Shown: positions 1 to 64,000 of the stretch, in pieces
How the letters are laid out: every line of letters begins with the position of its first letter
Position numbering within the stretch: position 1 is the stretch's first letter
Source of the DNA: an uncultured Oscillibacter sp.
Lineage (GTDB): Bacteria > Bacillota > Clostridia > Oscillospirales > Oscillospiraceae
Length of the DNA: 64,000 nucleotides
NCBI RefSeq assembly: GCF_947654275.1
Contig: NZ_CANTJS010000011.1
Coordinates: 1-64,000 of the forward strand
Direction of reading: 5' to 3'
Made by a program: the position numbers and the translations under genes
Notes under the pieces: generated by a model
Seen by the model: the letters and a program-made list of their open reading frames with translations, nothing else
Told to the model about the DNA's origin: nothing
Databases searched by the model: none

Positions 1-55
1 AGGAATTAGGAATGAGGAATTAGGAATGAGGAATTAGGAATGAGGAATTAGGAAT
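1..55. repeat. 14-bp tandem minisatellite, cut by window start
   Basis: The unit AGGAATTAGGAATG is repeated about four times head to tail, and the last copy diverges at its final base. The array probably continues upstream of the window. No coding role is visible; it sits in the spacer before the galE promoter. Confidence 0.9.
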
Positions 56-99
56 CATTGGGGCCATTCCTCATTCCCCGTAAAATCCGGCCTGCGCCC

Positions 100-128
100 T
101 TGACCGCTCTCCCGGTTTATAGTACAAT
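100..128 (+). promoter_or_regulatory. sigma-A promoter candidate for galE operon
   Basis: TTGACC and TACAAT are separated by 17 bases, about 150 bases before galE. This is close to the housekeeping consensus. The remaining leader (129-270) shows no clear riboswitch. Confidence 0.55.
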
Positions 129-278
129 AAATTCATATTCCGGAGGATATTCCTAATAGTCAGTACTATCATTTCTTCACTTTCCGGCGGGAGAGGCCTA
201 CAATAAAAAGTAAAATAAAGGAACAGGCCGGGAAAGACCGGAAGAGATTTTCGGCGAATTTGAAAGGAGCGTTTTTTT

Positions 279-1298
279 ATGTCGATTCTTGTGACCGGAG
301 GCGCGGGCTACATCGGGAGCCATGCCTGTGTGGAGCTGATCCAGGCGGGCTATGACATCGTGGCGGCGGACAACCTCTGCAACGCCAGCGAGGAGGCCCT
401 GCGCCGGGTGGAGACCATCACGGGGAAGAAGGTCCCCTTTGTCAAGGCGGAGCTCTGCGACGAGGCCCAGGTGGAGGACCTCTTCGTCCAGCACCCGGAC
501 ATCGACGCGGTGATTCACTTTGCCGGTCTGAAGGCCGTGGGCGAGAGCGTGGCCAAGCCCCTGGAGTACTATTACAACAACCTCACCAGCACCCTGCTGC
601 TGACGGCGGCCATGCGGCGTCACGGCGTGAAGAAGCTGGTCTTCTCCTCCTCCGCCACGGTTTACGGCGACCCCGCCACCGTGCCCATCCGGGAGGACTT
701 CCCCACCGGCGGCACCACCAATCCCTACGGCACCACCAAGCTCTTCATCGAGCGCATCCTGACGGACATCTGCAAGGCGGACCCCAGCCTGAACGTGGCC
801 CTGCTGCGCTACTTCAACCCCATCGGCGCCCACGAGTCCGGCCTCATTGGAGAGGACCCCAACGGCATCCCCAACAACCTGGTGCCCTACATCGCCCAGG
901 TGGCCGTGGGCAAGCGGGAGAAGCTCCATGTCTTCGGAGACGACTACAAGACCCCCGACGGCACCGGCGTCCGGGACTACATCCACGTGGTGGACCTGGC
1001 GCGGGGCCACGTGGCGGCGCTGAAAAAGCTGGACACCAACTGCGGCCTCTTCGTCTGCAACCTGGGCACCGGCAAGGGCTACAGCGTGCTGGACGTGCTC
1101 CACGCCTATGAGAAGGCCTGCGGCAAGACGCTGCCCTACGCCATCGAGGCCCGCCGCCCCGGCGACATCGCCGTCTGCTACGCTGACCCCGCCAAGGCCC
1201 GGGACGAGCTGGGCTGGGAAGCTCAGTACGGCATCGAGGAGATGTGCGCCTCCTCCTGGAAGTGGCAGTCCATGAACCCCGACGGGTACAAGGGATAA
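279..1298 (+). CDS. galE: UDP-glucose 4-epimerase
   Basis: 339 residues, the usual length for GalE. It interconverts UDP-glucose and UDP-galactose in the cytoplasm using bound NAD. The Rossmann motif GGAGYIGS is at residues 7-14, the catalytic serine region is SSSATVYG, and the YxxxK pair lies in NPYGTTK. ATG follows the ribosome site GAAAGGAG. It is first in a co-directional set with a nucleotidyltransferase and an NahK-like kinase, which suggests sugar-1-phosphate activation or galactose/amino-sugar entry into central metabolism. UDP-GlcNAc epimerase activity cannot be excluded from sequence alone. Confidence 0.95.
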   Translation: MSILVTGGAGYIGSHACVELIQAGYDIVAADNLCNASEEALRRVETITGKKVPFVKAELCDEAQVEDLFVQHPDIDAVIHFAGLKAVGESVAKPLEYYYNNLTSTLLLTAAMRRHGVKKLVFSSSATVYGDPATVPIREDFPTGGTTNPYGTTKLFIERILTDICKADPSLNVALLRYFNPIGAHESGLIGEDPNGIPNNLVPYIAQVAVGKREKLHVFGDDYKTPDGTGVRDYIHVVDLARGHVAALKKLDTNCGLFVCNLGTGKGYSVLDVLHAYEKACGKTLPYAIEARRPGDIAVCYADPAKARDELGWEAQYGIEEMCASSWKWQSMNPDGYKG

Positions 1299-1388
1299 AA
1301 CCGTGAAGACCGTCCGGCAGTCCGGGCCGGCTCCGGCTTTGCCGCTGTGTGAACGATTGTGTGGAATCTATAGAAAGGGAGCAGCATC

Positions 1389-2312
1389 ATGAACAAACCG
1401 GTTCTTGTCATCATGGCCGCCGGCATGGGCAGCCGGTACGGCGGACTCAAGCAGCTGGACCCCGTGGGGAATCACGGCCAGCTCATCATTGATTATTCCA
1501 TTTACGACGCCCGCCGGGCGGGCTTTGAGACCGTGGTCTTCGTCATCAAGCCGGAAATCGAGGCGGATTTCAAGTCCGCCATCGGTGACCGGGTTTCCGG
1601 AGTGATGGACGTGAAATATGCCTATCAGCTGAAGGAGGACCTGCCGGAGGGCTATTCCGTTCCCCCGGAGCGGACAAAGCCCTGGGGCACCGCTCACGCG
1701 GCGCTGTCCGTGCGGGAGCTTGTGGACGGCCCCTTTGCCGTCATCAACGCCGACGACTACTATGGTCCCGAGGCCTTCCGGGAGATTTACACCTATCTCT
1801 CCCAGCATCCCGACGGGGCGCTGTACGAGTATGTCATGGTGGGTTACCTGCTGAAAAACACGGTGACGGAAAACGGCACCGTGGCCCGGGGCGTGTGCGA
1901 GGAGACGGCGGACTGCTTCCTCACCCAGGTCACCGAGCGCACCAAGATTGAAAAGGGGGAGCCCCCCCGCTTCACCGAGGACGACGGGAAGACCTGGACG
2001 GAGCTGCCCGGGGACACCATCGTATCCATGAATATGTGGGGCTTCAACCGCAGCTTCCTGGAGGAGGCCTGGAAGCGGTTCCCCGCCTTTCTGGACAAGG
2101 CCCTGGCCGAAAATCCCGCCAAGGCGGAGTATTTCCTGCCCACCGTGGTCAGCCAGCTGATTGACGAGGGCAGGGCCCGGGTGAAGGTTCTGCGGAGCGA
2201 GGACAAATGGTATGGCGTCACCTACCGGGAGGACAAGCCCGCCGTAGTGGCCGCCATCGCGGAGAAGACGGCCGCCGGACTGTATCCGGACAGTCTGTGG
2301 GGGGAGGCGTGA
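1389..2312 (+). CDS. sugar-1-phosphate nucleotidyltransferase family protein
   Basis: 307 residues with a nucleotidyltransferase fold. The N-terminal nucleotide-binding motif is AAGMGSRYGG (residues 10-19) with a following lysine (LKQLD), and an acidic metal/sugar motif INADDYYG lies near residue 118. The family transfers a nucleoside monophosphate to a sugar 1-phosphate. The actual nucleotide and sugar are not readable here; UTP with galactose- or HexNAc-1-phosphate is inferred from the flanking galE and NahK-like kinase. The stop is one base before the next ATG, so the two genes are translationally coupled. Confidence 0.75.
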   Translation: MNKPVLVIMAAGMGSRYGGLKQLDPVGNHGQLIIDYSIYDARRAGFETVVFVIKPEIEADFKSAIGDRVSGVMDVKYAYQLKEDLPEGYSVPPERTKPWGTAHAALSVRELVDGPFAVINADDYYGPEAFREIYTYLSQHPDGALYEYVMVGYLLKNTVTENGTVARGVCEETADCFLTQVTERTKIEKGEPPRFTEDDGKTWTELPGDTIVSMNMWGFNRSFLEEAWKRFPAFLDKALAENPAKAEYFLPTVVSQLIDEGRARVKVLRSEDKWYGVTYREDKPAVVAAIAEKTAAGLYPDSLWGEA

Positions 2313-2313
2313 C

Positions 2314-3426
2314 ATGGGCGCAGCGGAGGAGAGACTGAGCGAGGTCCTGGAGGCCTTTGACTTCGGCGCGCCGGTGGTGGGCGCCATCCGGTACGGCCAG
2401 GGACATATCAACGACACCTTTTGCGTACACACCCAGCCGGAGGACGCCTGCTGCCGCCGCTTCATCCTCCAGCGGATGAGCGCCGCGGCCTTCAAGCGGC
2501 CGGACCAGCTGATGGAGAACATCATCGGCGTGACGGAGTACCTGGGGAAAAAGATTCAGGAGAACGGCGGCGACCGGAGCCGGGAAGCCATGGAGGTTCT
2601 GCGGCCCCGGAACGGCGGGGCCTTTTACACCGACGCCGCCGGCGGCGCCTGGCGGGTGTACCCCTTTGTGGAGGGGACCGTCTGCCATCAGTCGGCGGAC
2701 ACGCCGGAGCTGTTCGCCGCCTCGGGACGGGCCTTCGGACGCTTCCAGCGGCTGCTGGGGGACTATCCGGCGGAGACCCTTCACGAGACCATTCCCAATT
2801 TCCACAACACCGAAGACCGGCTGAACAAATTCAGAGCCGCCGTGGAAGCCGACGCCCTGGGCAGGGCGAAGGACTGCGGGCCGGAAATCCGCTTTGTCCT
2901 GGACCGGGCCCAGGACTGCTCCGCGGCTCTGGACGCCCAGCGGGCGGGAAAGCTGCCCCTGCGGGTGACCCACAACGACACGAAGCTGAACAATGTCCTG
3001 ATGGACGGGACCACCGGCGAGGGCATCTGCGTCATCGACCTGGACACGGTGATGCCCGGCCTGGTGATTTACGACTTCGGGGATTCCATCCGCTTCGGAG
3101 CCAACCACAGCGCCGAGGACGAACGGGACCTCAGCCGGGTCAATTTGGACCTGGGTCTGTTCGAGGCCTATGCCGCCGCCTTTCTGGAGGGCGTGGGCGG
3201 CGCGCTGACGGAGGACGAGATTGCCTATCTCCCCTGGGGGGCCAAGCTGATGACGCTGGAGTGCGGCATGCGCTTCCTGACGGACTACCTGGAGGGGGAC
3301 CACTATTTCCACACCAGCCGGCCGGGCCAGAATCTGGACCGATGCCGCACGCAGTTCAAGCTGGTGGAGGACATGGAACGCTGCTGGGCGGAGCTGGAGG
3401 CCATTGTGGCCCGCTGCCGGGCGTGA
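2314..3426 (+). CDS. NahK-like sugar 1-kinase (aminoglycoside phosphotransferase fold)
   Basis: 370 residues. The APH-type catalytic loop is VTHNDTKLNNVLMD (catalytic Asp in HNDTK), followed by the metal-binding CVIDLDTVMPG and YDFGDSIR. These features match bifidobacterial N-acetylhexosamine 1-kinase and its relatives, often annotated phosphotransferase or mucin desulfatase. Known NahK phosphorylates GlcNAc/GalNAc at C1. With the upstream nucleotidyltransferase and GalE this would give HexNAc-1-P, UDP-HexNAc and epimerisation, as in the lnp route. No lacto-N-biose phosphorylase is visible in the window, so substrate assignment is inference. Confidence 0.75.
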   Translation: MGAAEERLSEVLEAFDFGAPVVGAIRYGQGHINDTFCVHTQPEDACCRRFILQRMSAAAFKRPDQLMENIIGVTEYLGKKIQENGGDRSREAMEVLRPRNGGAFYTDAAGGAWRVYPFVEGTVCHQSADTPELFAASGRAFGRFQRLLGDYPAETLHETIPNFHNTEDRLNKFRAAVEADALGRAKDCGPEIRFVLDRAQDCSAALDAQRAGKLPLRVTHNDTKLNNVLMDGTTGEGICVIDLDTVMPGLVIYDFGDSIRFGANHSAEDERDLSRVNLDLGLFEAYAAAFLEGVGGALTEDEIAYLPWGAKLMTLECGMRFLTDYLEGDHYFHTSRPGQNLDRCRTQFKLVEDMERCWAELEAIVARCRA

Positions 3427-3486
3427 CAAAATGACGCGGTTCATACGGGTCCCGTTCCGCGGGACCCCAGAGAGGGGGGCGGCGCT

Positions 3487-4380
3487 TTGCCTGAGATGAA
3501 TACACTGTTTGACGAGGAGCGTCTGCGCAGGCTGATTGCCAACCTCAATTTCCTCACCGGCCTGCCTGCCAATATTCTGGACCCCAAGGGCAGGGACATC
3601 AACCTGTTCAGAGGACACCCGCCCTTCTGCCGGATGATGAACGATCTCCCGGAGGGACACCGGCGCTGTGTGGCCTGCGACGAGTGCAAAATCCGCCGCT
3701 ACACCGCCGACAGGGGCTTTCAGTTCTATCGCTGCCACGTGGGCATCTGCGAGGCCGTGATGCCTCTGTTCGACAAAAAACGGCCCCTGGCCTATCTGGC
3801 CTTCGGCTGCTATCTGGACGAGACCCCCATAGAAGAGCAGTGGGAATACAGCCGGTCCCTGCTGGACTGGTATCCCGGCGGGCCGGATGCTCTGAAGGAC
3901 GCCTTTTTCCAGTTCCGCCAGTATTCCCAAAAGGAGATTCAGGCCTACGCCGAGATTCTGGAGGCCCTTTCCGCCTACATCCAGATTCAGGGCATGATCC
4001 TGTCCACGGAGCAGACGGATCTTCAGCGCCTGGACCTCTATCTGGAACAGCACTATATGGAGCATCTCTCCCTGGCCTCCATCTCCCGGGAGCTGCACAT
4101 GGGCCGGACGAAGCTCTGCACCCTGGCCAAGCAGCTTTCAGGGGGGCGCACGCTGTCCTATCTCATCGCCCAGCGGCGCATCACCGCAGCCAAGAAGCTG
4201 CTGCTTCAGACCAGCCTTCCCATCTCCGAGGTGGGCGAGGCGGTGGGCGTCAGCGACTATAATTACTTCTCCAAGGTTTTCCGTTCCGTGGCGGGGATGA
4301 CGCCCAGCGCGTTCCGCAAGCAGGGGCAGAACGGCGGAGACGGGCGGGGACAGCGTCCCCGTGAGGCGGAGGAGGACTGA
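3487..4380 (+). CDS. PocR-domain AraC-family transcriptional regulator
   Basis: 297 residues. Residues about 10-160 form a PocR sensory domain with several cysteines (CVACDECK, YRCHVGICEAVMP), typical of regulators sensing small hydrocarbon derivatives or sugars. The last about 100 residues are a two-helix AraC DNA-binding domain (SLASISRELHMGR, ISEVGEAVGVSDYNYFSKVF). The track start is TTG behind AGAGAGGGGGG; an ATG three codons on is the alternative. It is co-directional with galE-kinase and may regulate that set, but no operator was identified. Confidence 0.85.
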   Translation: MPEMNTLFDEERLRRLIANLNFLTGLPANILDPKGRDINLFRGHPPFCRMMNDLPEGHRRCVACDECKIRRYTADRGFQFYRCHVGICEAVMPLFDKKRPLAYLAFGCYLDETPIEEQWEYSRSLLDWYPGGPDALKDAFFQFRQYSQKEIQAYAEILEALSAYIQIQGMILSTEQTDLQRLDLYLEQHYMEHLSLASISRELHMGRTKLCTLAKQLSGGRTLSYLIAQRRITAAKKLLLQTSLPISEVGEAVGVSDYNYFSKVFRSVAGMTPSAFRKQGQNGGDGRGQRPREAEED

Positions 4381-4402
4381 GCGCAGCACCGAAAAGAGTA
4401 TA

Positions 4403-4442
4403 CGGGGCCCCCGTTTGCAGGCGACTGGAAACGGGGGCCCCG
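4403..4442 (+). terminator. strong hairpin ending the galE-araC set
   Basis: A perfect GGGGCCCCCGTTT / AAACGGGGGCCCC stem of 13 bp follows the regulator stop. There is no long T-run, so intrinsic termination is plausible but not certain. A second stem (GGGGCGGGAGGGA with TTCCCTCCGCCCC, 4479-4509) and a short one before ATTTTTT (about 4545-4561) follow. Confidence 0.6.
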
Positions 4443-4673
4443 GTCTGTCCTCCGGGGGTCCGGCGCCTCCGGAAAACGGGGCGGGAGGGAGCCCGTTCCC
4501 TCCGCCCCGGGGCCCCGGGAGGGGGGCGGAAAATTCTCCGGCCGAGGCCCCGGCATTTTTTGAGCAGGGCCTAGACGGGGACTTTGTTTTGTGCTAGAAT
4601 CATGCCAGATATATCTGCCATGTGGGTCCGGGGCCCGAGAGCGGACGGAGCACAGGCGAAGGAGGATTCTGAG

Positions 4674-6056
4674 ATGGAAACCCATTTTGAATGGCGGGAC
4701 GAGTTCAACATCGGGGTAGACGTCATTGACCGGGAACACCAACGGCTGTTCAAGATCATCAACAAGATCGTGACCCTGAAGGAGGAGGAGGGCAACGGCC
4801 AGTGGGCCTGTCAGGAGGGCGTCAAGTTCTTCAAGGGCCACACCGTGAAGCACTTCGCGGATGAGGAGGCCTATATGGCGTCCATCCAGTACGGGGGGCT
4901 GGAGCAGCACCGGCAGATTCACAGGAGCTTTCGGGAACATACGCTGCCCGCCCTGGAACAGGAGCTGGAGCGGACCGATTATGCGCCTGACGCGGTGGAC
5001 CACTTCCTTGGGGTCTGCGCCGGGTGGCTGATTGGCCACACGCTGACGGAGGACCAGGCCATCACCGGGGAGCAGGTGAGCAAATGGGAGCACCTTCTGC
5101 CCAGCGAGGAGGTGGCGGCCCTGAAAAAGGTCATCATTCAGCTGGTGTTTGACATGTTCCAGCTGGAGTCCCAGATGGTCAGCGACGCCTATGGCGGCGA
5201 GAAGTTCGGCAGGGGCGTCTACTGCCGCCTGGTCTATGGGGCCGGCGGGGAGAAGCGGCAGGAAATCCTGATGGTCTTCGAGGAAAAACTGCTGATTAAC
5301 ACCGTGGGCAAGGTCCTGGGTCTCCAGACCAACAAGCTGGACACCATGCTGGTCAATGCCGCCCGGTATACCGTCCGGCAGTTTGTGGGCCGGGTGATGG
5401 AGCACTATCCGGACGGGGAGGACTACGAGCTGAAGGAGGAAAACCTTCTGACCTACAGCCAGTTCCGGAAAATCTTCCAGCGGGAGAAGCCCCAGGTCAG
5501 CCTGCTGTTCAATACCGGCGGCGCGGGCTATTTCTCCTACTGCGTCATTGCCCCCCATCTGCTGGAGCAGGGGGAGAGCGCCACGCCTCTGGAGCCGGAG
5601 AACGCCATGGAGGAAGTGGAAAAATATCTGGCGAAGCGGGAGAAGAAGGAGGCCCAGGAGGAGGCCAACCCCAGAAAGAAGATTCTGGTGGTGGACGACT
5701 CCGCCACTATCCGCCAGGCCATGAAGAAGCTGCTGGGAGAGGAATACAGGGTTGACATGGCGGAGTCCGGCGTGGCGGCCATCCGGGCCATCACCTTGAA
5801 CCGGCCGGACCTGGTGCTGCTGGACTATGAGATGCCGGTCTGCGACGGGAAACAGACCCTGGAAATGCTCCGCTCCGAGGAGGCCTTCGCGGATATCCCG
5901 GTGATTTTCCTCACGGGCCGGAGCGACCCGGAGCTGGTGCGGACGCTGCTGTCCCTGAAGCCGGCGGGCTACCTGCTGAAATACCTGAAGCCCGACGACA
6001 TCAAGCAGAAAATCGGCCGGTTTTTTGAGACGGGCAGAATGACGGACCGGAGCTGA
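4674..6056 (+). CDS. hemerythrin-CheX-receiver domain fusion
   Basis: 460 residues from ATG behind AAGGAGGA; the track's upstream TTG start adds 30 unlikely residues. Residues 1-135 are a bacteriohemerythrin with the diiron ligand pattern (REHQRLF, GHTVKHFADEE, QHRQIHRSF, then WLIGH...D). Residues about 170-310 resemble a CheX-like phosphatase domain. The C-terminal 120 residues are a CheY-type receiver (VVDDSATIR; phospho-Asp in LLDYEMP). The domains predict an O2 or NO sensing protein in chemotaxis or signalling that acts in the cytoplasm. It stands alone between terminators and repeats, so its partners are unknown. Confidence 0.85.
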   Translation: METHFEWRDEFNIGVDVIDREHQRLFKIINKIVTLKEEEGNGQWACQEGVKFFKGHTVKHFADEEAYMASIQYGGLEQHRQIHRSFREHTLPALEQELERTDYAPDAVDHFLGVCAGWLIGHTLTEDQAITGEQVSKWEHLLPSEEVAALKKVIIQLVFDMFQLESQMVSDAYGGEKFGRGVYCRLVYGAGGEKRQEILMVFEEKLLINTVGKVLGLQTNKLDTMLVNAARYTVRQFVGRVMEHYPDGEDYELKEENLLTYSQFRKIFQREKPQVSLLFNTGGAGYFSYCVIAPHLLEQGESATPLEPENAMEEVEKYLAKREKKEAQEEANPRKKILVVDDSATIRQAMKKLLGEEYRVDMAESGVAAIRAITLNRPDLVLLDYEMPVCDGKQTLEMLRSEEAFADIPVIFLTGRSDPELVRTLLSLKPAGYLLKYLKPDDIKQKIGRFFETGRMTDRS

Positions 6057-6152
6057 GAAATCATGGAGGACCGTGCGGGAGGGACCCATCCGGGCCCCTC
6101 CCGCATTGCCAAAAACCCCCTTCCGGACAAAGGCCCGGGGGAGCGGGGCCTG

Positions 6153-6370
6153 AGAGCCTGTTTAAAATCCATCGAAACGCCGTCACAGGGCATCTTTTTC
6201 CGCCGGTGCTGCGTTGGTTTGACTTGAAATCCGCCAGGATTCCTGCGTCAAACCGCCTTGCCCGACAATTGGATAGCCGTTGGCGGCTCTGCCGCCTTAC
6301 GGATATCACATGCCCATTGGGTAAAAAATCTGCCCCACTCCGGCACTCCGCCGGATTTTAAACAGACTCT
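6153..6370. repeat. MITE-like element with 18-bp terminal inverted repeats
   Basis: The ends AGAGCCTGTTTAAAATCC and GGATTTTAAACAGACTCT match as inverted repeats at 17 of 18 positions. There is no coding content. The interior aligns with the element at 58068-58230, for example the AATCCGCCAGGATT segment. It occupies the 640-base gene-free region 6057-6696. Confidence 0.75.
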
Positions 6371-6387
6371 GAGAGAGACGTGCATCT

Positions 6388-6445
6388 TCCTGCCCGGCGG
6401 TGGAAAAAATTCCCGCCCCTCCGGCATCCCCAGGCGGTGAATATA
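6388..6445. repeat. fragment of the same dispersed repeat family
   Basis: The stretch GGAAAAAATTCCCGCCCCTC and the following CGGCATCCCC resemble the right part of the 58068-58230 element. It abuts the 6153-6370 copy, which suggests nested insertion or decay. A GC-rich double hairpin (about 6470-6525) follows; no promoter for mglB is obvious beyond a weak TAAAAT at 6610. Confidence 0.55.
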
Positions 6446-6696
6446 TAGCAGCCTTCATCATTGCTGCCGGCGGGCCGCCCAGGGCGGCGGCCCCTGCGGG
6501 GGTTGCAGGGGCCGGCCCGTTTGCCGGGAATTTTAATGCTTGCTATAGGTTCTTAGTTTTTTTATAGATTTTCCAAGAATTTTCTATCGTTTTTTCGGCC
6601 GTTCCCCGTTAAAATAGGAAACGGTGTGGGGCACAGACCTTTCCCGGCTCTTTCCCAGGCCTTTCCGCCCCACAAAAAGAATGAGGAGGAACTACG

Positions 6697-7758
6697 ATGA
6701 AAAAGACTCTTGCCTTGCTTCTTGCCGCTGTGATGATGCTGGCTCTGCTGACCGCCTGCGGCGGCGGGGACAAGCCCGCCGACACCAACGGCGGCGACCA
6801 GCAGCAGACTCAGGAACCCGCCGGCACCCCCGAACCCGCCCCCGAGGCTCCCGCCGAGGCCGGCACCATCGGCGTGTGCATCTACCAGTTCACCGACGCC
6901 TTCATGACCACCTACCGCAACGCCCTCCAGGAGATTCTGGAAGGCAAGGGCTATAAGGTTACCACGGCGGACGGCGCCAATGACCAGGCCAAACAGAATG
7001 AGCAGATCAATACCTTTATCACCCAGGGTGTGGACGCTCTGATCATCAACCCGGTCATGACCTCCGCGGCGGACCAGATCATTGCCACCGTGCAGGCTGC
7101 CGGCATCCCCACCGTGCTCATCAACCGGGAGCCCACTCCCGAGCAGATGGCCGTCTATGACAAGCTGGTCTACGTGGGCTGCGATGCCCGCCAGTCCGGC
7201 ACCATGCAGGGCGAGCTGATTCTGGACACCCCCAACAAGGGCGACATCAACGGCGACGGAAAAATCTCCTATATCATGGTTCAGGGCGACCCCGAGAACG
7301 TGGACGCTCAGTATCGTACCGAGTACTCCGTCAAGGCTCTGACCGACGCCGGCATGGAGGTTGAGGAGCTGAACCTGACCCGCGGCGACTGGATGCGCGA
7401 GCGCGGCCAGGAGATCGTGGCCAACGACCTGGCTCAGTTCTCCGATCAGATTGAGGTTGTCTTCTGCAACAACGACGACATGGCCATCGGCGCCCTCCAG
7501 TCCATCCAGGCCGCCGGCCGGAAGGTCAACGAGGACATCTACCTGGTGGGCGTGGACGCTCTGGACGCCGCTCTGAACGAGGTCAAGGCCGGCAACATGA
7601 CCGGCACCGTGCTGAACGACGCCGTGGGCCAGGCCACCGCGGCTGTGGAGCAGATGGAACTGCTGCTGGGCGGCAAGACCTACGCCGCCGGCGAGCAGAG
7701 CGTGTATGTCGACTATGTGAAGGTGACTCCCGATAACGTGGGCGACTTCATGGGCTGA
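6697..7758 (+). CDS. mglB: galactose/glucose-type ABC substrate-binding lipoprotein
   Basis: 353 residues. The signal peptide ends in the lipobox LLTACGG, so the protein is a membrane-anchored lipoprotein. A Thr/Pro/Gly-rich linker precedes a two-lobed periplasmic-binding fold (GTIGVCIYQFTDAF...). The DINGDGKISY loop matches the calcium-binding loop of E. coli MglB, and NNDDMAIGA is the conserved hinge/sugar segment. It binds galactose or a related hexose and delivers it to MglC. ATG follows GAGGAGGAA. mglA and mglC follow after a terminator-like hairpin and a repeat. Confidence 0.92.
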   Translation: MKKTLALLLAAVMMLALLTACGGGDKPADTNGGDQQQTQEPAGTPEPAPEAPAEAGTIGVCIYQFTDAFMTTYRNALQEILEGKGYKVTTADGANDQAKQNEQINTFITQGVDALIINPVMTSAADQIIATVQAAGIPTVLINREPTPEQMAVYDKLVYVGCDARQSGTMQGELILDTPNKGDINGDGKISYIMVQGDPENVDAQYRTEYSVKALTDAGMEVEELNLTRGDWMRERGQEIVANDLAQFSDQIEVVFCNNDDMAIGALQSIQAAGRKVNEDIYLVGVDALDAALNEVKAGNMTGTVLNDAVGQATAAVEQMELLLGGKTYAAGEQSVYVDYVKVTPDNVGDFMG

Positions 7759-7791
7759 TTTCCGGCAGACATCAAACCGAAATGAGAGTCC

Positions 7792-7826
7792 GGGGTGCGT
7801 GTGCGCAGGCGCACGCACCCCCTTTT
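7792..7826 (+). terminator. intercistronic hairpin between mglB and mglA
   Basis: The stem GGGGTGCGTGTGCGC with GCGCACGCACCCC is followed by TTTT. It likely ends most transcripts after the binding-protein gene, giving more MglB than MglA/MglC. Confidence 0.75.
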
Positions 7827-7878
7827 CCATAGCTGACGGAGGGCGCGGCCCCGCCGCCGGTTATGGAAAAGGGATATA

Positions 7879-8037
7879 ATACTAGAATCCATTCAAAAGC
7901 TTTTAAAAGCTTTTGATAGCGCTGAAAGCGCGTTGGATTCTTATGAGACGTGTTTTGCGCCATTCCGGCGCAAAACGGAAACGCAGAATACGGTTCTGTT
8001 TCAAATAAAACGAAATCGTTTTATTTGAAATGAGTAT
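7879..8037. repeat. dispersed about 150-bp palindrome-rich repeat, copy 1
   Basis: It begins ATACTAGAATCC and ends TTTGAAATGAGTAT. Three hairpins lie in series: AGAATCCA/TGGATTCT, GTTTTGCGCC/GGCGCAAAAC and CAAATAAAACGA/TCGTTTTATTTG. It is nearly identical to 52190-52338 apart from a short indel near the left end. It lies in the mglB-mglA spacer. Confidence 0.9.
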
Positions 8038-8061
8038 AACAATCAAGGGGGGAACAGTAAA

Positions 8062-9561
8062 TTGTCAGAATATCGTTTGGAAATGACGGGCGTGGTGAAG
8101 ACGTTCCCCGGCGTGAAAGCGCTGGACCACGCGCAGCTGAAGCTCCGGCCCGGCTCCGTCCACGCCTTGATGGGAGAGAACGGCGCGGGCAAGTCCACAC
8201 TGATGAAGTGCATGTTCGGCATCTATCACATGGACGAGGGCGAGGTTGTCTATGAGGGGGAAAAGGTCCAGATCAAGGGCCCCCTGGATGCCCTGAACCG
8301 GGGCATCGCCATGGTGCACCAGGAGCTTCAGCCCATTCCGGAGCGGAGCATCGGAGAGAACATCTATGTGGGCCGCTATCCCATGAAGCACGGCATTATG
8401 GTGGACCACGAAAAAATGTACGCGGACGCCGCCAAGGTTCTGGAGGAGGTTCACCTGAACTACGACCCCAGGGCCAAGCTGGGCAGCCTCAGCGTGTCTC
8501 AGATGCAGCTGGTGGAGATTGCCAAGGCCGTGTCCGCCGACTGCAGGGTCCTGATTCTGGATGAGCCCACCAGCTCCCTCACCGCCGCCGAGGTGGAGGC
8601 CCTGTTCACCATCGTAAACGAGCTGCGGGAGAAAGGCGTCTCCATCGTCTACATCAGCCACAAAATGGACGAGATTCTCCGCATCAGCGACGAGGTCACC
8701 ATCATGCGGGACGGCCAGTATATCGGCACCTGGGACGCCAAGGGCCTGACCACCGACTTCATCATCACCAAGATGGTGGGCCGGGAGCTCTCCAACCTCT
8801 TCCCCAAGCGGGAGAATGTCCCCGGCGAGGTGGTATTCGAGGTGGAGGACTTCACCTCCATCAACCCCAAGAGCTTCCGCCATGTGAATTTCCAGGTCCG
8901 CAAGGGCGAGATTCTGGGTGTGGCCGGTCTGGTGGGCGCCCAGCGGACAGAGCTGATGGAGGGCCTGTTCGGCCTCCGGAGCCACACCACAGGCAAGATT
9001 ACCTATCAGGGCCGGGAGCTGAAAATCAGCCAGCCCAAGGACGCCATCAACGCCGGCATCGCCATGCTGACGGAGGACCGCCGGGCCACCGGCATCCTGG
9101 GCGTTCTCTCCATTGCGGACAATGTATCCATCGCCTCGCTGAACCAGTACCTCATCGGCGGAATTATGCTGGACGACGGGAAGATTGAGAAGCTGGTGCA
9201 GGACAATGTGGCCAAGCTCTCCATCAAAACCCCCTCCTCCAAGACGCAGATTCAGTCCCTCTCCGGCGGCAACCAGCAGAAGGTGCTGATCAGCCGGTGG
9301 CTGGCCAACGACCCGGATGTGTTCATTCTGGATGAGCCCACCCGGGGCATCGACGTGGGCGCGAAATATGAAATCTACTGCATCATCGCGGAGCTGGCCA
9401 AGCAGGGCAAGAGCGTCATCATGATTTCCTCGGAGATGAGCGAGCTCATCGGCATGTCCGACCGGGTCATGGTCATGTGCGACGGCCGGGTCACCGGCTT
9501 CATCGACGGGGCGGAGGCCAACCAGGAGAACATCATGGCTCTGGCCACCCAGTTTGAATAA
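8062..9561 (+). CDS. mglA: galactose/methyl galactoside ABC importer ATP-binding protein
   Basis: 499 residues with two fused ABC domains, the normal MglA/RbsA size. Domain 1 has Walker A GENGAGKST, signature LSVSQMQ and Walker B LILDEPTSS. Domain 2 has a degenerate Walker A (GLVGAQRTE), an intact LSGGNQQK signature and FILDEPTRG. The degenerate second P-loop is normal in this family. Start is TTG behind AAGGGGGGA. It energises uptake with mglC, whose ATG lies 15 bases downstream. Confidence 0.93.
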   Translation: MSEYRLEMTGVVKTFPGVKALDHAQLKLRPGSVHALMGENGAGKSTLMKCMFGIYHMDEGEVVYEGEKVQIKGPLDALNRGIAMVHQELQPIPERSIGENIYVGRYPMKHGIMVDHEKMYADAAKVLEEVHLNYDPRAKLGSLSVSQMQLVEIAKAVSADCRVLILDEPTSSLTAAEVEALFTIVNELREKGVSIVYISHKMDEILRISDEVTIMRDGQYIGTWDAKGLTTDFIITKMVGRELSNLFPKRENVPGEVVFEVEDFTSINPKSFRHVNFQVRKGEILGVAGLVGAQRTELMEGLFGLRSHTTGKITYQGRELKISQPKDAINAGIAMLTEDRRATGILGVLSIADNVSIASLNQYLIGGIMLDDGKIEKLVQDNVAKLSIKTPSSKTQIQSLSGGNQQKVLISRWLANDPDVFILDEPTRGIDVGAKYEIYCIIAELAKQGKSVIMISSEMSELIGMSDRVMVMCDGRVTGFIDGAEANQENIMALATQFE

Positions 9562-9576
9562 GGAGGAGAGAACAAC

Positions 9577-10608
9577 ATGGGAGAAATTAAAGGAAGGACG
9601 CTGAACTCCAATAGCGCCGTCAAATTTGTTTCCGATCACGCCATTGTGTTCCTGATTATCCTGCTGGCCATCATCACTGCGGCCAACAGCCAGAACTTTA
9701 TCAGCAAAGACAATGCGGGCAACCTGATTTCCAACGTGGCCCCCCGGTTCATCATTGCCTGCGGCGTGTCCGGGTGCCTGATTACCAAGGGCACGGACCT
9801 GTCTGCCGGCCGCCAGGTGGGTCTGGCCGCCTGCTTCGCCGCCATGATGCAGCAGACCCTGGACTACAGCGCCCGGGTCTTCCCCTGGATGCCCGACATG
9901 CACTGGGTATTCGCTCTGCTGATCACCGTGGCTATCATGGCCTGCTTCGGCGCGGTCAACGGCTGCGTCATCGCCTTTTTGAAGGTCCCCCCCTTCATCG
10001 CCACCCTGGGTATGCAGACCCTGGTCTACGGCATCTGCCAGATCATCACCGGCAACCAGCCCATCGGCGGCTTCAAGGAGAGCTACCGGGCCCTGGCCAG
10101 CGGCAACTTCTTCAGCGGCGTCCTGGGCAGCTGGAGCCGCCTCCTCCCCTATCTGCTGCTCCCCGCCCTGCTGGTAGGCCTGTTCATGTGGTTCCTGTAC
10201 AACAAGACCCGCCACGGCAAATATATGTACGCCATCGGCGGAAATGAAAACGCCGCCCAGGTGGCGGGCGTCAACGTCCCCGCCACCCTGATCCGCATCT
10301 ACGTGCTGGCCGCCGTCATGTACGCCCTGGCGGGCTTCCTGATCGGCTCCAAGGCCGGCGGCGCGTCTACGGCTACCGGCCAGGGCTATGAGCTGGAAGC
10401 CATCGCGGCCTGCACCATCGGCGGCGTGTCCGTCAACGGCGGCGTGGGCAAGGTCTCCGGCATCCTCATCGGCGTGCTGGTGTTCGAGGTTCTGAAAATC
10501 TGCCTCCAGTTCCTCCGCTTCGACCCCGCCTACACCTTCATCGCTCAGGGCCTGGTCATCATCGTGGCCGTCGCTCTGGACCTGCGGAAGTATCTGGCCA
10601 AGAAGTAA
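9577..10608 (+). CDS. mglC: galactose/methyl galactoside ABC importer permease
   Basis: 343 residues, polytopic, of the RbsC/MglC class. It opens with a hydrophobic helix (HAIVFLIILLAIITAAN), has the conserved GTDLSAGRQVGLAAC segment, and carries the EAA-like GGNENAAQVAGVNV loop that contacts MglA. It forms the membrane channel of the importer. Ribosome site AAGGAGGAG. The stop codon lies inside a 33-bp tandem duplication. Confidence 0.93.
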   Translation: MGEIKGRTLNSNSAVKFVSDHAIVFLIILLAIITAANSQNFISKDNAGNLISNVAPRFIIACGVSGCLITKGTDLSAGRQVGLAACFAAMMQQTLDYSARVFPWMPDMHWVFALLITVAIMACFGAVNGCVIAFLKVPPFIATLGMQTLVYGICQIITGNQPIGGFKESYRALASGNFFSGVLGSWSRLLPYLLLPALLVGLFMWFLYNKTRHGKYMYAIGGNENAAQVAGVNVPATLIRIYVLAAVMYALAGFLIGSKAGGASTATGQGYELEAIAACTIGGVSVNGGVGKVSGILIGVLVFEVLKICLQFLRFDPAYTFIAQGLVIIVAVALDLRKYLAKK

Positions 10609-10666
10609 GAAGAGCATATCCGACAGATCGGGAAGAAGTAAGAAGAGCATATCCGACAGATCGGGA
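10601..10666. repeat. 33-bp perfect tandem duplication across the mglC stop
   Basis: Two adjacent 33-base copies, each starting AGAAGTAAGAAGAGCATATC and ending GACAGATCGGGA. The first copy contains the mglC TAA, so the second is untranslated. Confidence 0.95.
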
Positions 10667-10669
10667 AAA

Positions 10670-10697
10670 GGGGCCGGCGCACGCCGGCCCCTCTTTT
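10670..10697 (+). terminator. mgl operon terminator
   Basis: GGGGCCGGCG-CA-CGCCGGCCCC followed by TCTTTT: a 10-bp GC stem with a short T-run, directly after the mglC duplication. Confidence 0.85.
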
Positions 10698-10722
10698 CAA
10701 ACTGCGGAATTCCGGCTATACT
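10695..10722 (+). promoter_or_regulatory. promoter candidate for the yesN/yesM-type operon
   Basis: A TTTCAA box and TATACT lie about 16 bases apart, 47 bases before the response-regulator ATG. The -35 is weak. Confidence 0.35.
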
Positions 10723-10768
10723 GGAGAAAGGACCCGCCTGTTTCGCGGGCTGGAAGGAGGGCGTTTTC

Positions 10769-12358
10769 ATGGGGACATACCGGGTGCTGCTGGCTGACGA
10801 CGAGGCGGAAATCCGCACCGGCATCAGCCGGAAAATCGACTGGGCCTCTCTGGGCTTTTCCCTGGTGGGGGAGGCCGCCAACGGAGAGGAGGCCCTGGAG
10901 CTGGCGGAGCAGCTGCGGCCCGACGTGGTGCTGACCGACATCAAGATGCCCTTTATGGACGGTTTGGAGCTGTGCCGCCGGCTGCGGATGTCCCTGCCCG
11001 GGGCGGGGCTGGTGGTGTTCTCCGGCTTTGACGACTTTGAGTATGCCCGGCAGGCGGTGGGCATGGGGGTCTTCGAGTACATCCTCAAGCCCATCAACGC
11101 CCCGGAGCTGGGGGAGGTCCTTACCCGCCTCCGGGAGCACCTGGACCGCCAGCGCATGGAGCGGCGGGACATGGAGACCCTCCGCCGCCGCTATGAGGAG
11201 AGCCTGCCGGTTCTCCGGGAAATCTTCTATACCCGGCTTCTGAGCGGGCAGCTCCGGCCGGACCAGGTCCGGGAGAAGGCCGCCCGGTATGAGATCGACC
11301 TGCCGGAAGGCCTGTGGACCGCCGCCCTGGTCCATGTGGACATTCTGGGGCGGGACGAGCTGCTTTTGCTGTCGGTCCAGTCCTTCCTCAGCGAGCATTT
11401 CAGTCTGGAGGGCGGGCAGAGCCGGGTGGTGCTCTACGGGGACATGCCGGCCCTGCTGGTGCGCCTGGAGGGGGAGGACCGCCTCTACCACCTGCTGGAG
11501 GAGCTGGAGCGGCTGAGCTGGCTGTCCCAGAGCTATCTGGGCATCCCCCTGACCACCGGCGTGGGCCTGCCCTGCCGGGGGGCGGAGGAGCTCCACCGCA
11601 GCATGGAGGGAGCCCGGTCCGCCCTGGACTACCGGGTGCTGATGGGAAGCAGCCGGGTCATCTACATCGGGGACCTGGAGCCCAAGGCCACCGCCGCCCT
11701 GTCCTTTGGAGAGGAGGACCAGAGGACCCTGTCCTCCGCCGTCAAGATGGGGACCCCGGAGCAGGTGAGGCAGATGGTGCGGGTCCTGACGGGGCGCATC
11801 CCCCAGGCGGGTCTGGCGCTGCATCAGGGGCAGCTGTTTCTGCTGGAGCTGGTGACCTGCCTGCTGCGGCTGGCCCGGGCGGCAGGCGTGGAGGTGGACG
11901 AGGTGTTCGGCCCCGGCTTCACCGGCGCGGTGTCCATCAGCGACTTTTCCAATCTGGAGGAGCTGGAAGGCTGGCTGGAGGAGCGCTGCCTGCGGCTTCA
12001 CGAGCAGCTGGGCCGCCGGAGAACGGACATGGCCTGGCGGCTGGTGGACCGGGCCAAGGACTACATCGCCGGGCACTACGCCGACGAGGACCTGAGCGTG
12101 GAGTCCCTCTGCGCCCACATTCACCTCTCGCCCACCTATTTCTCCACTCTGTTCAAGAGGGAGGTGGGCATCTCCTTCACCGCCTACGTGACCCAGGTCC
12201 GCATGGAGGAGGCGGCCCGCCTGCTCCGGGAGACCGGCGAGAAGACCTATCGGGTGGCGGAGCGGACGGGGTACTCCGACCCTAATTATTTCAGCTATGT
12301 CTTTAAGAAGAGCTTCGGCGTCTCCCCGTCAAAATTCCGGGCGGGACTGAAGCCGTGA
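10769..12358 (+). CDS. YesN-type response regulator with AraC DNA-binding domain
   Basis: 529 residues. The N-terminal receiver has LLADDEAEIRTG with phospho-Asp in VVLTDIKMPFMDG and a conserved Lys in YILKPI. A long middle region of unknown fold follows. The last about 100 residues are an AraC helix-turn-helix pair (LSVESLCAHIHLSPTYFSTLF; VAERTGYSDPNYFSYVFKK). Ribosome site AAGGAGGG. The histidine kinase starts 32 bases on. By analogy with YesMN systems it probably activates a carbohydrate locus; the adjacent mgl genes are the obvious candidate, but no operator was seen. Confidence 0.9.
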   Translation: MGTYRVLLADDEAEIRTGISRKIDWASLGFSLVGEAANGEEALELAEQLRPDVVLTDIKMPFMDGLELCRRLRMSLPGAGLVVFSGFDDFEYARQAVGMGVFEYILKPINAPELGEVLTRLREHLDRQRMERRDMETLRRRYEESLPVLREIFYTRLLSGQLRPDQVREKAARYEIDLPEGLWTAALVHVDILGRDELLLLSVQSFLSEHFSLEGGQSRVVLYGDMPALLVRLEGEDRLYHLLEELERLSWLSQSYLGIPLTTGVGLPCRGAEELHRSMEGARSALDYRVLMGSSRVIYIGDLEPKATAALSFGEEDQRTLSSAVKMGTPEQVRQMVRVLTGRIPQAGLALHQGQLFLLELVTCLLRLARAAGVEVDEVFGPGFTGAVSISDFSNLEELEGWLEERCLRLHEQLGRRRTDMAWRLVDRAKDYIAGHYADEDLSVESLCAHIHLSPTYFSTLFKREVGISFTAYVTQVRMEEAARLLRETGEKTYRVAERTGYSDPNYFSYVFKKSFGVSPSKFRAGLKP

Positions 12359-12390
12359 CAGACAGATAAAAGCAGAGAGGAGGGGACCTG

Positions 12391-14193
12391 ATGAGATTTT
12401 TCCGCAGGCTGACGGCCCAGTGGGCCCAGCGGTACCGCAAAATGAGCATCCAGATGGTCCTCTCCCTGTCCTTCACAGCGGCGGCGGCCGTGGGCATCCT
12501 GCTGATGGGCGTCAGCTTCATCTGGCGCTTTTCCGCCGTCAACGAGCAGATTGTGGCGGAGAACAGCCAGAAAATTCTGGCCCAGGCCAACCTGAATCTG
12601 GACAGCTATCTCCGGCGGATGATGCGCATTGCCGACACGGTCTACTACCGGGTCATCAAAAATACTGACCTGGCCCAGGGCAGCTATACGGAGGCGCTGG
12701 GCCTGCTCTACGAGGAGAACCGGGACGATCTGGTGTCCCTCTCCGTGTTCGACAGTCATGGCGGCCTGGTGTCCTCCGTGCCCCTGGCGGGGCTGAAGGC
12801 CGGGGCCGACCCGGCGGGAAGCGAGTGGTTTCGGGCGGCCAGCCAGAACATGGAGAATCTGCACTTCTCCACGCCCCACGTTCAGAACATCTTTGAGGAC
12901 CCGGAAACGCCCTACCGCTGGGTGGTCTCCCTGAGCCATCACGTGGAGCTGACCCGGGACGGCGTGACGGAGGCCGGGGTGCTGCTGGTGGACATGGGCT
13001 TCAGCGGCATCGAGCAGGTCTGCCGGGACGTGACCCTGGGCCGGGGCGGGTATCTCTACCTGATTGACGGGGACGGCGAGCTGATTTACCACCCCCGGCA
13101 GCAGCTGATTTACGCGGGACTGCTGGAGGAGAACAACCGGACCGCCGCCGGATACCGGGACGGCAGCCATAACGAGCGCTTTCAGGGCCAGTCCCGGCAG
13201 GTCACGGTGAAGACCGTGGGCTATACCGGCTGGAAGCTGGTGGGCGTGGCCCCGGCGGACAGCTGGGACACCTCCGTACAGCTGCCGGTGTTCGGGTGCT
13301 TCCTGCTGTGCTTCGCCATTTTCCTCATGGCCTTTCTGAACATCCTGATTTCCGCCCGCATCTCCGACCCCATCCGCCGTCTGGACCAGGCCGTCAAGGC
13401 CCTGGACCGGGGAGAGGCGGCGGAGATCGAGGTGGGGGGCTGCTATGAGCTCCAGCACCTCAGCCGGTCTGTGCGCTCCATGGTCTCCACCATGCGCCAC
13501 CTGATGGACGACATCATCCGCCAGGAGGAGCAGAAGCGCCGCAACGAGCTGGAGGTCCTGCAGTCCCAGATCAACCCCCATTTTCTCTACAACACCCTGG
13601 ACTCGGTGATCTGGATGACGGAGTCCGGCCAGCAGCAGGAGGCCATTCAGATGGTCACCTCCCTGGCCCGGTTCTTCCGCATCTCCCTGAGCAGGGGGAA
13701 GAACATCATCCCCCTGTCCGACGAGCTGGAGCACGCCCGGCACTACATGAACATCCAGCAGATTCGCTACAAGAACCAGTTCGACACCCGGATCGAGGCC
13801 CGGGAGGGCGCCGAAGGGCTGTACACCCTGAAGCTGATTGTCCAGCCCATTCTGGAAAACGCCATTTACCACGGCATGGCCGGGGGAGAGGACGACGGGC
13901 TCATCTCCGTCACCGCCTATCGGGAGGGGGAGGACCTGGTGATCGACGTGGAGGACAACGGACTGGGCATGCGGCCTGAGACGGCCGCGTCCCTCCTCAG
14001 CGGGGAGGGGGAGGTCCAGACCAGCGGCTCCGGCACCGGGGTCCGGAATGTCCACCAGCGCATCCGTCTGACCTTTGGGCAGAGCTACGGCCTGACCATT
14101 TTCAGCGAGCCCGACGAGGGCACCCTGGTCCGTATCCGCCTGCCGGCGCTGACGGAGGGGGAGGCCGCCCGGTTCCGGCAGGGGGAGGAATGA
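12391..14193 (+). CDS. YesM-type sensor histidine kinase
   Basis: 600 residues. A first membrane helix (residues about 22-48) precedes an extracellular dCache-like sensor (about 50-285), a second helix (FGCFLLCFAIFLMAFLNILI), a HAMP segment (ARISDPIRRLDQAV) and the His_kinase domain with phospho-accepting NPHFLYNTLDS. A GHKL ATPase (ILENAIYHG; VEDNGLGM) completes it. It phosphorylates the upstream regulator. The stop overlaps the ATG of the next gene (ATGA), which ties the binding-protein genes to the same operon. Confidence 0.92.
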   Translation: MRFFRRLTAQWAQRYRKMSIQMVLSLSFTAAAAVGILLMGVSFIWRFSAVNEQIVAENSQKILAQANLNLDSYLRRMMRIADTVYYRVIKNTDLAQGSYTEALGLLYEENRDDLVSLSVFDSHGGLVSSVPLAGLKAGADPAGSEWFRAASQNMENLHFSTPHVQNIFEDPETPYRWVVSLSHHVELTRDGVTEAGVLLVDMGFSGIEQVCRDVTLGRGGYLYLIDGDGELIYHPRQQLIYAGLLEENNRTAAGYRDGSHNERFQGQSRQVTVKTVGYTGWKLVGVAPADSWDTSVQLPVFGCFLLCFAIFLMAFLNILISARISDPIRRLDQAVKALDRGEAAEIEVGGCYELQHLSRSVRSMVSTMRHLMDDIIRQEEQKRRNELEVLQSQINPHFLYNTLDSVIWMTESGQQQEAIQMVTSLARFFRISLSRGKNIIPLSDELEHARHYMNIQQIRYKNQFDTRIEAREGAEGLYTLKLIVQPILENAIYHGMAGGEDDGLISVTAYREGEDLVIDVEDNGLGMRPETAASLLSGEGEVQTSGSGTGVRNVHQRIRLTFGQSYGLTIFSEPDEGTLVRIRLPALTEGEAARFRQGEE

Positions 14194-15107
14194 GAATGAA
14201 GAAAACAGGCCTTCCGGCCATTGCGGTGCTGAGCCTGCTGGGCCTTCTGGCGGTTCTCACGCTGCTGGCCCCCCAGCTGCTGCGGGAGCGGGAGGACGGC
14301 AGGCTGCTGGCCCTGTCCGTGCTGCTGCGGGACACGGACAGCTCCGGCTGGAACGCGGCCCGCCAGGGGATGGAGCAGGCGGCGGACGAGCTGGGGGCGG
14401 AGCTGCGCTGGCTCACCCTCACCGTGCCCAACGACACCAGGGAGCAGGAGGAGCTGCTGCGGCGTGAGGCGGAGGGCGGCGCAGACGCCGTGATTGCCGT
14501 CCCCGCCGACCCGGAGGCCCTGCGGTCCGCCTTGGACCGGCTGGCGGCTCCGTGCCCGGTGGTGACGCTGGAGTGCGCCATGGAGGGCTCCGCCGGTACG
14601 GCGGCGCCGGACAACGGCGAGGTGGGCCGCCGGCTGGCGGAAGCCCTGCTGGAGGACTGGAGCGGCGGAGACGTGCTGCTGCTGGACAACAGCGGAGACT
14701 GCCCCGAGACGGTCCCCCGGCTGGAGGCGGCTCTGGAGGCTTTGACGGCGGCAGGCGTCCCGGCGGTCCGGGGGACGGCCCTGCCGGAGGACGCGCCGCC
14801 GGCGTGGGTCATGACCTTTGAGGACGGGGCCACCCGGCGGGCCGCCGCCGGGAAGGAGGGGGCGGAGGGCTTTGCCCTCTACGGCGTGGGGGCCTCTACC
14901 GCCGTCACCGCCCAGCTGGAGCGGGGGGCCATTGCCGCCGTCGCCGCCTGGAGCGATTACGCCGCCGGGTATTTGGCCGTCCGGCAGGCGGTGCAGGCCC
15001 TTCGGGAGCGCTCCCGGCCGCTGGACCCGCTGCCCTTTTCCATTGTGCGAGGGGAGGATATCTATGCGCCTGAGAATCAAAAGCTGCTGTTTCCCGTCAC
15101 GTCCTGA
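14190..15107 (+). CDS. sugar-binding-protein-like exported protein in the two-component operon
   Basis: 305 residues. An N-terminal hydrophobic helix (IAVLSLLGLLAVLTLLA) lacks a lipobox cysteine, so a membrane anchor or uncleaved signal is likely. The rest resembles a type I periplasmic-binding fold (LSVLLRDTDSSGWNAARQGMEQAADELG; GADAVIAVPADPEAL). It lies within the kinase operon and is probably an extracytoplasmic sugar sensor working with the YesM-type kinase rather than a transporter subunit. The 3' end overlaps the next gene by 44 bases. Confidence 0.65.
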   Translation: MRMKKTGLPAIAVLSLLGLLAVLTLLAPQLLREREDGRLLALSVLLRDTDSSGWNAARQGMEQAADELGAELRWLTLTVPNDTREQEELLRREAEGGADAVIAVPADPEALRSALDRLAAPCPVVTLECAMEGSAGTAAPDNGEVGRRLAEALLEDWSGGDVLLLDNSGDCPETVPRLEAALEALTAAGVPAVRGTALPEDAPPAWVMTFEDGATRRAAAGKEGAEGFALYGVGASTAVTAQLERGAIAAVAAWSDYAAGYLAVRQAVQALRERSRPLDPLPFSIVRGEDIYAPENQKLLFPVTS

Positions 15108-16137
15108 GGGGGTCCGCCGCTGGGCGGCGCTGGCGCTGGCGCTGGCGCTGCTGTCCGGCTGCGGAGGCGAAAAGAGCGAGGACAGCAGCCTGCGGCTGGG
15201 GGTGGCCCTGTACTCCCAGGACGACACCTTTATCTCCATCATGGCCAAGGACCTGGAGCAGCTGGTCCAGGAGGAGGAGAGCCGCATCGGCCAGAAAATT
15301 ACCCTGCTGGTCTCCGACAGCCGCCACAACCAGACCACCCAGATGGGCCAGGTGGACCGCTTCCTGGCCCGGGGCTGCGACGTGCTGTGCATCAATATGG
15401 TGGACCGGACAGGGGCGGCGGTGATTGTGGACAAGGCGGAGGCCGAGGGCACGCCTGTGATTTTCTTCAACCGCCAGCCGGTGGACGAGGATATCCGGCG
15501 GTGGGAAAAGTCCTTCTATGTGGGGGCCAGCGCCCAGGAGAGCGGCGCCCTTCAGGGACAGCTGGTGCTGGACGCCTGGCAGGCGGACCCGGCCCGCTGG
15601 GACCGCAGCGGCGACGGCGTGCTCCAGTATGTCATGCTGGAGGGGGAGCCGGGGCATCAGGACTCCCTGCTGCGGACGGAGTACAGCGTCATGGCCATTA
15701 CCAACGGCGGCGTGGAGGTGGAGCGCCTGGCCCGGGATACCGCCAATTGGAACCGGGCCCAGGCCGCCGCCCGGATGATGCAGTGGATAGAGACCTTCGG
15801 AGATCAGATTGAGGTCATCCTCTCCAACAATGACGACATGGCCCTGGGGGCCATCGACGCCCTCAGCGAGACGGGGCGGCCCCTGGAGGACTGGCCCATG
15901 ATTGTGGGCATCGACGCCACCGCCCCGGCTCTGGAGGCGGTGGAGGCCGGGCAGCTGTACGGCACCGTCCTCAACGACAGCCGGGGCCAGGCCCAGGCCA
16001 TTTTGAAGCTGGCATTGGCCCTGTACAACGGAGAGGACCCCGCCGGGGCGGTGGAGCTGGAGGAAAGCCATTATGTGTGGCTGCCCTACCGCCAGGTGAC
16101 CCGGGAGAACCTCAGCGGCTTTCTGGAGACATCATGA
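15064..16137 (+). CDS. MglB-like substrate-binding lipoprotein in the two-component operon
   Basis: 357 residues from ATG 15064; the track ORF runs 82 codons further upstream inside the previous gene. The lipobox LALLSGCGG follows a leucine/alanine-rich signal. The body resembles MglB: RSGDGVLQYVMLEGEPG replaces the calcium loop region, RTEYSVMAI and NNDDMALGAIDAL are conserved. No permease or ATPase is adjacent, so it may present a hexose either to the two-component sensor or to MglAC. It is last in the operon before a terminator. Confidence 0.8.
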   Translation: MRLRIKSCCFPSRPEGVRRWAALALALALLSGCGGEKSEDSSLRLGVALYSQDDTFISIMAKDLEQLVQEEESRIGQKITLLVSDSRHNQTTQMGQVDRFLARGCDVLCINMVDRTGAAVIVDKAEAEGTPVIFFNRQPVDEDIRRWEKSFYVGASAQESGALQGQLVLDAWQADPARWDRSGDGVLQYVMLEGEPGHQDSLLRTEYSVMAITNGGVEVERLARDTANWNRAQAAARMMQWIETFGDQIEVILSNNDDMALGAIDALSETGRPLEDWPMIVGIDATAPALEAVEAGQLYGTVLNDSRGQAQAILKLALALYNGEDPAGAVELEESHYVWLPYRQVTRENLSGFLETS

Positions 16138-16141
16138 AAAA

Positions 16142-16183
16142 AGAGCCCCGGATCCGGCGAGAAAGCGCCGGGCCCGGGGTTCC
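16142..16183 (+). terminator. terminator after the two-component operon
   Basis: A GC-rich interrupted stem (GCCCCGG and GGCG pairing with GCGCC and CCGGGG) is followed by TTCCTTATTTT, directly after the last binding-protein gene. Confidence 0.65.
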
Positions 16184-16210
16184 TTATTTTCCCTGCCGAA
16201 GTGCCGATAA
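16184..16210 (+). promoter_or_regulatory. possible sigma-28 (SigD/FliA) type promoter
   Basis: The exact -10 motif GCCGATAA of flagellar sigma factors is at 16203-16210. The -35 position holds TTAT rather than TAAA. It lies about 100 bases before a gene encoding flagellin-like termini, which makes the partial match worth noting. Confidence 0.4.
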
Positions 16211-16216
16211 AACTAA

Positions 16217-16274
16217 TATGGAGCCGGCACTGCTGAAAATCGGTACATACCGGTTTTCAAACAGCGGCGGCTGG
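16217..16274. repeat. dispersed palindromic repeat, copy 1
   Basis: The segment around GAGCCGGCACTGCTGAAAAT and ending TTTTCAAACAGCGGCGG recurs with about 85-90% visual identity at 58239-58303. It folds as GCTGAAAAtCGGTA / TACCGgTTTTC. It forms part of the leader of the flagellin-like gene. Confidence 0.75.
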
Positions 16275-16312
16275 GAAAGAAAGCGGAAGTTCTGGCGAAG
16301 GGGGCGTGTTCA

Positions 16313-19306
16313 ATGAGTGAGCTGAGGATACAGAGGAACCGGGGATTTGCCGTGGCCCGGCGGCAGACCGCCGGACGGACGGAGAAAACCGCCGGCAGCC
16401 AGCCGGTCCGGGAGAAGACGGGGCTGAACGTCTCGGAGACTCTGCGGCAGCTGCTGACCAGGGCCGGACAGGCGGAGCAGCAGATTCGGGAGAGCCGCCG
16501 GACGCTTCAGACTGGGGAGAGCGCCCTGGCGGCGGCGGGGGACAGTCTGGGGCGAATGGCCGAGACGGCCCGGCAGGCCGCCGCCGGAGGGGACCCCGAC
16601 GCCCTTCAGACGGAGTTTCATCGGCTGGTGGAGGAGATCGACCGCATTTTGAGCAGCGCCGTGTCCGGCGGGACCCGGCTGTTTCTGGACGGCGAGGGGG
16701 ACGGAGCCGACGGCCTTCTGGCCGCCATCGCGGAGGCGTCCTCCGGCGGACAGCCGGAAAAGCCCCTGCCGGACTGGCTGGCGGAGGCCCTGGGGCAGAA
16801 GGACCTGACCCCGGAGAAGATTTTGTCCGCCCTGGGGCTGGACCAGAGCGCCGGCGCGGCGGACATCCTGGCGGCGCTGATGGACCGGCCCCTGGAAAAC
16901 GGCGGAGCCGCCGCCTATCTGGCGGCGCTGTATCTGGGGTCCGTCATCGCCGGAGCGCCGGAGGACCCGGCGGCGGCGCTGGAGGGCCTGGGGCAGCTGC
17001 TGGAGAAAATGGGCGAGGGCCTGTCGGTGGACGAAGCTGTGGAGGAGCTGACCCATGGGACCTTTACCAGTCTGGAGGACTTTCAGGCCCAGTTTACCGG
17101 CGGCACGGCGCCGGGGATGGAGACCTTTATGACGAATCTGCTGCTGACGGGGGAGACCGTGACCCTGATGGACCTGGAAGTCCTGCTGGCCCTCCTGTCC
17201 CAGATGGGACGCATGGACCTGGACATGGCCCTGCTGAGCCTGCTGGATCAGCTGGAGCTTCACCAGACACTCGGAGCCGGGCCGGAGCCGGAGCCCATGA
17301 ACGGGCGGTCGAACCCGGCGGCGGCAGGGGAGGCCGCAGGCGGCGGAAAGACCGCCGTCCTGGACTGCGGCCCGGTCCGGGTGCTGGGCCGGGATCTCTC
17401 CGCCGTGTCCTGGGATGAGGGGACGGGAGTGCTGACCGTGAAGGGAACGGCGGTGCTGCTGGGAACCGGGGAGGAGCTGCCCGTCCTCCGGCTGGCGGGA
17501 GGCGGAACGGTGACCCTCCAGAACGTGCGGGCGGCGGTGCTGCATACGGATGGTCAGTCTCAGGCGGCGGTCTTCGGCAGGAATGTGCTGGGAGAAATCC
17601 GCATGGGGCCGGGGGCCGGCCTGACGCTGGAGGGCGGCGGCTTCGTCCGTATCGGCGGGCTGCGGGGCGGCGCCTCCAACACGCTGCGCCTGACCGGCGG
17701 CGGAGCGGTGCTGGCGGAGGACCCGGAGAAGGAAACGCCGCCGGTCCGCGTGATTCTGGAGGGCCCCGTGTCACTGGCGGCGGGAAGCGGGGCTGTTGTC
17801 AGCGGGCCCAAAGGGGCCGCGCTGAAGCCCTTTGACGTGATTTGGAAGACCCTGCTTCCGGGCTGGGCCGCGGTCACCTCCATGGAGGCCGGCGGGCGGC
17901 AGGTGAAAACGGCTCTGCTGAACGGCGACCCCGCGCGGCTGTGGCTGGACCGGGGAGACCGGGGCGCTCCGGTCCACGTTCTGGTTCTGCGGGGCAGGGA
18001 CGCCAACGGGCAGCCGAAAACCCGGTATGCCTATCTGCACTGGAACCAGCACACCGGGTGCTTTGAGGAGTGCTCCATGTACCCCAACCCCTTCGCGGTG
18101 ACCGGCGGCGAGGCGGGCCGGGACTGGACCTATGAGGAGCACACCCACACGCTGTGCATCCGCTCCAGCCGGGTGACGGGCATCTCCGGCGGACGGGGGA
18201 CGGACAGCAATCAGACCCCCTTCAGCGGCAGAATTGCCCTGGACGACGGCATCGGGACCCTGGCGCTGGCCCTGGGGGGCGTGGTGTGCCGGGTGTCCCA
18301 GGGCCGGGCCTTCAGTCTGGGCCGGGGGAACGACGTGACGCTGACCCTGGAGAGCGGAAGCCGGAACCTCTTTGAGAGCGGCGAGGGCTGCGCGGGCCTG
18401 TCCCTGGGGGAGGGCACCTCCCTTCGGATTGACCGGGGCGAATCCGCCGGCGGCGGCAGAACGCCGGAGGGGAGCCTCACCGCCATCGGCAGGGGCGGCG
18501 GGGCCGGCATCGGACGGGACAGCGGCGGCAGCCGGGACCAGACCAGCCGGATTCTGATTCGGGGCGGCGCAGTGACCGCCGCCGGACACGGAGGCGGTGC
18601 GGGCATCGGCGCGGGAAAGAACGGAACCATGGGCCCGGTGACCATACTGGGGGGCACGGTGGAGTCTACCGGAGAGAAGGGCGGCGGGGCCGGCATCGGC
18701 GGCGGCCTGGGGGCCGCTGTGGGCAGCATCAGCATCCAGGGCGGAAAGATTACCGCCATGGCCGCCGGACACGCCGCCGCCATCGGCGCAGGCGTCCAGG
18801 GGGCCTGCGGCGACATCCGGATTGCCGGAACCGCCCGGATTGTCAAGGCTCTGGGAGGCGACCCCGGGGCGGACATCGGGGCCTGTCTGTTCGGCGGCTG
18901 CGGGACGGTGCAGGTGTCCGCCGACATCGGAAACGCCCGGCTGCGGACCCGGAGCGGCATTTCCCTGAAGGCAGGGGAGCACACCGTGACGCTGCCCCAG
19001 TTCCGCCTTTCCGCCGCGGCACTGGGGCTGGACCGGCTGTCCCTGGCTACCCGGGAAGAGGCCCGGGCCGCTCAGGCGGCCATTGACGCGGGACGCCGCT
19101 GGGTAGCCGGGGTGCAGTCCGCCTACGGCGCACTGTACGGCCAGCTGGGCGGCTCCGGCAGTCTCTGGCCCTCCGCCGGCGGCGGGCTGCTGCGGAACAC
19201 GGTGGACGCCGGGGCGTTGCTGCGGGAGCTGAGAGAGGCCATTGCCCTCCAGACCCCCGGGCTGACAGGCGGGGAACGGGAGCAGGTGCGGCAGCTGCTG
19301 CGGTGA
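16313..19306 (+). CDS. flagellin-like chimera with giant beta-rich, glycine-repeat insert
   Basis: 997 residues, no signal peptide. Residues about 40-130 follow flagellin D0/D1: an Ala/Gln-rich coil, then LQTGESALAAAGDSLGRM, ALQTEFHRLVEEIDRI and GGTRLFLDG. The C-terminus also matches flagellin: LSAAALGLDRLSLATREEA, AIDAG...YGALYGQLG and the terminal EQVRQLLR. Between them, about 800 residues contain an alpha-helical stretch, beta-strand repeats of carbohydrate-binding-domain type and repeated GGGAGIGxG turns suggestive of a beta-helix. If assembled, the insert would be displayed on the filament surface; the lack of a signal peptide fits export by the flagellar type III apparatus. No other flagellar gene is in the window. 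Confidence 0.65.
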   Translation: MSELRIQRNRGFAVARRQTAGRTEKTAGSQPVREKTGLNVSETLRQLLTRAGQAEQQIRESRRTLQTGESALAAAGDSLGRMAETARQAAAGGDPDALQTEFHRLVEEIDRILSSAVSGGTRLFLDGEGDGADGLLAAIAEASSGGQPEKPLPDWLAEALGQKDLTPEKILSALGLDQSAGAADILAALMDRPLENGGAAAYLAALYLGSVIAGAPEDPAAALEGLGQLLEKMGEGLSVDEAVEELTHGTFTSLEDFQAQFTGGTAPGMETFMTNLLLTGETVTLMDLEVLLALLSQMGRMDLDMALLSLLDQLELHQTLGAGPEPEPMNGRSNPAAAGEAAGGGKTAVLDCGPVRVLGRDLSAVSWDEGTGVLTVKGTAVLLGTGEELPVLRLAGGGTVTLQNVRAAVLHTDGQSQAAVFGRNVLGEIRMGPGAGLTLEGGGFVRIGGLRGGASNTLRLTGGGAVLAEDPEKETPPVRVILEGPVSLAAGSGAVVSGPKGAALKPFDVIWKTLLPGWAAVTSMEAGGRQVKTALLNGDPARLWLDRGDRGAPVHVLVLRGRDANGQPKTRYAYLHWNQHTGCFEECSMYPNPFAVTGGEAGRDWTYEEHTHTLCIRSSRVTGISGGRGTDSNQTPFSGRIALDDGIGTLALALGGVVCRVSQGRAFSLGRGNDVTLTLESGSRNLFESGEGCAGLSLGEGTSLRIDRGESAGGGRTPEGSLTAIGRGGGAGIGRDSGGSRDQTSRILIRGGAVTAAGHGGGAGIGAGKNGTMGPVTILGGTVESTGEKGGGAGIGGGLGAAVGSISIQGGKITAMAAGHAAAIGAGVQGACGDIRIAGTARIVKALGGDPGADIGACLFGGCGTVQVSADIGNARLRTRSGISLKAGEHTVTLPQFRLSAAALGLDRLSLATREEARAAQAAIDAGRRWVAGVQSAYGALYGQLGGSGSLWPSAGGGLLRNTVDAGALLRELREAIALQTPGLTGGEREQVRQLLR

Positions 19307-19383
19307 CGGATTTCCGGGCCCTGTGTCCCGCTGGTGAACCGTAGAGAAAAAAGAACCCGGGTTTTCCCGGGAGAGCGGAAAAA

Positions 19384-19409
19384 GGGACGCGCCCCAGCGG
19401 GCGCGTCCT
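19384..19409. terminator. bidirectional terminator between convergent genes
   Basis: GGACGCGCCC / GGGCGCGTCC. On the minus strand it is followed by CTTTTTCC, which suits thiT; on the plus strand it ends the flagellin-like gene. Confidence 0.75.
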
Positions 19410-19444
19410 TCGTCTGGCCGGAGGGGATTTCCACCGGACCGGCT

Positions 19445-20149
19445 TCATATGGCGGCTTTCCGGATGCGCTCCAGGGCCTGGCTTACCGCCGGGAGCTTCA
19501 GCACCGCCACGGTGACGGCCCCCTCCGCCAGCAGATAGCTGTAGTTATAAACAATGGGATAGAGGTCCCGCAGGGCCTGGGGGAAGTTCTCCGGCATATA
19601 GTCCATCCAGTAGAGGTAACCGCCGATGGAGTGAAACACGCCCCGGGCCAGCACAGCCGCCAGATAGCCCGCCGGGAGGCTGTTTTTCCCCTTCCGGAAC
19701 AGCCCCGCCAGCCCCAGCGCCGCGAAGGCCAGCACATAGTCGCAGCAGACCTGGAACAGGGACAGGAAATAGGGTTCCTGGAGGAATTGCAGGATGCCGT
19801 AGGCAAAGCCCACCAGAACGCCGGTCCTGACGCCGTACCAATGGGCAATCAGCACGATAAACAGCATGCTCATCAGGGTGACGGAACCGCCGTAGGGCAG
19901 TGTGAAGACCTTGATGTAGCTGGTCACATAGGCCAGAGCCAGAGCCATGGCGCAGTATGCCAGATGCTTGACGTCCCGTTTTTTTGCCCCCTGATTGTTT
20001 GCTCCCTGATTATTTGCCCCCTGGTTTTTTGCTCCCTGATTTTCCGCCAGGGCGAAGCCCGCCAGCAGGCAGAGAATCAGAATGCCCAGACACAGGGCGT
20101 AGCCCGCGGCGGTTAGGCCGCCCTCGCTGCTGACAAACAGGTTCCCCAT
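19445..20149 (-). CDS. thiT: energy-coupled thiamine transporter substrate-binding subunit
   Basis: 234 residues from ATG behind AAAGGAGGA; the track start is 48 codons too early. ThiT is the membrane S component of an ECF importer and binds thiamine. The family motifs are present: LPYGGSVTLMSMLFIVLIAHWYG, FAYGILQFLQEPYFLS and ARGVFHSIGG. An extra N-terminal helix and a repeated NQGA(K/N) linker precede the normal ThiT fold. A TPP riboswitch and terminator lie directly upstream on the same strand, which supports the assignment. The shared ECF ATPase/T module is not in the window. Confidence 0.92.
   Translation of the reverse strand: MGNLFVSSEGGLTAAGYALCLGILILCLLAGFALAENQGAKNQGANNQGANNQGAKKRDVKHLAYCAMALALAYVTSYIKVFTLPYGGSVTLMSMLFIVLIAHWYGVRTGVLVGFAYGILQFLQEPYFLSLFQVCCDYVLAFAALGLAGLFRKGKNSLPAGYLAAVLARGVFHSIGGYLYWMDYMPENFPQALRDLYPIVYNYSYLLAEGAVTVAVLKLPAVSQALERIRKAAI
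19984..20043. repeat. four 15-bp tandem repeats inside thiT
   Basis: Units of the type TTTGCTCCCTGATTA encode the NQGAN/NQGAK linker. In-frame 15-bp units allow length change without frameshift. Confidence 0.85.
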
Positions 20150-20201
20150 AGGAAACTCCTCCTTTGACCGGATCGCGGACCCGGGTCTGCCTGATGCGGG
20201 A

Positions 20202-20230
20202 AACAAAAAACCTCCCGGGAACGGGAGGGC
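20202..20230 (-). terminator. thiT: riboswitch-controlled terminator for thiT
   Basis: On the minus strand CCCTCCCGTTCCCGGGAGG is followed by TTTTTTGTTT. It lies between the TPP aptamer and thiT, so ligand binding probably causes premature termination. Confidence 0.85.
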
Positions 20231-20270
20231 AGTCTCTGGACGCGCGGCGGCGCGCCGTGATCTGTGACGG

Positions 20271-20390
20271 CTCCCTACGTTGGCATTACCCAAATCAGGT
20301 TGCGGGTCGAAGCACTCCCGGCGCGGGGCTCTCTGAGCCTGCGCGGGTCCCTGCTTCCTCTCAGCCTGCCTGCGCAGGCTCCCCGGTTCA
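20271..20390 (-). promoter_or_regulatory. TPP riboswitch (THI element)
   Basis: On the minus strand the conserved core elements are GGCTGAGAGGA, then GACCCGCAACCTGATTTGGG and TAATGCCAACGTAGGGA, closed by GGGGAGCC near the 5' end. These are the hallmark bases of the TPP aptamer. It controls thiT. Confidence 0.95.
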
Positions 20391-20691
20391 CGACCTTATA
20401 AAATTGATGGATTCATCATAGCACGGCTTCAGGCGGAATGCAAGCTTTTTCTGCCGGGGCCCGCGCATGCTCCGTCTGGAGATTTTTTGCAGGGGCCGGG
20501 CTCTGGTCCGGCCCGTTTTCCGGGAGATTGGCGCTTCCAAAAAACGGGGCGGGCCGGAGTCCGCCCCTGCGCATCATCTCACTGATGAAATGCGGGAAGG
20601 GACAAGCCCCCCTGCGCCGGGGGCTTGCGGTTGTATCGCCGGGTATGGTAAGATAAAACAACAGTACAGGAAACCGGGAACGGAGGGCGGC

Positions 20692-22695
20692 ATGAGAAAG
20701 CTTGTAAAACTACTGGTGGAAAACCGGACTTCCATTCCGGACTACACCGCTCAGCTCCACAGCGTCTTCGGTGACGCAGTCACCGTCCTGCCCTTTGACC
20801 TGGAGGGGTTCGACGCCGGGGCGGACGACGCCTGGAAGGAGGACGCTTTTCTGACCTCCGCCGCCTCTGCCGCCAGCTTTTCGGAACTGCGGCGGACCTG
20901 CCTCCGGGGCCGGGATCTGATTCCCATTGGATTGTGTCTCCAACGCAGGTCCCTGCTGGAGCTGAACGGCTGCCCCAGGGGGACCCGGGCGCTGCTGGTG
21001 AACGTCACCAGATTCATGGCCGAGGAGACCATCGCCCAGCTCTATCAGGCGGGCTACGGACACATCAGCTTCCTCCCCTGGTATCCCGGCTGCCGTTCCC
21101 CGGAGCTCCCCCTGGCGGTGACCCCCGGGGAACGGGGACTGGTGCCGGAGTTTGTGACCAGGTGCATTGATCTGGGGCCCCGGCAGATTGACATCGAGAC
21201 CATCGTGGAGCTGGCGGCCAAGCTCCGCTGCGAATATGTGCTGCGGACCCGCCATTTCTTCGACTTCTTCGAGAAGCAGCACAGCGGTTCCGCCGGGCTC
21301 TCCATTCTGGTCCGGGAAAATCTGCTGCTGGAACAGCGGCTCTCCACCCTGATTCAGATGTCCGACGCCCTGCCGGGGACGGGGCTTTTGGGCGTGGACG
21401 GACAGGGGGAGATTTTCGACTGCGGCTTTCAGGCAGCGGAGCTGCTGGGGACTTCCAGGGCCTTGCTGCTGGGGACGCCGGCGGAGGCCCTTCTGCCCGG
21501 CGAGGCTCTGGAGCGCTGTCGTACCCTGGGTTTGCCGGTCTCCTGCCGCTGTGGGACAGGGGAGATGTCCGCCCGCATTGTCCCTATCACCCAGGGTATG
21601 GAGTACCAGGGGGCCTATGTCGCCCTGACGGCCTCCGGCGGGGAGGAGGAGCCGTCTCCCGCCGGAGACGGCAGGGGCCACACGGCCAAGTACTGCTTTT
21701 CCGATATCTGCGGAGTCAGCCCGTCCATCACCCGGACGGTGGAGCTGGCCCGGAAAATGGCCCGGACGGATGCCTCTGTACTCATCACCGGGGAGAGCGG
21801 CACCGGCAAGGAGCTGTTTGCCCACGCCATTCACAGCAGTTCCGCCAGAGCCGGCAAGCCCTTCGTGGCCGTCAACTGCGCCGCCCTGCCGGACAGTCTG
21901 CTGGAAAGTGAGCTCTTCGGCTATGAGGAAGGGGCTTTTACCGGCGCGCGGAAGGGGGGCAAGGCGGGGCTTTTTGAGCTGGCCGACACCGGCACCATCT
22001 TCCTGGACGAGATCGAGGGCACGCCTCCCAGCACCCAGCTCAAGCTGCTGCGGGTGATTCAGGAGCGGGAGATTATGCGTGTGGGCGGCGACCGGGTCAT
22101 TCCCATTGACGTGCGGGTCATCAGCGCCTCCAATCAGAACCTGACGTCTCTGATGGAGGCCGGGCGGTTCCGCAGCGACCTCTTTTACCGCATCGGCACC
22201 CTGCCCCTGACCCTGCCGCCCCTCCGGCAGAGGCGGGAGGACATTCTGCTGATGCTGGAGGAATTCAAAAGCAGCCTGCGGCTGTCCTTCATGCTGACGG
22301 AGGAGGCCAAGGCGCTGCTGCTTCAGTACCACTGGCCCGGCAATATCCGGGAGCTGCGGAACTGCGCGGAATACCTGGGCTGTCAGGACCTGCCGGTGAT
22401 TGAGCCGGAAAACCTCCCCGTCTCCCTTCGCCGCCGGGAGCTTGGGACGGACCGGGATTCCGCCCGGAGTCTGCGGCGGGAGCTTCTGCGCCTGCTGGCC
22501 CTGGAGCCCCGGGGACGGAAGCAGCTCCGCCAGGCCCTGGAGCGGGCGGGCTTCTCCGCCTCCGAGGGCCGCCTCCGCCGGGAGCTGGAGGAGCTGAAGG
22601 CCCTGGGCTGGGTGGACTCCGGCACGGGCCGGGGCGGCTCCCGGCTGACGGAGGAGGGCCTGGGGGAATACCGGAAGCTCTGGGGAGAGCTTTGA
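20692..22695 (+). CDS. sigma-54-dependent transcriptional activator
   Basis: 667 residues from ATG behind GGAGGGCGG; the longer track ORF has no better start. Residues 1-200 are an unrecognised sensory domain, followed by a PAS-like segment (GLLGVDGQGEIFDCGFQAAELLG). The AAA+ domain has Walker A GESGTGKE, the sigma-54 contact loop GAFTGA, Walker B TIFLDEIEG and the arginine-finger region. The C-terminus looks like a winged helix rather than Fis. It precedes a -24/-12 promoter and inverted repeats, so it almost certainly activates the methionine gamma-lyase/transporter pair. Confidence 0.92.
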   Translation: MRKLVKLLVENRTSIPDYTAQLHSVFGDAVTVLPFDLEGFDAGADDAWKEDAFLTSAASAASFSELRRTCLRGRDLIPIGLCLQRRSLLELNGCPRGTRALLVNVTRFMAEETIAQLYQAGYGHISFLPWYPGCRSPELPLAVTPGERGLVPEFVTRCIDLGPRQIDIETIVELAAKLRCEYVLRTRHFFDFFEKQHSGSAGLSILVRENLLLEQRLSTLIQMSDALPGTGLLGVDGQGEIFDCGFQAAELLGTSRALLLGTPAEALLPGEALERCRTLGLPVSCRCGTGEMSARIVPITQGMEYQGAYVALTASGGEEEPSPAGDGRGHTAKYCFSDICGVSPSITRTVELARKMARTDASVLITGESGTGKELFAHAIHSSSARAGKPFVAVNCAALPDSLLESELFGYEEGAFTGARKGGKAGLFELADTGTIFLDEIEGTPPSTQLKLLRVIQEREIMRVGGDRVIPIDVRVISASNQNLTSLMEAGRFRSDLFYRIGTLPLTLPPLRQRREDILLMLEEFKSSLRLSFMLTEEAKALLLQYHWPGNIRELRNCAEYLGCQDLPVIEPENLPVSLRRRELGTDRDSARSLRRELLRLLALEPRGRKQLRQALERAGFSASEGRLRRELEELKALGWVDSGTGRGGSRLTEEGLGEYRKLWGEL

Positions 22696-22714
22696 ATAGT
22701 TTAGAAAATTTGCA

Positions 22715-22746
22715 GAGGCTGCCGAACCGTCCGGTTGGCAGCCTCT
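22715..22746 (+). terminator. terminator after the sigma-54 activator
   Basis: GAGGCTGCC with GGCAGCCTC forms a 9-bp stem with an inner AACC/GGTT pair. No T-run follows; the activator-site repeats begin immediately. Confidence 0.6.
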
Positions 22747-22785
22747 AACAGGCTGTAAACAGGCTGCAACCTGTTTTAGCCTGTT
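22747..22785. promoter_or_regulatory. upstream activator sites for the sigma-54 regulator
   Basis: Four half-sites lie in about 39 bp: AACAGGCT, AACAGGCT, AACCTGTT and AGCCTGTT, forming nested inverted repeats. The spacing of about 60 bases before the -24 box is normal for enhancer sites. Confidence 0.75.
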
Positions 22786-22845
22786 TATTTTTTGCCCGTT
22801 TTTGGAAAAGCGTCCTGATTGCAGGACATACAGGGCCCGGCTGGG

Positions 22846-22863
22846 TTGGCATGACAGTTGCTT
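22846..22863 (+). promoter_or_regulatory. sigma-54 (-24/-12) promoter
   Basis: TTGGCATGACAGTTGCTT matches the TGGCAC-N5-TTGCW consensus with GG and GC elements correctly spaced. It lies 60 bases before the lyase gene. Confidence 0.9.
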
Positions 22864-22923
22864 TATAGTCTGCCGAAAGCATTCCCGAAAGGGATGTCAA
22901 CTATTTCAGGAGGGATTCGATTT

Positions 22924-24147
22924 ATGAGCAACATTGATTTTGACAGAGCGGGCTTTGATACAACGGCCATTCACGCCGGGGCCCGGCGGGACTCCGACTA
23001 CGGTGCCCTGGCCACCCCCATCTACCAGACATCCACCTTTACCTTCACCAGCGCCGGCCATGCCATGGGCGTGTTCAGCGGCGAGCTCCCGGGCTATGAC
23101 TACACCCGGGCCGGAAACCCCACCGTCCGGGTCTTCGAGGAGAAGATCGCCCGGCTGGAGGGGAGCGAGGACGCCGTGGCCGCCGCCTCCGGCATGGGGG
23201 CCATCAGCTCCGTACTGCTGGGCCTGCTGCGGGCGGGGGACCACGTGGTCTGCGGCGATACCGTGTATGGCTGCACAGACGTGGTCATGCGGGAAATTCT
23301 GCCCTCTCTGGGCGTTGACGCCTCCTTCGCGGACACCGCTGACGTCGCGGCGGTGGAGGCCGCCATCCGGCCCAACACGAAGATAATTTACTTCGAGACC
23401 CCCGCCAACCCCACCATGCACGTCACCGATATCGCCGCCGTGGCCGCGCTGAAGGAGAGGCACCCCGGCATCCGGGTGGTGGTGGACAACACCTTTGCCC
23501 CGCCTCCTATCCAGTACCCCCTGAAGCTGGGGGCCGACGTGGTGGTCCACTCCATCACCAAGTACATCAACGGCCACGGGGACGTCATCGGCGGCGTGGC
23601 GGCAGGCTCCAGAGAGGACATTGCCGAGATTCGGAGCCGGGCCATGGGCAAAATCTGCGGCGCGCCGCTGACGCCCTTCAGCGCCTATCTGGTGGTTCGG
23701 GGCATGAAGACCCTGGGGCTCCGGGTCCGCCGCCACTGCGAGAACGCCATGGCCGTGGCCCGGTATCTGGAGGCCTCCCCCTATGTAGAGAAGGTTTACT
23801 ATCCTGGCCTGGAGTCCATGGGGAAGGACCACGAGGTGGCTAAACGGCAGATGAACGGCCTGTATACCGGCATGATCTCCTTCGTGCTGAAGGACCAGAT
23901 TCACGGCATGTCCGCCTTTGACGCGGCGAAAAAGCTGATGGACAGCATGAAGATTCCCGCCATCGCCGTGTCCCTGGGAGATCCGGATACCCTGATTCAG
24001 CATCCCGCCTCCATGACCCACGTCAAGGTTCCAAGAGACGTGCGGGAGGCCGTGGGCATCACCGATGGTATGCTGAGATTTTCCGTGGGCCTGGAGGACG
24101 CGGAGGATCTGACCGCCGATTTTGACCAGGCCTTTGCCGCCCTCTGA
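22924..24147 (+). CDS. methionine gamma-lyase-type PLP enzyme
   Basis: 407 residues from ATG behind AGGAGGGA. It belongs to the Cys/Met metabolism PLP family; the Schiff-base lysine is in HSITKYINGHGDV, and AGNPT and SGMGAISSVLLG bind the cofactor phosphate. The YGCT segment carries the cysteine typical of methionine gamma-lyases, which cleave L-methionine to methanethiol, ammonia and 2-oxobutyrate. The sigma-54 promoter and the downstream carrier support amino-acid catabolism. Cystathionine gamma-lyase or homocysteine desulfhydrase activity remains possible. Confidence 0.85.
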   Translation: MSNIDFDRAGFDTTAIHAGARRDSDYGALATPIYQTSTFTFTSAGHAMGVFSGELPGYDYTRAGNPTVRVFEEKIARLEGSEDAVAAASGMGAISSVLLGLLRAGDHVVCGDTVYGCTDVVMREILPSLGVDASFADTADVAAVEAAIRPNTKIIYFETPANPTMHVTDIAAVAALKERHPGIRVVVDNTFAPPPIQYPLKLGADVVVHSITKYINGHGDVIGGVAAGSREDIAEIRSRAMGKICGAPLTPFSAYLVVRGMKTLGLRVRRHCENAMAVARYLEASPYVEKVYYPGLESMGKDHEVAKRQMNGLYTGMISFVLKDQIHGMSAFDAAKKLMDSMKIPAIAVSLGDPDTLIQHPASMTHVKVPRDVREAVGITDGMLRFSVGLEDAEDLTADFDQAFAAL

Positions 24148-24279
24148 CCAGAAGGCGTGGAGAAGAGAGCCCTTCAACGGCTTCATCCCGCCTTTTTTGA
24201 GCGGCCCGGCGGAAGAGCTGCGAATACATCCCTCCGGCCCCCGTATTTCCGGAACCTATGAGAAAAAGGAGAGACCATT

Positions 24280-25641
24280 ATGGTACAATCAAAGAAAGCC
24301 AACGGCCTTGCGCTGCTGCCCTTCGTACTGCTGCTGATCCTGTTCCTCGCGGGCTTCCCCATTGTCACCGCCACACTTTTTGCTGCGGTGATGTCCTTCT
24401 TCTACGGTAAGGGTAAAATTGTCGAAAAATTCGCCGTCTTCGCCAGGGGCGCAGGCAGCGAGGGCAATTTGACCATGCTGCTGATTTTCGCCCTCTCCGG
24501 CGCGTTCTCCAGCGTCGCCACCGCCATGGGCGGCCGGGACGCCGTGGTGAACCTGGGCCTGTCCCTGGTGCCGGTGCCCTTCCTGGTGGCGGGCTGCTTC
24601 ATCATTGCCATGCTCATGAGCACCGCCTGCGGCACCTCCATGGGCACCATTGCCGCCATCATCCCCATTGCCGTAGGCGTGGGCCAGAAGGCGGGACTGG
24701 ATATGATGATTCTGCTGGGGGCCGTGGTAGGCGGCGCCATGTTCGGTGACAACCTTTCCATGATTTCCGACACCACCATTGCCGCCGCCCGGGGCCAGGG
24801 GGTGGAGATGAAGGACAAATTCCGCCTGAACTTCCTCATTGCCCTGCCTGCGGCCCTGGTGACCCTGGTGCTGCTGTGCATCTTCGGCCGTCCCGACGCC
24901 AGCGCCACCATGGGCGATCTGACCTACAGCCTCATCAAGGTCATTCCCTACTTCCTGGTGCTGATTCTGGCGGTTACCGGCATGGACGTGATGCTAGTGA
25001 TGGCCCTGGGCATCGGCACGGCGGGCCTGGTGGGCGTTGTCACCGGCTCCTTTACGGTTATTGAGTACTCCGAGCACATCTGGTCCGGCATCAAGGACAT
25101 GGACCAGAGCTTCTATCTGGCGGTGCTGGTATCCGGCATGTCGGAGATTGTCAACGAGCAGGGAGGCATCCAGTGGCTGGTGGACAACATGCAAAAGATT
25201 ATGAAAAGCAACAAGACCGCCCAGTTCAGCATTGCCGGTCTGGTGGGTCTGGCGGATGCCGCCACCACCAACAACACGGTGGCTATTATCGTGGCCAACC
25301 CCATTGCCAAAGACGTCAGCCGGCAGTACAACATCGACCCCCGCCGGACGGCCTCTCTGCTGGACCTCTTCTCCTGCGTGGTTCAGGGTATCATCCCCCA
25401 CGGCGGACAGACCCTGCTGGCCTGCACCCTGGCAGCGGCCTACGGCATTACGGCCACGCCCATCACCGTCATTCCCTATCTGTGGTATCCCATGCTGCTG
25501 GGCGTTTTCGGCGTGATTTCCGTGTTCGTGCCCTATGCCGACGGGGCCTGCCGCAAGGACCCCTGGAACTGGGAGTATGACTGCCCCGCCTCCAAGGTGG
25601 AGGAGAGGAAGGCGATTCTGGCGGCGGAGCACGCCGGCTGA
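24280..25641 (+). CDS. NhaC-family carrier, probable methionine transporter
   Basis: 453 residues, about 11 hydrophobic segments. The NhaC-family signatures are TACGTSMGTIAAIIPIAV and GDNLSMISDTTIAAARGQG. Some family members (MetT) are predicted methionine carriers. Being directly downstream of methionine gamma-lyase under one sigma-54 promoter favours Na+-coupled methionine uptake over simple Na+/H+ exchange; this is inference. The 130-base spacer before it holds no further gene. Ribosome site AAAGGAGAG. Confidence 0.8.
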   Translation: MVQSKKANGLALLPFVLLLILFLAGFPIVTATLFAAVMSFFYGKGKIVEKFAVFARGAGSEGNLTMLLIFALSGAFSSVATAMGGRDAVVNLGLSLVPVPFLVAGCFIIAMLMSTACGTSMGTIAAIIPIAVGVGQKAGLDMMILLGAVVGGAMFGDNLSMISDTTIAAARGQGVEMKDKFRLNFLIALPAALVTLVLLCIFGRPDASATMGDLTYSLIKVIPYFLVLILAVTGMDVMLVMALGIGTAGLVGVVTGSFTVIEYSEHIWSGIKDMDQSFYLAVLVSGMSEIVNEQGGIQWLVDNMQKIMKSNKTAQFSIAGLVGLADAATTNNTVAIIVANPIAKDVSRQYNIDPRRTASLLDLFSCVVQGIIPHGGQTLLACTLAAAYGITATPITVIPYLWYPMLLGVFGVISVFVPYADGACRKDPWNWEYDCPASKVEERKAILAAEHAG

Positions 25642-25720
25642 GCGCCGGTCTGCTTCAAAACCGGCGGTTTTCCGCCGCTCTGCCGGGGAACACGGCTCCG
25701 GCTGACCCTGAATAACTGCA

Positions 25721-25759
25721 CCCCGCCGTTCCTGCCTGGGCAGGACCGGCGGGGTTTTT
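25721..25759 (+). terminator. terminator of the methionine operon
   Basis: CCCCGCCG...CGGCGGGG with an inner CCTGC/GCAGG pair, followed by TTTTT. It separates this operon from the convergent sigK 3' segment. Confidence 0.9.
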
Positions 25760-25771
25760 GCGGTGCGGGGC

Positions 25772-25872
25772 TCAAGAGGATTCCCGGACGCCACCGGCCT
25801 TGGGCGGCGGGCTGTCCTGAAGGGCCTCCCGGAGCTTTTCCAGGGCCCGTTTTTCGATGCGGGACACATAGC
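25772..25872 (-). CDS. sigK: sigK segment 3 (C-terminal), separated by element B
   Basis: On the minus strand GGCCGCTATGTGTCCCGCATC opens into RYVSRIEKRALEKLREALQD and ends GGVRESS-stop. This is the canonical end of SigK region 4.2 (SYVSRIEKRAL). It has no start codon or ribosome site of its own. The upstream part of the gene lies 9.8 kb away, with the shared core GCTATGTRTCCCGC at both breakpoints. The segment is intact, without stops, as expected of a functional split gene rather than decay. Confidence 0.93.
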
Positions 25873-25895
25873 GGCCCGGGTATTGTAAACGATGC
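25859..25895. other. attachment site of element B, downstream junction
   Basis: Core GCGGGACACATAGC (plus strand) at 25859-25872 is followed by spacer and arm TGTAAACGATGC at 25884-25895. The mate is at 35664-35698. Confidence 0.85.
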
Positions 25896-25917
25896 GGTGT
25901 GTGATTTTGTGCCGGTT

Positions 25918-27492
25918 TTAGTCGGTTTCCAGCTGTTTGAATCGGAATTTGATGATGATTTGTTTATCCGTGGTCAGCTCCACCCGTTCGATGAGGCTGA
26001 CCAGCAGCTCCCGGTTGGCGGAGGCGGTTTCCAGGAACCGCTCCGTCAATTTCTTTGCCAGATCCATTTGCTCTGCCGGGGAGTAGTCCGGGTGGTCCAA
26101 CTGGTTGAGCCGCTGCTCTAGAGCGGTCCGGTCGGCCTTGACCTTGGCGTAGATGCGCTGGAAGTCGGCCTCGTCCAGGACGCCGCCCAGCTTATCCATG
26201 TAGACCTTGTCCAGGTGGGCGGTCAGGCTGTCGATTTTGGCTTTGAGGGAGTTGATCTCCTTTTCGTTGTCTGCCTCGGCAATGGCTTTGGCCACCGCCC
26301 TCTGTGCCTGGGGCAGAAGCTGGTCCGCTTGCAGATAGGCCCCGCAGACCTCCCGTACTTTTTCGACTACCGCTTGGGTGACGGTTTCCTCCTTGATGGT
26401 GTGGCTGGTACAGACCCCCGCCTTGGTGAACCGCTGGTAGGTCCGACAAACAAAGTACAGCCGGTCCTCCCCTGCCGCATTCTTGCGGTTCAGCACCGCC
26501 AGCGGATAGCCGCACTCGTGGCAAAAGATCAGTCCCTTGAGCAGAAAGTCGTAAGTGCGACTGCGTGTATGCTTCCGGCTGTTAACCAGTGCCCGCACCT
26601 TGTCGAAAGTTTCCCGGTCAATGATGGGTTCGTGGGTACCCTCCACAACGATCCAGTCCCGTCTGTCCTGCTTGATGCACTTCTTGGATTTGTAATTGAT
26701 CTTCCGAGTGCGGCCCTGCACCATGCTCCCGATATAGGTCTCATTTTGCAGCATATCGGAAATGCGTTCGCTGCTCCACAAGCCGGTGTAAGGGCCGGGA
26801 TTGGCTACAGGCAGTCCGGCGTAGGTGGCGGGGGTGGGGACTCCCTCGTTGTTCAGCTGGGCAGCGATTTGGCGGCAGCTTATTCCCTCCAAGGCCATGC
26901 CAAAAATACGCCGGACCATTGGGGCTACGTCCTCGTCAATGACAATCCTGTTCTTCTCTGTGGGGTGCATCTTATAGCCATAGACCGGCTTGCCACCGAT
27001 GAACAGGCCCTTGCGCTGCTTGTCGTGCTTGACGCTGGAAATCTTCTTGGAGATGTCCTTGGCGTACATATCGTTCATGATAGCGCGGAAGGGTGTGATG
27101 TCGTTGGCGGTGGAGTCCACCCCGGTGTCGATGCCGTCCAGTAGGGAGATGTAGCGTACCCGGTGCTCGGGGAAGTACCGCTCCATGTAGTGGCCGGTCA
27201 GGATGTAGTCACGACCCAGACGGCTCAGGTCCTTGGTAATGACCATGTTGACCTTCCGGGCCTCAATGTCGGCAATCATGCGCTGGAAATTCGGGCGGTC
27301 GAAGTTCGTACCGCTCCAGCCGTCATCGATGTATGTGTCATAAACGCTAAGCCGATGCTGCTGGACAAATTCATTGAGCAGGGATTGCTGGTTGTTGACG
27401 CTCTCGGATGGGCCCTCGTTCTCATCCTCCTTTGATAATCTGATGTATAATGCCGCATGGTAGTCCATGGGGTTGCTTATCTCTAAATACAT
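25918..27492 (-). CDS. large serine recombinase of element B
   Basis: 524 residues from ATG behind GGAGGTACGAT. The N-terminal resolvase domain has the catalytic serine in LYIRLSKEDE and the conserved KDLSRLGRDY region. A recombinase domain (GKPVYGYKMHPTEKN...) and a zinc-ribbon domain (GLIFCHECGYPLAV; CRTYQRF...CTSH) follow, then a coiled coil near residues 410-480. It ends 23 bases from the element's inverted arm and reads toward the sigK 3' segment. It is the likely excisionase for element B, analogous to SpoIVCA of the Bacillus skin element. Confidence 0.92.
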   Translation of the reverse strand: MYLEISNPMDYHAALYIRLSKEDENEGPSESVNNQQSLLNEFVQQHRLSVYDTYIDDGWSGTNFDRPNFQRMIADIEARKVNMVITKDLSRLGRDYILTGHYMERYFPEHRVRYISLLDGIDTGVDSTANDITPFRAIMNDMYAKDISKKISSVKHDKQRKGLFIGGKPVYGYKMHPTEKNRIVIDEDVAPMVRRIFGMALEGISCRQIAAQLNNEGVPTPATYAGLPVANPGPYTGLWSSERISDMLQNETYIGSMVQGRTRKINYKSKKCIKQDRRDWIVVEGTHEPIIDRETFDKVRALVNSRKHTRSRTYDFLLKGLIFCHECGYPLAVLNRKNAAGEDRLYFVCRTYQRFTKAGVCTSHTIKEETVTQAVVEKVREVCGAYLQADQLLPQAQRAVAKAIAEADNEKEINSLKAKIDSLTAHLDKVYMDKLGGVLDEADFQRIYAKVKADRTALEQRLNQLDHPDYSPAEQMDLAKKLTERFLETASANRELLVSLIERVELTTDKQIIIKFRFKQLETD

Positions 27493-27531
27493 ATCGTACC
27501 TCCAGAGATAAGCGGCCATTCATCGTATGTA

Positions 27532-27672
27532 TCATACAATATAGTCTGGGTGGTTTGCAACGTTGTGAAGCTCCTTTTTGAGAAAAAGTTCTAAGGAATT
27601 TAAGATGATTTGCTGGACATCCGGTGCATCTTTCGTACAGAGAGTGATCACAGTCAACTCTTGCGGTTTCAC
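27532..27672 (-). CDS. small 46-residue protein upstream of the element B recombinase
   Basis: GTG start behind CAGGAGGTG; absent from the ORF track. The sequence runs KPQELTVITLCTKDAPDVQQ and ends in HPDYIV. It is acidic to neutral with a predicted helix in the middle. Its stop lies 40 bases before the recombinase start, so the two are co-transcribed. No family was recognised. Its position makes it a candidate recombination directionality factor or regulator, which is inference only. Confidence 0.6.
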   Translation of the reverse strand: MKPQELTVITLCTKDAPDVQQIILNSLELFLKKELHNVANHPDYIV

Positions 27673-27728
27673 GGAAACACCTCCTGATCTGAGATGTTAA
27701 ACTATATTCGCCGCCCCTGCGGAATAGC

Positions 27729-28115
27729 CTAAAGGTACGCCCGCAAATTCCTTTGCAGAGCAGTACAGTACTCGCGGAACAGTACCGGGTCAACCATGTG
27801 CTGAATGATTGCATAGGGCGGGAAGCACCTGTCCCATTCATACGCGGCATAAATCAAAGCCATCGTAGGGGTGTTTCCAACTTCATCTAAATTTTCTGCG
27901 ATTATTTGAAGAAATGCCTGCTGGTATCTGGCTGAAACTCTCTTCCGTGACACATAATGGATCAACGATCGTGCTCCGGCACGGGCATTTGCTTCGGCGG
28001 CATCCGAGGTCCAGGCACCGCGCTCCAAATCAATGCCGCTCAAACTGAGCGAATCAACAAAATCAGCGTGGTTCTCACGCAGAACCTTTTGGACCCTCAG
28101 TTCCATTAAATTCAT
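27729..28115 (-). CDS. hypothetical protein, 128 residues
   Basis: ATG behind GAAAGGACATG. The protein is mainly alpha-helical by eye (MELRVQKVLRENHADFVDSL; IHYVSRKRVSARYQQAFLQI) with no membrane segment or recognised motif. It lies upstream of, and on the same strand as, the small protein and recombinase of element B. No function is proposed. Confidence 0.65.
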   Translation of the reverse strand: MNLMELRVQKVLRENHADFVDSLSLSGIDLERGAWTSDAAEANARAGARSLIHYVSRKRVSARYQQAFLQIIAENLDEVGNTPTMALIYAAYEWDRCFPPYAIIQHMVDPVLFREYCTALQRNLRAYL

Positions 28116-28149
28116 AAAATCATGTCCTTTCGTTAAGTTTTACTTGTAT

Positions 28150-28187
28150 GAAAAAAGGCCCGCTCCTTGGAAGAGCAGACCTTTGAG
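28150..28187 (-). terminator. attenuator-like hairpin before the 128-residue gene
   Basis: On the minus strand AAAGGTCTGCTC pairs with GAGCGGGCCTTT and runs into TTTTTT. It lies about 40 bases before the start of the downstream gene, so it could attenuate expression of the recombinase-side operon. Confidence 0.5.
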
Positions 28188-28334
28188 AGCTATGCGTCGC
28201 AGCATATGGCTGATATTTTTTGTTTTTCCGTTTAGAAATATAATGAACGAGATGTATACACGCGACATCAGCAATTGTTTGCGCGTGTAACAAAGTTTTT
28301 GAAAAATTATTTTTGTGACTTTGGTGTAATAAAC

Positions 28335-28363
28335 TTGATTTGTGAGCATAAATATGATATGCT
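28335..28363 (+). promoter_or_regulatory. sigma-A promoter for the DUF4143 ATPase gene
   Basis: TTGATT and TATGCT with a 17-base spacer, 21 bases before the start codon region. Confidence 0.6.
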
Positions 28364-28383
28364 TAACCTAAAAGAGGACGGTG

Positions 28384-29700
28384 ATGATTATGCAAAAACC
28401 CATTCTGAAAAAGCGTGATCTTTATCTAAACCGTATGATAGCATTTCAAGACACTGAGATGATCAAAGTCATAACTGGAATTCGTCGTTGTGGAAAATCC
28501 AGTCTCATGAAACTGATGGCTCAGCACTTGCGTGAAAACGGCATAGCCCAGGATCAGATACTGGAAATGAACTTTGAGTCCATGAGCTTTCCTGATATGG
28601 ATGTCAGAGGCTTTTACGAATATGTGAAAGCCCGTATCCTGCCTGAGCAACGAATGTACTTGTTTTTTGACGAAGTGCAGAGAATCGCAGGTTGGGAAAA
28701 TGCTGTCAACTCCTTCCGTGTAGATTTTGACTGTGATATTTACATCACCGGTTCTAATGCCTATTTGCTTTCGTCTGAGTTGTCCACCTACCTTTCGGGT
28801 CGATATGTTGAGATCAAGGTACTCCCCCTTTCTTTTAAGGAGTTTTTAGATTTCCACGGCTACACCGTGACTGAAAAGAAATCGCCTACTGGAGCACTGA
28901 AGCGTCGGATCACAGACCAGGACGGCGATATTTACGATGAGCGGGAACTGTTCAATGAATATGCCCGGTTCGGTGGTATGCCTATGTTGGCAGATGTGGG
29001 TCTGGAAATTGACCGTGTAACAGCGGCGCTGGACGGAGTGTACTCCGCCGCTGTTGTCAACGATATTCTGGAGCGTGAAAAGCGGAAGGGTCGCCGTACC
29101 ATCACTGACCCGATCCTGCTCCGGAAAATTATCATGTTTTTGGCGGACAATATTGGCAACAACGTGTCGGCGACCTCTATTGGCAACACGCTGGTCAATG
29201 AGGGCCTGTTAGAAGAAAAAGGCCGCAGGAAACCTGCGGTGCATACCATCCAGAGTTATATTGAGGCATTACTGGAGGCGTATATCTTCTATGAGATCAA
29301 GCGATTCGACATTAAGGGTAAAGAGTATCTGCGGACGCTGGGAAAATACTATATCGTGGACATGGGCCTGCGGAACTATTTGTTAGGTTATCGGGATGGG
29401 GACAGTGGCCACATTCTGGAAAACATTATCTATTTTGAGCTACTAAGGCAGGGATATGATGTGGCCATTGGGAAGATTGACAACCAGGAAGTAGACTTTA
29501 TTGCCACAAAGGCGGATGAGAAGAAGTATATTCAGGTTACAGAGAACATGAACGCCCCAGAGACTAGGGATCGTGAACTTGCCCCATTGCGAAAAATCAG
29601 GGATAACTACGAAAAAATGGTGATTGCGTTGGATTGTGCTTTGACGCATACACAGGATGGGATTAAAATTATAAAAGCATTAGATTTCCTGTTATTTTAA
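28384..29700 (+). CDS. AAA-family ATPase with DUF4143 C-terminal domain
   Basis: 438 residues. Walker A GIRRCGKSSLM is near residue 32, Walker B YLFFDEVQRIAGWE near 96, sensor TGSNAYLLSSELSTYLSGRY follows, and a DUF4143-type C-terminus includes YYIVDMGLRNYLLG with a nuclease-like NQEVDFIA stretch. This family is common as stand-alone genes in bacteria and archaea and its role is unclear. GTG, ATG 28384 and ATG 28390 are all possible starts. The composition is more AT-rich than the chromosome around. Confidence 0.85.
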   Translation: MIMQKPILKKRDLYLNRMIAFQDTEMIKVITGIRRCGKSSLMKLMAQHLRENGIAQDQILEMNFESMSFPDMDVRGFYEYVKARILPEQRMYLFFDEVQRIAGWENAVNSFRVDFDCDIYITGSNAYLLSSELSTYLSGRYVEIKVLPLSFKEFLDFHGYTVTEKKSPTGALKRRITDQDGDIYDERELFNEYARFGGMPMLADVGLEIDRVTAALDGVYSAAVVNDILEREKRKGRRTITDPILLRKIIMFLADNIGNNVSATSIGNTLVNEGLLEEKGRRKPAVHTIQSYIEALLEAYIFYEIKRFDIKGKEYLRTLGKYYIVDMGLRNYLLGYRDGDSGHILENIIYFELLRQGYDVAIGKIDNQEVDFIATKADEKKYIQVTENMNAPETRDRELAPLRKIRDNYEKMVIALDCALTHTQDGIKIIKALDFLLF

Positions 29701-29741
29701 TCCATATAAATGAAATTAGATATATATACTTTCAACTCTAG

Positions 29742-30583
29742 AGTCTGTTTTAAAACCGTCAAAGTAACCAGATAAGGATACAGGCAAGACAGACAACAGC
29801 ACGGAAATAAAGAGCTTTCTTCTCGTATCTGGTGGCGAAGCGGCGGTTGTTTTTCAGTTTGTGGAACAGATTTTCAACCAGATGGCGTTCTTTGTAAGTA
29901 TACCAGTCAGTTTTTCTGGGATGCCTGGCGGTGATACGGCTTGGAATTACTGCAATTCCGCCCCGTTCCTCCAACCAACGCACAAACTTATCGCTGTCAT
30001 AGCCTTTATCTGCCAATATGAGTTTGCCATTCAGATCAAAGGGCTCCAACAGCGCCTGTGCCATACAGATATCATTTCGGTTCCCACTGGAGAGCAAAAA
30101 GCGCAATGGATTCCCAAGCCTATCCGTCACCGCATGGACTTTCGTGGTTAAGCCCCCTCTGCTCCGTCCGGTTTCCTCGTGATATCCCCTTTTTTGCTCC
30201 CACTGGCGTGCTGGTGGACTTTGATCGTGGTGCTGTCCAGCATCAGCGTTGTTCCGTCCACCAAATCCTGCTCAATCAGGGCTGTGAGAATGTTTTCCCA
30301 TACTCCGGATTTTGTCCATGCCCGAAACCGGCTGTATACGCTTTGCCATGGCCCGAACCGATCTGGTAAATACCGCCATGGTATTCCGGTGTTCAGCCAA
30401 TACAGGATCCCGTTAAGCATTTCCCGGTTGCTTTTTCCTGGCCGCCCTCCTTGCGGTTTCTTTTCAGGCGGAAACTTATCCTTGATCCTATTCCATTGTT
30501 GTTCGCTTATTTCATGTCTTTTCATGTGCTTTATTTTATCATCTTTGTGCTTTGCACACAATATCTAAGTTTTAAAACAGACG
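29742..30583 (-). mobile_element. IS5-family (IS427-like) insertion sequence
   Basis: 842 bp. Terminal inverted repeats GTCTGTTTTAAAAC / GTTTTAAAACAGAC are perfect over 14 bases. A CTAG sequence flanks both ends (29738-29741 and 30584-30587), consistent with a target duplication. It contains a two-frame transposase. Confidence 0.9.
29759..30525 (-). CDS. IS5-family transposase, two overlapping frames
   Basis: The upstream frame starts MKRHEISEQQWNRIKDKF and holds the first catalytic Asp region (LMLDSTTIKVHQHA). The downstream frame has ILADKGYDSDKF and the YKERHLVENLFHKLK block with the catalytic Glu. The frames meet at an A6G run (AGCAAAAAAGG), a classic -1 slippery site used by IS427-group elements, so this is probably programmed frameshifting and not damage. 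The ends of the element are intact, so it may be active. Confidence 0.85.
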
Positions 30584-30696
30584 CTAGCTATTAGAATATT
30601 TGCTATAGCTATTCAGAGTCTCTGTAAATAAGGTTATTTCGAATATTGACCGAATATGCCTTGAGATTCCTAACATGCTTACTAGGATGTGAATGG

Positions 30697-31510
30697 ATGC
30701 AGCCCTTTTTAAAATGGCCAGGTGGGAAACGATGGTTTGTCGCCAATTATTGCCGAATATTTCCCCAAGAATATAACGCATATTTTGAGCCGTTTCTAGG
30801 TGGAGGTTCTGTGTTTTTCTATCTTATGCCACAACAAGCTACGATTTCGGATATAAATTCTGATTTAATAAATATATACTGTGTTATGGCTAATAATCCA
30901 TTGCGGCTAAAAGTACTAATGAGCGCATATCAAGAAAATCATTGTAAGGAGTATTACTACAATGTGCGAAGTGCTATTCCGGATGATCCAGTAGTGCGTG
31001 CAGCTCGATTTTTATATTTGAATAGAACGTGCTTTAATGGTACGTATCGTGTAAATCAGCATGGTGACTTTAATGTACCAATAGGTACTCGAAAATATTT
31101 TGTAGATGATATAGAAATATTTGAAGAATATTCTCGGGTTCTTCAAAATGCACGTATCCGATCACAGGATTTTGTAAAAACTATCCGAGATGCAGGAGAG
31201 GGAGATTTGAGCTTTGCAGACCCTCCTTATACCATTGCGCATAATCAGAACAGCTTTGATTAAATACAATGAAAGATTGTTTTCATGGAGAGACCAAACT
31301 CGATTATTAAATGCACTTGTGAGGGCTAGAGCACGTGGAGCAATCATTGTTGCAACCAATGCACTATATCTACAATTGGAACAGATGTATTTTGATTATG
31401 GTTTTTATACATATACGCTAAATAGATTTAGTTCAATATCGGGAAATGCAAATGGGCGTAAACGTCAAGAGGAACTTTTAATTACTTCATTTCCTGTGGA
31501 ATTGGAGTAG
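30697..31510 (+). pseudogene. dam: Dam-type DNA adenine methylase, frameshifted
   Basis: The first frame starts MQPFLKWPGGKRW (SAM-binding motif I, with FEPFLGGGSVFF) and reaches the catalytic DPPY motif, then stops at HNQNSFD. The next frame continues ALIKYNERLFSWRDQTRLL, where Dam proteins normally continue. Removing the G in CTTTGATTAAA joins the frames. It would methylate N6 of adenine, typically in GATC. Either real inactivation or a single-base sequence error; the site is not a long homopolymer. It heads the unknown operon downstream and is AT-rich. Confidence 0.8.
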
Positions 31511-31563
31511 ACACCATTGCTATAATTTACTTAAATAGAAAGCCTCTATGAGAGGAGTAACAT

Positions 31564-32769
31564 ATGACTCGAATTGCGTTGATTAGTGATATTCATTTTG
31601 GTCAATTTTCTCGCACATCAGAGTTTTCTGTTCCAGGAGAAAAAATTAGAGATGAAAATACTGGAGGGGAATCGATAAAAGAAAGCATGGTTTCGCTTCT
31701 TAAAGATAAAAGCATATCGTATCTCTGCATTGCCGGCGATTTAACTTCTTTAGGAAGCCCTCAGGAGTTTGTGTACTGTGAGAAAATGATTCTGGATATT
31801 GCTGAACAATTGGAAATCCCATTAAGTAATATTCTGCTGGGGTTGGGTAATCATGATATTGATTGGAACATATCAGAATTATTCAGCCAGTTTGATAAAT
31901 CAGATCCTGACTTCCCATTAGACATGGTAAAAGAAAAGTACAGGAAAGTTGCGGCCAGCGCATCCCTAGTAAATCTTGATACAATTTCTGCCCCCTTAAA
32001 ACCAGGCCCAGCCCCTTTCTCTGGGATAATTGAAACTAATGACTTTATTCTCTTTGTCCTTAACACAGGATGGTGCTGTACAAAGGAGCAGGCGAATAAA
32101 CCTGGAAAACTTGCGGTGGAACAACTCGAATGGTTTGATAAGGAAGCAATCAATTACAGGGACACAAAGAAATGGAAAATTATTCTAATGCATCACCATC
32201 CTTTTAACTATAGTTATCATATCGTGTGTCCAGATTATTCTACGTTAGAGGAAGGTAGCAATTTTCTTGATATTGCAGGCAAAAATGGTTTCCATTTGGT
32301 AATTCACGGGCATAGACATCATCCTCGAGCACAAACAATTTGGGAAACTGGATGGGCCCATCCCATTACATTTATTTGTGCAGGAAGTTTTGCAGTCAAT
32401 GCAATACATAGAAGTGGAGGTTCTATTCCGAACACTTTCCATATTATTGAATTAACTGATGAAGTAGGGGTGCTAGAACTTCGAAACTATCAATATTCGC
32501 CTGCCCAAGGATGGATTCCATTTTTGGAAAACATCCCAGAAACCCCTTTAGATAGTGTAATGATGTTCGGTAAGTTGTTTGATCCAAATACAATCGATAA
32601 GGCAATTGAATGTCTTCCAGATTCGGTAGAACTCCCATGGAATACCTTAGATGAGTGCCTGCGATTTATGCCATTTAGTGCACTAAACGAACAAATTAGG
32701 ACGAAATTTGTTGCAACCCATAATATGATTGGGCAGTTTCCGAATAGTGTTTTCCTACTCAGAAAATGA
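31564..32769 (+). CDS. calcineurin-like metallophosphoesterase
   Basis: 401 residues. All metal-binding motifs are present: SDIHFG, GDLTS, GNHDID, MHHHP and GHRHH. The first about 290 residues form the catalytic domain; the last 110 are unassigned. Ribosome site GAGAGGAG. It is followed after 8 bases by an ATPase gene and then by an unknown gene overlapping that one, so the three form an operon. In such defence-like settings the enzyme could cleave nucleic acid or a nucleotide signal; this is inference. Confidence 0.8.
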   Translation: MTRIALISDIHFGQFSRTSEFSVPGEKIRDENTGGESIKESMVSLLKDKSISYLCIAGDLTSLGSPQEFVYCEKMILDIAEQLEIPLSNILLGLGNHDIDWNISELFSQFDKSDPDFPLDMVKEKYRKVAASASLVNLDTISAPLKPGPAPFSGIIETNDFILFVLNTGWCCTKEQANKPGKLAVEQLEWFDKEAINYRDTKKWKIILMHHHPFNYSYHIVCPDYSTLEEGSNFLDIAGKNGFHLVIHGHRHHPRAQTIWETGWAHPITFICAGSFAVNAIHRSGGSIPNTFHIIELTDEVGVLELRNYQYSPAQGWIPFLENIPETPLDSVMMFGKLFDPNTIDKAIECLPDSVELPWNTLDECLRFMPFSALNEQIRTKFVATHNMIGQFPNSVFLLRK

Positions 32770-32777
32770 GGTGAACT

Positions 32778-34568
32778 ATGAAGAAGAGAATTGCAGATTT
32801 TATTAAAGGTTCCAGCCTACAGAATCCGTTTAGTGATAGCCAGGCACGCAATTTTTCGGACACAAAGCTCATCAATGAATTTTGCCCGATCTCTAATTAT
32901 TGGTCCCTATTTAATGATCAACACGAAATACTTCTTGGAACACGAGGCAGTGGAAAAACATTCTTGTTGAAAATGATGCGGTACTCTATGTTGAAACGCA
33001 TAGAAACTCCACAGGCACAGCAAATTGCAGAAAAAAAGGAATATATTGCACTATATGTCCCAATGTATCTCGAATTTGTCACCCATTTGACAAGTGCTGA
33101 TACCTCTGAAGAAAAACAAATTCAATTATTCCAATTTGCGTTTAATTGTTTATTGGCACAATCGTTGCTTGTTGAATTGAAAGAGATTCTGTCTGAAGAA
33201 AAAGATAAAGTAAAATGGGCTAAAACTAATATGGATCTCGCACTTGCACTTAATGATAGTTGGTTTGATGGCCATACCCAAAATGTAACCGATCTTTTTT
33301 CGCTAATGAACAGACTTAGGAAACTTTTTTACAACTTTGATGTAATAACCGGTGATATGAGTGCGATTCCGCCTGTATTCAAAAGACAAATAGGTGCATC
33401 ACTGCTGGCGGTTAAGGAGATGGTTGCAGAGCATCTAAGACTTAGCGAAGAACCAACATGGATAGTATGTATTGATGAGGCGGAATTTTTAAGTGAGCCA
33501 TTACTGCGTTGTATAAATAGTGTATTTCGCTCTGACTCTAGGCGTATTGCATTGAAAGTCGCAACACTACCTTACTATCATCGGACACTTCAAACATTAG
33601 ACCCTGATGTATCTGTATCTTCTGGAAATGATTTCAGCTATCGTGTTGTTGACATGAAGTATGATGATGTGGATTTTTATAATCTCACTAACACTCTAGT
33701 GTCCAATCGAATAAAAACTCGCTTTGACCCCTCTTTGCAAATTACAAAACTTGAAGATTTTTTAGGCGTATGTGGAGAAGATGCACAGATCGATTATTAT
33801 CGAGAGGAAGTTGGTCCAGAGTCAGCTACCTATGATGCAATTTTGGAAGATATTATTGCGGAGTTATCTGATGAGCGTAAGAAAAGTGTTGATAATTATT
33901 GCAACCTTCGAAAGACTATATATGATAAATTTGCTCCCATTTTTTATGTACGTTGTATGTATCAACTGTCTAGGAAAGGAAATACAAAACCAGGCTGGTA
34001 TGCAGGCAGCCAAATGGTTCGTAAAATAGCGCAAGGGAATCCGCGAGCTTTTATTCAGATAATGAATAAGCTGTTTGAAAAAGCTCGCACTTCGGAACTA
34101 AAACCGAAGGTTCAGCATGGAGTAATCATGGATTATGTTCACGCCTTTTGTGAATCGACACAAGCTCTGGAAAGTAATGGTCCGACTATATATCAGGAAT
34201 TACATATAATTGCGTTAAAATTGCATGATCATGTACATGATCATGAGATTAGATCTACCGGATGTAATTTTATCTTAAGTTTTGATAGCAATCAATCTTT
34301 TGAGTATGCAAGAAAATGGCTGCAACAGGCAATCGCGTACTCTAGAGTAACTGTTGACGAGGATACATTAATAAATGGAATCTCAAAAACAACTGTATTT
34401 CTATTAGCCAACACATACGCTGCGAAATATTGGCTTCCTATGAGAGCAGATGTTTCCCCCAAAAATATTGTTATTAGAAACCAACAAGTGGGAACCTATA
34501 TTGTAAAGATGCCTGGAAAAAAAGAGCCTCAAATCGAGCAGCTGTCACTTTTTGAGGAGGAATCTTAA
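32778..34568 (+). CDS. ORC/CDC6-like P-loop ATPase
   Basis: 596 residues. Walker A LLGTRGSGKTFLLKMM is near residue 53 and Walker B WIVCIDEAEFL near residue 231, followed by a sensor-like region (RIALKVATLPYYHRTL). The layout resembles ORC-CDC6/STAND-type ATPases found in anti-phage operons. The C-terminal half is alpha-helical and unassigned. The stop TAATG overlaps the next start by one base, showing tight coupling. Low GC and codon use differ from chromosomal genes around element B. Confidence 0.75.
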   Translation: MKKRIADFIKGSSLQNPFSDSQARNFSDTKLINEFCPISNYWSLFNDQHEILLGTRGSGKTFLLKMMRYSMLKRIETPQAQQIAEKKEYIALYVPMYLEFVTHLTSADTSEEKQIQLFQFAFNCLLAQSLLVELKEILSEEKDKVKWAKTNMDLALALNDSWFDGHTQNVTDLFSLMNRLRKLFYNFDVITGDMSAIPPVFKRQIGASLLAVKEMVAEHLRLSEEPTWIVCIDEAEFLSEPLLRCINSVFRSDSRRIALKVATLPYYHRTLQTLDPDVSVSSGNDFSYRVVDMKYDDVDFYNLTNTLVSNRIKTRFDPSLQITKLEDFLGVCGEDAQIDYYREEVGPESATYDAILEDIIAELSDERKKSVDNYCNLRKTIYDKFAPIFYVRCMYQLSRKGNTKPGWYAGSQMVRKIAQGNPRAFIQIMNKLFEKARTSELKPKVQHGVIMDYVHAFCESTQALESNGPTIYQELHIIALKLHDHVHDHEIRSTGCNFILSFDSNQSFEYARKWLQQAIAYSRVTVDEDTLINGISKTTVFLLANTYAAKYWLPMRADVSPKNIVIRNQQVGTYIVKMPGKKEPQIEQLSLFEEES

Positions 34569-35509
34569 TGACTATAGCAAACGCAAAAAATTATACCGAA
34601 TGTATGGGTGAAGAGGATCTATATATCCTGGCGATGGGTTATGAACATAGATCGTATTTCTTGTATGACCTATTGCAGAAACAATTTCCGAATGTTAAAC
34701 CAATAGTTTTTGTATTTGATGATTACATGAACTATCCTGATACAGCAGAAAAGGTTCGCGAACTTGAACTTAAAAAGATACCTTTTTTTATTAATAATTA
34801 TTGTGACGGTCACAAGGTACAAGAACAGATTCTCGCTTCAATAGCAGATAGTGTTGAGCATCTGGATTCAGCAATAATTCACATTGATTATTCATCGATG
34901 CCGAGAAGTTGGTATTGTAAGCTTCCAACCCTACTCAAAACAATCATCAAGCACACAGACAAGGTATATTTTTGGTATTCTGAAGGAGAGTATCCGTCAT
35001 CCCATGAAGAATATCCTAGCTCCGGCATTGATTCCTTTTCATTTTTTTCTGGAAAGCCGTCTTTACAAATCGATAATAATAGAATTCATATTGTTGCTCT
35101 TAGCTACGATGTTATAAGAACCCAAGCCATTCTCTCTATCACAGACCCTAGCTATTTAGTGGCTTGTTATGCTTATAATGCAGAACGAGAGGGCTTTTTA
35201 GAGAATCTAAAACAAGTCAACGATCCTATTTTGTCGCGTGCAGCGATGTCTATAGCTCTGCATATAGAGGATTTTGAATTTATGGTCTCAAAACTATGCG
35301 ATACTGCAAATGAATTACTACCGGCTGGTGATGTTATCCTGATACCAGATGGCCCTAAGCCTCTTATTTTTGCGATGTCGCTAGTTCCTGATTTGATAGA
35401 AAAACAGGGGATAACATGTTTACATATTAGAAGAAACAACGAACATTTTAAATCGGTTGATGCTACCCCCACTGGAATAGTGCATGGATTTATGGTTCAA
35501 GTTGATTAA
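34568..35509 (+). CDS. unknown protein, third gene of the phosphoesterase-ATPase operon
   Basis: 313 residues, not assigned to a family. Alternating hydrophobic strands and helices suggest a Rossmann-like alpha/beta fold: GYEHRSYFLYDLL at the start, IIHIDYSSMPRSWY in the middle and LIPDGPKPLIFAMSLVP near the end. It overlaps the ATPase stop by one base and is probably the effector or partner of that protein. The 155 bases after it up to the attachment arm hold no gene. Confidence 0.7.
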   Translation: MTIANAKNYTECMGEEDLYILAMGYEHRSYFLYDLLQKQFPNVKPIVFVFDDYMNYPDTAEKVRELELKKIPFFINNYCDGHKVQEQILASIADSVEHLDSAIIHIDYSSMPRSWYCKLPTLLKTIIKHTDKVYFWYSEGEYPSSHEEYPSSGIDSFSFFSGKPSLQIDNNRIHIVALSYDVIRTQAILSITDPSYLVACYAYNAEREGFLENLKQVNDPILSRAAMSIALHIEDFEFMVSKLCDTANELLPAGDVILIPDGPKPLIFAMSLVPDLIEKQGITCLHIRRNNEHFKSVDATPTGIVHGFMVQVD

Positions 35510-35663
35510 GCATATTTTGAACAGTCAATTGCGTAGCGAGGATAGGAATTATTTTGATGAATGGTTGCTTATCTCCCTAAAATTTCCCACCATTTACAAT
35601 AACCACGGCGCTACCAAAAACATCCAATGCCCGGACAAGCCCTTGTACTGCAAGGCTTTCCGG

Positions 35664-35698
35664 GCATCGTTTACATTAAGCGCGGCGGGATACATAGC
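35664..35698. other. attachment site of element B, upstream junction
   Basis: Arm GCATCGTTTACA at 35664-35675, then core GCGGGATACATAGC at 35685-35698 (plus strand). Combining it with 25859-25895 gives a symmetrical circle junction. Confidence 0.85.
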
Positions 35699-36128
35699 TC
35701 CGGGAGATGCCGAAGGAGGCGGCGATTTCCCGCTGGGTCAGGGGCACCGTGCCCCCCAGCCCATAGCGGAGGCGAACGATCTCGGATTCCCGGGCGGAGA
35801 GGCAGTCCCGCACCAGCCGGCGCAGCCGCAGGGCGTTTTCGCGGTCGCTGATGTCGTCCAGCATGGTGTCGTCTACGCCTACCACGTCCATCAGCTGCAG
35901 GGCGTTGCCCTCCTTGTCCGTGTCAATGGAGTCGGAGAGGGAGACCTCGCCCTGCAATTTTTTCTGGCCGCGGAAATACATCAGGATTTCATTTTCAATG
36001 CACCGGGCTGCGTAAGTGGCCAGCCGCGCCCCCTTGGAGGGGTCGAAGCTGGAGATGCCTTTGATCAGGCCGATGGTCCCGATGGAGATGAGGTCCTCCT
36101 GGTCGCCGTTGGGGGTGTAATACTTTTT
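35685..36128 (-). CDS. sigK: sigK segment 2 (middle), between elements A and B
   Basis: On the minus strand the frame reads KKYYTPNGDQEDLISIGTIG, LATYAARCIENEILMYFRGQ and REIAASFGISRSYVSR, i.e. sigma regions 2 to 4 without a stop. The ORF track extends it at both ends into element DNA (MGGRFQPGG...HPS and ...RA-stop), which is not sigma sequence. With segments 1 and 3 it gives a 240-residue SigK. It has no native start signal, so it is only expressed after excision of element A. Confidence 0.93.
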
Positions 36129-37756
36129 GGACGGGTGAAGCAAAGGGAGGAATCCGCCCGGCTGAAAGCGGCCTCCCACGGACCGCCGAATTTCAGGTGG
36201 ATGTCCAGGTGGATTTCCTCCCTGGTACTGTCCTGTTTGACCACGATTTTGTCCAGAATGGTGGTGACCAGGGCGGAATTGACGCCGTTCCGAAAGTTCA
36301 GTTCCTCTTCCAGCGCGGTCCGGATTTCCTCCATCTGTGCCGCCGTCCGCCGCCCCGTTTCCGCCTCCGCATGGAGCCCCTTCAAACGTTCCTCCAGAGC
36401 CCGGGCCTGCTGGTTGAAGCCGTCGTTGCGCTGCTTGAACTCCGCTGTGGTGATGACGCCCTCAATGCTCAGTTCCAGCAGGCGGTCTTTTTTTGCCCGG
36501 AGAGCGGACAGGTCTTCTTCGATTCGCCGGATATCCTGGGTGTAGTCGTGCTCGTCGGGAACGGATTGCAGCACTGTCACCACTGCGTCAACAACAGCCT
36601 GTTTGTTTTCCACCAGCTTGCTGAAGATATCGGCCATCACCCGGTCCAGCTCTGCCGTTCGCAGCTGAGGCGCGGAGCAGGCCGCCCGGCCCTTGCTCCG
36701 GTAGACCCGGCACTGCCAGACCTCCTTGTCCCCCTTGACGCTTTTCAGCAGCTGCCGGTGAAAGCTGGTACCGTGGGCCTCACAGACGAGCTTGCCGCTG
36801 TAGGGATAGCGGTTGTGGAACGCCGCCCCGCTCCGGTGAGACATCATTTGCTGACTGCGCCGCCTGTAGAGGGCGTTGGCCCGGTCCCATAATTCTTCCG
36901 AGACGATAGCCGGAATGGACGGGTCCGGATACATCACCCATTCGCTCTCGTCCAGAAATACCTTCCGCTTGCTGCGGTAGTCCACCGTCTGGGATTTGTT
37001 GGCGCAGTACCAGCCCTTGTATTTGGGATTGCAGAGGATGTGCCGGATGGTCAGGACGTTGAAGGGACCTCCCTTGCGGCTGGTGAAGCCCTCATCATAC
37101 AGCAGCTGTGAAATGCGGCGGATGCCCATTTGCTGGTTGGCGTAGAGGTCAAAAATCCGCCGCACCGCCCGGGCCTCCTCCTCGTTGACGGTCAGCATGC
37201 AGTCCTTTTTGTCGTAGCCCCACAGGTTGTCGCTGCCCAGCACATGGCCGTTTTTGATGGCCTGGCGGAAGCCGAACTTTAGCCGCTCCGAGAGCTTGCG
37301 CACCTCGTCCTGAGCCACCCCGGCCATGACCACCAGGCGAAACTCACTGTCGGAGTCCAGGGTGTTGATGTTGTCGTTCTGGAACAGGACTCCCACATCG
37401 TGTTCCAGCAGCTCTTGCGTATATTGGATGCTGTCCAGCGTAGAACGGGAAAAGCGGGAAATCTCCTTCGTGATGATGAAATCGAAGCGCCCGGCTTTGG
37501 CGTCGGCGATCATCCGTAAGAAGCTGTCCCGCTTTTTCGTGCTGGCGCCGGAAATGCCCTCGTCCACATAGCCCGGGACGTAGGTCCAATTCCGCTTTTC
37601 CTGAATGAACTGTGTGTAATATTGCACCTGATTTTCCAGACTGTTGAGCTGTTCGTCCTTGTCGGTGGAGACCCGGGCGTAGAAGGTCACCCGGAGGGGC
37701 AGGTCGAAGAGGGTCTTCCCGTTCCGCAGCTCACTGCGTATCCTGAGCACATTCAT
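36065..37756 (-). CDS. large serine recombinase of element A, reading into sigK
   Basis: 563 residues as integrated, from ATG behind AAAGGAGGCG. Catalytic serine in TFYARVSTDKDEQ, then TKEISRFSRSTLDS, a recombinase domain (GFRQAIKNGHVLGSDNLWGY), a zinc-ribbon-like region (GKLVCEAHG...CRVYRSKGRAACSAP) and a coiled coil. The frame crosses the crossover core and ends inside sigK segment 2 in another frame; on the excised circle it would end RPKRGEAEGNGL-stop. It is the probable SpoIVCA-like recombinase for element A and differs clearly from that of element B. Confidence 0.9.
   Translation of the reverse strand: MNVLRIRSELRNGKTLFDLPLRVTFYARVSTDKDEQLNSLENQVQYYTQFIQEKRNWTYVPGYVDEGISGASTKKRDSFLRMIADAKAGRFDFIITKEISRFSRSTLDSIQYTQELLEHDVGVLFQNDNINTLDSDSEFRLVVMAGVAQDEVRKLSERLKFGFRQAIKNGHVLGSDNLWGYDKKDCMLTVNEEEARAVRRIFDLYANQQMGIRRISQLLYDEGFTSRKGGPFNVLTIRHILCNPKYKGWYCANKSQTVDYRSKRKVFLDESEWVMYPDPSIPAIVSEELWDRANALYRRRSQQMMSHRSGAAFHNRYPYSGKLVCEAHGTSFHRQLLKSVKGDKEVWQCRVYRSKGRAACSAPQLRTAELDRVMADIFSKLVENKQAVVDAVVTVLQSVPDEHDYTQDIRRIEEDLSALRAKKDRLLELSIEGVITTAEFKQRNDGFNQQARALEERLKGLHAEAETGRRTAAQMEEIRTALEEELNFRNGVNSALVTTILDKIVVKQDSTREEIHLDIHLKFGGPWEAAFSRADSSLCFTRPKSITPPTATRRTSSPSGPSA
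36123..36141. other. attachment site of element A, downstream junction
   Basis: CTTTTTGGACGGGTGAAGC: core CTT next to segment 2, then arm GGGTGAAGC. The mate is 55748-55762. Confidence 0.8.
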
Positions 37757-37925
37757 GCCCGCCCGCCTCCTTTGCCGGGCATACAGGATGCTGGAAGAAT
37801 TCCGGGAGCTCTACCGCGGAATGTACCAAATCCATGGCCCTGGAACAGGTGAAATCCGATATCAGGCCGAGGGAACGGACATGGCCCAGCAGGACGCTGA
37901 GCAGCTCTCGCTGTGAACGTTCCAA
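37731..37925 (-). CDS. small 64-residue protein overlapping the element A recombinase start
   Basis: TTG start behind GAGGTGATG. It begins ERSQRELLSVLLGHVRSLGL and is helical in its first half, with two cysteines later. It overlaps the recombinase start by 26 bases, so it is co-transcribed. As in element B, a small unknown gene lies directly upstream of the recombinase; a directionality-factor role is a hypothesis only. Confidence 0.5.
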   Translation of the reverse strand: MERSQRELLSVLLGHVRSLGLISDFTCSRAMDLVHSAVELPEFFQHPVCPAKEAGGHECAQDTQ

Positions 37926-37966
37926 ATTGCATCACCTCGATCCATGGATATGCCGGAAGGAGCAAA

Positions 37967-38000
37967 AAATGCCGGGCGGATAAAATCCGTCCGGCATTTG
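37967..38000. terminator. bidirectional terminator between the DUF255 gene and recombinase module
   Basis: AAATGCCGGGCGGAT and ATCCGTCCGGCATTT pair with one G-T pair around AAA, with A/T runs on both sides. Confidence 0.85.
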
Positions 38001-38008
38001 CTGAAATA

Positions 38009-39946
<1,938 letters not shown>

Positions 39947-40027
39947 AGCATCACATCCTTTTTGGGAGTAGGATGACTGTGATTCCGTGGATTTATACCA
40001 GATTCACGGTAAACAGGAAAGGAGGCG

Positions 40028-41161
40028 TTATCCCAAAGTCAGCGCGAACACCAGCAGGACCGCCAGAAAGAACACGTTTGTAATGGTAAATTGCCGGAAA
40101 TATGTACTCTTTATTCCGGTTGCCTCCCGCGCGACGAGCTTGTAGGAAATCAGGCTTGCCATGGATGCGATCAGCGTCCCCAGTCCGCCGAGATTGACGC
40201 CGATGATGAGGGGCGAAAGGCTGTCCGTAAACCCGGACAGCAGCAGCGCCGCCGGGACGTTGCTGATGACCTGGCTGGCCGCTGCGCCTGCCAGAAGCTC
40301 GTGGCCGGAGACAATTTTTTGCAGGAACTCGTAGAAGACCGGGAGCCTTCCCATGTTGCCGATGAACACGAAGAACCCCACAAAGGTCAGCAGCAGGCTG
40401 TAATCCACCTGGGCGAAGACCGAACGGTCCAGGATCAGCAGCCCAATGACTGTGATGAAGAGGGCCAGGCCGTAGGGAATCACCCTCGCCACCGCCAGCA
40501 GGTCCACTGCGAAGAGCGCAAGATACCCGGCAAGCCGCAGACCCTTTCCAGAGAGCCGGACCTGTTCATGGAATGCGACCTGGATGGGGATATTGTACGC
40601 TCTTGTCTGAAGGGTGCTTTGGATCAGAATCAGGAGAAACGAGACGCAGGTATAGGGCAGCATCAGCAGAAGGAAGGAGCCAAGAGACAGCCCCGCCCTG
40701 CCGTAGAGGTAGAGGTTCTGCGGGTTCCCGATGGGGGTCAGCATACTGCCCAGGTTGGCGGCGACGGTTTGCAGAACGACAATGGGGACCATCAAGCGCC
40801 TTCCGGTCTCCGGCCCGATGAGACGCAGGACCGTGAAGGTGAAGGGGACAAAGGTGATCAGCGCCACGTCGTTTGTGACGGCCATGCTGGAGAAAAAGCA
40901 GAGCAGGACCAGAATCCACACCAGCTGCCGCGTCTCTCGCACCCGGGCCAGGAGAGCCTGGGCAATCCACTGAAAGACGCCGGTCTTCTGCAGCCCGGCC
41001 ATGGCGCCCATCAGGCAGAACAAAATGGCCAGGGTCCGAAAATCGATGTAGGCCAGATACGACCTGTCCGGGCGGACCAGGAGCATGGAGAATGCCGCCA
41101 GTGCCAGGGCGGCGCACAGGACCGTTTCCTGCTTGAAAAAGTGTATGAGTTTTTCTTTCAT
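40028..41161 (-). CDS. SLC13/ArsB-type anion permease
   Basis: 377 residues from ATG behind GAGGAGGCC; the longer track ORF starts in non-coding sequence. About ten membrane segments are seen. The repeated helix-hairpin signatures are AVTNDVALITFVPFTF and ASQVISNVPAALLLSGF, with NLGSMLTPIGNPQNLYLY and VNLGGLGTLIASMASLIS, as in citrate/arsenite/Na+-carboxylate carriers. The substrate is not readable. It lies next to the DUF255 gene on the same strand. Confidence 0.85.
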   Translation of the reverse strand: MKEKLIHFFKQETVLCAALALAAFSMLLVRPDRSYLAYIDFRTLAILFCLMGAMAGLQKTGVFQWIAQALLARVRETRQLVWILVLLCFFSSMAVTNDVALITFVPFTFTVLRLIGPETGRRLMVPIVVLQTVAANLGSMLTPIGNPQNLYLYGRAGLSLGSFLLLMLPYTCVSFLLILIQSTLQTRAYNIPIQVAFHEQVRLSGKGLRLAGYLALFAVDLLAVARVIPYGLALFITVIGLLILDRSVFAQVDYSLLLTFVGFFVFIGNMGRLPVFYEFLQKIVSGHELLAGAAASQVISNVPAALLLSGFTDSLSPLIIGVNLGGLGTLIASMASLISYKLVAREATGIKSTYFRQFTITNVFFLAVLLVFALTLG

Positions 41162-41810
41162 CTTGGGCCTCCTCGTCAGAGCTTCTTTTGCCGTGTCAAG
41201 ATACACGCTTCCGCCCGGTCTGTGATGATGCCCCGGTCCCGCTGGGGGTGAATGTGCTGGAAGTGAGCACAAGAGTTCTTGATGTTCCTGAATGGGGCGG
41301 ATATCACCGGGCTGAAACGCTTTTCCCAATACCTGATCCTGCTTTTGAGGCGGGGTCCGGCTCTGTAATGACGGCCGGCATGTGAATCATATTACAGCGA
41401 TTGCGTAAGATGGTCAATACTGTTATGGGCCCATTTTTGACAACGGCATGGACCTGCGGTTCATCAGTCAATTGCCTTGGATGGACACTGCGATGCCCGG
41501 ACGCTGTCACAGAATACCTGCGTTCCTCTGGGGCTGGTGCACAGGCGCATACTGCCGTTATCAGGGAAACGCTCCGCCGTTCCTTCGGTACGCGATGCCA
41601 TTTCATCATAGGCAGTTTAGATTGGGGTCTTTTGGAAACGCGAAGGGACACAGCTGAAACGGACGGTAAACCCTCCCTGGTGCAGGAGCTCAGCCTGCAC
41701 CAGGGAGGGTTTCGTTCAAAAGCAGAATGATTGGCGTACTGTGGCCCTGCTGGAAAAATCCCTAAAACTGGCGGAAGTGGTTTGGAAACGAGATGAGACC
41801 GCTCGATATG
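41162..41810. other. gene-free stretch in element A
   Basis: About 650 bases. Short ORFs occur on both strands but none has a credible start, motif or codon pattern. The only clear structure is the hairpin at 41672-41714. It may hold the promoter of the permease gene or a decayed gene. Confidence 0.5.
41672..41714. terminator. hairpin ending the beta-oxidation operon
   Basis: CCCTCCCTGGTGCAGG and CCTGCACCAGGGAGGG form a perfect 16-bp stem. It lies about 100 bases beyond the last gene of the minus-strand operon. Confidence 0.75.
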
Positions 41811-42251
41811 TTATCTCATGGCAAGGGTGACGTCTGCTTTGGCCGCCAGAACATCCCTGTTATAGATTTCGACAGCGCAGGTTGCAATTCCCTTTTCCTG
41901 GCGCTCCTTGAGAATGGCGGCGTGAAGCTCAATGGTGTCTCCAGGGAGTATTTTTTGAAGAAATGAAACATGATCGATACCAAGGAACAGGGGGATTTTT
42001 CCAGAGTATCGCTCCATAGAGAGCAGAAGGATATCCGCCGTCTGCGCGGCCGCCTCCACGGTATAAACGCCGGGCAGCACAGGTTCACCTGGGAAATGAC
42101 CCTGGAAAATCTCTCTGCAGGGGTCTATGTAGAATTTGGCTGAGCACCGTTCCCCGGGAATCAATTCCGAAACTTCATCAATCAAAAGCATAGGGTCCCT
42201 GTGAGGGATGATTTCCATAATTTGCTGCCGGTTTAATGGAATGGATTTCAT
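41811..42251 (-). CDS. FabZ-like hotdog dehydratase
   Basis: 146 residues from ATG 42251. FabZ-type motifs are present: IIPHRDPMLLIDEV and the catalytic GHFPGEPVLPGVYTVEAAAQ. FabZ dehydrates 3-hydroxyacyl-ACP. Here it closes a beta-oxidation-type operon, so it may act on a CoA-linked 3-hydroxyacyl intermediate or as a hydratase; that role is inferred. It starts 10 bases after the stop of the dehydrogenase gene. Confidence 0.82.
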   Translation of the reverse strand: MKSIPLNRQQIMEIIPHRDPMLLIDEVSELIPGERCSAKFYIDPCREIFQGHFPGEPVLPGVYTVEAAAQTADILLLSMERYSGKIPLFLGIDHVSFLQKILPGDTIELHAAILKERQEKGIATCAVEIYNRDVLAAKADVTLAMR

Positions 42252-42261
42252 CGTACCTTCC

Positions 42262-43116
42262 TTATTTCTGGTCATACTCATAAAATCCTCTTCCACTCTT
42301 GCGGCCCAGTGTTCCGGAGTCCACGAACCGCTGCAGAACAGGGCTGGGACGGAAGCGCTCTCCATAAGCATCAAACAGAATCTGATCTACGCTGATGTTT
42401 AGGTCATGGCCCAGCTGATCCAGCAGTTTGCAGATTCCAACCGGGTGGCCGAGACCATAGACACAGCATTTGTCAATATCCTCCGGGGTGCAGACGCCTT
42501 CCTCCACCAAGCGCATCGCTTCACCATAAAAGATGTGGAACATGCGGTTCAGGGCAAATCCAACGACGTCTTTGACGCGTACCGGCTCTTTTCCTATAGA
42601 GGCCAAGAGCGCATACACGGCATCGGCGGTTTCCTTTGCAGTCTGGTTGCCGGAAATGACTTCCACCAGTTTCATGACGCTGGCGGGGGAGTTGAAATGA
42701 GTGCCAAGGAAGCCGCGCCCTTTTTTCACAGAGGAGGCCAGCTTTGTAATCGAAATTGCGGAGGTATTGCTGGCAAAAATGGTCTCCGGCTTGCAGATTT
42801 TATCCAGTTCTTTGAACACGGCCATTTTGATATCCGCGTTTTCCAAAACTGCTTCAAAGATGAGGTCGCAGTCCGCAAGGTCATGATTGTCTTCCGTGAC
42901 CGTGACTCGGGAAAGAATTTCCGCAGCCTCGTCCTGGCTGAGCTTTCCCTTGGCAATCCGCTTGTTCAGGATGGCCTCTTGTTTCTTTTTGCCGTTTTCT
43001 GCGTACTCCAGTTTGATGTCCGCAAGGACGGTCTGATATCCCGCCATTTCAAAGCACAGTGCAATTTCTGCGCCCATCATACCTGCGCCAATGACGCCGA
43101 TCTTCTTTATCTGCAT
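42262..43116 (-). CDS. 3-hydroxyacyl-CoA dehydrogenase
   Basis: 284 residues, typical of 3-hydroxybutyryl-CoA dehydrogenases. The NAD motif is GVIGAGMMGAEIA at residues 7-19; the catalytic His is in GTHFNSPASVMKLVEVI; SNTSAISITKLA and GFALNRM are conserved. It oxidises L-3-hydroxyacyl-CoA to 3-oxoacyl-CoA. It is in the operon with two thiolases, an enoyl-CoA hydratase and an acyl-CoA dehydrogenase. Confidence 0.93.
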   Translation of the reverse strand: MQIKKIGVIGAGMMGAEIALCFEMAGYQTVLADIKLEYAENGKKKQEAILNKRIAKGKLSQDEAAEILSRVTVTEDNHDLADCDLIFEAVLENADIKMAVFKELDKICKPETIFASNTSAISITKLASSVKKGRGFLGTHFNSPASVMKLVEVISGNQTAKETADAVYALLASIGKEPVRVKDVVGFALNRMFHIFYGEAMRLVEEGVCTPEDIDKCCVYGLGHPVGICKLLDQLGHDLNISVDQILFDAYGERFRPSPVLQRFVDSGTLGRKSGRGFYEYDQK

Positions 43117-43156
43117 AAATAAACCTCATTTCATAAAACTATCAGAGCGTATCATA

Positions 43157-44371
43157 TCACCGTCTCAGGTTCTCAATGATAACGGTGGCGCCAAGACCGC
43201 CGCCGCAGCAAGCGGAAACGACACCGTATTTTCCGCCGCTCTTTTCCAGATACCGCATGGCGAAGATGGCAATTCGGGCGCCTGAGGCTCCGTTTGGATG
43301 ACCCACAGCCAGAGCGCCGCCAAGAGGATTCCAAATCGCTTGATCAATCGCCATCCCTGTTTCCTGTTCCATTTGAGAGATGACTCCCAGGTTCTGGGCG
43401 GCAAACGCTTCGTTGCACTCAAAAACGTCTGCATCCTTCAGTGTCAGCCCGGCGTGCTTCAGTGCTTTCAAGTTGGAATAACAGGGCGCGATTCCCATTA
43501 AATCCTCATAGTATCCCACATGCGCGCAGGAGACCCAGCGGGCAACGGGCGTATACCCCAATTCCCGGGCCTTTTCATCTGTCATAACCAGCAGAAAGGC
43601 TGCGCCATCATTTAGCCCGGAGGCATTTCCAGCAGTAGTGACGCCGCCTGGATGTACCGGACGCAGGGATGAGAGCCCCTCTAAAGTAGTGTTTGGACGG
43701 GGGAATTCGTCCTGTGAAATGATCTTTTCCGGTGTTTTGCGTGTGGCGGGGATGACCAGAGGTAAAATTTCTGAACCGATGGTTCCGTCCCGATAGGCCT
43801 CCTGCAAGCGGCGCTGGCTCCGAAGTGCGAATTCATCGCACATGGTCCGGCTGATCTGGTATTCGGCGGCAATTTTATCGCTGACGGAGATCATGTCAAT
43901 GTCCCGTTCCTTTATGGGAGTCAGCCCCTTTTCATAACAAACGGGAGCCATCTCCTTATAGGGCGGGGTGATTGTGGACATAAACGCCGGGTGCTGGGAG
44001 TGGCATTCTGTTCCGCCGCATATCACGATTTCCGCCATGCCGGACTGAATTTTCCAGGCGGCCTGGTTGAGCGCTAAAATGGAAGACCCACATTGCATTT
44101 CCACGAAGGTTGCCGAAACCTCGAAAGGAAGTCCGGCGTGCAAAGCGGAATACCGGGCGATTGCCTGCGTTTTGGAACAACCGTGGGCACAGCCGGCAAT
44201 TACGCTGTCCACGGAAGCCCGTTTTTGGATTCCGGACTTTTCAGCCAACCCCTTGATCACGCTGCCTGCAAGTTCGCTGGCGGCGAACTCCCGCAGACCG
44301 CCGCCCAATCTGCCAAAGGCAGACCGTGCATAATCTACAATTACCACGTCGCGCGTATTCATGGTGTCCAC
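43157..44371 (-). CDS. acetyl-CoA C-acyltransferase (thiolase), copy 1
   Basis: 404 residues. The nucleophile Cys is in [36 protein letters not shown] and [13 protein letters not shown] carry the remaining catalytic His and Cys. It cleaves 3-oxoacyl-CoA with CoA. The next upstream gene is a closely related thiolase, so the operon has a tandem pair. They may have different chain-length preferences or form a heteromer; neither can be told from sequence. The ATG follows the neighbouring stop by 8 bases. Confidence 0.92.
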
Positions 44372-44379
44372 CTCCCGTT

Positions 44380-45582
44380 TCAGCGCCGTAAATTTTCAAT
44401 GATGGCAGTTGTGCCGTGTCCGCCGCCGCAGCAGGCGGAAAACAGCCCGTATTTCCCTCCGGTCCGCTCAAGCTGCTTGACAGCAAACCAGGCGATTCGA
44501 GCGCCGGAGGCTCCGTTTGGATGACCGATGGCAATTGCGCCGCCGTTGGGGTTCCAAATAGAAGGGTCAATCCGTTTCCCTGTCTGGTGTTCCAGTTCTG
44601 AAATTACACATAAATTTTGGGCTGCGAACGCTTCATTGCACTCAAAAACATCCAGATCATCCAGGGTGAGACCAGCCGCCTTTAATGCTTTCAAGCTCGA
44701 AAAAACCGGACCAATGCCCATGTATCTGGGTTCCACGCCCACATCTGCTCCGGTGACCCAGCGGGCGTAAGGAACATATCCCAGTTCTCGGGCCTTTTCG
44801 GCGGACATCAGCAAGACGAACGCGGCGCCGTCATTTTTTCCAGAGGCGTTGCCGGCGGTTGTGACGCCGCCTTCCAAAACAGGGCTAAGGGAGCGAAGAC
44901 CCTCCATGGTGGCCTCAGGGCGGGGATGCTCGTCCCGGTCTGCTTTTTTCTCCGGTTCTTTTCGGCTGGCGGGCTGGGTATAGGGGATAATTTCCGCTCC
45001 GGTAATTCCCGTGCGGTAGGCGGTCTGAAGCCGCGACTGAGAACGCAGGGCAAATTCATCACATTGTTCACGGCTGATCTTCCATTTAGCGGCCATTTGA
45101 TCGGAAACCTGGAGCATGGAAATGTCTTGCTCCGGCGTGGGAGCCAGGTGCATGACCAGCGGACGAGGGCCGATCTGCCGGTAGGGCGGAATGGTGGTAT
45201 CAAAATAAACCGCCGATGTCGAGTGGGACTCCATGCCTCCGGCAAGGATAACATCCGCGTATCCCAATGCAATCTGCGCCGCTGCGTGATTGATGGAGGT
45301 AATGGCTGACCCGCATTGCATCTCCATATAATGGCACTCTGTTTGAACGGGAAGTCCCGCGCCCAGCGCAGCGTATCTTGCCGGATTGAATGCTTTGATA
45401 TCGCCTTGAGCACTGCCGCATACAACGGCGTCCACGTCCTCTGCGGCCATATGGGTTTTGTTGCGCTCCAGAAGGCCCTTCATTACCAGGGAGGCGATGT
45501 CTGAACAGCAAAGCTGCTTTAATCCGCCTCCTTGCCGTCCAAAGATGGAACGAGCGCCATCTACGAATACGACTTCTCTCAT
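44380..45582 (-). CDS. acetyl-CoA C-acyltransferase (thiolase), copy 2
   Basis: 400 residues. Motifs [37 protein letters not shown] and CCGGGHGTTAIIE match copy 1 closely. The many shared segments indicate duplication within this operon. It should catalyse thiolytic cleavage (or condensation) of short acyl-CoAs. Start ATG 45582 follows GAGAGGAG. Confidence 0.92.
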   Translation of the reverse strand: MREVVFVDGARSIFGRQGGGLKQLCCSDIASLVMKGLLERNKTHMAAEDVDAVVCGSAQGDIKAFNPARYAALGAGLPVQTECHYMEMQCGSAITSINHAAAQIALGYADVILAGGMESHSTSAVYFDTTIPPYRQIGPRPLVMHLAPTPEQDISMLQVSDQMAAKWKISREQCDEFALRSQSRLQTAYRTGITGAEIIPYTQPASRKEPEKKADRDEHPRPEATMEGLRSLSPVLEGGVTTAGNASGKNDGAAFVLLMSAEKARELGYVPYARWVTGADVGVEPRYMGIGPVFSSLKALKAAGLTLDDLDVFECNEAFAAQNLCVISELEHQTGKRIDPSIWNPNGGAIAIGHPNGASGARIAWFAVKQLERTGGKYGLFSACCGGGHGTTAIIENLRR

Positions 45583-45715
45583 ATAGGCTCCTCTCTTGTT
45601 TGTCCGGGTATGTGATTTCCGTTTTGAGGCACGGGAATGATGCGATTGCTGAGAACCGGTTTTCGCCGCGGGTGTCAGCGGCCTTTCTTTTCACATACCG
45701 CATGGGAAGGGCTGC

Positions 45716-46864
45716 TTATATATGTCCTGCATAGTTTTTTAATTGGATACCGGCTACCAGGCCGCGAAGAATGTCATTGCTCCCGTCATAGATGGGCGTG
45801 GTGCGGATATCGCGGTAAAAACGTTCCATCCCAGTCTCTGTCAGGTACCCATAGCCTCCGAAGAAATCCAATGCCTGGTCAACGATTTGTTTCGCAGCTT
45901 CTGTTCCCGCAATTTTTGCCATGGCAGAGATGGACGTCTGTGCGGGCCCATGCGCGTCCAAGTTCCGGCCGGCACGCTCCACCAGGAGCCAGGCGGCGTC
46001 CCAGGCCATGGACATCCCGGCGAATTTCCCTTGCAGAACGGCGTTTTTATTCAACGGCTTGCCAAAGCAGATTCGGTGCTGCCCAAAGGCTGCCGCACGC
46101 TCCATAGCTGTCCGGGCCGCCCCCAGGGCTGCCGCGCCGACGCCGGGGCGGGTGTGGTTCAAAACGGACATCACCAGCTTCCAGCCGTTTCCCTCACCGC
46201 CGACGGCCCGGTCCTTGGGCAAGAACATATTATGGAAGATCACGGGGTTAATGGGAACGCCTGTCACGCCGCAGGTCGGCGTATGGGGGAGAACTTCAAG
46301 CCCTTCGGTTTGGCGGTCGGCAAGGAAAAGTGTAAATCCATCGTATCCCTCCACATCGGAAAGACGGGCCAGGATAAGAAAATAGTCAGCGAATCCGGCA
46401 TTCATAATCATGCATTTTTCGCCATTGATGCAGTAACCGCCTTTAACGCGGGAGGCGCTGGCCGACAGGTTTGCTGCATCTGACCCGCCGCTTGGTTCCG
46501 TCATGCAAAAACAGGCGGCTTTTTCCAGAGAGATCATATTCCACAGCTGCTGGCGCAGGCGTTCGGTCTCACCTGCCAGCTGCAAGGCATAGATCGGCAT
46601 GGACTGCGTCGTCATGATATGTACGCTGGTGTTGTCAAGGGCACCGACCTCCCGAAGAGCAACCAGCCATCGGCCGATGTCGTGCACACCCTGTTTCTTT
46701 TCATCCGGCGCAAGGTTCTGAAAGACACCGGAGTCCTTTAGAAAGTCAAATAATTCATGCGGAAGAGGCTGCCCATCGGCATAATCCGTCAGACCGATTT
46801 CATGGATGCGCCGTTGCTGTCCTAGCTCCCGAAGTTTCTGCGCATATATGTGTTCCTCGTACAT
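45716..46864 (-). CDS. acyl-CoA dehydrogenase
   Basis: 382 residues, normal size. The FAD/substrate motif CFCMTEPSGGSDAANLSASA, and C-terminal AMAKIAGTEAAKQIVDQALDFFGGYGY with IYDGSNDILRGLVAG, match the family. The catalytic base normally lies near the YxGxxxI region. It introduces the 2,3-double bond using an electron-transfer partner; no etfAB is in the window. It sits between enoyl-CoA hydratase and the thiolases in the same operon; 130 bases separate it from thiolase copy 2. Confidence 0.92.
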   Translation of the reverse strand: MYEEHIYAQKLRELGQQRRIHEIGLTDYADGQPLPHELFDFLKDSGVFQNLAPDEKKQGVHDIGRWLVALREVGALDNTSVHIMTTQSMPIYALQLAGETERLRQQLWNMISLEKAACFCMTEPSGGSDAANLSASASRVKGGYCINGEKCMIMNAGFADYFLILARLSDVEGYDGFTLFLADRQTEGLEVLPHTPTCGVTGVPINPVIFHNMFLPKDRAVGGEGNGWKLVMSVLNHTRPGVGAAALGAARTAMERAAAFGQHRICFGKPLNKNAVLQGKFAGMSMAWDAAWLLVERAGRNLDAHGPAQTSISAMAKIAGTEAAKQIVDQALDFFGGYGYLTETGMERFYRDIRTTPIYDGSNDILRGLVAGIQLKNYAGHI

Positions 46865-46890
46865 AAAGCTTACACCTCCAGCCTGTTCCG

Positions 46891-47661
46891 TCAGCGGTTT
46901 TGAAATTTGGGCTTTCGTTTTTCGATAAATGCGGCCATCCCCTCTTTTTGATCATAGGAGTCAAAAAGAGACGCCCAAATCTCAGCTTCCCGGTCAATCG
47001 CGGTGACATAATCTGTGTCGCGTATGCCGTTTTCGATGGATTCTTTTGCTGCGCGCAGTGCAACAGCGCTCCGGGTTTTCAGCTTTTCGGCCCATTTCGC
47101 GCCGGTTTCCAGTAATTCCTCCGGCTCTACTGCGGCATTGACCAGTCCGATTTGTTTGGCCTCCTCTCCGGAAACGGTGCGGCTCATGAAAATCATTTCC
47201 TTCGCCTTGGCCTCTCCAACCAGTCTGGGAAGGCGGACGGTTCCGCCGGCGCCGGGAATAATCCCAAGATTTAGCTCTGTCAGCCCTAAAGTCGCCTTTT
47301 TACTGGCGATTCGAAGGTCGCAGGTCAGCGCCAGTTCCAGACCTCCTCCAAAGGCATATCCGTCTATAACTGCAATGGAGGGAATTCCAAGGGCTTCAAT
47401 TTTGTTGTAAGTGCTGGAGAATACAAAGGCTTTGGCTCCGGCGGGGTCGCAGACGGACATTTCTTTGATATCGGCTCCGGCGGCAAAGTTTTTCTCGCTG
47501 TAGAACACCAGTACCCGGACCTCCGGATTGGCCTTGATCTCATCCAGCATGATGTCCATTTCGTCAATCAGGTCCTTGGAGAGGGCGTTCAGCACCTCCG
47601 GACGGCGAATACTGATGGTAGCGATTCCATCTTCGATACGCATTACAATTTGACTGCTCAT
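46891..47661 (-). CDS. enoyl-CoA hydratase
   Basis: 256 residues from ATG behind CAGGAGGT; the track start adds five codons. Crotonase-fold motifs: NFAAGADIKEMS forms the oxyanion-hole loop, AFGGGLELALTCDLRIAS follows, and LGLTELNLGIIPGAGGTVRLPRLVG contains both Glu residues expected of hydratases. It hydrates trans-2-enoyl-CoA. Its position between CoA-transferase and acyl-CoA dehydrogenase completes a beta-oxidation spiral. Confidence 0.93.
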   Translation of the reverse strand: MSSQIVMRIEDGIATISIRRPEVLNALSKDLIDEMDIMLDEIKANPEVRVLVFYSEKNFAAGADIKEMSVCDPAGAKAFVFSSTYNKIEALGIPSIAVIDGYAFGGGLELALTCDLRIASKKATLGLTELNLGIIPGAGGTVRLPRLVGEAKAKEMIFMSRTVSGEEAKQIGLVNAAVEPEELLETGAKWAEKLKTRSAVALRAAKESIENGIRDTDYVTAIDREAEIWASLFDSYDQKEGMAAFIEKRKPKFQNR

Positions 47662-47697
47662 AAATACCTCCTGCAAGTTTAAATGCTCCCCGAATTT

Positions 47698-48891
47698 TCA
47701 AATAACGCCCTCAACCTTCAGCTGCTCTATCTCCATAGAACTGATGCCCAGAAAATCCTGGTAAACCTGCACATTGTCCTCTCCCAGAGCCGGAGGAAGC
47801 TTTCGCACGCTGGTGGGTGTGTCGGAAAGCTTCAGATGGCTTCCTGTAATTCGCATGTCGCCTAATACCGGATGGTGGATGCGGGGGAACATCTCCCTTG
47901 CCCCCGCAATATGCGGGTCCGCTGCCACCTGGTCGATGGTGTTGATGGGCCCGGCGGGAATTCCAGCGTCCAGGAACAAACCGACAGCTTCCGCCGCAGT
48001 TTTTTCCGCCAGCCAGTTTTCCAGAATTTCCTGCAGCTCATCATTATGCGCCATGCGGGCTTCGTTGGTGACAAAACGTGGATTACCGGCCATATCCGGC
48101 TGTCCTATGACGGCACACAGCTGGCCGAAAAGGCGGTCATTGCCGCAGGCCAAGATGATGCTGCCGTCTTTGCATTGATAGGAGGCGAAAGGGGACAGAA
48201 CGCCGTCGCGGTTTCCGGTCAAACCTGGGACAACACCGGTGGAGAGATAAATGTGGTTGATTGTGCACAGAGCGGCTACGCCGGAATCTACCAGCGAGAC
48301 GTCTACGTGCTGACCTGCGCCGGTCTTCACAGCGTTGGAATAGGCTCCCAGAACGCCCACTGCGAGGCTCAAACCGCTTAGAATATCGCAAAGCGCGGTA
48401 TTGACACGGGTCGGCTTGCCGCCGGGCCATCCGGTAACACTCATGATGCCGCTCATAGCCTGGCCGAGAATATCATAACCGGGCCGGCCGGCATAGGGGC
48501 CGTTTTGACCAAAACCTGAAATGGAACCGAGGACAATCTGGGGCTTTGCCTTTTTTAATGCCTCATATCCAAAGCCAAGCCGGTCCAGCACGCCGGGACG
48601 GAAGTTCTCGATCACGATATCGGCTTTCTCAACCAGCTTCCAGAGGATGTCTTTGCCTTTTTGTGTTTTCAGGTTTAACGTAATGCTCTCCTTGTTACGG
48701 TTCAGAGTCATGAAATAGGGACTTTCCCCCTGGATCAGCGGGCCGAACAAGCGAGTGTCATCACCGCTTCCGGGCATTTCCACTTTAATGACCCTGGCGC
48801 CCATATCGGCCATCAGCATCGAGGCAAAGGGGCCGGAGACGACTCGCGACAGGTCCAGCACAACGACGCCGTCCATTGCGATGTTGTGCAT
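47698..48891 (-). CDS. CaiB/BaiF-type (class III) CoA-transferase
   Basis: 397 residues. Motifs VVLDLSRVVSGPFASMLMADMGARVIKVE and RNKESITLNLK with VVENFRPGVLDRLGFG-like sequence are typical. The catalytic Asp is in YDILGQAMSGIMSVTG. The family moves CoA between carboxylates, so it probably activates the acid brought in by the TRAP carrier encoded next to it. The donor is unknown. It starts close after the DctM stop. Confidence 0.92.
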   Translation of the reverse strand: MHNIAMDGVVVLDLSRVVSGPFASMLMADMGARVIKVEMPGSGDDTRLFGPLIQGESPYFMTLNRNKESITLNLKTQKGKDILWKLVEKADIVIENFRPGVLDRLGFGYEALKKAKPQIVLGSISGFGQNGPYAGRPGYDILGQAMSGIMSVTGWPGGKPTRVNTALCDILSGLSLAVGVLGAYSNAVKTGAGQHVDVSLVDSGVAALCTINHIYLSTGVVPGLTGNRDGVLSPFASYQCKDGSIILACGNDRLFGQLCAVIGQPDMAGNPRFVTNEARMAHNDELQEILENWLAEKTAAEAVGLFLDAGIPAGPINTIDQVAADPHIAGAREMFPRIHHPVLGDMRITGSHLKLSDTPTSVRKLPPALGEDNVQVYQDFLGISSMEIEQLKVEGVI

Positions 48892-48911
48892 TTAAACAAC
48901 TCCTTTCTTTG

Positions 48912-50186
48912 TCAGTAGAGAAGCCAGTTAACTACACATGTGCTGATTTGCGGGAAGAAGATGACAACGAGACAGGCGATGGACAAAACAGCGATAAAGG
49001 GAAGGGCTCCTTTGATAACCGTTTCGATCTTCTCCCGGAAGGTGCCTGTCATGGCAAACAGAACCACTCCAAAGGGGGGAGATACCTGGGCCACCATGGT
49101 CATGACGATTGTCATAATCATAAAGTGGAGGGTGTGGATTCCCAGCGCCAGGGTTACCGGGTAAAAGATAGGCACAGTGAGGTAAAGAATGGGAATCACA
49201 TCTATGAACATGCCGAAGATCAGGTAGATTACGGCACATCCGATCATGAACAGGGTGGGGGACAAATTCATATCTACCACGAAGGAACTGATGCTCTGAG
49301 GCAGCTTCATGTAGGTGATGGCCACAGAGAACGCTGTCACAGCGCCCAGAATCAGGTACACCTGCGATGTAGTCTTGCAGGCATCCCTGGTGGCCTGCAT
49401 AAAGGACTTCAGGTTAAATTTTCCCCGATAGAAAATGGGACAGACAATGATGCAGTAGAGAATGGAGAGAGCGGCGGATTCTGTGGCGGTGAAAATGCCT
49501 GTATAGATAGATCCCATTACCACAATGGGCATTCCCAACGCAGGCATCGCATGTTTTAAAGAGACCCAGCGTTCCGCCCAGGAGTACTTGGGGCGCACTT
49601 CCTTAGGAGACTTTATGACGGCGATAAAAATCATCATTGCGGCAATCATAATTCCGGGAAGGTACCCGGCGGTAAAGTACTCCACAACCGAACCGCTTAC
49701 CATGCCCGCAAAGATGATCATGTAAATGCTGGGAGGAATGATCAGCCCCAGGGTTCCTGAAACCGCCACCAAGCCATAGGTCATTTTCTTGTCATATCCG
49801 GCCTTTAGCATCTCGGGAACCGCCATGCTGCCAATAGCCACGGCCGTAGCGATGCCGGACCCGGTAATAGCCCCGAAAAACGCGCAGGCAACAACCACCG
49901 CAATTGCCAGTCCGCCCCGAATATGCCCCAAGAACTTTTCACACATGTCAAACAGCGCCGTTGCAGGGCCGCACTTTCCCATAATAGCGCCGGAGAGCAG
50001 GAAAAAGGGTGTGCACAGAAGTGGCCAGCTGTCTACGGAGCTGAAGAAACCCTGCGGCATACAAGTGCCGGGCAAGTTCAGCATCCCCACTTCGCCAGCC
50101 ATGCCGGCGATCCCTAAAGCGGTCATGATGGGCGCGCCGATGACCGCTAAAACCACAAAGATTCCAAATACGGCGGCAGCCATCAT
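48912..50186 (-). CDS. dctM: TRAP transporter large permease
   Basis: 424 residues, about 12 membrane helices. The DctM-family sequences PFFLLSGAIMGKCG, FFGAITGSGIATAVAIGSMAVPEM and GTLGLIIPPSIYMIIFA are present. It is the Na+-coupled transport subunit. Its start overlaps the DctQ stop by four bases. It imports the carboxylate bound by the adjacent DctP. Confidence 0.95.
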   Translation of the reverse strand: MMAAAVFGIFVVLAVIGAPIMTALGIAGMAGEVGMLNLPGTCMPQGFFSSVDSWPLLCTPFFLLSGAIMGKCGPATALFDMCEKFLGHIRGGLAIAVVVACAFFGAITGSGIATAVAIGSMAVPEMLKAGYDKKMTYGLVAVSGTLGLIIPPSIYMIIFAGMVSGSVVEYFTAGYLPGIMIAAMMIFIAVIKSPKEVRPKYSWAERWVSLKHAMPALGMPIVVMGSIYTGIFTATESAALSILYCIIVCPIFYRGKFNLKSFMQATRDACKTTSQVYLILGAVTAFSVAITYMKLPQSISSFVVDMNLSPTLFMIGCAVIYLIFGMFIDVIPILYLTVPIFYPVTLALGIHTLHFMIMTIVMTMVAQVSPPFGVVLFAMTGTFREKIETVIKGALPFIAVLSIACLVVIFFPQISTCVVNWLLY

Positions 50187-50773
50187 TTTTCCTCCTCTGC
50201 TTCAAGTTTATGGACATCTATTTGCTCCAGCTGGTTGGTGTCCAGGATTTCCGCAATTTCTTCCTTCAGGGATTCATCAGCGGCATCCTCTTTTCGGAAT
50301 TCTGCAATTTCACGGATGATGAGTGCGATACAGAAAAGAGTCGCGAAAAGAAAACCAATGGGAATTACCACCGTAGGCATCCACTGTTCGAATTTTGTGG
50401 AAAAGGTAAGAATACCGGTTGCCTTCAGAGAGAGGACATAGGGAATGCTCATATAGAAGGTATAGCCAACCAGCACCAGCGTGACGATCTCCCCAAGGAT
50501 GCGCACGATTTTTCGGGGAGCTCCTTTCAGCTTCAGCAAGAGCAGATCCATAGAGATGTGGCCGCCGCTCCAAAGCAGAGGGCCGCACAGGAGAATAACG
50601 ACGCTGATGTGTAAATAGCGGGCCACCTCTTCCGTCCATTGAAAGGACAGGTGGAACAGATACCTTAAAAAAACGGCGATGTTTACAAATGCGGCACAGC
50701 TCAGCAACAGGATGCAGGAAATCTGTATCAGAAAGTTGCTGAGACCGTCGAAAAAGCCTTTAAATTTTTTCAA
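50183..50773 (-). CDS. dctQ: TRAP transporter small permease
   Basis: 196 residues with four hydrophobic segments (ISCILLLSCAAFVNIAVFLRY; VARYLHISVVILLCGPLLWSGG). It has the usual DctQ WTEE motif in FQWTEEVARYL. A longer charged C-terminal tail (EEIAEILDTNQLEQIDVHKLEAEEE) exceeds the usual length. It pairs with DctM. Confidence 0.93.
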   Translation of the reverse strand: MKKFKGFFDGLSNFLIQISCILLLSCAAFVNIAVFLRYLFHLSFQWTEEVARYLHISVVILLCGPLLWSGGHISMDLLLLKLKGAPRKIVRILGEIVTLVLVGYTFYMSIPYVLSLKATGILTFSTKFEQWMPTVVIPIGFLFATLFCIALIIREIAEFRKEDAADESLKEEIAEILDTNQLEQIDVHKLEAEEEK

Positions 50774-50860
50774 AAAATCTCCGCCTTTCCCAGCCGGACG
50801 AGATCATGCCCATACGGCTGCTGATTGGTTTTGCGGGCAGCTGCGCCTGAACAGGACGGC

Positions 50861-51934
50861 TTATTCCGTATAGGTGCCGTCAACAATTTCGCTGGCCAGC
50901 TGAATCAATTTTGACCCGTTGGGAATCTGCTCTTCATAAGCAGCCCAAACGGTTTTCGCCAGCTCTGCTGCCCTGGCATAATCCTCCTCGCTCAAGGTGT
51001 AGATTTCACATCCCATATCCTCCTTGATCATTTTATAAGAGTCATCCAGCAGTTCTGTCGTATACTGAACAGAATAGTCGAACAGCTCCACGCCCACATC
51101 GTCCATCAGCTGCTGCAGTTCGGCGGGCAGGCTGTTATAAAAGGAGGCCGAGACGTTAATGGGATCCACTGCGGTATAGTCGAAGGGAATAATGGTGTAG
51201 TATTTCACCGGAGATTTTACCTGATAGACATACACAGGGTTCATCATCTGCCCATCTACGGTGCCCTGCATCAAGGCCGTGGGCAGCTCGGCAGCGGCAA
51301 TAGCCATTGTGTTGAATCCATAGGTCTGTCCGGTCAGTTCGGAAAAGCGGCCGCCTGTGGAGCGGAGCTTCAGTCCCTTCAGGTCGTCCAGGCTCTTTAC
51401 GGGGGTCTTCGTGGTGCTGATTTCCCGAGCTCCGTCCAGATAGGTGGGATACACTTTGATTCCCTTTGCCTCCACAGGAGCGGCAATCAGCTCTTTAAAT
51501 TCGGGTGTGCGGCAGAATACTGCCAGGTTTTTCATGGATTCATAAGAGTCGCCAAAAAGGAACGGCATTTCGAAGATGCAGAAACTCTCGTCAAAACTGG
51601 CCAGCAGGGCGGAATTACAGGTGTTGGCCTGGATACGTCCGTCCAGCATGGCGGTAAATTCCTGATCTGCGGGCATCAGCTGGGCAGACGGAAAAATTTC
51701 AACTTGAATCTGCCCGCCGGACCGGGTTTCCAGTTGTTCCTCCCACCAGATGCACATTTCATGGAATGCAGTAGTTGTGGCGTATTGATGGGAGAGTGTA
51801 ATGGTGTAGACATCTTTTTCTGTGGTGGGATTGGAGGCGGTTCCAGAAGAGGACGGAGGACTTTCGCTTCCGCCGCAGGCTGCCAGCGAAAGAAGCATGG
51901 TGAGAGCGAAAAGAAGGGAAAGTAGCTTTTTCAT
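50861..51934 (-). CDS. dctP: TRAP transporter substrate-binding lipoprotein
   Basis: 357 residues. Signal peptide with lipobox LSLAACGG, then a Ser/Thr linker and DctP fold. The family segments ITLSHQYATTTAFHEMCIWW, EIFPSAQLMPADQEFTAML and LKLRSTGGRFSE (with the ligand-binding Arg) are present. It captures an organic acid outside the membrane. It is the first gene of the transport/catabolic run; ribosome site AGGAGACG. Confidence 0.93.
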   Translation of the reverse strand: MKKLLSLLFALTMLLSLAACGGSESPPSSSGTASNPTTEKDVYTITLSHQYATTTAFHEMCIWWEEQLETRSGGQIQVEIFPSAQLMPADQEFTAMLDGRIQANTCNSALLASFDESFCIFEMPFLFGDSYESMKNLAVFCRTPEFKELIAAPVEAKGIKVYPTYLDGAREISTTKTPVKSLDDLKGLKLRSTGGRFSELTGQTYGFNTMAIAAAELPTALMQGTVDGQMMNPVYVYQVKSPVKYYTIIPFDYTAVDPINVSASFYNSLPAELQQLMDDVGVELFDYSVQYTTELLDDSYKMIKEDMGCEIYTLSEEDYARAAELAKTVWAAYEEQIPNGSKLIQLASEIVDGTYTE

Positions 51935-52189
51935 GATGATCGTCTCCTTTTTTAGATGTTGTGAACTTACTGTATTCCACTCTATTTTGTCGAAATTAAA
52001 AGATTTATTGGTATTTTCTTAGTTCTCTTAGTTTTTCCTTAATATTTGATTTTTTATCGAAAAAAAAGAAATTTTTGCCTGCAAGAACTGCAAATGTGAG
52101 AATAGAGCTGCGGGACCTGGACGCGAAGCGAAAAAAGCAGCCCCTGCGGCATCTTTTGGATGCTCGCGAGGGCTGTATCATGCAGGCTT

Positions 52190-52338
52190 ATACTAGAATC
52201 CATGAAAGAGCGTTTGATAGCGCTGAAGGCGCGTCGGATTCTTATGAGACGTGTTTTGCGCCATTCTGGTGCAAAACGGAAACGCAGAATGCGGTTCTAT
52301 TTCAAATAAAACGAAATCGTTTTATTTGAAATGAGTAT
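52190..52338. repeat. dispersed about 150-bp palindrome-rich repeat, copy 2 (inside element A)
   Basis: Begins ATACTAGAATCC and ends TTTGAAATGAGTAT, nearly identical to 7879-8037. It lies in the roughly 400-base spacer between dctP and the regulator gene and abuts the regulator stop codon. No clear promoter for dctP was found in the AT-rich part (51935-52080). Confidence 0.9.
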
Positions 52339-55300
52339 TACAGCAGTTTTTGCAGGATGGATTTGGAATCTTTCCCGTTTTTAATATCTTCGTAGATCTG
52401 GCGGCTGAGGACATGGGGCGCTACATCCATCTCCGCCATTAGAACTTTTTCCAATTCCTGGTACAGTTTTAGCGCTTCGCCTCTTGCGCCCAGCATATAA
52501 TGAGCAATCATCAGCAGGCGTAGAAGGTCTTCCTGGGCAAATTCGTTCCGAGTAATTTTTTGCAGGACCTCGATCCCCTTGCGGCTGTTATCGTTCCGCA
52601 GCAGCAAAGCGCCGTAATCCATGCAGAAATAGTATACGTCCCGCTCAACTGCGCGGCGCTCTGCGTCCAGACTGTCCTCCAGTTCTTCCTCAGCTAAAAG
52701 CTCCCCGCGGTAAAGGGCGACGGCGTTGTCGAAACAAGCGGCGCAGGTCTCCCAATCGCCTTGTTCATAGGCAGCCTGGCCCCGTTTCTTCCATTGTGAG
52801 AACTCCTGAACATCCGTGGAATAATAATCGGAATCCAGCCAGCACCGCTTCTGCTCATAGCGCACAAAGTCCTTTTTTCCAAGGGCCTTGCGGATTTGAT
52901 GCAGGGTAAAATAAAAATTGTTCATGGCCTTCTTCTGGCTTTGGTTGGGCCAAAGCTCCTCAATGATTTTGGCAATGCCGAGGGGCTCATTGGAAATGGC
53001 CAGCAGCTCCAGTAAATACCTTGCTTTCTGCGGAATGCCGATTGCGAGGTCCTTCTTTTTCCAATAGCAGTGAAATCCGCCGAACAGCTGGATGCTAAGT
53101 TCCTTTTTGCCGTTCTTTCTGTAGAGAATGGAGGGCTGTGTCAGCATGGCGCTGTTCAGCGCACAGAGATTTTGAATAAAACGCTGATCAAAGTCAAGCC
53201 CCGCTTCCTGGATGTATCGCGGCAGATCCCAAGGAGCTGTGAAGTTGAAATGGGCAATCTCTGCCTGCCGGGCCTGCTCTAAAACCGGCTGAAGCTCTAA
53301 TTTCAGCTGCGCGCTGTCACCGTGGTCTTCATAATGAATCAGGGCTTCCTGGTATAGGGCGGACAGGCGGTAAAAGAAATATTTTCCCGATTTCGTGATG
53401 GAGAGGCATTCCCCAATGCACTCGCCGGCCTGCTGCAGGTTCCCCTGCCTCAGCTGGATGCTGCACATAACCAGAAGAGCCCGGGCCAGGTAAGAGTTCC
53501 GCTTGCTTCGCCGGCTGTAGCTGATTCCGTTGTCTGCTGCATAAAACGCGGCCTGCCAATCGCCTTTTAAATAGTAGTGATAGGCCTGTCCAATCATATA
53601 GTAGGCCCAAAGATGTTCGTTGCGGATATTTAAGATATTCCGCGCGGTATTTTCTGTTTCCAGAATGATCTGCTCGGCTAAGTCAAATTCCCGCAGGCAG
53701 TCCAGGGCATAGGTGTAAATCAGATTGATATACACCAAATAGCTGGTAGCGCCAATGGTATATGCCAAAATACGGGCTTCTTCGCAGTGGTTTCGCGCTT
53801 GTTCGTAAAGTCCGCTTTTAATGAAGTAAATAAACGCAGAGGTCTGATATAGATACATTTTCAGCTCCAGCTGGACATCTCCCGTCTCCGCAAGCTCCAG
53901 CGCCTTGGTGACATAAAAACGCAGCTGCTGGGAATCCGGGCGGTTGGCATAGTACAAAATCCGGACAAAATCCACCCATAGACGCAGGTTTTTGTTTTGA
54001 AGTACAACGCTGGTCTGTTCTGCATCCTTCAGCCACGCAGAGGCAAGGCCGATATCCTTTCCCAGTTGGATATACGCGTATGCCAGAAAGACTTTTCTAT
54101 AGCAGTCCAGGACAGTGTCTTCGCACAGGGGCGCATTGGGCTCTGTATAAAATTTTGTGAGCATCTCCTGATTCAAAAACACGCTTTTATGCGCTTCGGA
54201 AAAGAAGCCGAGACTTACAGTCTGGCAGAAAGAGAGAATCTCCCCCTCAATATCGTTGTTCTCAGCGAACAGGCCCATTGCTTTTTGGAAATATTGCAGG
54301 GAAATATCGGGATACTGGTATTTTACAGCAATTGCGTAGGCAAACTGAACCCAGGGGTCCCTCTCCAGAATGGACATGTGGGATCTTCGTACGAGTTCCT
54401 TAAAATCTTCACTTTGGTAGTGGCTGCTTACGTCAAACGCGAGGTAACGAAAGGTGTATGCGGCGTCGTGCAGATTGCCCAGCAGCAGGTTGTGGGATAA
54501 TATCCGTTTCCAGTCTTTTTGCCGCGTGAAATATGCGGCAGCGGCAGTGTGGAGACGTTCCATTTCCGCCTCCCCATATTTTTGCTTTGCGGTGTGGTAT
54601 AAAAAGGACTGTACCACGGGGTTGATGGAATAGACCTGCTCGAAGAAATTCAGACAAGTGATGTACGGACACTTTTCCGCGATTTCGGAAACGCTGGCGG
54701 CGCCGGTGCCAATTCCCAAATATCTGCAGTAAGGATCGCTTAATTGATTGTCAACAGAGCATTTCAGTAAGAGCTCCGTTTCTTCGCCGGTCATTTGGGT
54801 GAATAATGTGTTTTGGAAAAATGAGTACAGCTCCGGAAGATATAAAATCGTATTAATTGGACTTTTGCGTACGTCGTCTAAAATGTTGGGGTCCCGCTTT
54901 GCCTTGTAAAAGAGCAGGTTGGCAGGCAGAGCCCAGCCTGCGGTCGCAAGCCAGATAGTCCTCAGCTCGCTGTCATCGACAGAGTTTCCGGCCTTCTCCA
55001 GACACAGTTTCGCCTCTTTCATCGTCATCAGAAAATTGTTAAAGGAAATGCGGTATGCCTGTTGGAAAAGAGGCGCCGCCATGCTGCCTGGCAGAGGGGC
55101 GTTCATTAAAAAGATAAAATGTAGCCACCGCCCGGTATACCGCTCCAGCTTCCAGAGGAAATGATTGAAGAGGTCGTTGTCAGGGCAGAAGCGTTCCAGA
55201 ATAATGTACATGTTGGGGGCCCGGTCGGCTTTGGCGCACTGCCGCAGGAATTGGTTCCAGATTTCCCGCTCAGAATAGCCGCTGATGGCGGGACGCTGAA

Positions 55301-55592
55301 TAAAGATGCCATTTTCTGCACAAAAAGAGGTCAAATTTTCGATAAATTCATCAATATTGTATGTAGAGGGGGACGTAGTAAGCTCCTGCACGTCCATGTA
55401 AAAATAGTATTCTCCTCTTTCGCAGAAAAAGTTTTCAATAGCCTTCAGTCTGCCGCATCCGGTTTGAACGTCAATTATAACCGGACAGTAGGCAATCCCC
55501 TCACGCAGCGATTTTTCCAGGCAGGAATATTCCAAATCGCCCTGAGAGCTTGACTGTGCTCCCATTAAATCTGTACGCCAGAATTCTGCCAT
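52338..55592 (-). CDS. large SARP/BTAD-type transcriptional regulator
   Basis: 1,084 residues. The N-terminal about 320 residues look like a STAND-ATPase remnant in which the P-loop position reads IIDVQTGCGRLKA and lacks GK(S/T). A TPR-like helical repeat region covers about 330-790. Near residue 870 a winged-helix segment (IEELWPNQSQKKAMNNFYFT, LHQIRKALGKKDF) is followed by a BTAD domain to the C-terminus. It lies on the same strand directly upstream of the TRAP/beta-oxidation genes and is the likely activator of that cluster, sensing its substrate or an acyl-CoA. Confidence 0.82.
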   Translation of the reverse strand: MAEFWRTDLMGAQSSSQGDLEYSCLEKSLREGIAYCPVIIDVQTGCGRLKAIENFFCERGEYYFYMDVQELTTSPSTYNIDEFIENLTSFCAENGIFIQRPAISGYSEREIWNQFLRQCAKADRAPNMYIILERFCPDNDLFNHFLWKLERYTGRWLHFIFLMNAPLPGSMAAPLFQQAYRISFNNFLMTMKEAKLCLEKAGNSVDDSELRTIWLATAGWALPANLLFYKAKRDPNILDDVRKSPINTILYLPELYSFFQNTLFTQMTGEETELLLKCSVDNQLSDPYCRYLGIGTGAASVSEIAEKCPYITCLNFFEQVYSINPVVQSFLYHTAKQKYGEAEMERLHTAAAAYFTRQKDWKRILSHNLLLGNLHDAAYTFRYLAFDVSSHYQSEDFKELVRRSHMSILERDPWVQFAYAIAVKYQYPDISLQYFQKAMGLFAENNDIEGEILSFCQTVSLGFFSEAHKSVFLNQEMLTKFYTEPNAPLCEDTVLDCYRKVFLAYAYIQLGKDIGLASAWLKDAEQTSVVLQNKNLRLWVDFVRILYYANRPDSQQLRFYVTKALELAETGDVQLELKMYLYQTSAFIYFIKSGLYEQARNHCEEARILAYTIGATSYLVYINLIYTYALDCLREFDLAEQIILETENTARNILNIRNEHLWAYYMIGQAYHYYLKGDWQAAFYAADNGISYSRRSKRNSYLARALLVMCSIQLRQGNLQQAGECIGECLSITKSGKYFFYRLSALYQEALIHYEDHGDSAQLKLELQPVLEQARQAEIAHFNFTAPWDLPRYIQEAGLDFDQRFIQNLCALNSAMLTQPSILYRKNGKKELSIQLFGGFHCYWKKKDLAIGIPQKARYLLELLAISNEPLGIAKIIEELWPNQSQKKAMNNFYFTLHQIRKALGKKDFVRYEQKRCWLDSDYYSTDVQEFSQWKKRGQAAYEQGDWETCAACFDNAVALYRGELLAEEELEDSLDAERRAVERDVYYFCMDYGALLLRNDNSRKGIEVLQKITRNEFAQEDLLRLLMIAHYMLGARGEALKLYQELEKVLMAEMDVAPHVLSRQIYEDIKNGKDSKSILQKLL

Positions 55593-55678
55593 TTTGTCGT
55601 CCTTTCCCCGATATTTCCGTGAGCTATCCCTTGTATTTCTCCGTAAGTTTATTTGCCATAGACGAAATTTTTGAAAAG

Positions 55679-55707
55679 ATTATACCATGAAAGACGAATT
55701 TTGTCAC
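55679..55707 (-). promoter_or_regulatory. sigma-A promoter for the SARP/BTAD regulator
   Basis: Minus strand GTGACA, 17 bases, TATAAT: one mismatch from consensus. It lies only about 50 bases inside element A from the sigK junction. The surrounding GACAAAATTCGTC and nearby AAATTTCGTC repeats may be an operator. Confidence 0.8.
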
Positions 55708-55747
55708 TGGATTTTATTCCATACACCCTTATAGGCCGTTTCCTTCC

Positions 55748-55762
55748 GCTTCACCCCTTCTT
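55748..55762. other. attachment site of element A, upstream junction
   Basis: GCTTCACCCCTTCTT: arm GCTTCACCC then core CTT in the Lys-Lys codons of sigK segment 1. Confidence 0.8.
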
Positions 55763-55954
55763 AATAATATGCGCCACCAGCCGCAGGTTCCGTTCAATCA
55801 GCACCTGCCGGGCCTCCGGGTCTCCCTCCGCGTATTTTGACAGCCACTCCCGTTCCTCGGCGGCGGAGAGGGGTTTTGGAAAGGACCCGCCGCCGGAGAG
55901 GCGCAGGGAGAACAGCAGCGTATTGGCGAAAATCAGCAGGGCGGCAGAGAGCAT
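55757..55954 (-). CDS. sigK: sigK segment 1 (N-terminal), separated by element A
   Basis: 66 codons from ATG 55954 behind GGGAGGAAT. It begins with a hydrophobic stretch (MLSAALLIFANTLLFSLRLS) like the cleavable pro-sequence of Bacillus pro-SigK, then GGSFPKPLSAAEEREWLSKY and ERNLRLVAHIIKK, the start of sigma region 2. In the integrated state it ends KKG-stop one codon into element A. Joined to segment 2 it reads HIIKKYYTPNGDQEDLISIG. A weak CATAGAGT box upstream (plus-strand 56058-56065) could be part of a sigma-E promoter. Confidence 0.93.
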
Positions 55955-56149
55955 AGATTCCTCCCGGTGAGCCGGGGACGGAGAAGCCGCCCCGGCCGCC
56001 GCTCTTGCGGCCAGCGGCAGGCCGGACTGGAGGACGGCGGAGCCGCCCTCTCTATGTACTCTATGAGGGACGGGGACGTCCAAAGACTTGCGCCGGAGGC
56101 GGGAATGTGCTATGCTGAATCCGAATATCACCATTGGGAGGGAAGGCGC

Positions 56150-56572
56150 TTGATTCGGAAACCACACGCTTCGGAGCTTCCGGAAATCGCGGAAATCTGG
56201 CTGGCCGCCAATCTGGACGCCCACAGCTTCATTGCCCCGTCCTACTGGAAGGGGCATTTTGCCGGTCTGGTTCCCCAGCTGGCGCAGGCGGAGCTGCTGG
56301 TCTATGAGGACTCCGGAGGGCTTCAGGGCTTTCTGGGTCTGGATGGGGACCTGATTGCCGGGCTGTTCGTCCGGCGGGAGGCCCGGGGCCGGGGAATTGG
56401 CCGCGCCCTGATGGATGAGGCCAAGGGCCGCCGGGAGCGGCTGCGGTTGCATGTCTATCGGAAAAACGCCGGTGCGCTCCGGTTTTACCGGCGGGAGGGC
56501 TTTTCCGTTCTGGAGGAACAGACGGACCCGGGAACCGGCGAGGCGGAGTCTGTCATGGTCTGGCATGTCTGA
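56150..56572 (+). CDS. GNAT-family N-acetyltransferase
   Basis: 140 residues from TTG behind GGGAGGGAA. The likely promoter TTGCGC-N17-TATGCT upstream excludes the longer track start. The acetyl-CoA loop is FVRREARGRGIGRALMDEA, and YRKNAGALRFYRREGFSV is the usual C-terminal motif. The substrate is unknown. Its stop overlaps the GIY-YIG start by 8 bases. Confidence 0.85.
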   Translation: MIRKPHASELPEIAEIWLAANLDAHSFIAPSYWKGHFAGLVPQLAQAELLVYEDSGGLQGFLGLDGDLIAGLFVRREARGRGIGRALMDEAKGRRERLRLHVYRKNAGALRFYRREGFSVLEEQTDPGTGEAESVMVWHV

Positions 56573-56903
56573 GGGACCGGCAAAGCGCCGCTGGACGGTT
56601 TACATCCTCCGCTGCGGCGACGGCACCCTCTACACCGGCTGCACCAACGACCTGCCCCGGCGGCTGGAGGCCCACCGGAGAGGCAGGGGGGCCAAATACA
56701 CCCGGAGCCGCCTGCCGGTGGCGCTGGTCTATCAGGAGGCGGCGGCGGACAAAAGCGCCGCCCTGCGGCGGGAGATGGCCGTCAAGGCCCTGACCCGCAC
56801 CCAAAAGCTGGCGCTGATTGAAAAAAGAAGGGAGGAGACAGCCCATGGAGATCCGTCCGCTGAGGGAGACGGACAGCCGGCTGTCTGTCAGCCGCATTTA
56901 TGA
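56565..56903 (+). CDS. GIY-YIG nuclease-superfamily protein
   Basis: 112 residues from ATG 56565. The GIY-YIG core is WTVYILRCGDGTLYTGCTND with LPRRLEAHRRGRGAKYTRSR, as in the UPF0213 (YhbQ) group; the usual GIY is VYI here. The C-terminal tail after LALIEKRRE overlaps the next gene's start and may be extended. Likely a small DNA repair or processing endonuclease. Confidence 0.85.
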   Translation: MSEGPAKRRWTVYILRCGDGTLYTGCTNDLPRRLEAHRRGRGAKYTRSRLPVALVYQEAAADKSAALRREMAVKALTRTQKLALIEKRREETAHGDPSAEGDGQPAVCQPHL

Positions 56904-57492
56904 GGAGAGCTGGAGGGCCGCCTGCCGGGGCATGGTGTCCCAGGCGTATCTGGACGGCATCCCCGCCGGACACTGGGCGGAGGCCCTGGACCGGGCGGAC
57001 CGGACCGCTCTGGTGATGCTTGACGGCGGGAAGCCGGTGGGCACATCCAGCGTCGGACCCTCCCGCTGGCCGGAGCATCCGGAGTTCGGGGAGGTGGTGG
57101 CATTGTACCTGCTGCCGGAGTACATGGGCCGGGGCTATGGAAGGCCGCTGCTGGAGGCGGCGGTCCGGGAGCTGGCGGACCGGGGATTCCGGGATATCCT
57201 GCTGTGGGTGCTGGAAAAGAACCGCCGGGCCCGGCGCTTCTATGAGAAAAACGGCTTCCGCTTCGGCGGGACCCGCATGGAGAGCGCCGTGGGCGGGAAG
57301 CAGAACTGCTGTACTGCCGCCGTCCGGAGACCGGCGGGGCCCTTTAGAAGGACCGCGGCTGGAGAGGTCCGCCCCGGCGGAGCCGGCCGGGAGGGGCGGA
57401 AGGGGCGAAAAAAATGCTCCGGCGGACCGGAGGGAAATTCCGGTCTTTTCGCGGGGCCCGCATGGGTCCGGAATTTTACGAAAAGTTCATAA
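56845..57492 (+). CDS. GNAT-family N-acetyltransferase with frameshifted C-terminus
   Basis: 215 residues from ATG behind GGGAGGAGA. Acetyl-CoA motif LLPEYMGRGYGRPLLEAAV and NRRARRFYEKNGFRFGG are normal. After AVGGKQ the frame enters an unusual Arg/Gly-rich tail, while the neighbouring frame reads EAELLYCRRPETGGAL-stop, which looks like the usual GNAT end. A one-base change near GTGGGCGGGAAG is suspected. The enzyme core should still fold. Confidence 0.75.
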   Translation: MEIRPLRETDSRLSVSRIYEESWRAACRGMVSQAYLDGIPAGHWAEALDRADRTALVMLDGGKPVGTSSVGPSRWPEHPEFGEVVALYLLPEYMGRGYGRPLLEAAVRELADRGFRDILLWVLEKNRRARRFYEKNGFRFGGTRMESAVGGKQNCCTAAVRRPAGPFRRTAAGEVRPGGAGREGRKGRKKCSGGPEGNSGLFAGPAWVRNFTKSS

Positions 57493-57510
57493 ATATTCCG
57501 GCGGCGGCCC

Positions 57511-57539
57511 TTGCGGAAGTGCGGGAAAGCAGATATAAT
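57511..57539 (+). promoter_or_regulatory. promoter of the YfcE-like phosphoesterase gene
   Basis: TTGCGG, 17 bases, TATAAT, about 50 bases before the start codon. Confidence 0.75.
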
Positions 57540-57589
57540 CATTGCTGCACTCTGGAAAATATGGCAAAAATATGGAAAGGGAGGCAGCC

Positions 57590-58054
57590 ATGAAGATTTT
57601 AGTTCTGTCAGATTCCCATGGGAACATGGACAACATGGTTCAGGCGGTGGAGCGGGAACAGCCCGCCATGATCTTCCATCTGGGTGACTGCTGGCGGGAC
57701 GGCACGCGGCTCCACAAGTGGTTCCCGGAGCTCCCCTTTGAGCAGGTCCCCGGCAACTGCGACTTCCGTTCCTCGGAGGCGGCGGAAAAGCTGCTGTTTC
57801 TGGGGAATAAGCGGGTGCTGCTCTGCCACGGCCACACCTACGGAGTCAAGCAGTCCCTGATGGCTGCGGGCCTGGCGGCGGAGGAGCAGAACCTGGACCT
57901 CTTCCTCTTCGGCCATACCCACAGGCCTCTGGTGGACATGCGGGGAAAGACTCTGTTTCTGAACCCCGGAAGCGTGGGCGAGTACGCCCGCCCTGCCTAT
58001 GGAGTCGTCACCCTGGAGGGGGAGAAGCTGAACGCCAGAACGGTTCTCCTGTAG
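57590..58054 (+). CDS. YfcE/MJ0936-family metallophosphoesterase
   Basis: 154 residues from ATG behind AAAGGGAGG. Metal motifs: LSDSHGN, HLGDC, GNCD, CHGHTYG and GHTH. The LFLNPGSVGEYARPAYGV segment is typical of this group. Members hydrolyse phosphodiesters in the cytoplasm; the natural substrate is unclear. The gene stands alone. Confidence 0.9.
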   Translation: MKILVLSDSHGNMDNMVQAVEREQPAMIFHLGDCWRDGTRLHKWFPELPFEQVPGNCDFRSSEAAEKLLFLGNKRVLLCHGHTYGVKQSLMAAGLAAEEQNLDLFLFGHTHRPLVDMRGKTLFLNPGSVGEYARPAYGVVTLEGEKLNARTVLL

Positions 58055-58067
58055 CCCAGGGCATTTA

Positions 58068-58230
58068 AGAACCTGTATTCACAACCGCTGAACGCTGTCT
58101 GAACGGTCTTTTTCCTGCCATACTGCGTCGATTTCCCTTGCAATCCGTCAGGATTGCTGCGGAAAATCTTCTTGTCTGACAGGAAAAATTCCCGTCCATC
58201 CAGCATCCCCCGGCTATGAATACAGGTTCT
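58068..58230. repeat. MITE-like element with 14-bp perfect terminal inverted repeats
   Basis: AGAACCTGTATTCA and TGAATACAGGTTCT at the ends. The interior (CTTTTTCCTGCC, AATCCGTCAGGATT, GGAAAAATTCCCGTCC) aligns with the 6153-6445 region. Non-coding. Confidence 0.75.
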
Positions 58231-58238
58231 AAATTCCC

Positions 58239-58303
58239 ATAGAGCCGGCACAGCTGAAAACCGGCAGATACCGCTTTTCAAACAGCGGCGGAGCCGCTGG
58301 CGG
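58239..58303. repeat. dispersed palindromic repeat, copy 2
   Basis: AGAGCCGGCACAGCTGAAAA through TTTTCAAACAGCGGCGGAGC matches 16217-16274. A further palindrome (CACCGCAAGGCCG / CGGCCTGTGCGGTG, about 58330-58362) follows before the acetyltransferase gene. Confidence 0.7.
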
Positions 58304-58462
58304 GCAAACCCCTGTGCTGGCTATGAAGTCCACCGCAAGGCCGTTTTGCGGCCTGTGCGGTGACTATAGACCGTCAAAAAAAGGAGTGGTAAGCGGGTGA
58401 AGCGCTGCATTGCCGGAACCGGAATCGTCCAAACTAGCTGAAATAACGAAGGAGAGATTCCC

Positions 58463-59101
58463 ATGACGATTCCGGATTCCACAAAGCTGTATCCCCGAAG
58501 CGGCGACAGCCAAACCATCTACCTGAAAAACGCCGTTCAGGGCCCCTATATCGAGGTCGGAGAGTTTACCATCTACAACGATTTTGTCCATGACCCCCGG
58601 GACTTTCAGAAGAACAACGTGCTCTACCATTACCCCGTCAACGGCGACCGGCTGACCGTTGGAAAATTCTGCTCCATCGCCTGCGGGGCGCGGTTCCTGA
58701 TGAACAGCGCCAACCATGCCATGGGCTCCCTGTCCACCTATGTGTTCCCCATTTTCTGCGAGGAGTGGGGCCACGGAATGAAGGTGACGGAGGCCTGGGA
58801 CAACCGGGGCGGCATTGCGGTGGGGAATGACGTCTGGATTGGCTATGAGGCCGTGATTTTATCCGGCGTCACCATTGGCGACGGGGCCATTGTGGCCGCC
58901 CGGTCTGTGGTGACGAAGGACGTGCCGCCGTATACCATCGTGGGCGGCGTCCCTGCCCGGCCCATCCGGCGGCGCTTTGGTCAGGAGACCATCGACGCGC
59001 TGCTGGAGCTGAAATGGTGGGACTGGCCTCCCGAGAAGCTGTCCGGCAGCCTCCGGGCCATTCAGAAGGGTGACCTGGAAGCCCTGCGGCGGAACGCCTG
59101 A
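58463..59101 (+). CDS. Vat/CatB-family hexapeptide O-acetyltransferase
   Basis: 212 residues. The xenobiotic acetyltransferase pattern is clear: GKFCSIACGARFLMNSANHA (active-site His in NHA), then hexapeptide repeats IAVGNDVWIGYEAVILSGV and TIGDGAIVAARSVVTKDV, and YTIVGGVPARPI. Vat enzymes acetylate streptogramin A; close relatives have other acceptors. Family membership is firm; resistance activity is not shown by sequence. Ribosome site AAGGAGAGA. Confidence 0.88.
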   Translation: MTIPDSTKLYPRSGDSQTIYLKNAVQGPYIEVGEFTIYNDFVHDPRDFQKNNVLYHYPVNGDRLTVGKFCSIACGARFLMNSANHAMGSLSTYVFPIFCEEWGHGMKVTEAWDNRGGIAVGNDVWIGYEAVILSGVTIGDGAIVAARSVVTKDVPPYTIVGGVPARPIRRRFGQETIDALLELKWWDWPPEKLSGSLRAIQKGDLEALRRNA

Positions 59102-59119
59102 GGGTCCATTGTAAAAAAG

Positions 59120-59157
59120 AAGGAGCCCCCGCCGCGAAATGCGGCGGGGGCTCTTTG
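59120..59157. terminator. bidirectional terminator between convergent genes
   Basis: GAGCCCCCGCCGC-GAAAT-GCGGCGGGGGCTC followed by TTTGTCT and preceded by an A-run. Confidence 0.9.
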
Positions 59158-59168
59158 TCTCTGTGGGC

Positions 59169-59654
59169 TCAGCGGGTGTGGATTTTTTCCAGAAAATCGG
59201 TAAAGGATTCCGCAATCAGGCAGTTTTCCGGCGTGTCCAGAAATTCGTCGATGTCCTCGTGGAAGATATAGTAGACCCGATTGCCCTGGCCGTCCGCCTG
59301 GATGTAATAGGAGTCACCGCCTCCGTCAGAACAAAAAGGCACCAGCGTGCCGGGAAGAAACTCATCCATCTGCTGCCAGTTCAGCAGGGTGTCCATGGGC
59401 AGGATATTGGGATGAAAGGCGCGGGATATGCTGTGAAAATAGGTCAAAGACAGCTCATATTCACTGTCTCTGACAAAATAGTCCTGCCCCTTCCGGAAAA
59501 ATCCCCCGTTCTGCTGCCGGTAAAATGCCTTCATGTCCTCCGGAAGGACCACGCCGAAGGTCTCTTCAAGGGCACGGAATTCCTCCTCCGTGACCCCGGG
59601 CTCCGAATGGGGCTCCAGAAATGCCTCCGGTGTGGGCGTCTCTTTAGAATTCAT
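59169..59654 (-). CDS. SMI1/KNR4-family protein
   Basis: 161 residues from ATG 59654. The SUKH-type fold is indicated by GVTEEEFRALEETFGVVLPE, YRQQNGGFF and FCSDGGGDSYYI. Members often act as immunity proteins against contact-dependent toxins, but no toxin gene is adjacent. It overlaps the end of the Dabb gene, so the two are one transcript. Confidence 0.85.
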   Translation of the reverse strand: MNSKETPTPEAFLEPHSEPGVTEEEFRALEETFGVVLPEDMKAFYRQQNGGFFRKGQDYFVRDSEYELSLTYFHSISRAFHPNILPMDTLLNWQQMDEFLPGTLVPFCSDGGGDSYYIQADGQGNRVYYIFHEDIDEFLDTPENCLIAESFTDFLEKIHTR

Positions 59655-59925
59655 AGTCCACCGCCACACGATCCTCCCGGATGGATTTGCACAGGGCGGA
59701 CACGGCCTTGTGCCGGGGGTCGTTTTTATAGATCTCCAGAGCCTCCAGATTCTCGAAGTCGCTGACGAGAACGGCGTCGTAATTTCCGGGGCCCACGTTC
59801 ACCGCCACCTCGCTTTTCAGCAGCTGGGGAACGACTCCCTGGAGCCCCCGGAGGCCGGCGAAGAACTGCTCCTGCTCCTTCTCCGTGCCGGGGCGGAATT
59901 TCCACATGACGATATGCCGGATCAT
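59644..59925 (-). CDS. Dabb-domain (stress-responsive A/B barrel) protein
   Basis: 93 residues from ATG behind CAGGAGG (a TTG two codons earlier is possible). MIRHIVMWKFRPGTEKEQ and VVNVGPGNYDAVLVSDF-like sequence are typical of this dimeric alpha/beta barrel. Its role in this family is unknown. Its 3' end overlaps the SMI1/KNR4 start. Confidence 0.88.
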   Translation of the reverse strand: MIRHIVMWKFRPGTEKEQEQFFAGLRGLQGVVPQLLKSEVAVNVGPGNYDAVLVSDFENLEALEIYKNDPRHKAVSALCKSIREDRVAVDYEF

Positions 59926-59959
59926 GGGCAAAACCTCCTGTTAGTTCGAAAAATGATGC

Positions 59960-61174
59960 TTATGTATTCTGAAGGGCGTTTCTGCGGTTATAGGCGGCGA
60001 TGCCCAGACCCAGCAGCTCAATGGCCCGGGTCAGCTCGGCGGGGTTGGTGACGTAGGCGATGCGGATTTCGCTCCGGCCCTTGCCGGGGGTGCCGTAGAA
60101 GCCCTCGCCGGGGGCGTACATGACGGTCTCGCCGCGGTCCTCAAACTCCTCCAGCAGGAAATACTGGAGCTTTTCCGCGTCGTCCACCGGCAGGGTGGCC
60201 ATGACGTAGAACGCGCCCTCGGGCCGGCTGAACCGGACGCCGGGGATTTTCTGGAGACCCTCCACCACCGCGTCCTTCCGCCGGGCGTACTCGTCCCGGA
60301 CTCCGGCGCAGTAGGCCGGCGTCATGAAGCGGTACAGGGCGGCGGCTCCCGCCTGGTCCAGCGTGGCGGCGCAGAGCCGGCCCTGACAGATTTTCATGGC
60401 CTGGGTCATCAGCTCTTTGTTCCGGGAGATCATGGCCCCCACACGGGCCCCGCAGGAGGAAAAGCGCTTGGACACGGAATCAATGACCACCACGTTTTCC
60501 GCCGCGTCCTCGTACTCCAGCATGGAGCTGAGGGCTTCGCCGCCGTAGACGATCTCGCGGTAGACCTCGTCGCTGATGAGGAACAGCCCGTGTTCTTTGG
60601 CGATGTCCGCCAGAAGGCGCAGCTCCTCCCTTGAGAGCACGGTGCCGGTGGGATTGCCGGGGTTGGTCACCAGAATGGCCCGGGTATGCCGGTTAATCAG
60701 GGGCTCGATGCGCTCCCGCCGGGCGAAGCGGTAGCCGTTTTCCGGCTCCGTGGGAATGGGGCGCACCACGCCGCCGGTGACGCCGATGAAGGTGGTGTAG
60801 TTGGGATAGAAGGGCTCGGGCACCAGGATCTCGTCGCCGTCGTCCAGGATGCAGGCCATGACAATCTGAAGGGCCTCGCTGCCGCCGTAGGTGGCCATGA
60901 TGTCGCTCAGCTCCAGACGGACGCCCACGGTCTGGGCGTAGTAATCCCGCACCGCCTCCAGATAGGCCTCCACACCGGTGGACGGGGCGTATTCCAGAAC
61001 GGGGTCCGCAAATTGCTTCACGGCGTCAAAAAAGGCCTTGGGCGTCTCAATGTCCGGCTGGCCGATATTCAGGTGGAGGACCTTCCGGCCCTTTGCCTCC
61101 GCCGCCACCACATAGGGATGGAACTTGCGGATGGGTGAAAGCTCGCACGCTTCAATCTTGCTGGAAAATTTCAT
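59960..61174 (-). CDS. class I/II pyridoxal-phosphate aminotransferase
   Basis: 404 residues. The PLP motifs are NPGNPTGTVLS, LISDEVYREIVYGG and the Schiff-base lysine in VIDSVSKRFSSCGARVG. It is of AspC/AraT type and transfers amino groups between an amino acid and a 2-oxoacid. The substrate is uncertain; the divergent lysine-riboswitch transporter gene is not proof of a lysine link. Confidence 0.9.
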   Translation of the reverse strand: MKFSSKIEACELSPIRKFHPYVVAAEAKGRKVLHLNIGQPDIETPKAFFDAVKQFADPVLEYAPSTGVEAYLEAVRDYYAQTVGVRLELSDIMATYGGSEALQIVMACILDDGDEILVPEPFYPNYTTFIGVTGGVVRPIPTEPENGYRFARRERIEPLINRHTRAILVTNPGNPTGTVLSREELRLLADIAKEHGLFLISDEVYREIVYGGEALSSMLEYEDAAENVVVIDSVSKRFSSCGARVGAMISRNKELMTQAMKICQGRLCAATLDQAGAAALYRFMTPAYCAGVRDEYARRKDAVVEGLQKIPGVRFSRPEGAFYVMATLPVDDAEKLQYFLLEEFEDRGETVMYAPGEGFYGTPGKGRSEIRIAYVTNPAELTRAIELLGLGIAAYNRRNALQNT

Positions 61175-61275
61175 GATAGATCCTGCCGCCTCCTTTTAAA
61201 TCAGTCCTGCAATATACGTTTCAAACGGGAGAAGCCCGCCCCGGGGCAGTCTCTCCCATCATCATATATTTGTCT

Positions 61276-61303
61276 ATTCTAGCATCTCTGCGGCCTGTGT
61301 CAA
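61276..61303 (-). promoter_or_regulatory. promoter of the aminotransferase gene
   Basis: Minus strand TTGACA, 16 bases, TAGAAT, about 100 bases before the ATG. Nothing else is seen in 61304-61490. Confidence 0.75.
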
Positions 61304-61490
61304 ACGATTTTCCGAAAATCGTCGATTTGTCCGTATTTGCTGAAGGGTGGCAGAGGAAAGCTGGGTAAAATGTGCAAAAGCAGGCTGGAAGAGTCTGTAA
61401 ACCCTCTGTTTTTCCGCTGCCTCCCGCCGGTTTTGCCTCCGCCTGCCGGATGCTTTGGACCCGGCGGGCGAAAAAAACTGAAAAAAGCGG

Positions 61491-61518
61491 TTGACAATTC
61501 CAGAAAGTTACTTATAAT
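61491..61518 (+). promoter_or_regulatory. consensus promoter before the lysine riboswitch
   Basis: TTGACA, 16 bases, TATAAT: both boxes are perfect. Confidence 0.9.
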
Positions 61519-61530
61519 GAGTGCCAAGCA

Positions 61531-61713
61531 TGATAGAGGTGCGGATGTCAAGACTACGTCTCCCCAAGGGTTCAGGAGCCGGGGAGGGGGAAAGGGGCAT
61601 CCGCCGAGGCTTCGTCCTCCCGCCTGAGGGAGCCGGAGCCGGGCCGCGGGAGAACATCCCCCGGACTGTCACCCCCCGGGGTGGAGCGCTGTCGTGATGC
61701 AAGCACCTCGCTG
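61531..61713 (+). promoter_or_regulatory. lysine riboswitch (L box)
   Basis: The conserved 5' element GATAGAGGTGCGG is followed by AAAGGGGCATCCGCCGAGGC and GGACTGTCAC, and the closing strand GCACCTC pairs with GAGGTGC to form P1. These are the L-box hallmarks. It controls the downstream NhaC-family carrier through a terminator. Confidence 0.92.
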
Positions 61714-61723
61714 TGTACGGTGT

Positions 61724-61757
61724 GGAGTCATGACGACCTGTCATGACTCCATTTTTA
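61724..61757 (+). terminator. L-box controlled terminator
   Basis: GGAGTCATGAC-GACCT-GTCATGACTCC followed by ATTTTTATTT, between aptamer and gene. Lysine would favour its formation. Confidence 0.92.
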
Positions 61758-61775
61758 TTTAGGAGAGAGTGTGTT

Positions 61776-63518
61776 ATGAAGAACCTGAGAAGACGGCTTT
61801 TGCCGCTGCTGGCAGTGGTCATGCTGCTGTGTGCGGCCATGACCGTCCCCGCCCTGGCGGCGGGAGAGGACCTCACCGCCGCGGCGGGGAGCAAGTACAT
61901 TGAGTGTTCCGACTGCGGAACCTCCGGCATCGTGCTGTCCGAGGACCTGGAGGCCGTCGCCTGCGGGACCTGCGAGGGCGTGGGCTATGTCCTGTCCCCC
62001 AGCAATTTTTACAATACCTTCTGGTCCCTGGTGCCCCCCATCATTGCCATTGCCCTGGCCCTGATTACCAAGGAGGTCTATTCCTCTCTGTTCCTGGGGA
62101 TTCTGGTGGGCGGACTGCTGTATTCCAACTTTGCCTTTGAGACCACCATTCTCCATGTCTTCAACGACGGCATCGTGGCCTCCGTCACCGATTCCTACAA
62201 CATGGGCATCCTGATTTTCCTGATTATCCTGGGCTCCATGGTGTGCCTGATGAACAAGGCGGGAGGCTCCGCCGCCTTCGGCCGCTGGGCCAAGGACCAC
62301 ATCAAGTCCCGGGTGGGGGCGCAGCTGGCCTCCGTGCTCCTGGGCGTGCTGATTTTCATTGACGACTATTTCAACTGCCTCACCGTGGGCAGCGTCATGC
62401 GGCCCATCACGGACAAGCAGAACATCTCCCGGGCCAAGCTGGCCTACATCATCGACGCCACCGCCGCCCCGGTGTGCATCATCGCCCCCATCAGCTCCTG
62501 GGCCGCCGCCGTGGCGGGCTTCGCTGAGGACGGCCAGGGCTTCAACCTCTTCCTCCGGGCCATTCCCTATAACTACTACGCCCTGCTGACCATCGTCATG
62601 ATGGTGGGCATGATTGTCATGAAGACGGAATTCGGCCCCATGGCCGCCTACGAGAAAAACGCCATTGAGAAGGGCGACCTCTTCTCCGGCTCCAACCCCT
62701 ACGCCGGAGCGCAGGATGACGCGCCGGAAGACAAGGGCCGCGTGCTGGACCTGGTGCTCCCCGTGGTGGTCCTCATCATCTGCTGCGTCATCGGCATGAT
62801 TTACTCCGGCGGCTTCTTCGAGGGCGAGGACTTCATCACCGCCTTCTCCAACTCCGACGCCTCCGTGGGCCTGATGCTGGGCTCCGCCTTTGCCCTGGTG
62901 TTCACCCTGGTCTATTACCTGGCCCGCCGGTCCATGAGCTTCAAGGACATGATGGGCTGCATCCCCGAGGGCTTCAAGGCCATGGTTCCCGCCATCATGA
63001 TTCTCACCTTCGCATGGAGCCTGAAGAACATGACGGACTCCCTGGGCGCCAAGTACTTCGTGGCCGACATCGTGGCCAGCTCCGCCGCCAGCCTCCAGAT
63101 CATTCTGCCTCTGATTGTCTTCGTCATCGGCTGCCTGCTGGCCTTCGCCACCGGCACCAGCTGGGGCACCTTCGGCATCCTGATTCCCATTGTGCAGAAT
63201 GTGTTCTCCATGGACGACCCCATGGCCATCATCTGCATCTCCGCCTGCATGGCCGGCGCTGTCTGCGGCGACCACTGCTCCCCCATCTCCGACACCACCA
63301 TCATGGCCTCCGCCGGCGCCCAGTGCGACCACGTGAACCATGTGTCCACCCAGCTGCCCTATGCCATCACCTGCGCGGCGGTGTCCGGCATCACCTATCT
63401 GATTGCCGGCATCCTGGTCAGCGCGGGCCTGCCCGGCCTGCTGGGCCTGCCCATCGGCATTGTGCTGATGGTCGGCGCGCTGTTCGTGCTCCGGTCCAGG
63501 AGCAACAGCCCCGCCTGA
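61776..63518 (+). CDS. NhaC-family carrier, predicted lysine transporter (LysW-like)
   Basis: 580 residues from ATG behind AGGAGAG. A cleavable-looking signal peptide (LLAVVMLLCAAMTVPALAA) is followed by a small CxxC/CxxC module (YIECSDCGTSG; ACGTCEGVGY), then about 11 membrane helices with NhaC motifs (FIDDYFNCLTVGSVMRP; GTSWGTFGILIPIV; GDHCSPISDTTIMAS). Lysine-riboswitch control is the reason to predict Na+-coupled lysine transport. The extracytoplasmic zinc-ribbon-like module is unusual for the family. Confidence 0.87.
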   Translation: MKNLRRRLLPLLAVVMLLCAAMTVPALAAGEDLTAAAGSKYIECSDCGTSGIVLSEDLEAVACGTCEGVGYVLSPSNFYNTFWSLVPPIIAIALALITKEVYSSLFLGILVGGLLYSNFAFETTILHVFNDGIVASVTDSYNMGILIFLIILGSMVCLMNKAGGSAAFGRWAKDHIKSRVGAQLASVLLGVLIFIDDYFNCLTVGSVMRPITDKQNISRAKLAYIIDATAAPVCIIAPISSWAAAVAGFAEDGQGFNLFLRAIPYNYYALLTIVMMVGMIVMKTEFGPMAAYEKNAIEKGDLFSGSNPYAGAQDDAPEDKGRVLDLVLPVVVLIICCVIGMIYSGGFFEGEDFITAFSNSDASVGLMLGSAFALVFTLVYYLARRSMSFKDMMGCIPEGFKAMVPAIMILTFAWSLKNMTDSLGAKYFVADIVASSAASLQIILPLIVFVIGCLLAFATGTSWGTFGILIPIVQNVFSMDDPMAIICISACMAGAVCGDHCSPISDTTIMASAGAQCDHVNHVSTQLPYAITCAAVSGITYLIAGILVSAGLPGLLGLPIGIVLMVGALFVLRSRSNSPA

Positions 63519-63538
63519 ATCATCTGTATCCTGCGAAA

Positions 63539-63567
63539 GAGTCCGGCCCCCGGGGCCGGGCTCTTTT
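63539..63567 (+). terminator. terminator of the lysine carrier gene
   Basis: AGTCCGGCCCC-CGG-GGCCGGGCTC followed by TTTT. Confidence 0.85.
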
Positions 63568-63592
63568 GCGCTGTCTGCAAAGGACGTCGTCC

Positions 63593-63621
63593 TTGCGGAT
63601 ATCCCGGCACTGTGCTACAAT
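63593..63621 (+). promoter_or_regulatory. promoter of the last gene
   Basis: TTGCGG, 17 bases, TACAAT, 22 bases before the start codon. Confidence 0.65.
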
Positions 63622-63643
63622 GGGAATCAGAAAGGGGGGCGGG

Positions 63644-64000
63644 ATGGTGAACAAAAGGCTGAAAAAGATTTTAAGGAACGCGCTGATTGCCGGCTTCCTG
63701 CTGGTGTTTATCGTGGGTCCGCTGTGCCTGTACGCGGCTTTAAGCCTGGGCTGGCCTCCGGTCATCGGGAATCTGTACGCCGCCGGGCAGCTGCGGACCT
63801 ACGCCGCCCAGGTCTACCCGGAGGCGGAGGCCGAGGGCTGTTGGGCCGGTTACAACCTGGTGGACGGGTTTTATTCCCTGGACTTCCAGGACCCCGGCGG
63901 GGAAATCCGCTCCCTGCGATATTCCGCGGACGACGGACAGGTCATGGACAGGCAGCGCTCGGAGGCTCTGGAGCAGGAATTGGATACCGGCCGGGCGTTT
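63644..64000 (+). CDS. uncharacterised membrane-anchored protein, truncated by window end
   Basis: 119 codons are visible from ATG behind AAAGGGGGGCGGG, open to the window edge and not in the ORF track. One N-terminal membrane helix (LIAGFLLVFIVGPLCLYAAL) is followed by an extracytoplasmic part (GYNLVDGFYSLDFQDPGGEI). No family was recognised with confidence; it resembles small single-pass proteins of unknown function in Clostridia. Confidence 0.7.
   Translation, partial: MVNKRLKKILRNALIAGFLLVFIVGPLCLYAALSLGWPPVIGNLYAAGQLRTYAAQVYPEAEAEGCWAGYNLVDGFYSLDFQDPGGEIRSLRYSADDGQVMDRQRSEALEQELDTGRAF

What the first reader, a model, noticed from the sequence alone, without database searches (positions are those of the whole stretch)
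16313..19306. Flagellin ends around an about 800-residue glycine-repeat insert
Both termini follow flagellin D0/D1 (SALAAAGDSLGRM, LVEEIDRI, GGTRLFLDG; LSAAALGLDRLSLATREEA and the final EQVRQLLR), while the middle is a beta-strand and GGGAGIG-repeat region with carbohydrate-binding-domain-like features. Enzymatic inserts are known in some flagellins; this kind of beta-helix-like insert seems different. It lies next to sugar-sensing and galactose-import genes, so a sugar- or mucin-binding filament is an attractive idea.
Basis: partly seen in the sequence, partly recalled or inferred. Interest (0 to 1): 0.75.

Follow-up and report, generated by a model that had tools for sequence, protein, structure and literature searches.

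The report
Protease-dead flagellin carrying beta-solenoid lectin-like insert
A gut bacterium makes a large flagellin-derived protein that has lost the protease of its enzymatic-flagellin ancestor and kept a sugar-binding-like beta-solenoid, which is now the best preserved part of the protein, so it probably works as an exported adhesin and not as a motility filament.

Summary
The 997-aa ORF has flagellin-type ends around a ~770-aa insert: the N-terminus passes the Pfam cut-off, and the C-terminus shows only in profile comparison. Orthologs occur in at least 9 other genomes from several genera, always with flagellar genes where tested.

The new point is descent. A 1238-aa relative (G034/L069) has intact flagellin ends, an HExxH metalloprotease (flagellinolysin type) and the same GGAGIG beta region. 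The window family aligns to it segment by segment (E 1e-13 to 1e-24). It lacks ~175 residues including HExxH in all 11 members, and its third zinc ligand is not conserved. It is therefore a catalytically dead descendant of a flagellinolysin.

The D0 ends are eroded, while the beta module is the best conserved part, the reverse of normal flagellins. A sigma-28-type promoter lies upstream of 10 of 11 members; the genome encodes FliA and FlhA. dN/dS is about 0.2.

The beta module's best structural match is Cthe_2159, a polysaccharide-binding beta-helix (weak). The sugar-gene neighbourhood is not conserved and is no evidence.

Most likely: a late flagellar gene product, exported by the flagellar machine, acting outside as a glycan-binding, non-motility flagellin. 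Export and binding are untested.

The parts
16184..16209 (+). sigma-28 (FliA)-type promoter TTAT-N15-GCCGATA
   Evidence: Same element 59-129 nt upstream of 10 of 11 family members (L035 has only a poor match); shuffles reached at most 4 of 11. Agrees with the published clostridial sigma-28 pattern TAAA-N16-17-MCGATAa (PMC3720852). FliA is in the genome.
16298..16304 (+). Shine-Dalgarno AAGGGGG, 8 nt before ATG
   Evidence: read directly from the sequence
16313..19306 (+). ORF, 997 aa: flagellinolysin-derived, protease-dead flagellin-like protein
16313..16420 (+). residues 1-36: degenerate N-terminal D0 segment, basic, Pro/Gly-rich, ~10 aa shorter than in true flagellins
   Evidence: alignment and composition
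16421..16690 (+). residues 37-126: flagellin D1 N-terminal helices
   Evidence: PF00669 above cut-off; profile to G034 protein E 1.4e-24
16691..16762 (+). residues 127-150: site where ~175 residues including HExxH are missing relative to the G034 protease-bearing relative
   Evidence: alignment; no HExxH in any of 11 members
16763..17152 (+). residues 151-280: remnant helical C-terminal subdomain of the flagellinolysin metalloprotease
   Evidence: NF033876 stretch at 199-275, all 9 orthologs match; profile to G034 protease region E 5.1e-16
17354..17827 (+). residues 348-505: beta-rich segment without a counterpart in the G034 relative
   Evidence: predicted strands (low confidence); no significant match to G034
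17828..18076 (+). residues 506-588: conserved intermediate segment
   Evidence: 52% mean pairwise identity
18077..18517 (+). residues 589-735: most conserved module, Cthe_2159-like beta-solenoid start
   Evidence: 64% mean pairwise identity; E 4.2e-13 to G034; PDB profile top hit 4peu E 0.0019
18518..18922 (+). residues 736-870: GGAGIG solenoid turns, variable in number
   Evidence: 36-137 residues long among orthologs; AF2 pLDDT about 65-81 over most of residues 669-840
19004..19153 (+). residues 898-947: flagellin D1 C-terminal helix
   Evidence: C segment profile 871-997: E 9.5e-20 to G034, 7.5e-10 to own flagellin
19154..19303 (+). residues 948-997: degenerate C-terminal D0 ending in VRQLLR
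   Evidence: alignment; 36% mean identity

Best explanation
Shown: this is one member of a conserved family of flagellin-derived proteins in Oscillospirales. The family shares ancestry with a protease-bearing flagellin that also carries a GGAGIG beta-solenoid. The protease half with HExxH is gone, the remaining helical half is kept, both D0 ends are eroded, and the beta module is the most conserved part. Inferred: the gene is switched on by sigma-28 together with late flagellar genes. The protein leaves the cell through the flagellar export apparatus using its flagellin-type termini, and works outside as a glycan-binding adhesin or lectin (released, or held at the filament surface or tip) without being a main filament subunit. 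The solenoid would bind an acidic or plant-type polysaccharide or mucin, as Cthe_2159 binds cellulose and polygalacturonate.
For: Flagellin ends. Segment-by-segment homology to the HExxH-bearing G034 protein (sequence). NF033876 flagellinolysin model hits all 9 orthologs. No HExxH in 11 of 11, and the third zinc ligand position reads E/K/A/K/E/Q/N/E/G/W. sigma-28-type promoter in 10 of 11; FliA in genome. All 8 carriers among 201 family genomes have FlhA, which 44 of 201 have (p 3e-6, not corrected for relatedness); two congeners without FlhA also lack the gene. dN/dS 0.011/0.051. Conservation inverted: beta module 64%, D1 46-47%, D0 36-39%. Cthe_2159 is the best structural lead by two routes; its sugar binding is reported in PMC6712302.
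Against: No expression, export or binding data. The Cthe_2159 match is weak (E 0.0019 with compositional bias; fold E 0.73; Pfam PF14262 not hit). The three true flagellin genes of the same genome lack this promoter element within 300 nt, so sigma-28 control is supported by phylogenetic footprint only. AF2 models are low confidence because relatives outside the permitted set could not be used. Only one protease-bearing relative was found.
Confidence: 0.55

Rival explanations
1. It is a minor subunit that co-assembles into the filament, so the filament is studded with beta-solenoids, as C. [quoted passage not shown]
For: D1 segments are kept at both ends; the C-terminal RD..A..LL and final LLR pattern persists; the precedent for mixed filaments is PMC5595980.
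Against: D0 at both ends is shortened or non-amphipathic in all members, N-terminal Pro/Gly 4-9 against 1-3 in true flagellins, and D0 is the least conserved part; the CD1-CD0 linker of the window protein is deleted.
Confidence: 0.25
2. It is a decaying relic of a flagellinolysin without function.
For: Lost active site and eroded D0.
Against: Full-length open frames in 10 genomes of several genera, dN/dS about 0.2, a conserved promoter and a strongly conserved beta module.
Confidence: 0.05
3. It stays inside the cell and acts as a late flagellar regulator or chaperone decoy (FliS, FliW or CsrA pathway) through its flagellin-like ends.
For: Flagellin-like ends without polymerisation features; sigma-28-type promoter.
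Against: A ~770-aa insert with a beta-solenoid whose relatives elsewhere lie in secreted S-layer-anchored proteins (L070: signal-like N-terminus and SLH domains) fits an extracellular role better.
Confidence: 0.07
4. The resemblance to flagellinolysin arose separately: an ordinary flagellin independently received a helical domain and a beta-solenoid.
For: Only one protease-bearing relative with the same beta module was found in 201 family genomes, and none in the 394-genome order sample.
Against: Order and identity of all segments match (N, protease C-half, beta module, C) with E 1e-13 to 1e-24, and N and C ends are closer to the G034 protein than to the genome's own flagellins (86 vs 58 bits, 70 vs 38 bits).
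Confidence: 0.06

Closest known systems
Flagellinolysin (proteolytic flagellins, NCBIfam NF033876; Eckhard 2017 PMC5595980, PMC7643111)
   Same: Flagellin ends around an insert; the helical second half of the metalloprotease is recognisable in all members; one relative (G034) still has HExxH plus the same beta module.
   Different: HExxH and about 175 residues gone, third zinc Glu not conserved, score 32 bits against a cut-off of 205, D0 eroded, large beta-solenoid added.
Giant flagellins with very large hypervariable regions (marine Gammaproteobacteria, cited in PMC7643111; the 842-1046-aa flagellins of this genome)
   Same: Long insert in the hypervariable region.
   Different: Those keep intact D0/D1 and variable inserts; here the ends are degenerate and the insert is the conserved part.
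FlaC of Campylobacter jejuni (secreted non-motility flagellin, PMC4863622)
   Same: A flagellin-derived protein that appears to have left motility; suggested to work as a secreted protein.
   Different: FlaC lacks the D2/D3 region; this protein has a ~770-aa insert. Secretion here is not tested.
Cthe_2159 (PF14262, PDB 4peu/4phb), polysaccharide-binding beta-helix
   Same: Best PDB match of the beta module by sequence profile and the highest-probability fold match.
   Different: Not hit by the Pfam model; GGAGIG turns, fused between flagellin ends instead of secreted alone.

Membership tests
Bacterial flagellin | Flagellin_N (PF00669) match over the curated cut-off | tested here: met
   28.9 vs 26.6 bits; 8 of 9 orthologs match at E<=5
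Bacterial flagellin | Flagellin_C (PF00700) match | tested here: not met
   No member hits PF00700, although profile comparison shows homology to flagellin C-termini
Bacterial flagellin | Intact amphipathic D0 helices needed for polymerisation | tested here: not met
   N-terminal D0 basic, Pro/Gly-rich and ~10 aa shorter; C-terminal D0 eroded
Bacterial flagellin | Assembly into the filament | not testable with these tools
   needs protein
Flagellinolysin | HExxH zinc motif between flagellin ends | tested here: not met
   absent in 11 of 11 members, present (HEMIH) in G034 relative
Flagellinolysin | Third zinc-binding Glu | tested here: not met
   position varies E/K/A/K/E/Q/N/E/G/W
Flagellinolysin | NF033876 score over cut-off (205 bits) | tested here: not met
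   32 bits
Flagellinolysin | Common ancestry of ends and protease C-half | tested here: met
   E 1.4e-24, 5.1e-16, 9.5e-20 to G034 protein; 9 of 9 match NF033876
Cthe_2159 carbohydrate-binding beta-helix | PF14262 match | tested here: not met
   no hit
Cthe_2159 carbohydrate-binding beta-helix | Sequence-profile or fold similarity to 4peu | tested here: inconclusive
   E 0.0019; fold prob 0.69, E 0.73
Cthe_2159 carbohydrate-binding beta-helix | Polysaccharide binding | not testable with these tools
   needs protein
Secreted non-motility flagellin (FlaC-like) | Export through the flagellar type III apparatus without a role in the filament | not testable with these tools
   only indirect: co-occurrence with FlhA, promoter

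The most novel reading that the evidence does not exclude
A class of flagellin-derived proteins that abandoned both motility and proteolysis and became flagellum-exported lectins: selection acts on the beta-solenoid insert while the flagellin ends survive only as an export and display handle.
Probability: 0.5. Interest if true: 0.75.

Novelty: new variant of a known kind. Interest (0 to 1): 0.6.

Why it matters
Enzymatic flagellins are known, and all those first described keep HExxH (PMC5595980). A conserved, protease-dead lineage with a retained helical half and a lectin-like solenoid shows that the flagellin scaffold can be repurposed again after an enzyme was inserted. It also gives a direct test of whether the flagellar export machine of gut commensals delivers adhesins. 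If the solenoid binds mucin or plant polysaccharide, it would give motile gut Oscillospiraceae a flagellum-linked means of attachment.

Tried and rejected
Sugar-gene neighbourhood as evidence of function: rejected, no shared neighbour in seven orthologous loci. FlgL/hook-associated protein: much weaker matches than flagellin, and the genome has its own FlgL. sigma-70 promoter: none found. Genome-wide count of the sigma-28-type motif: TWAW-N15-GCCGATA occurs 4 times, no more than its control (4); one lies before the flgM-flgN-flgK-flgL region on C4 and one before this gene; the other two have no evident flagellar gene nearby. So the footprint across orthologs, not the count, is the evidence. 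AF2 of the full protein failed (pLDDT 39); the C-terminal half gave a beta-solenoid at pLDDT about 65-81 over most of residues 669-840. Fold search in viral structures gave nothing significant. G050 and G158 matches are not flagellins (SLH-anchored GGAGIG protein; peptidase). G080 large flagellin has no protease motif or GGAGIG turns.

Full report
What is there. The ORF 16313-19306 (+) codes for 997 aa. Pfam Flagellin_N matches residues 37-124 above its cut-off. Flagellin_C is not hit, but a profile of nine orthologs finds solved flagellins with both ends (best E 7.3e-18; N stretch 1.5e-12, C stretch 1.4e-4), and its C segment matches this genome's own flagellins (E 7.5e-10 to 3.5e-8). Reversed sequences gave no match.

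Genome context. The genome (3.05 Mb, 93% complete) holds three intact large flagellins (926, 1046 and 842 aa), FlgK and FlgL, FlhA and FliA. The window gene is alone: upstream are two Peripla_BP_4 proteins, a sensor kinase, an AraC-type regulator and an ABC transporter; downstream are a thiamine transporter and a sigma-54 activator. None of these neighbours recurs at seven orthologous loci, so the sugar genes say nothing about function.

Orthologs. In 201 genomes of the family, eight carry a full-length ortholog (window included) at 41-57% identity by alignment. Two more occur in another family of the order, and two contigs with public names are from Oscillospiraceae MAGs (L037, 98% identical; L038 partial). 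All eight carriers in the 201 have FlhA, which 44 of 201 have (p 3e-6 by counting, not corrected for relatedness). The two congeners in the sample have neither.

Descent from a proteolytic flagellin. The flagellinolysin model NF033876 matches the window protein at residues 199-275 and all nine orthologs. One genome (G034) has a 1238-aa protein with complete Flagellin_N and Flagellin_C (130 and 92 bits), an HEMIH zinc motif and six GGAGIG turns. Profiles of the window family find it segment by segment: N end E 1.4e-24, helical part 5.1e-16, beta module 4.2e-13, GGAGIG part 3.5e-5, C end 9.5e-20. N and C ends score higher against it than against the genome's own flagellins. The window family is about 175 residues shorter exactly where HExxH lies, has no HExxH in any of 11 members, and does not conserve the third zinc Glu. 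Because flagellinolysins with HExxH occur in many phyla (PMC5595980), loss in this family is the simpler direction; that step is inference.

What selection keeps. Mean pairwise identity among members is 64% in residues 589-735, 50-54% in the protease remnant, the 506-588 segment and the GGAGIG part, 46-47% in D1, and 36-39% in D0. In ordinary flagellins the ends are conserved and the middle varies. The number of GGAGIG turns varies (that part is 36-137 residues long). dN/dS against the 98% identical relative is 0.011/0.051. The N-terminal D0 is basic and rich in Pro/Gly, and the C-terminal D0 has lost its regular pattern. This argues against a main filament subunit.

Expression. TTAT-N15-GCCGATA lies at 16184-16209. 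The same type of element lies 59-129 nt upstream of 10 of 11 members (L035 has only a poor match; G486 is a TTAA/GACGATG variant); shuffled upstream sequences reached at most 4 of 11. It agrees with published clostridial sigma-28 promoters (PMC3720852). A related element precedes the flgM-flgN-flgK-flgL region of this genome. The genome-wide count of the pattern is not above its control, and the three true flagellin genes do not have it within 300 nt.

The beta module. AF2 on the C-terminal 408 residues gives a beta-solenoid at pLDDT about 65-81 over most of residues 669-840. A profile of beta modules from the family, G034 and an SLH-anchored protein finds Cthe_2159 (4peu) first in the PDB at E 0.0019, and the fold search gives 4peu the highest probability, 0.69 (E 0.73). 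Cthe_2159 binds cellulose and polygalacturonate (PMC6712302). The same GGAGIG module occurs in a protein with SLH domains (L070), which fits a surface display module. A glycan-binding role is therefore the best lead but not shown.

Mechanism. Shown: ancestry, loss of the active site, conservation pattern, promoter footprint, co-occurrence. Inferred: FliA-dependent expression, export by the flagellar apparatus, extracellular glycan binding. The closest functional precedent is FlaC of Campylobacter, a flagellin-derived protein not needed for motility and predominantly secreted (PMC4863622). Co-assembly as a minor subunit remains the main rival.

Noticed in passing
L011:8938-10137 (-) and L012:3616-4761 (+), contigs C37 and C49 of the same genome: Two of the three large flagellin genes have a TnpB-like gene upstream on the same strand, with all three RuvC catalytic positions changed (D to Q or K, E to R, D to E). 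They look like TldR, the nuclease-dead RNA-guided flagellin repressors already reported from Oscillibacter (PMC13418256).
   Followed up: partly
L069:4005-7724 (genome G034): A 1239-codon ORF with intact flagellin ends, HExxH metalloprotease and six GGAGIG turns: an apparently active flagellinolysin with a beta-solenoid, the only one seen in 201 family genomes.
   Followed up: yes
L070:1491-4994 (genome G050): An SLH-domain surface protein that begins with the same GGAGIG beta module after a signal-like N-terminus.
   Followed up: partly
L013:4567-7095, L011:5233-8013, L012:5724-8864: Three flagellins of 842, 926 and 1046 aa with near-identical ends and unrelated middles in one genome; none has the sigma-28-type element within 300 nt.
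   Followed up: no
window 25918-31263: A cluster that looks mobile by sequence reading: recombinase-like ORF, transposase-like ORFs, an ATPase-like ORF and a DNA methylase-like ORF. Not searched.
   Followed up: no
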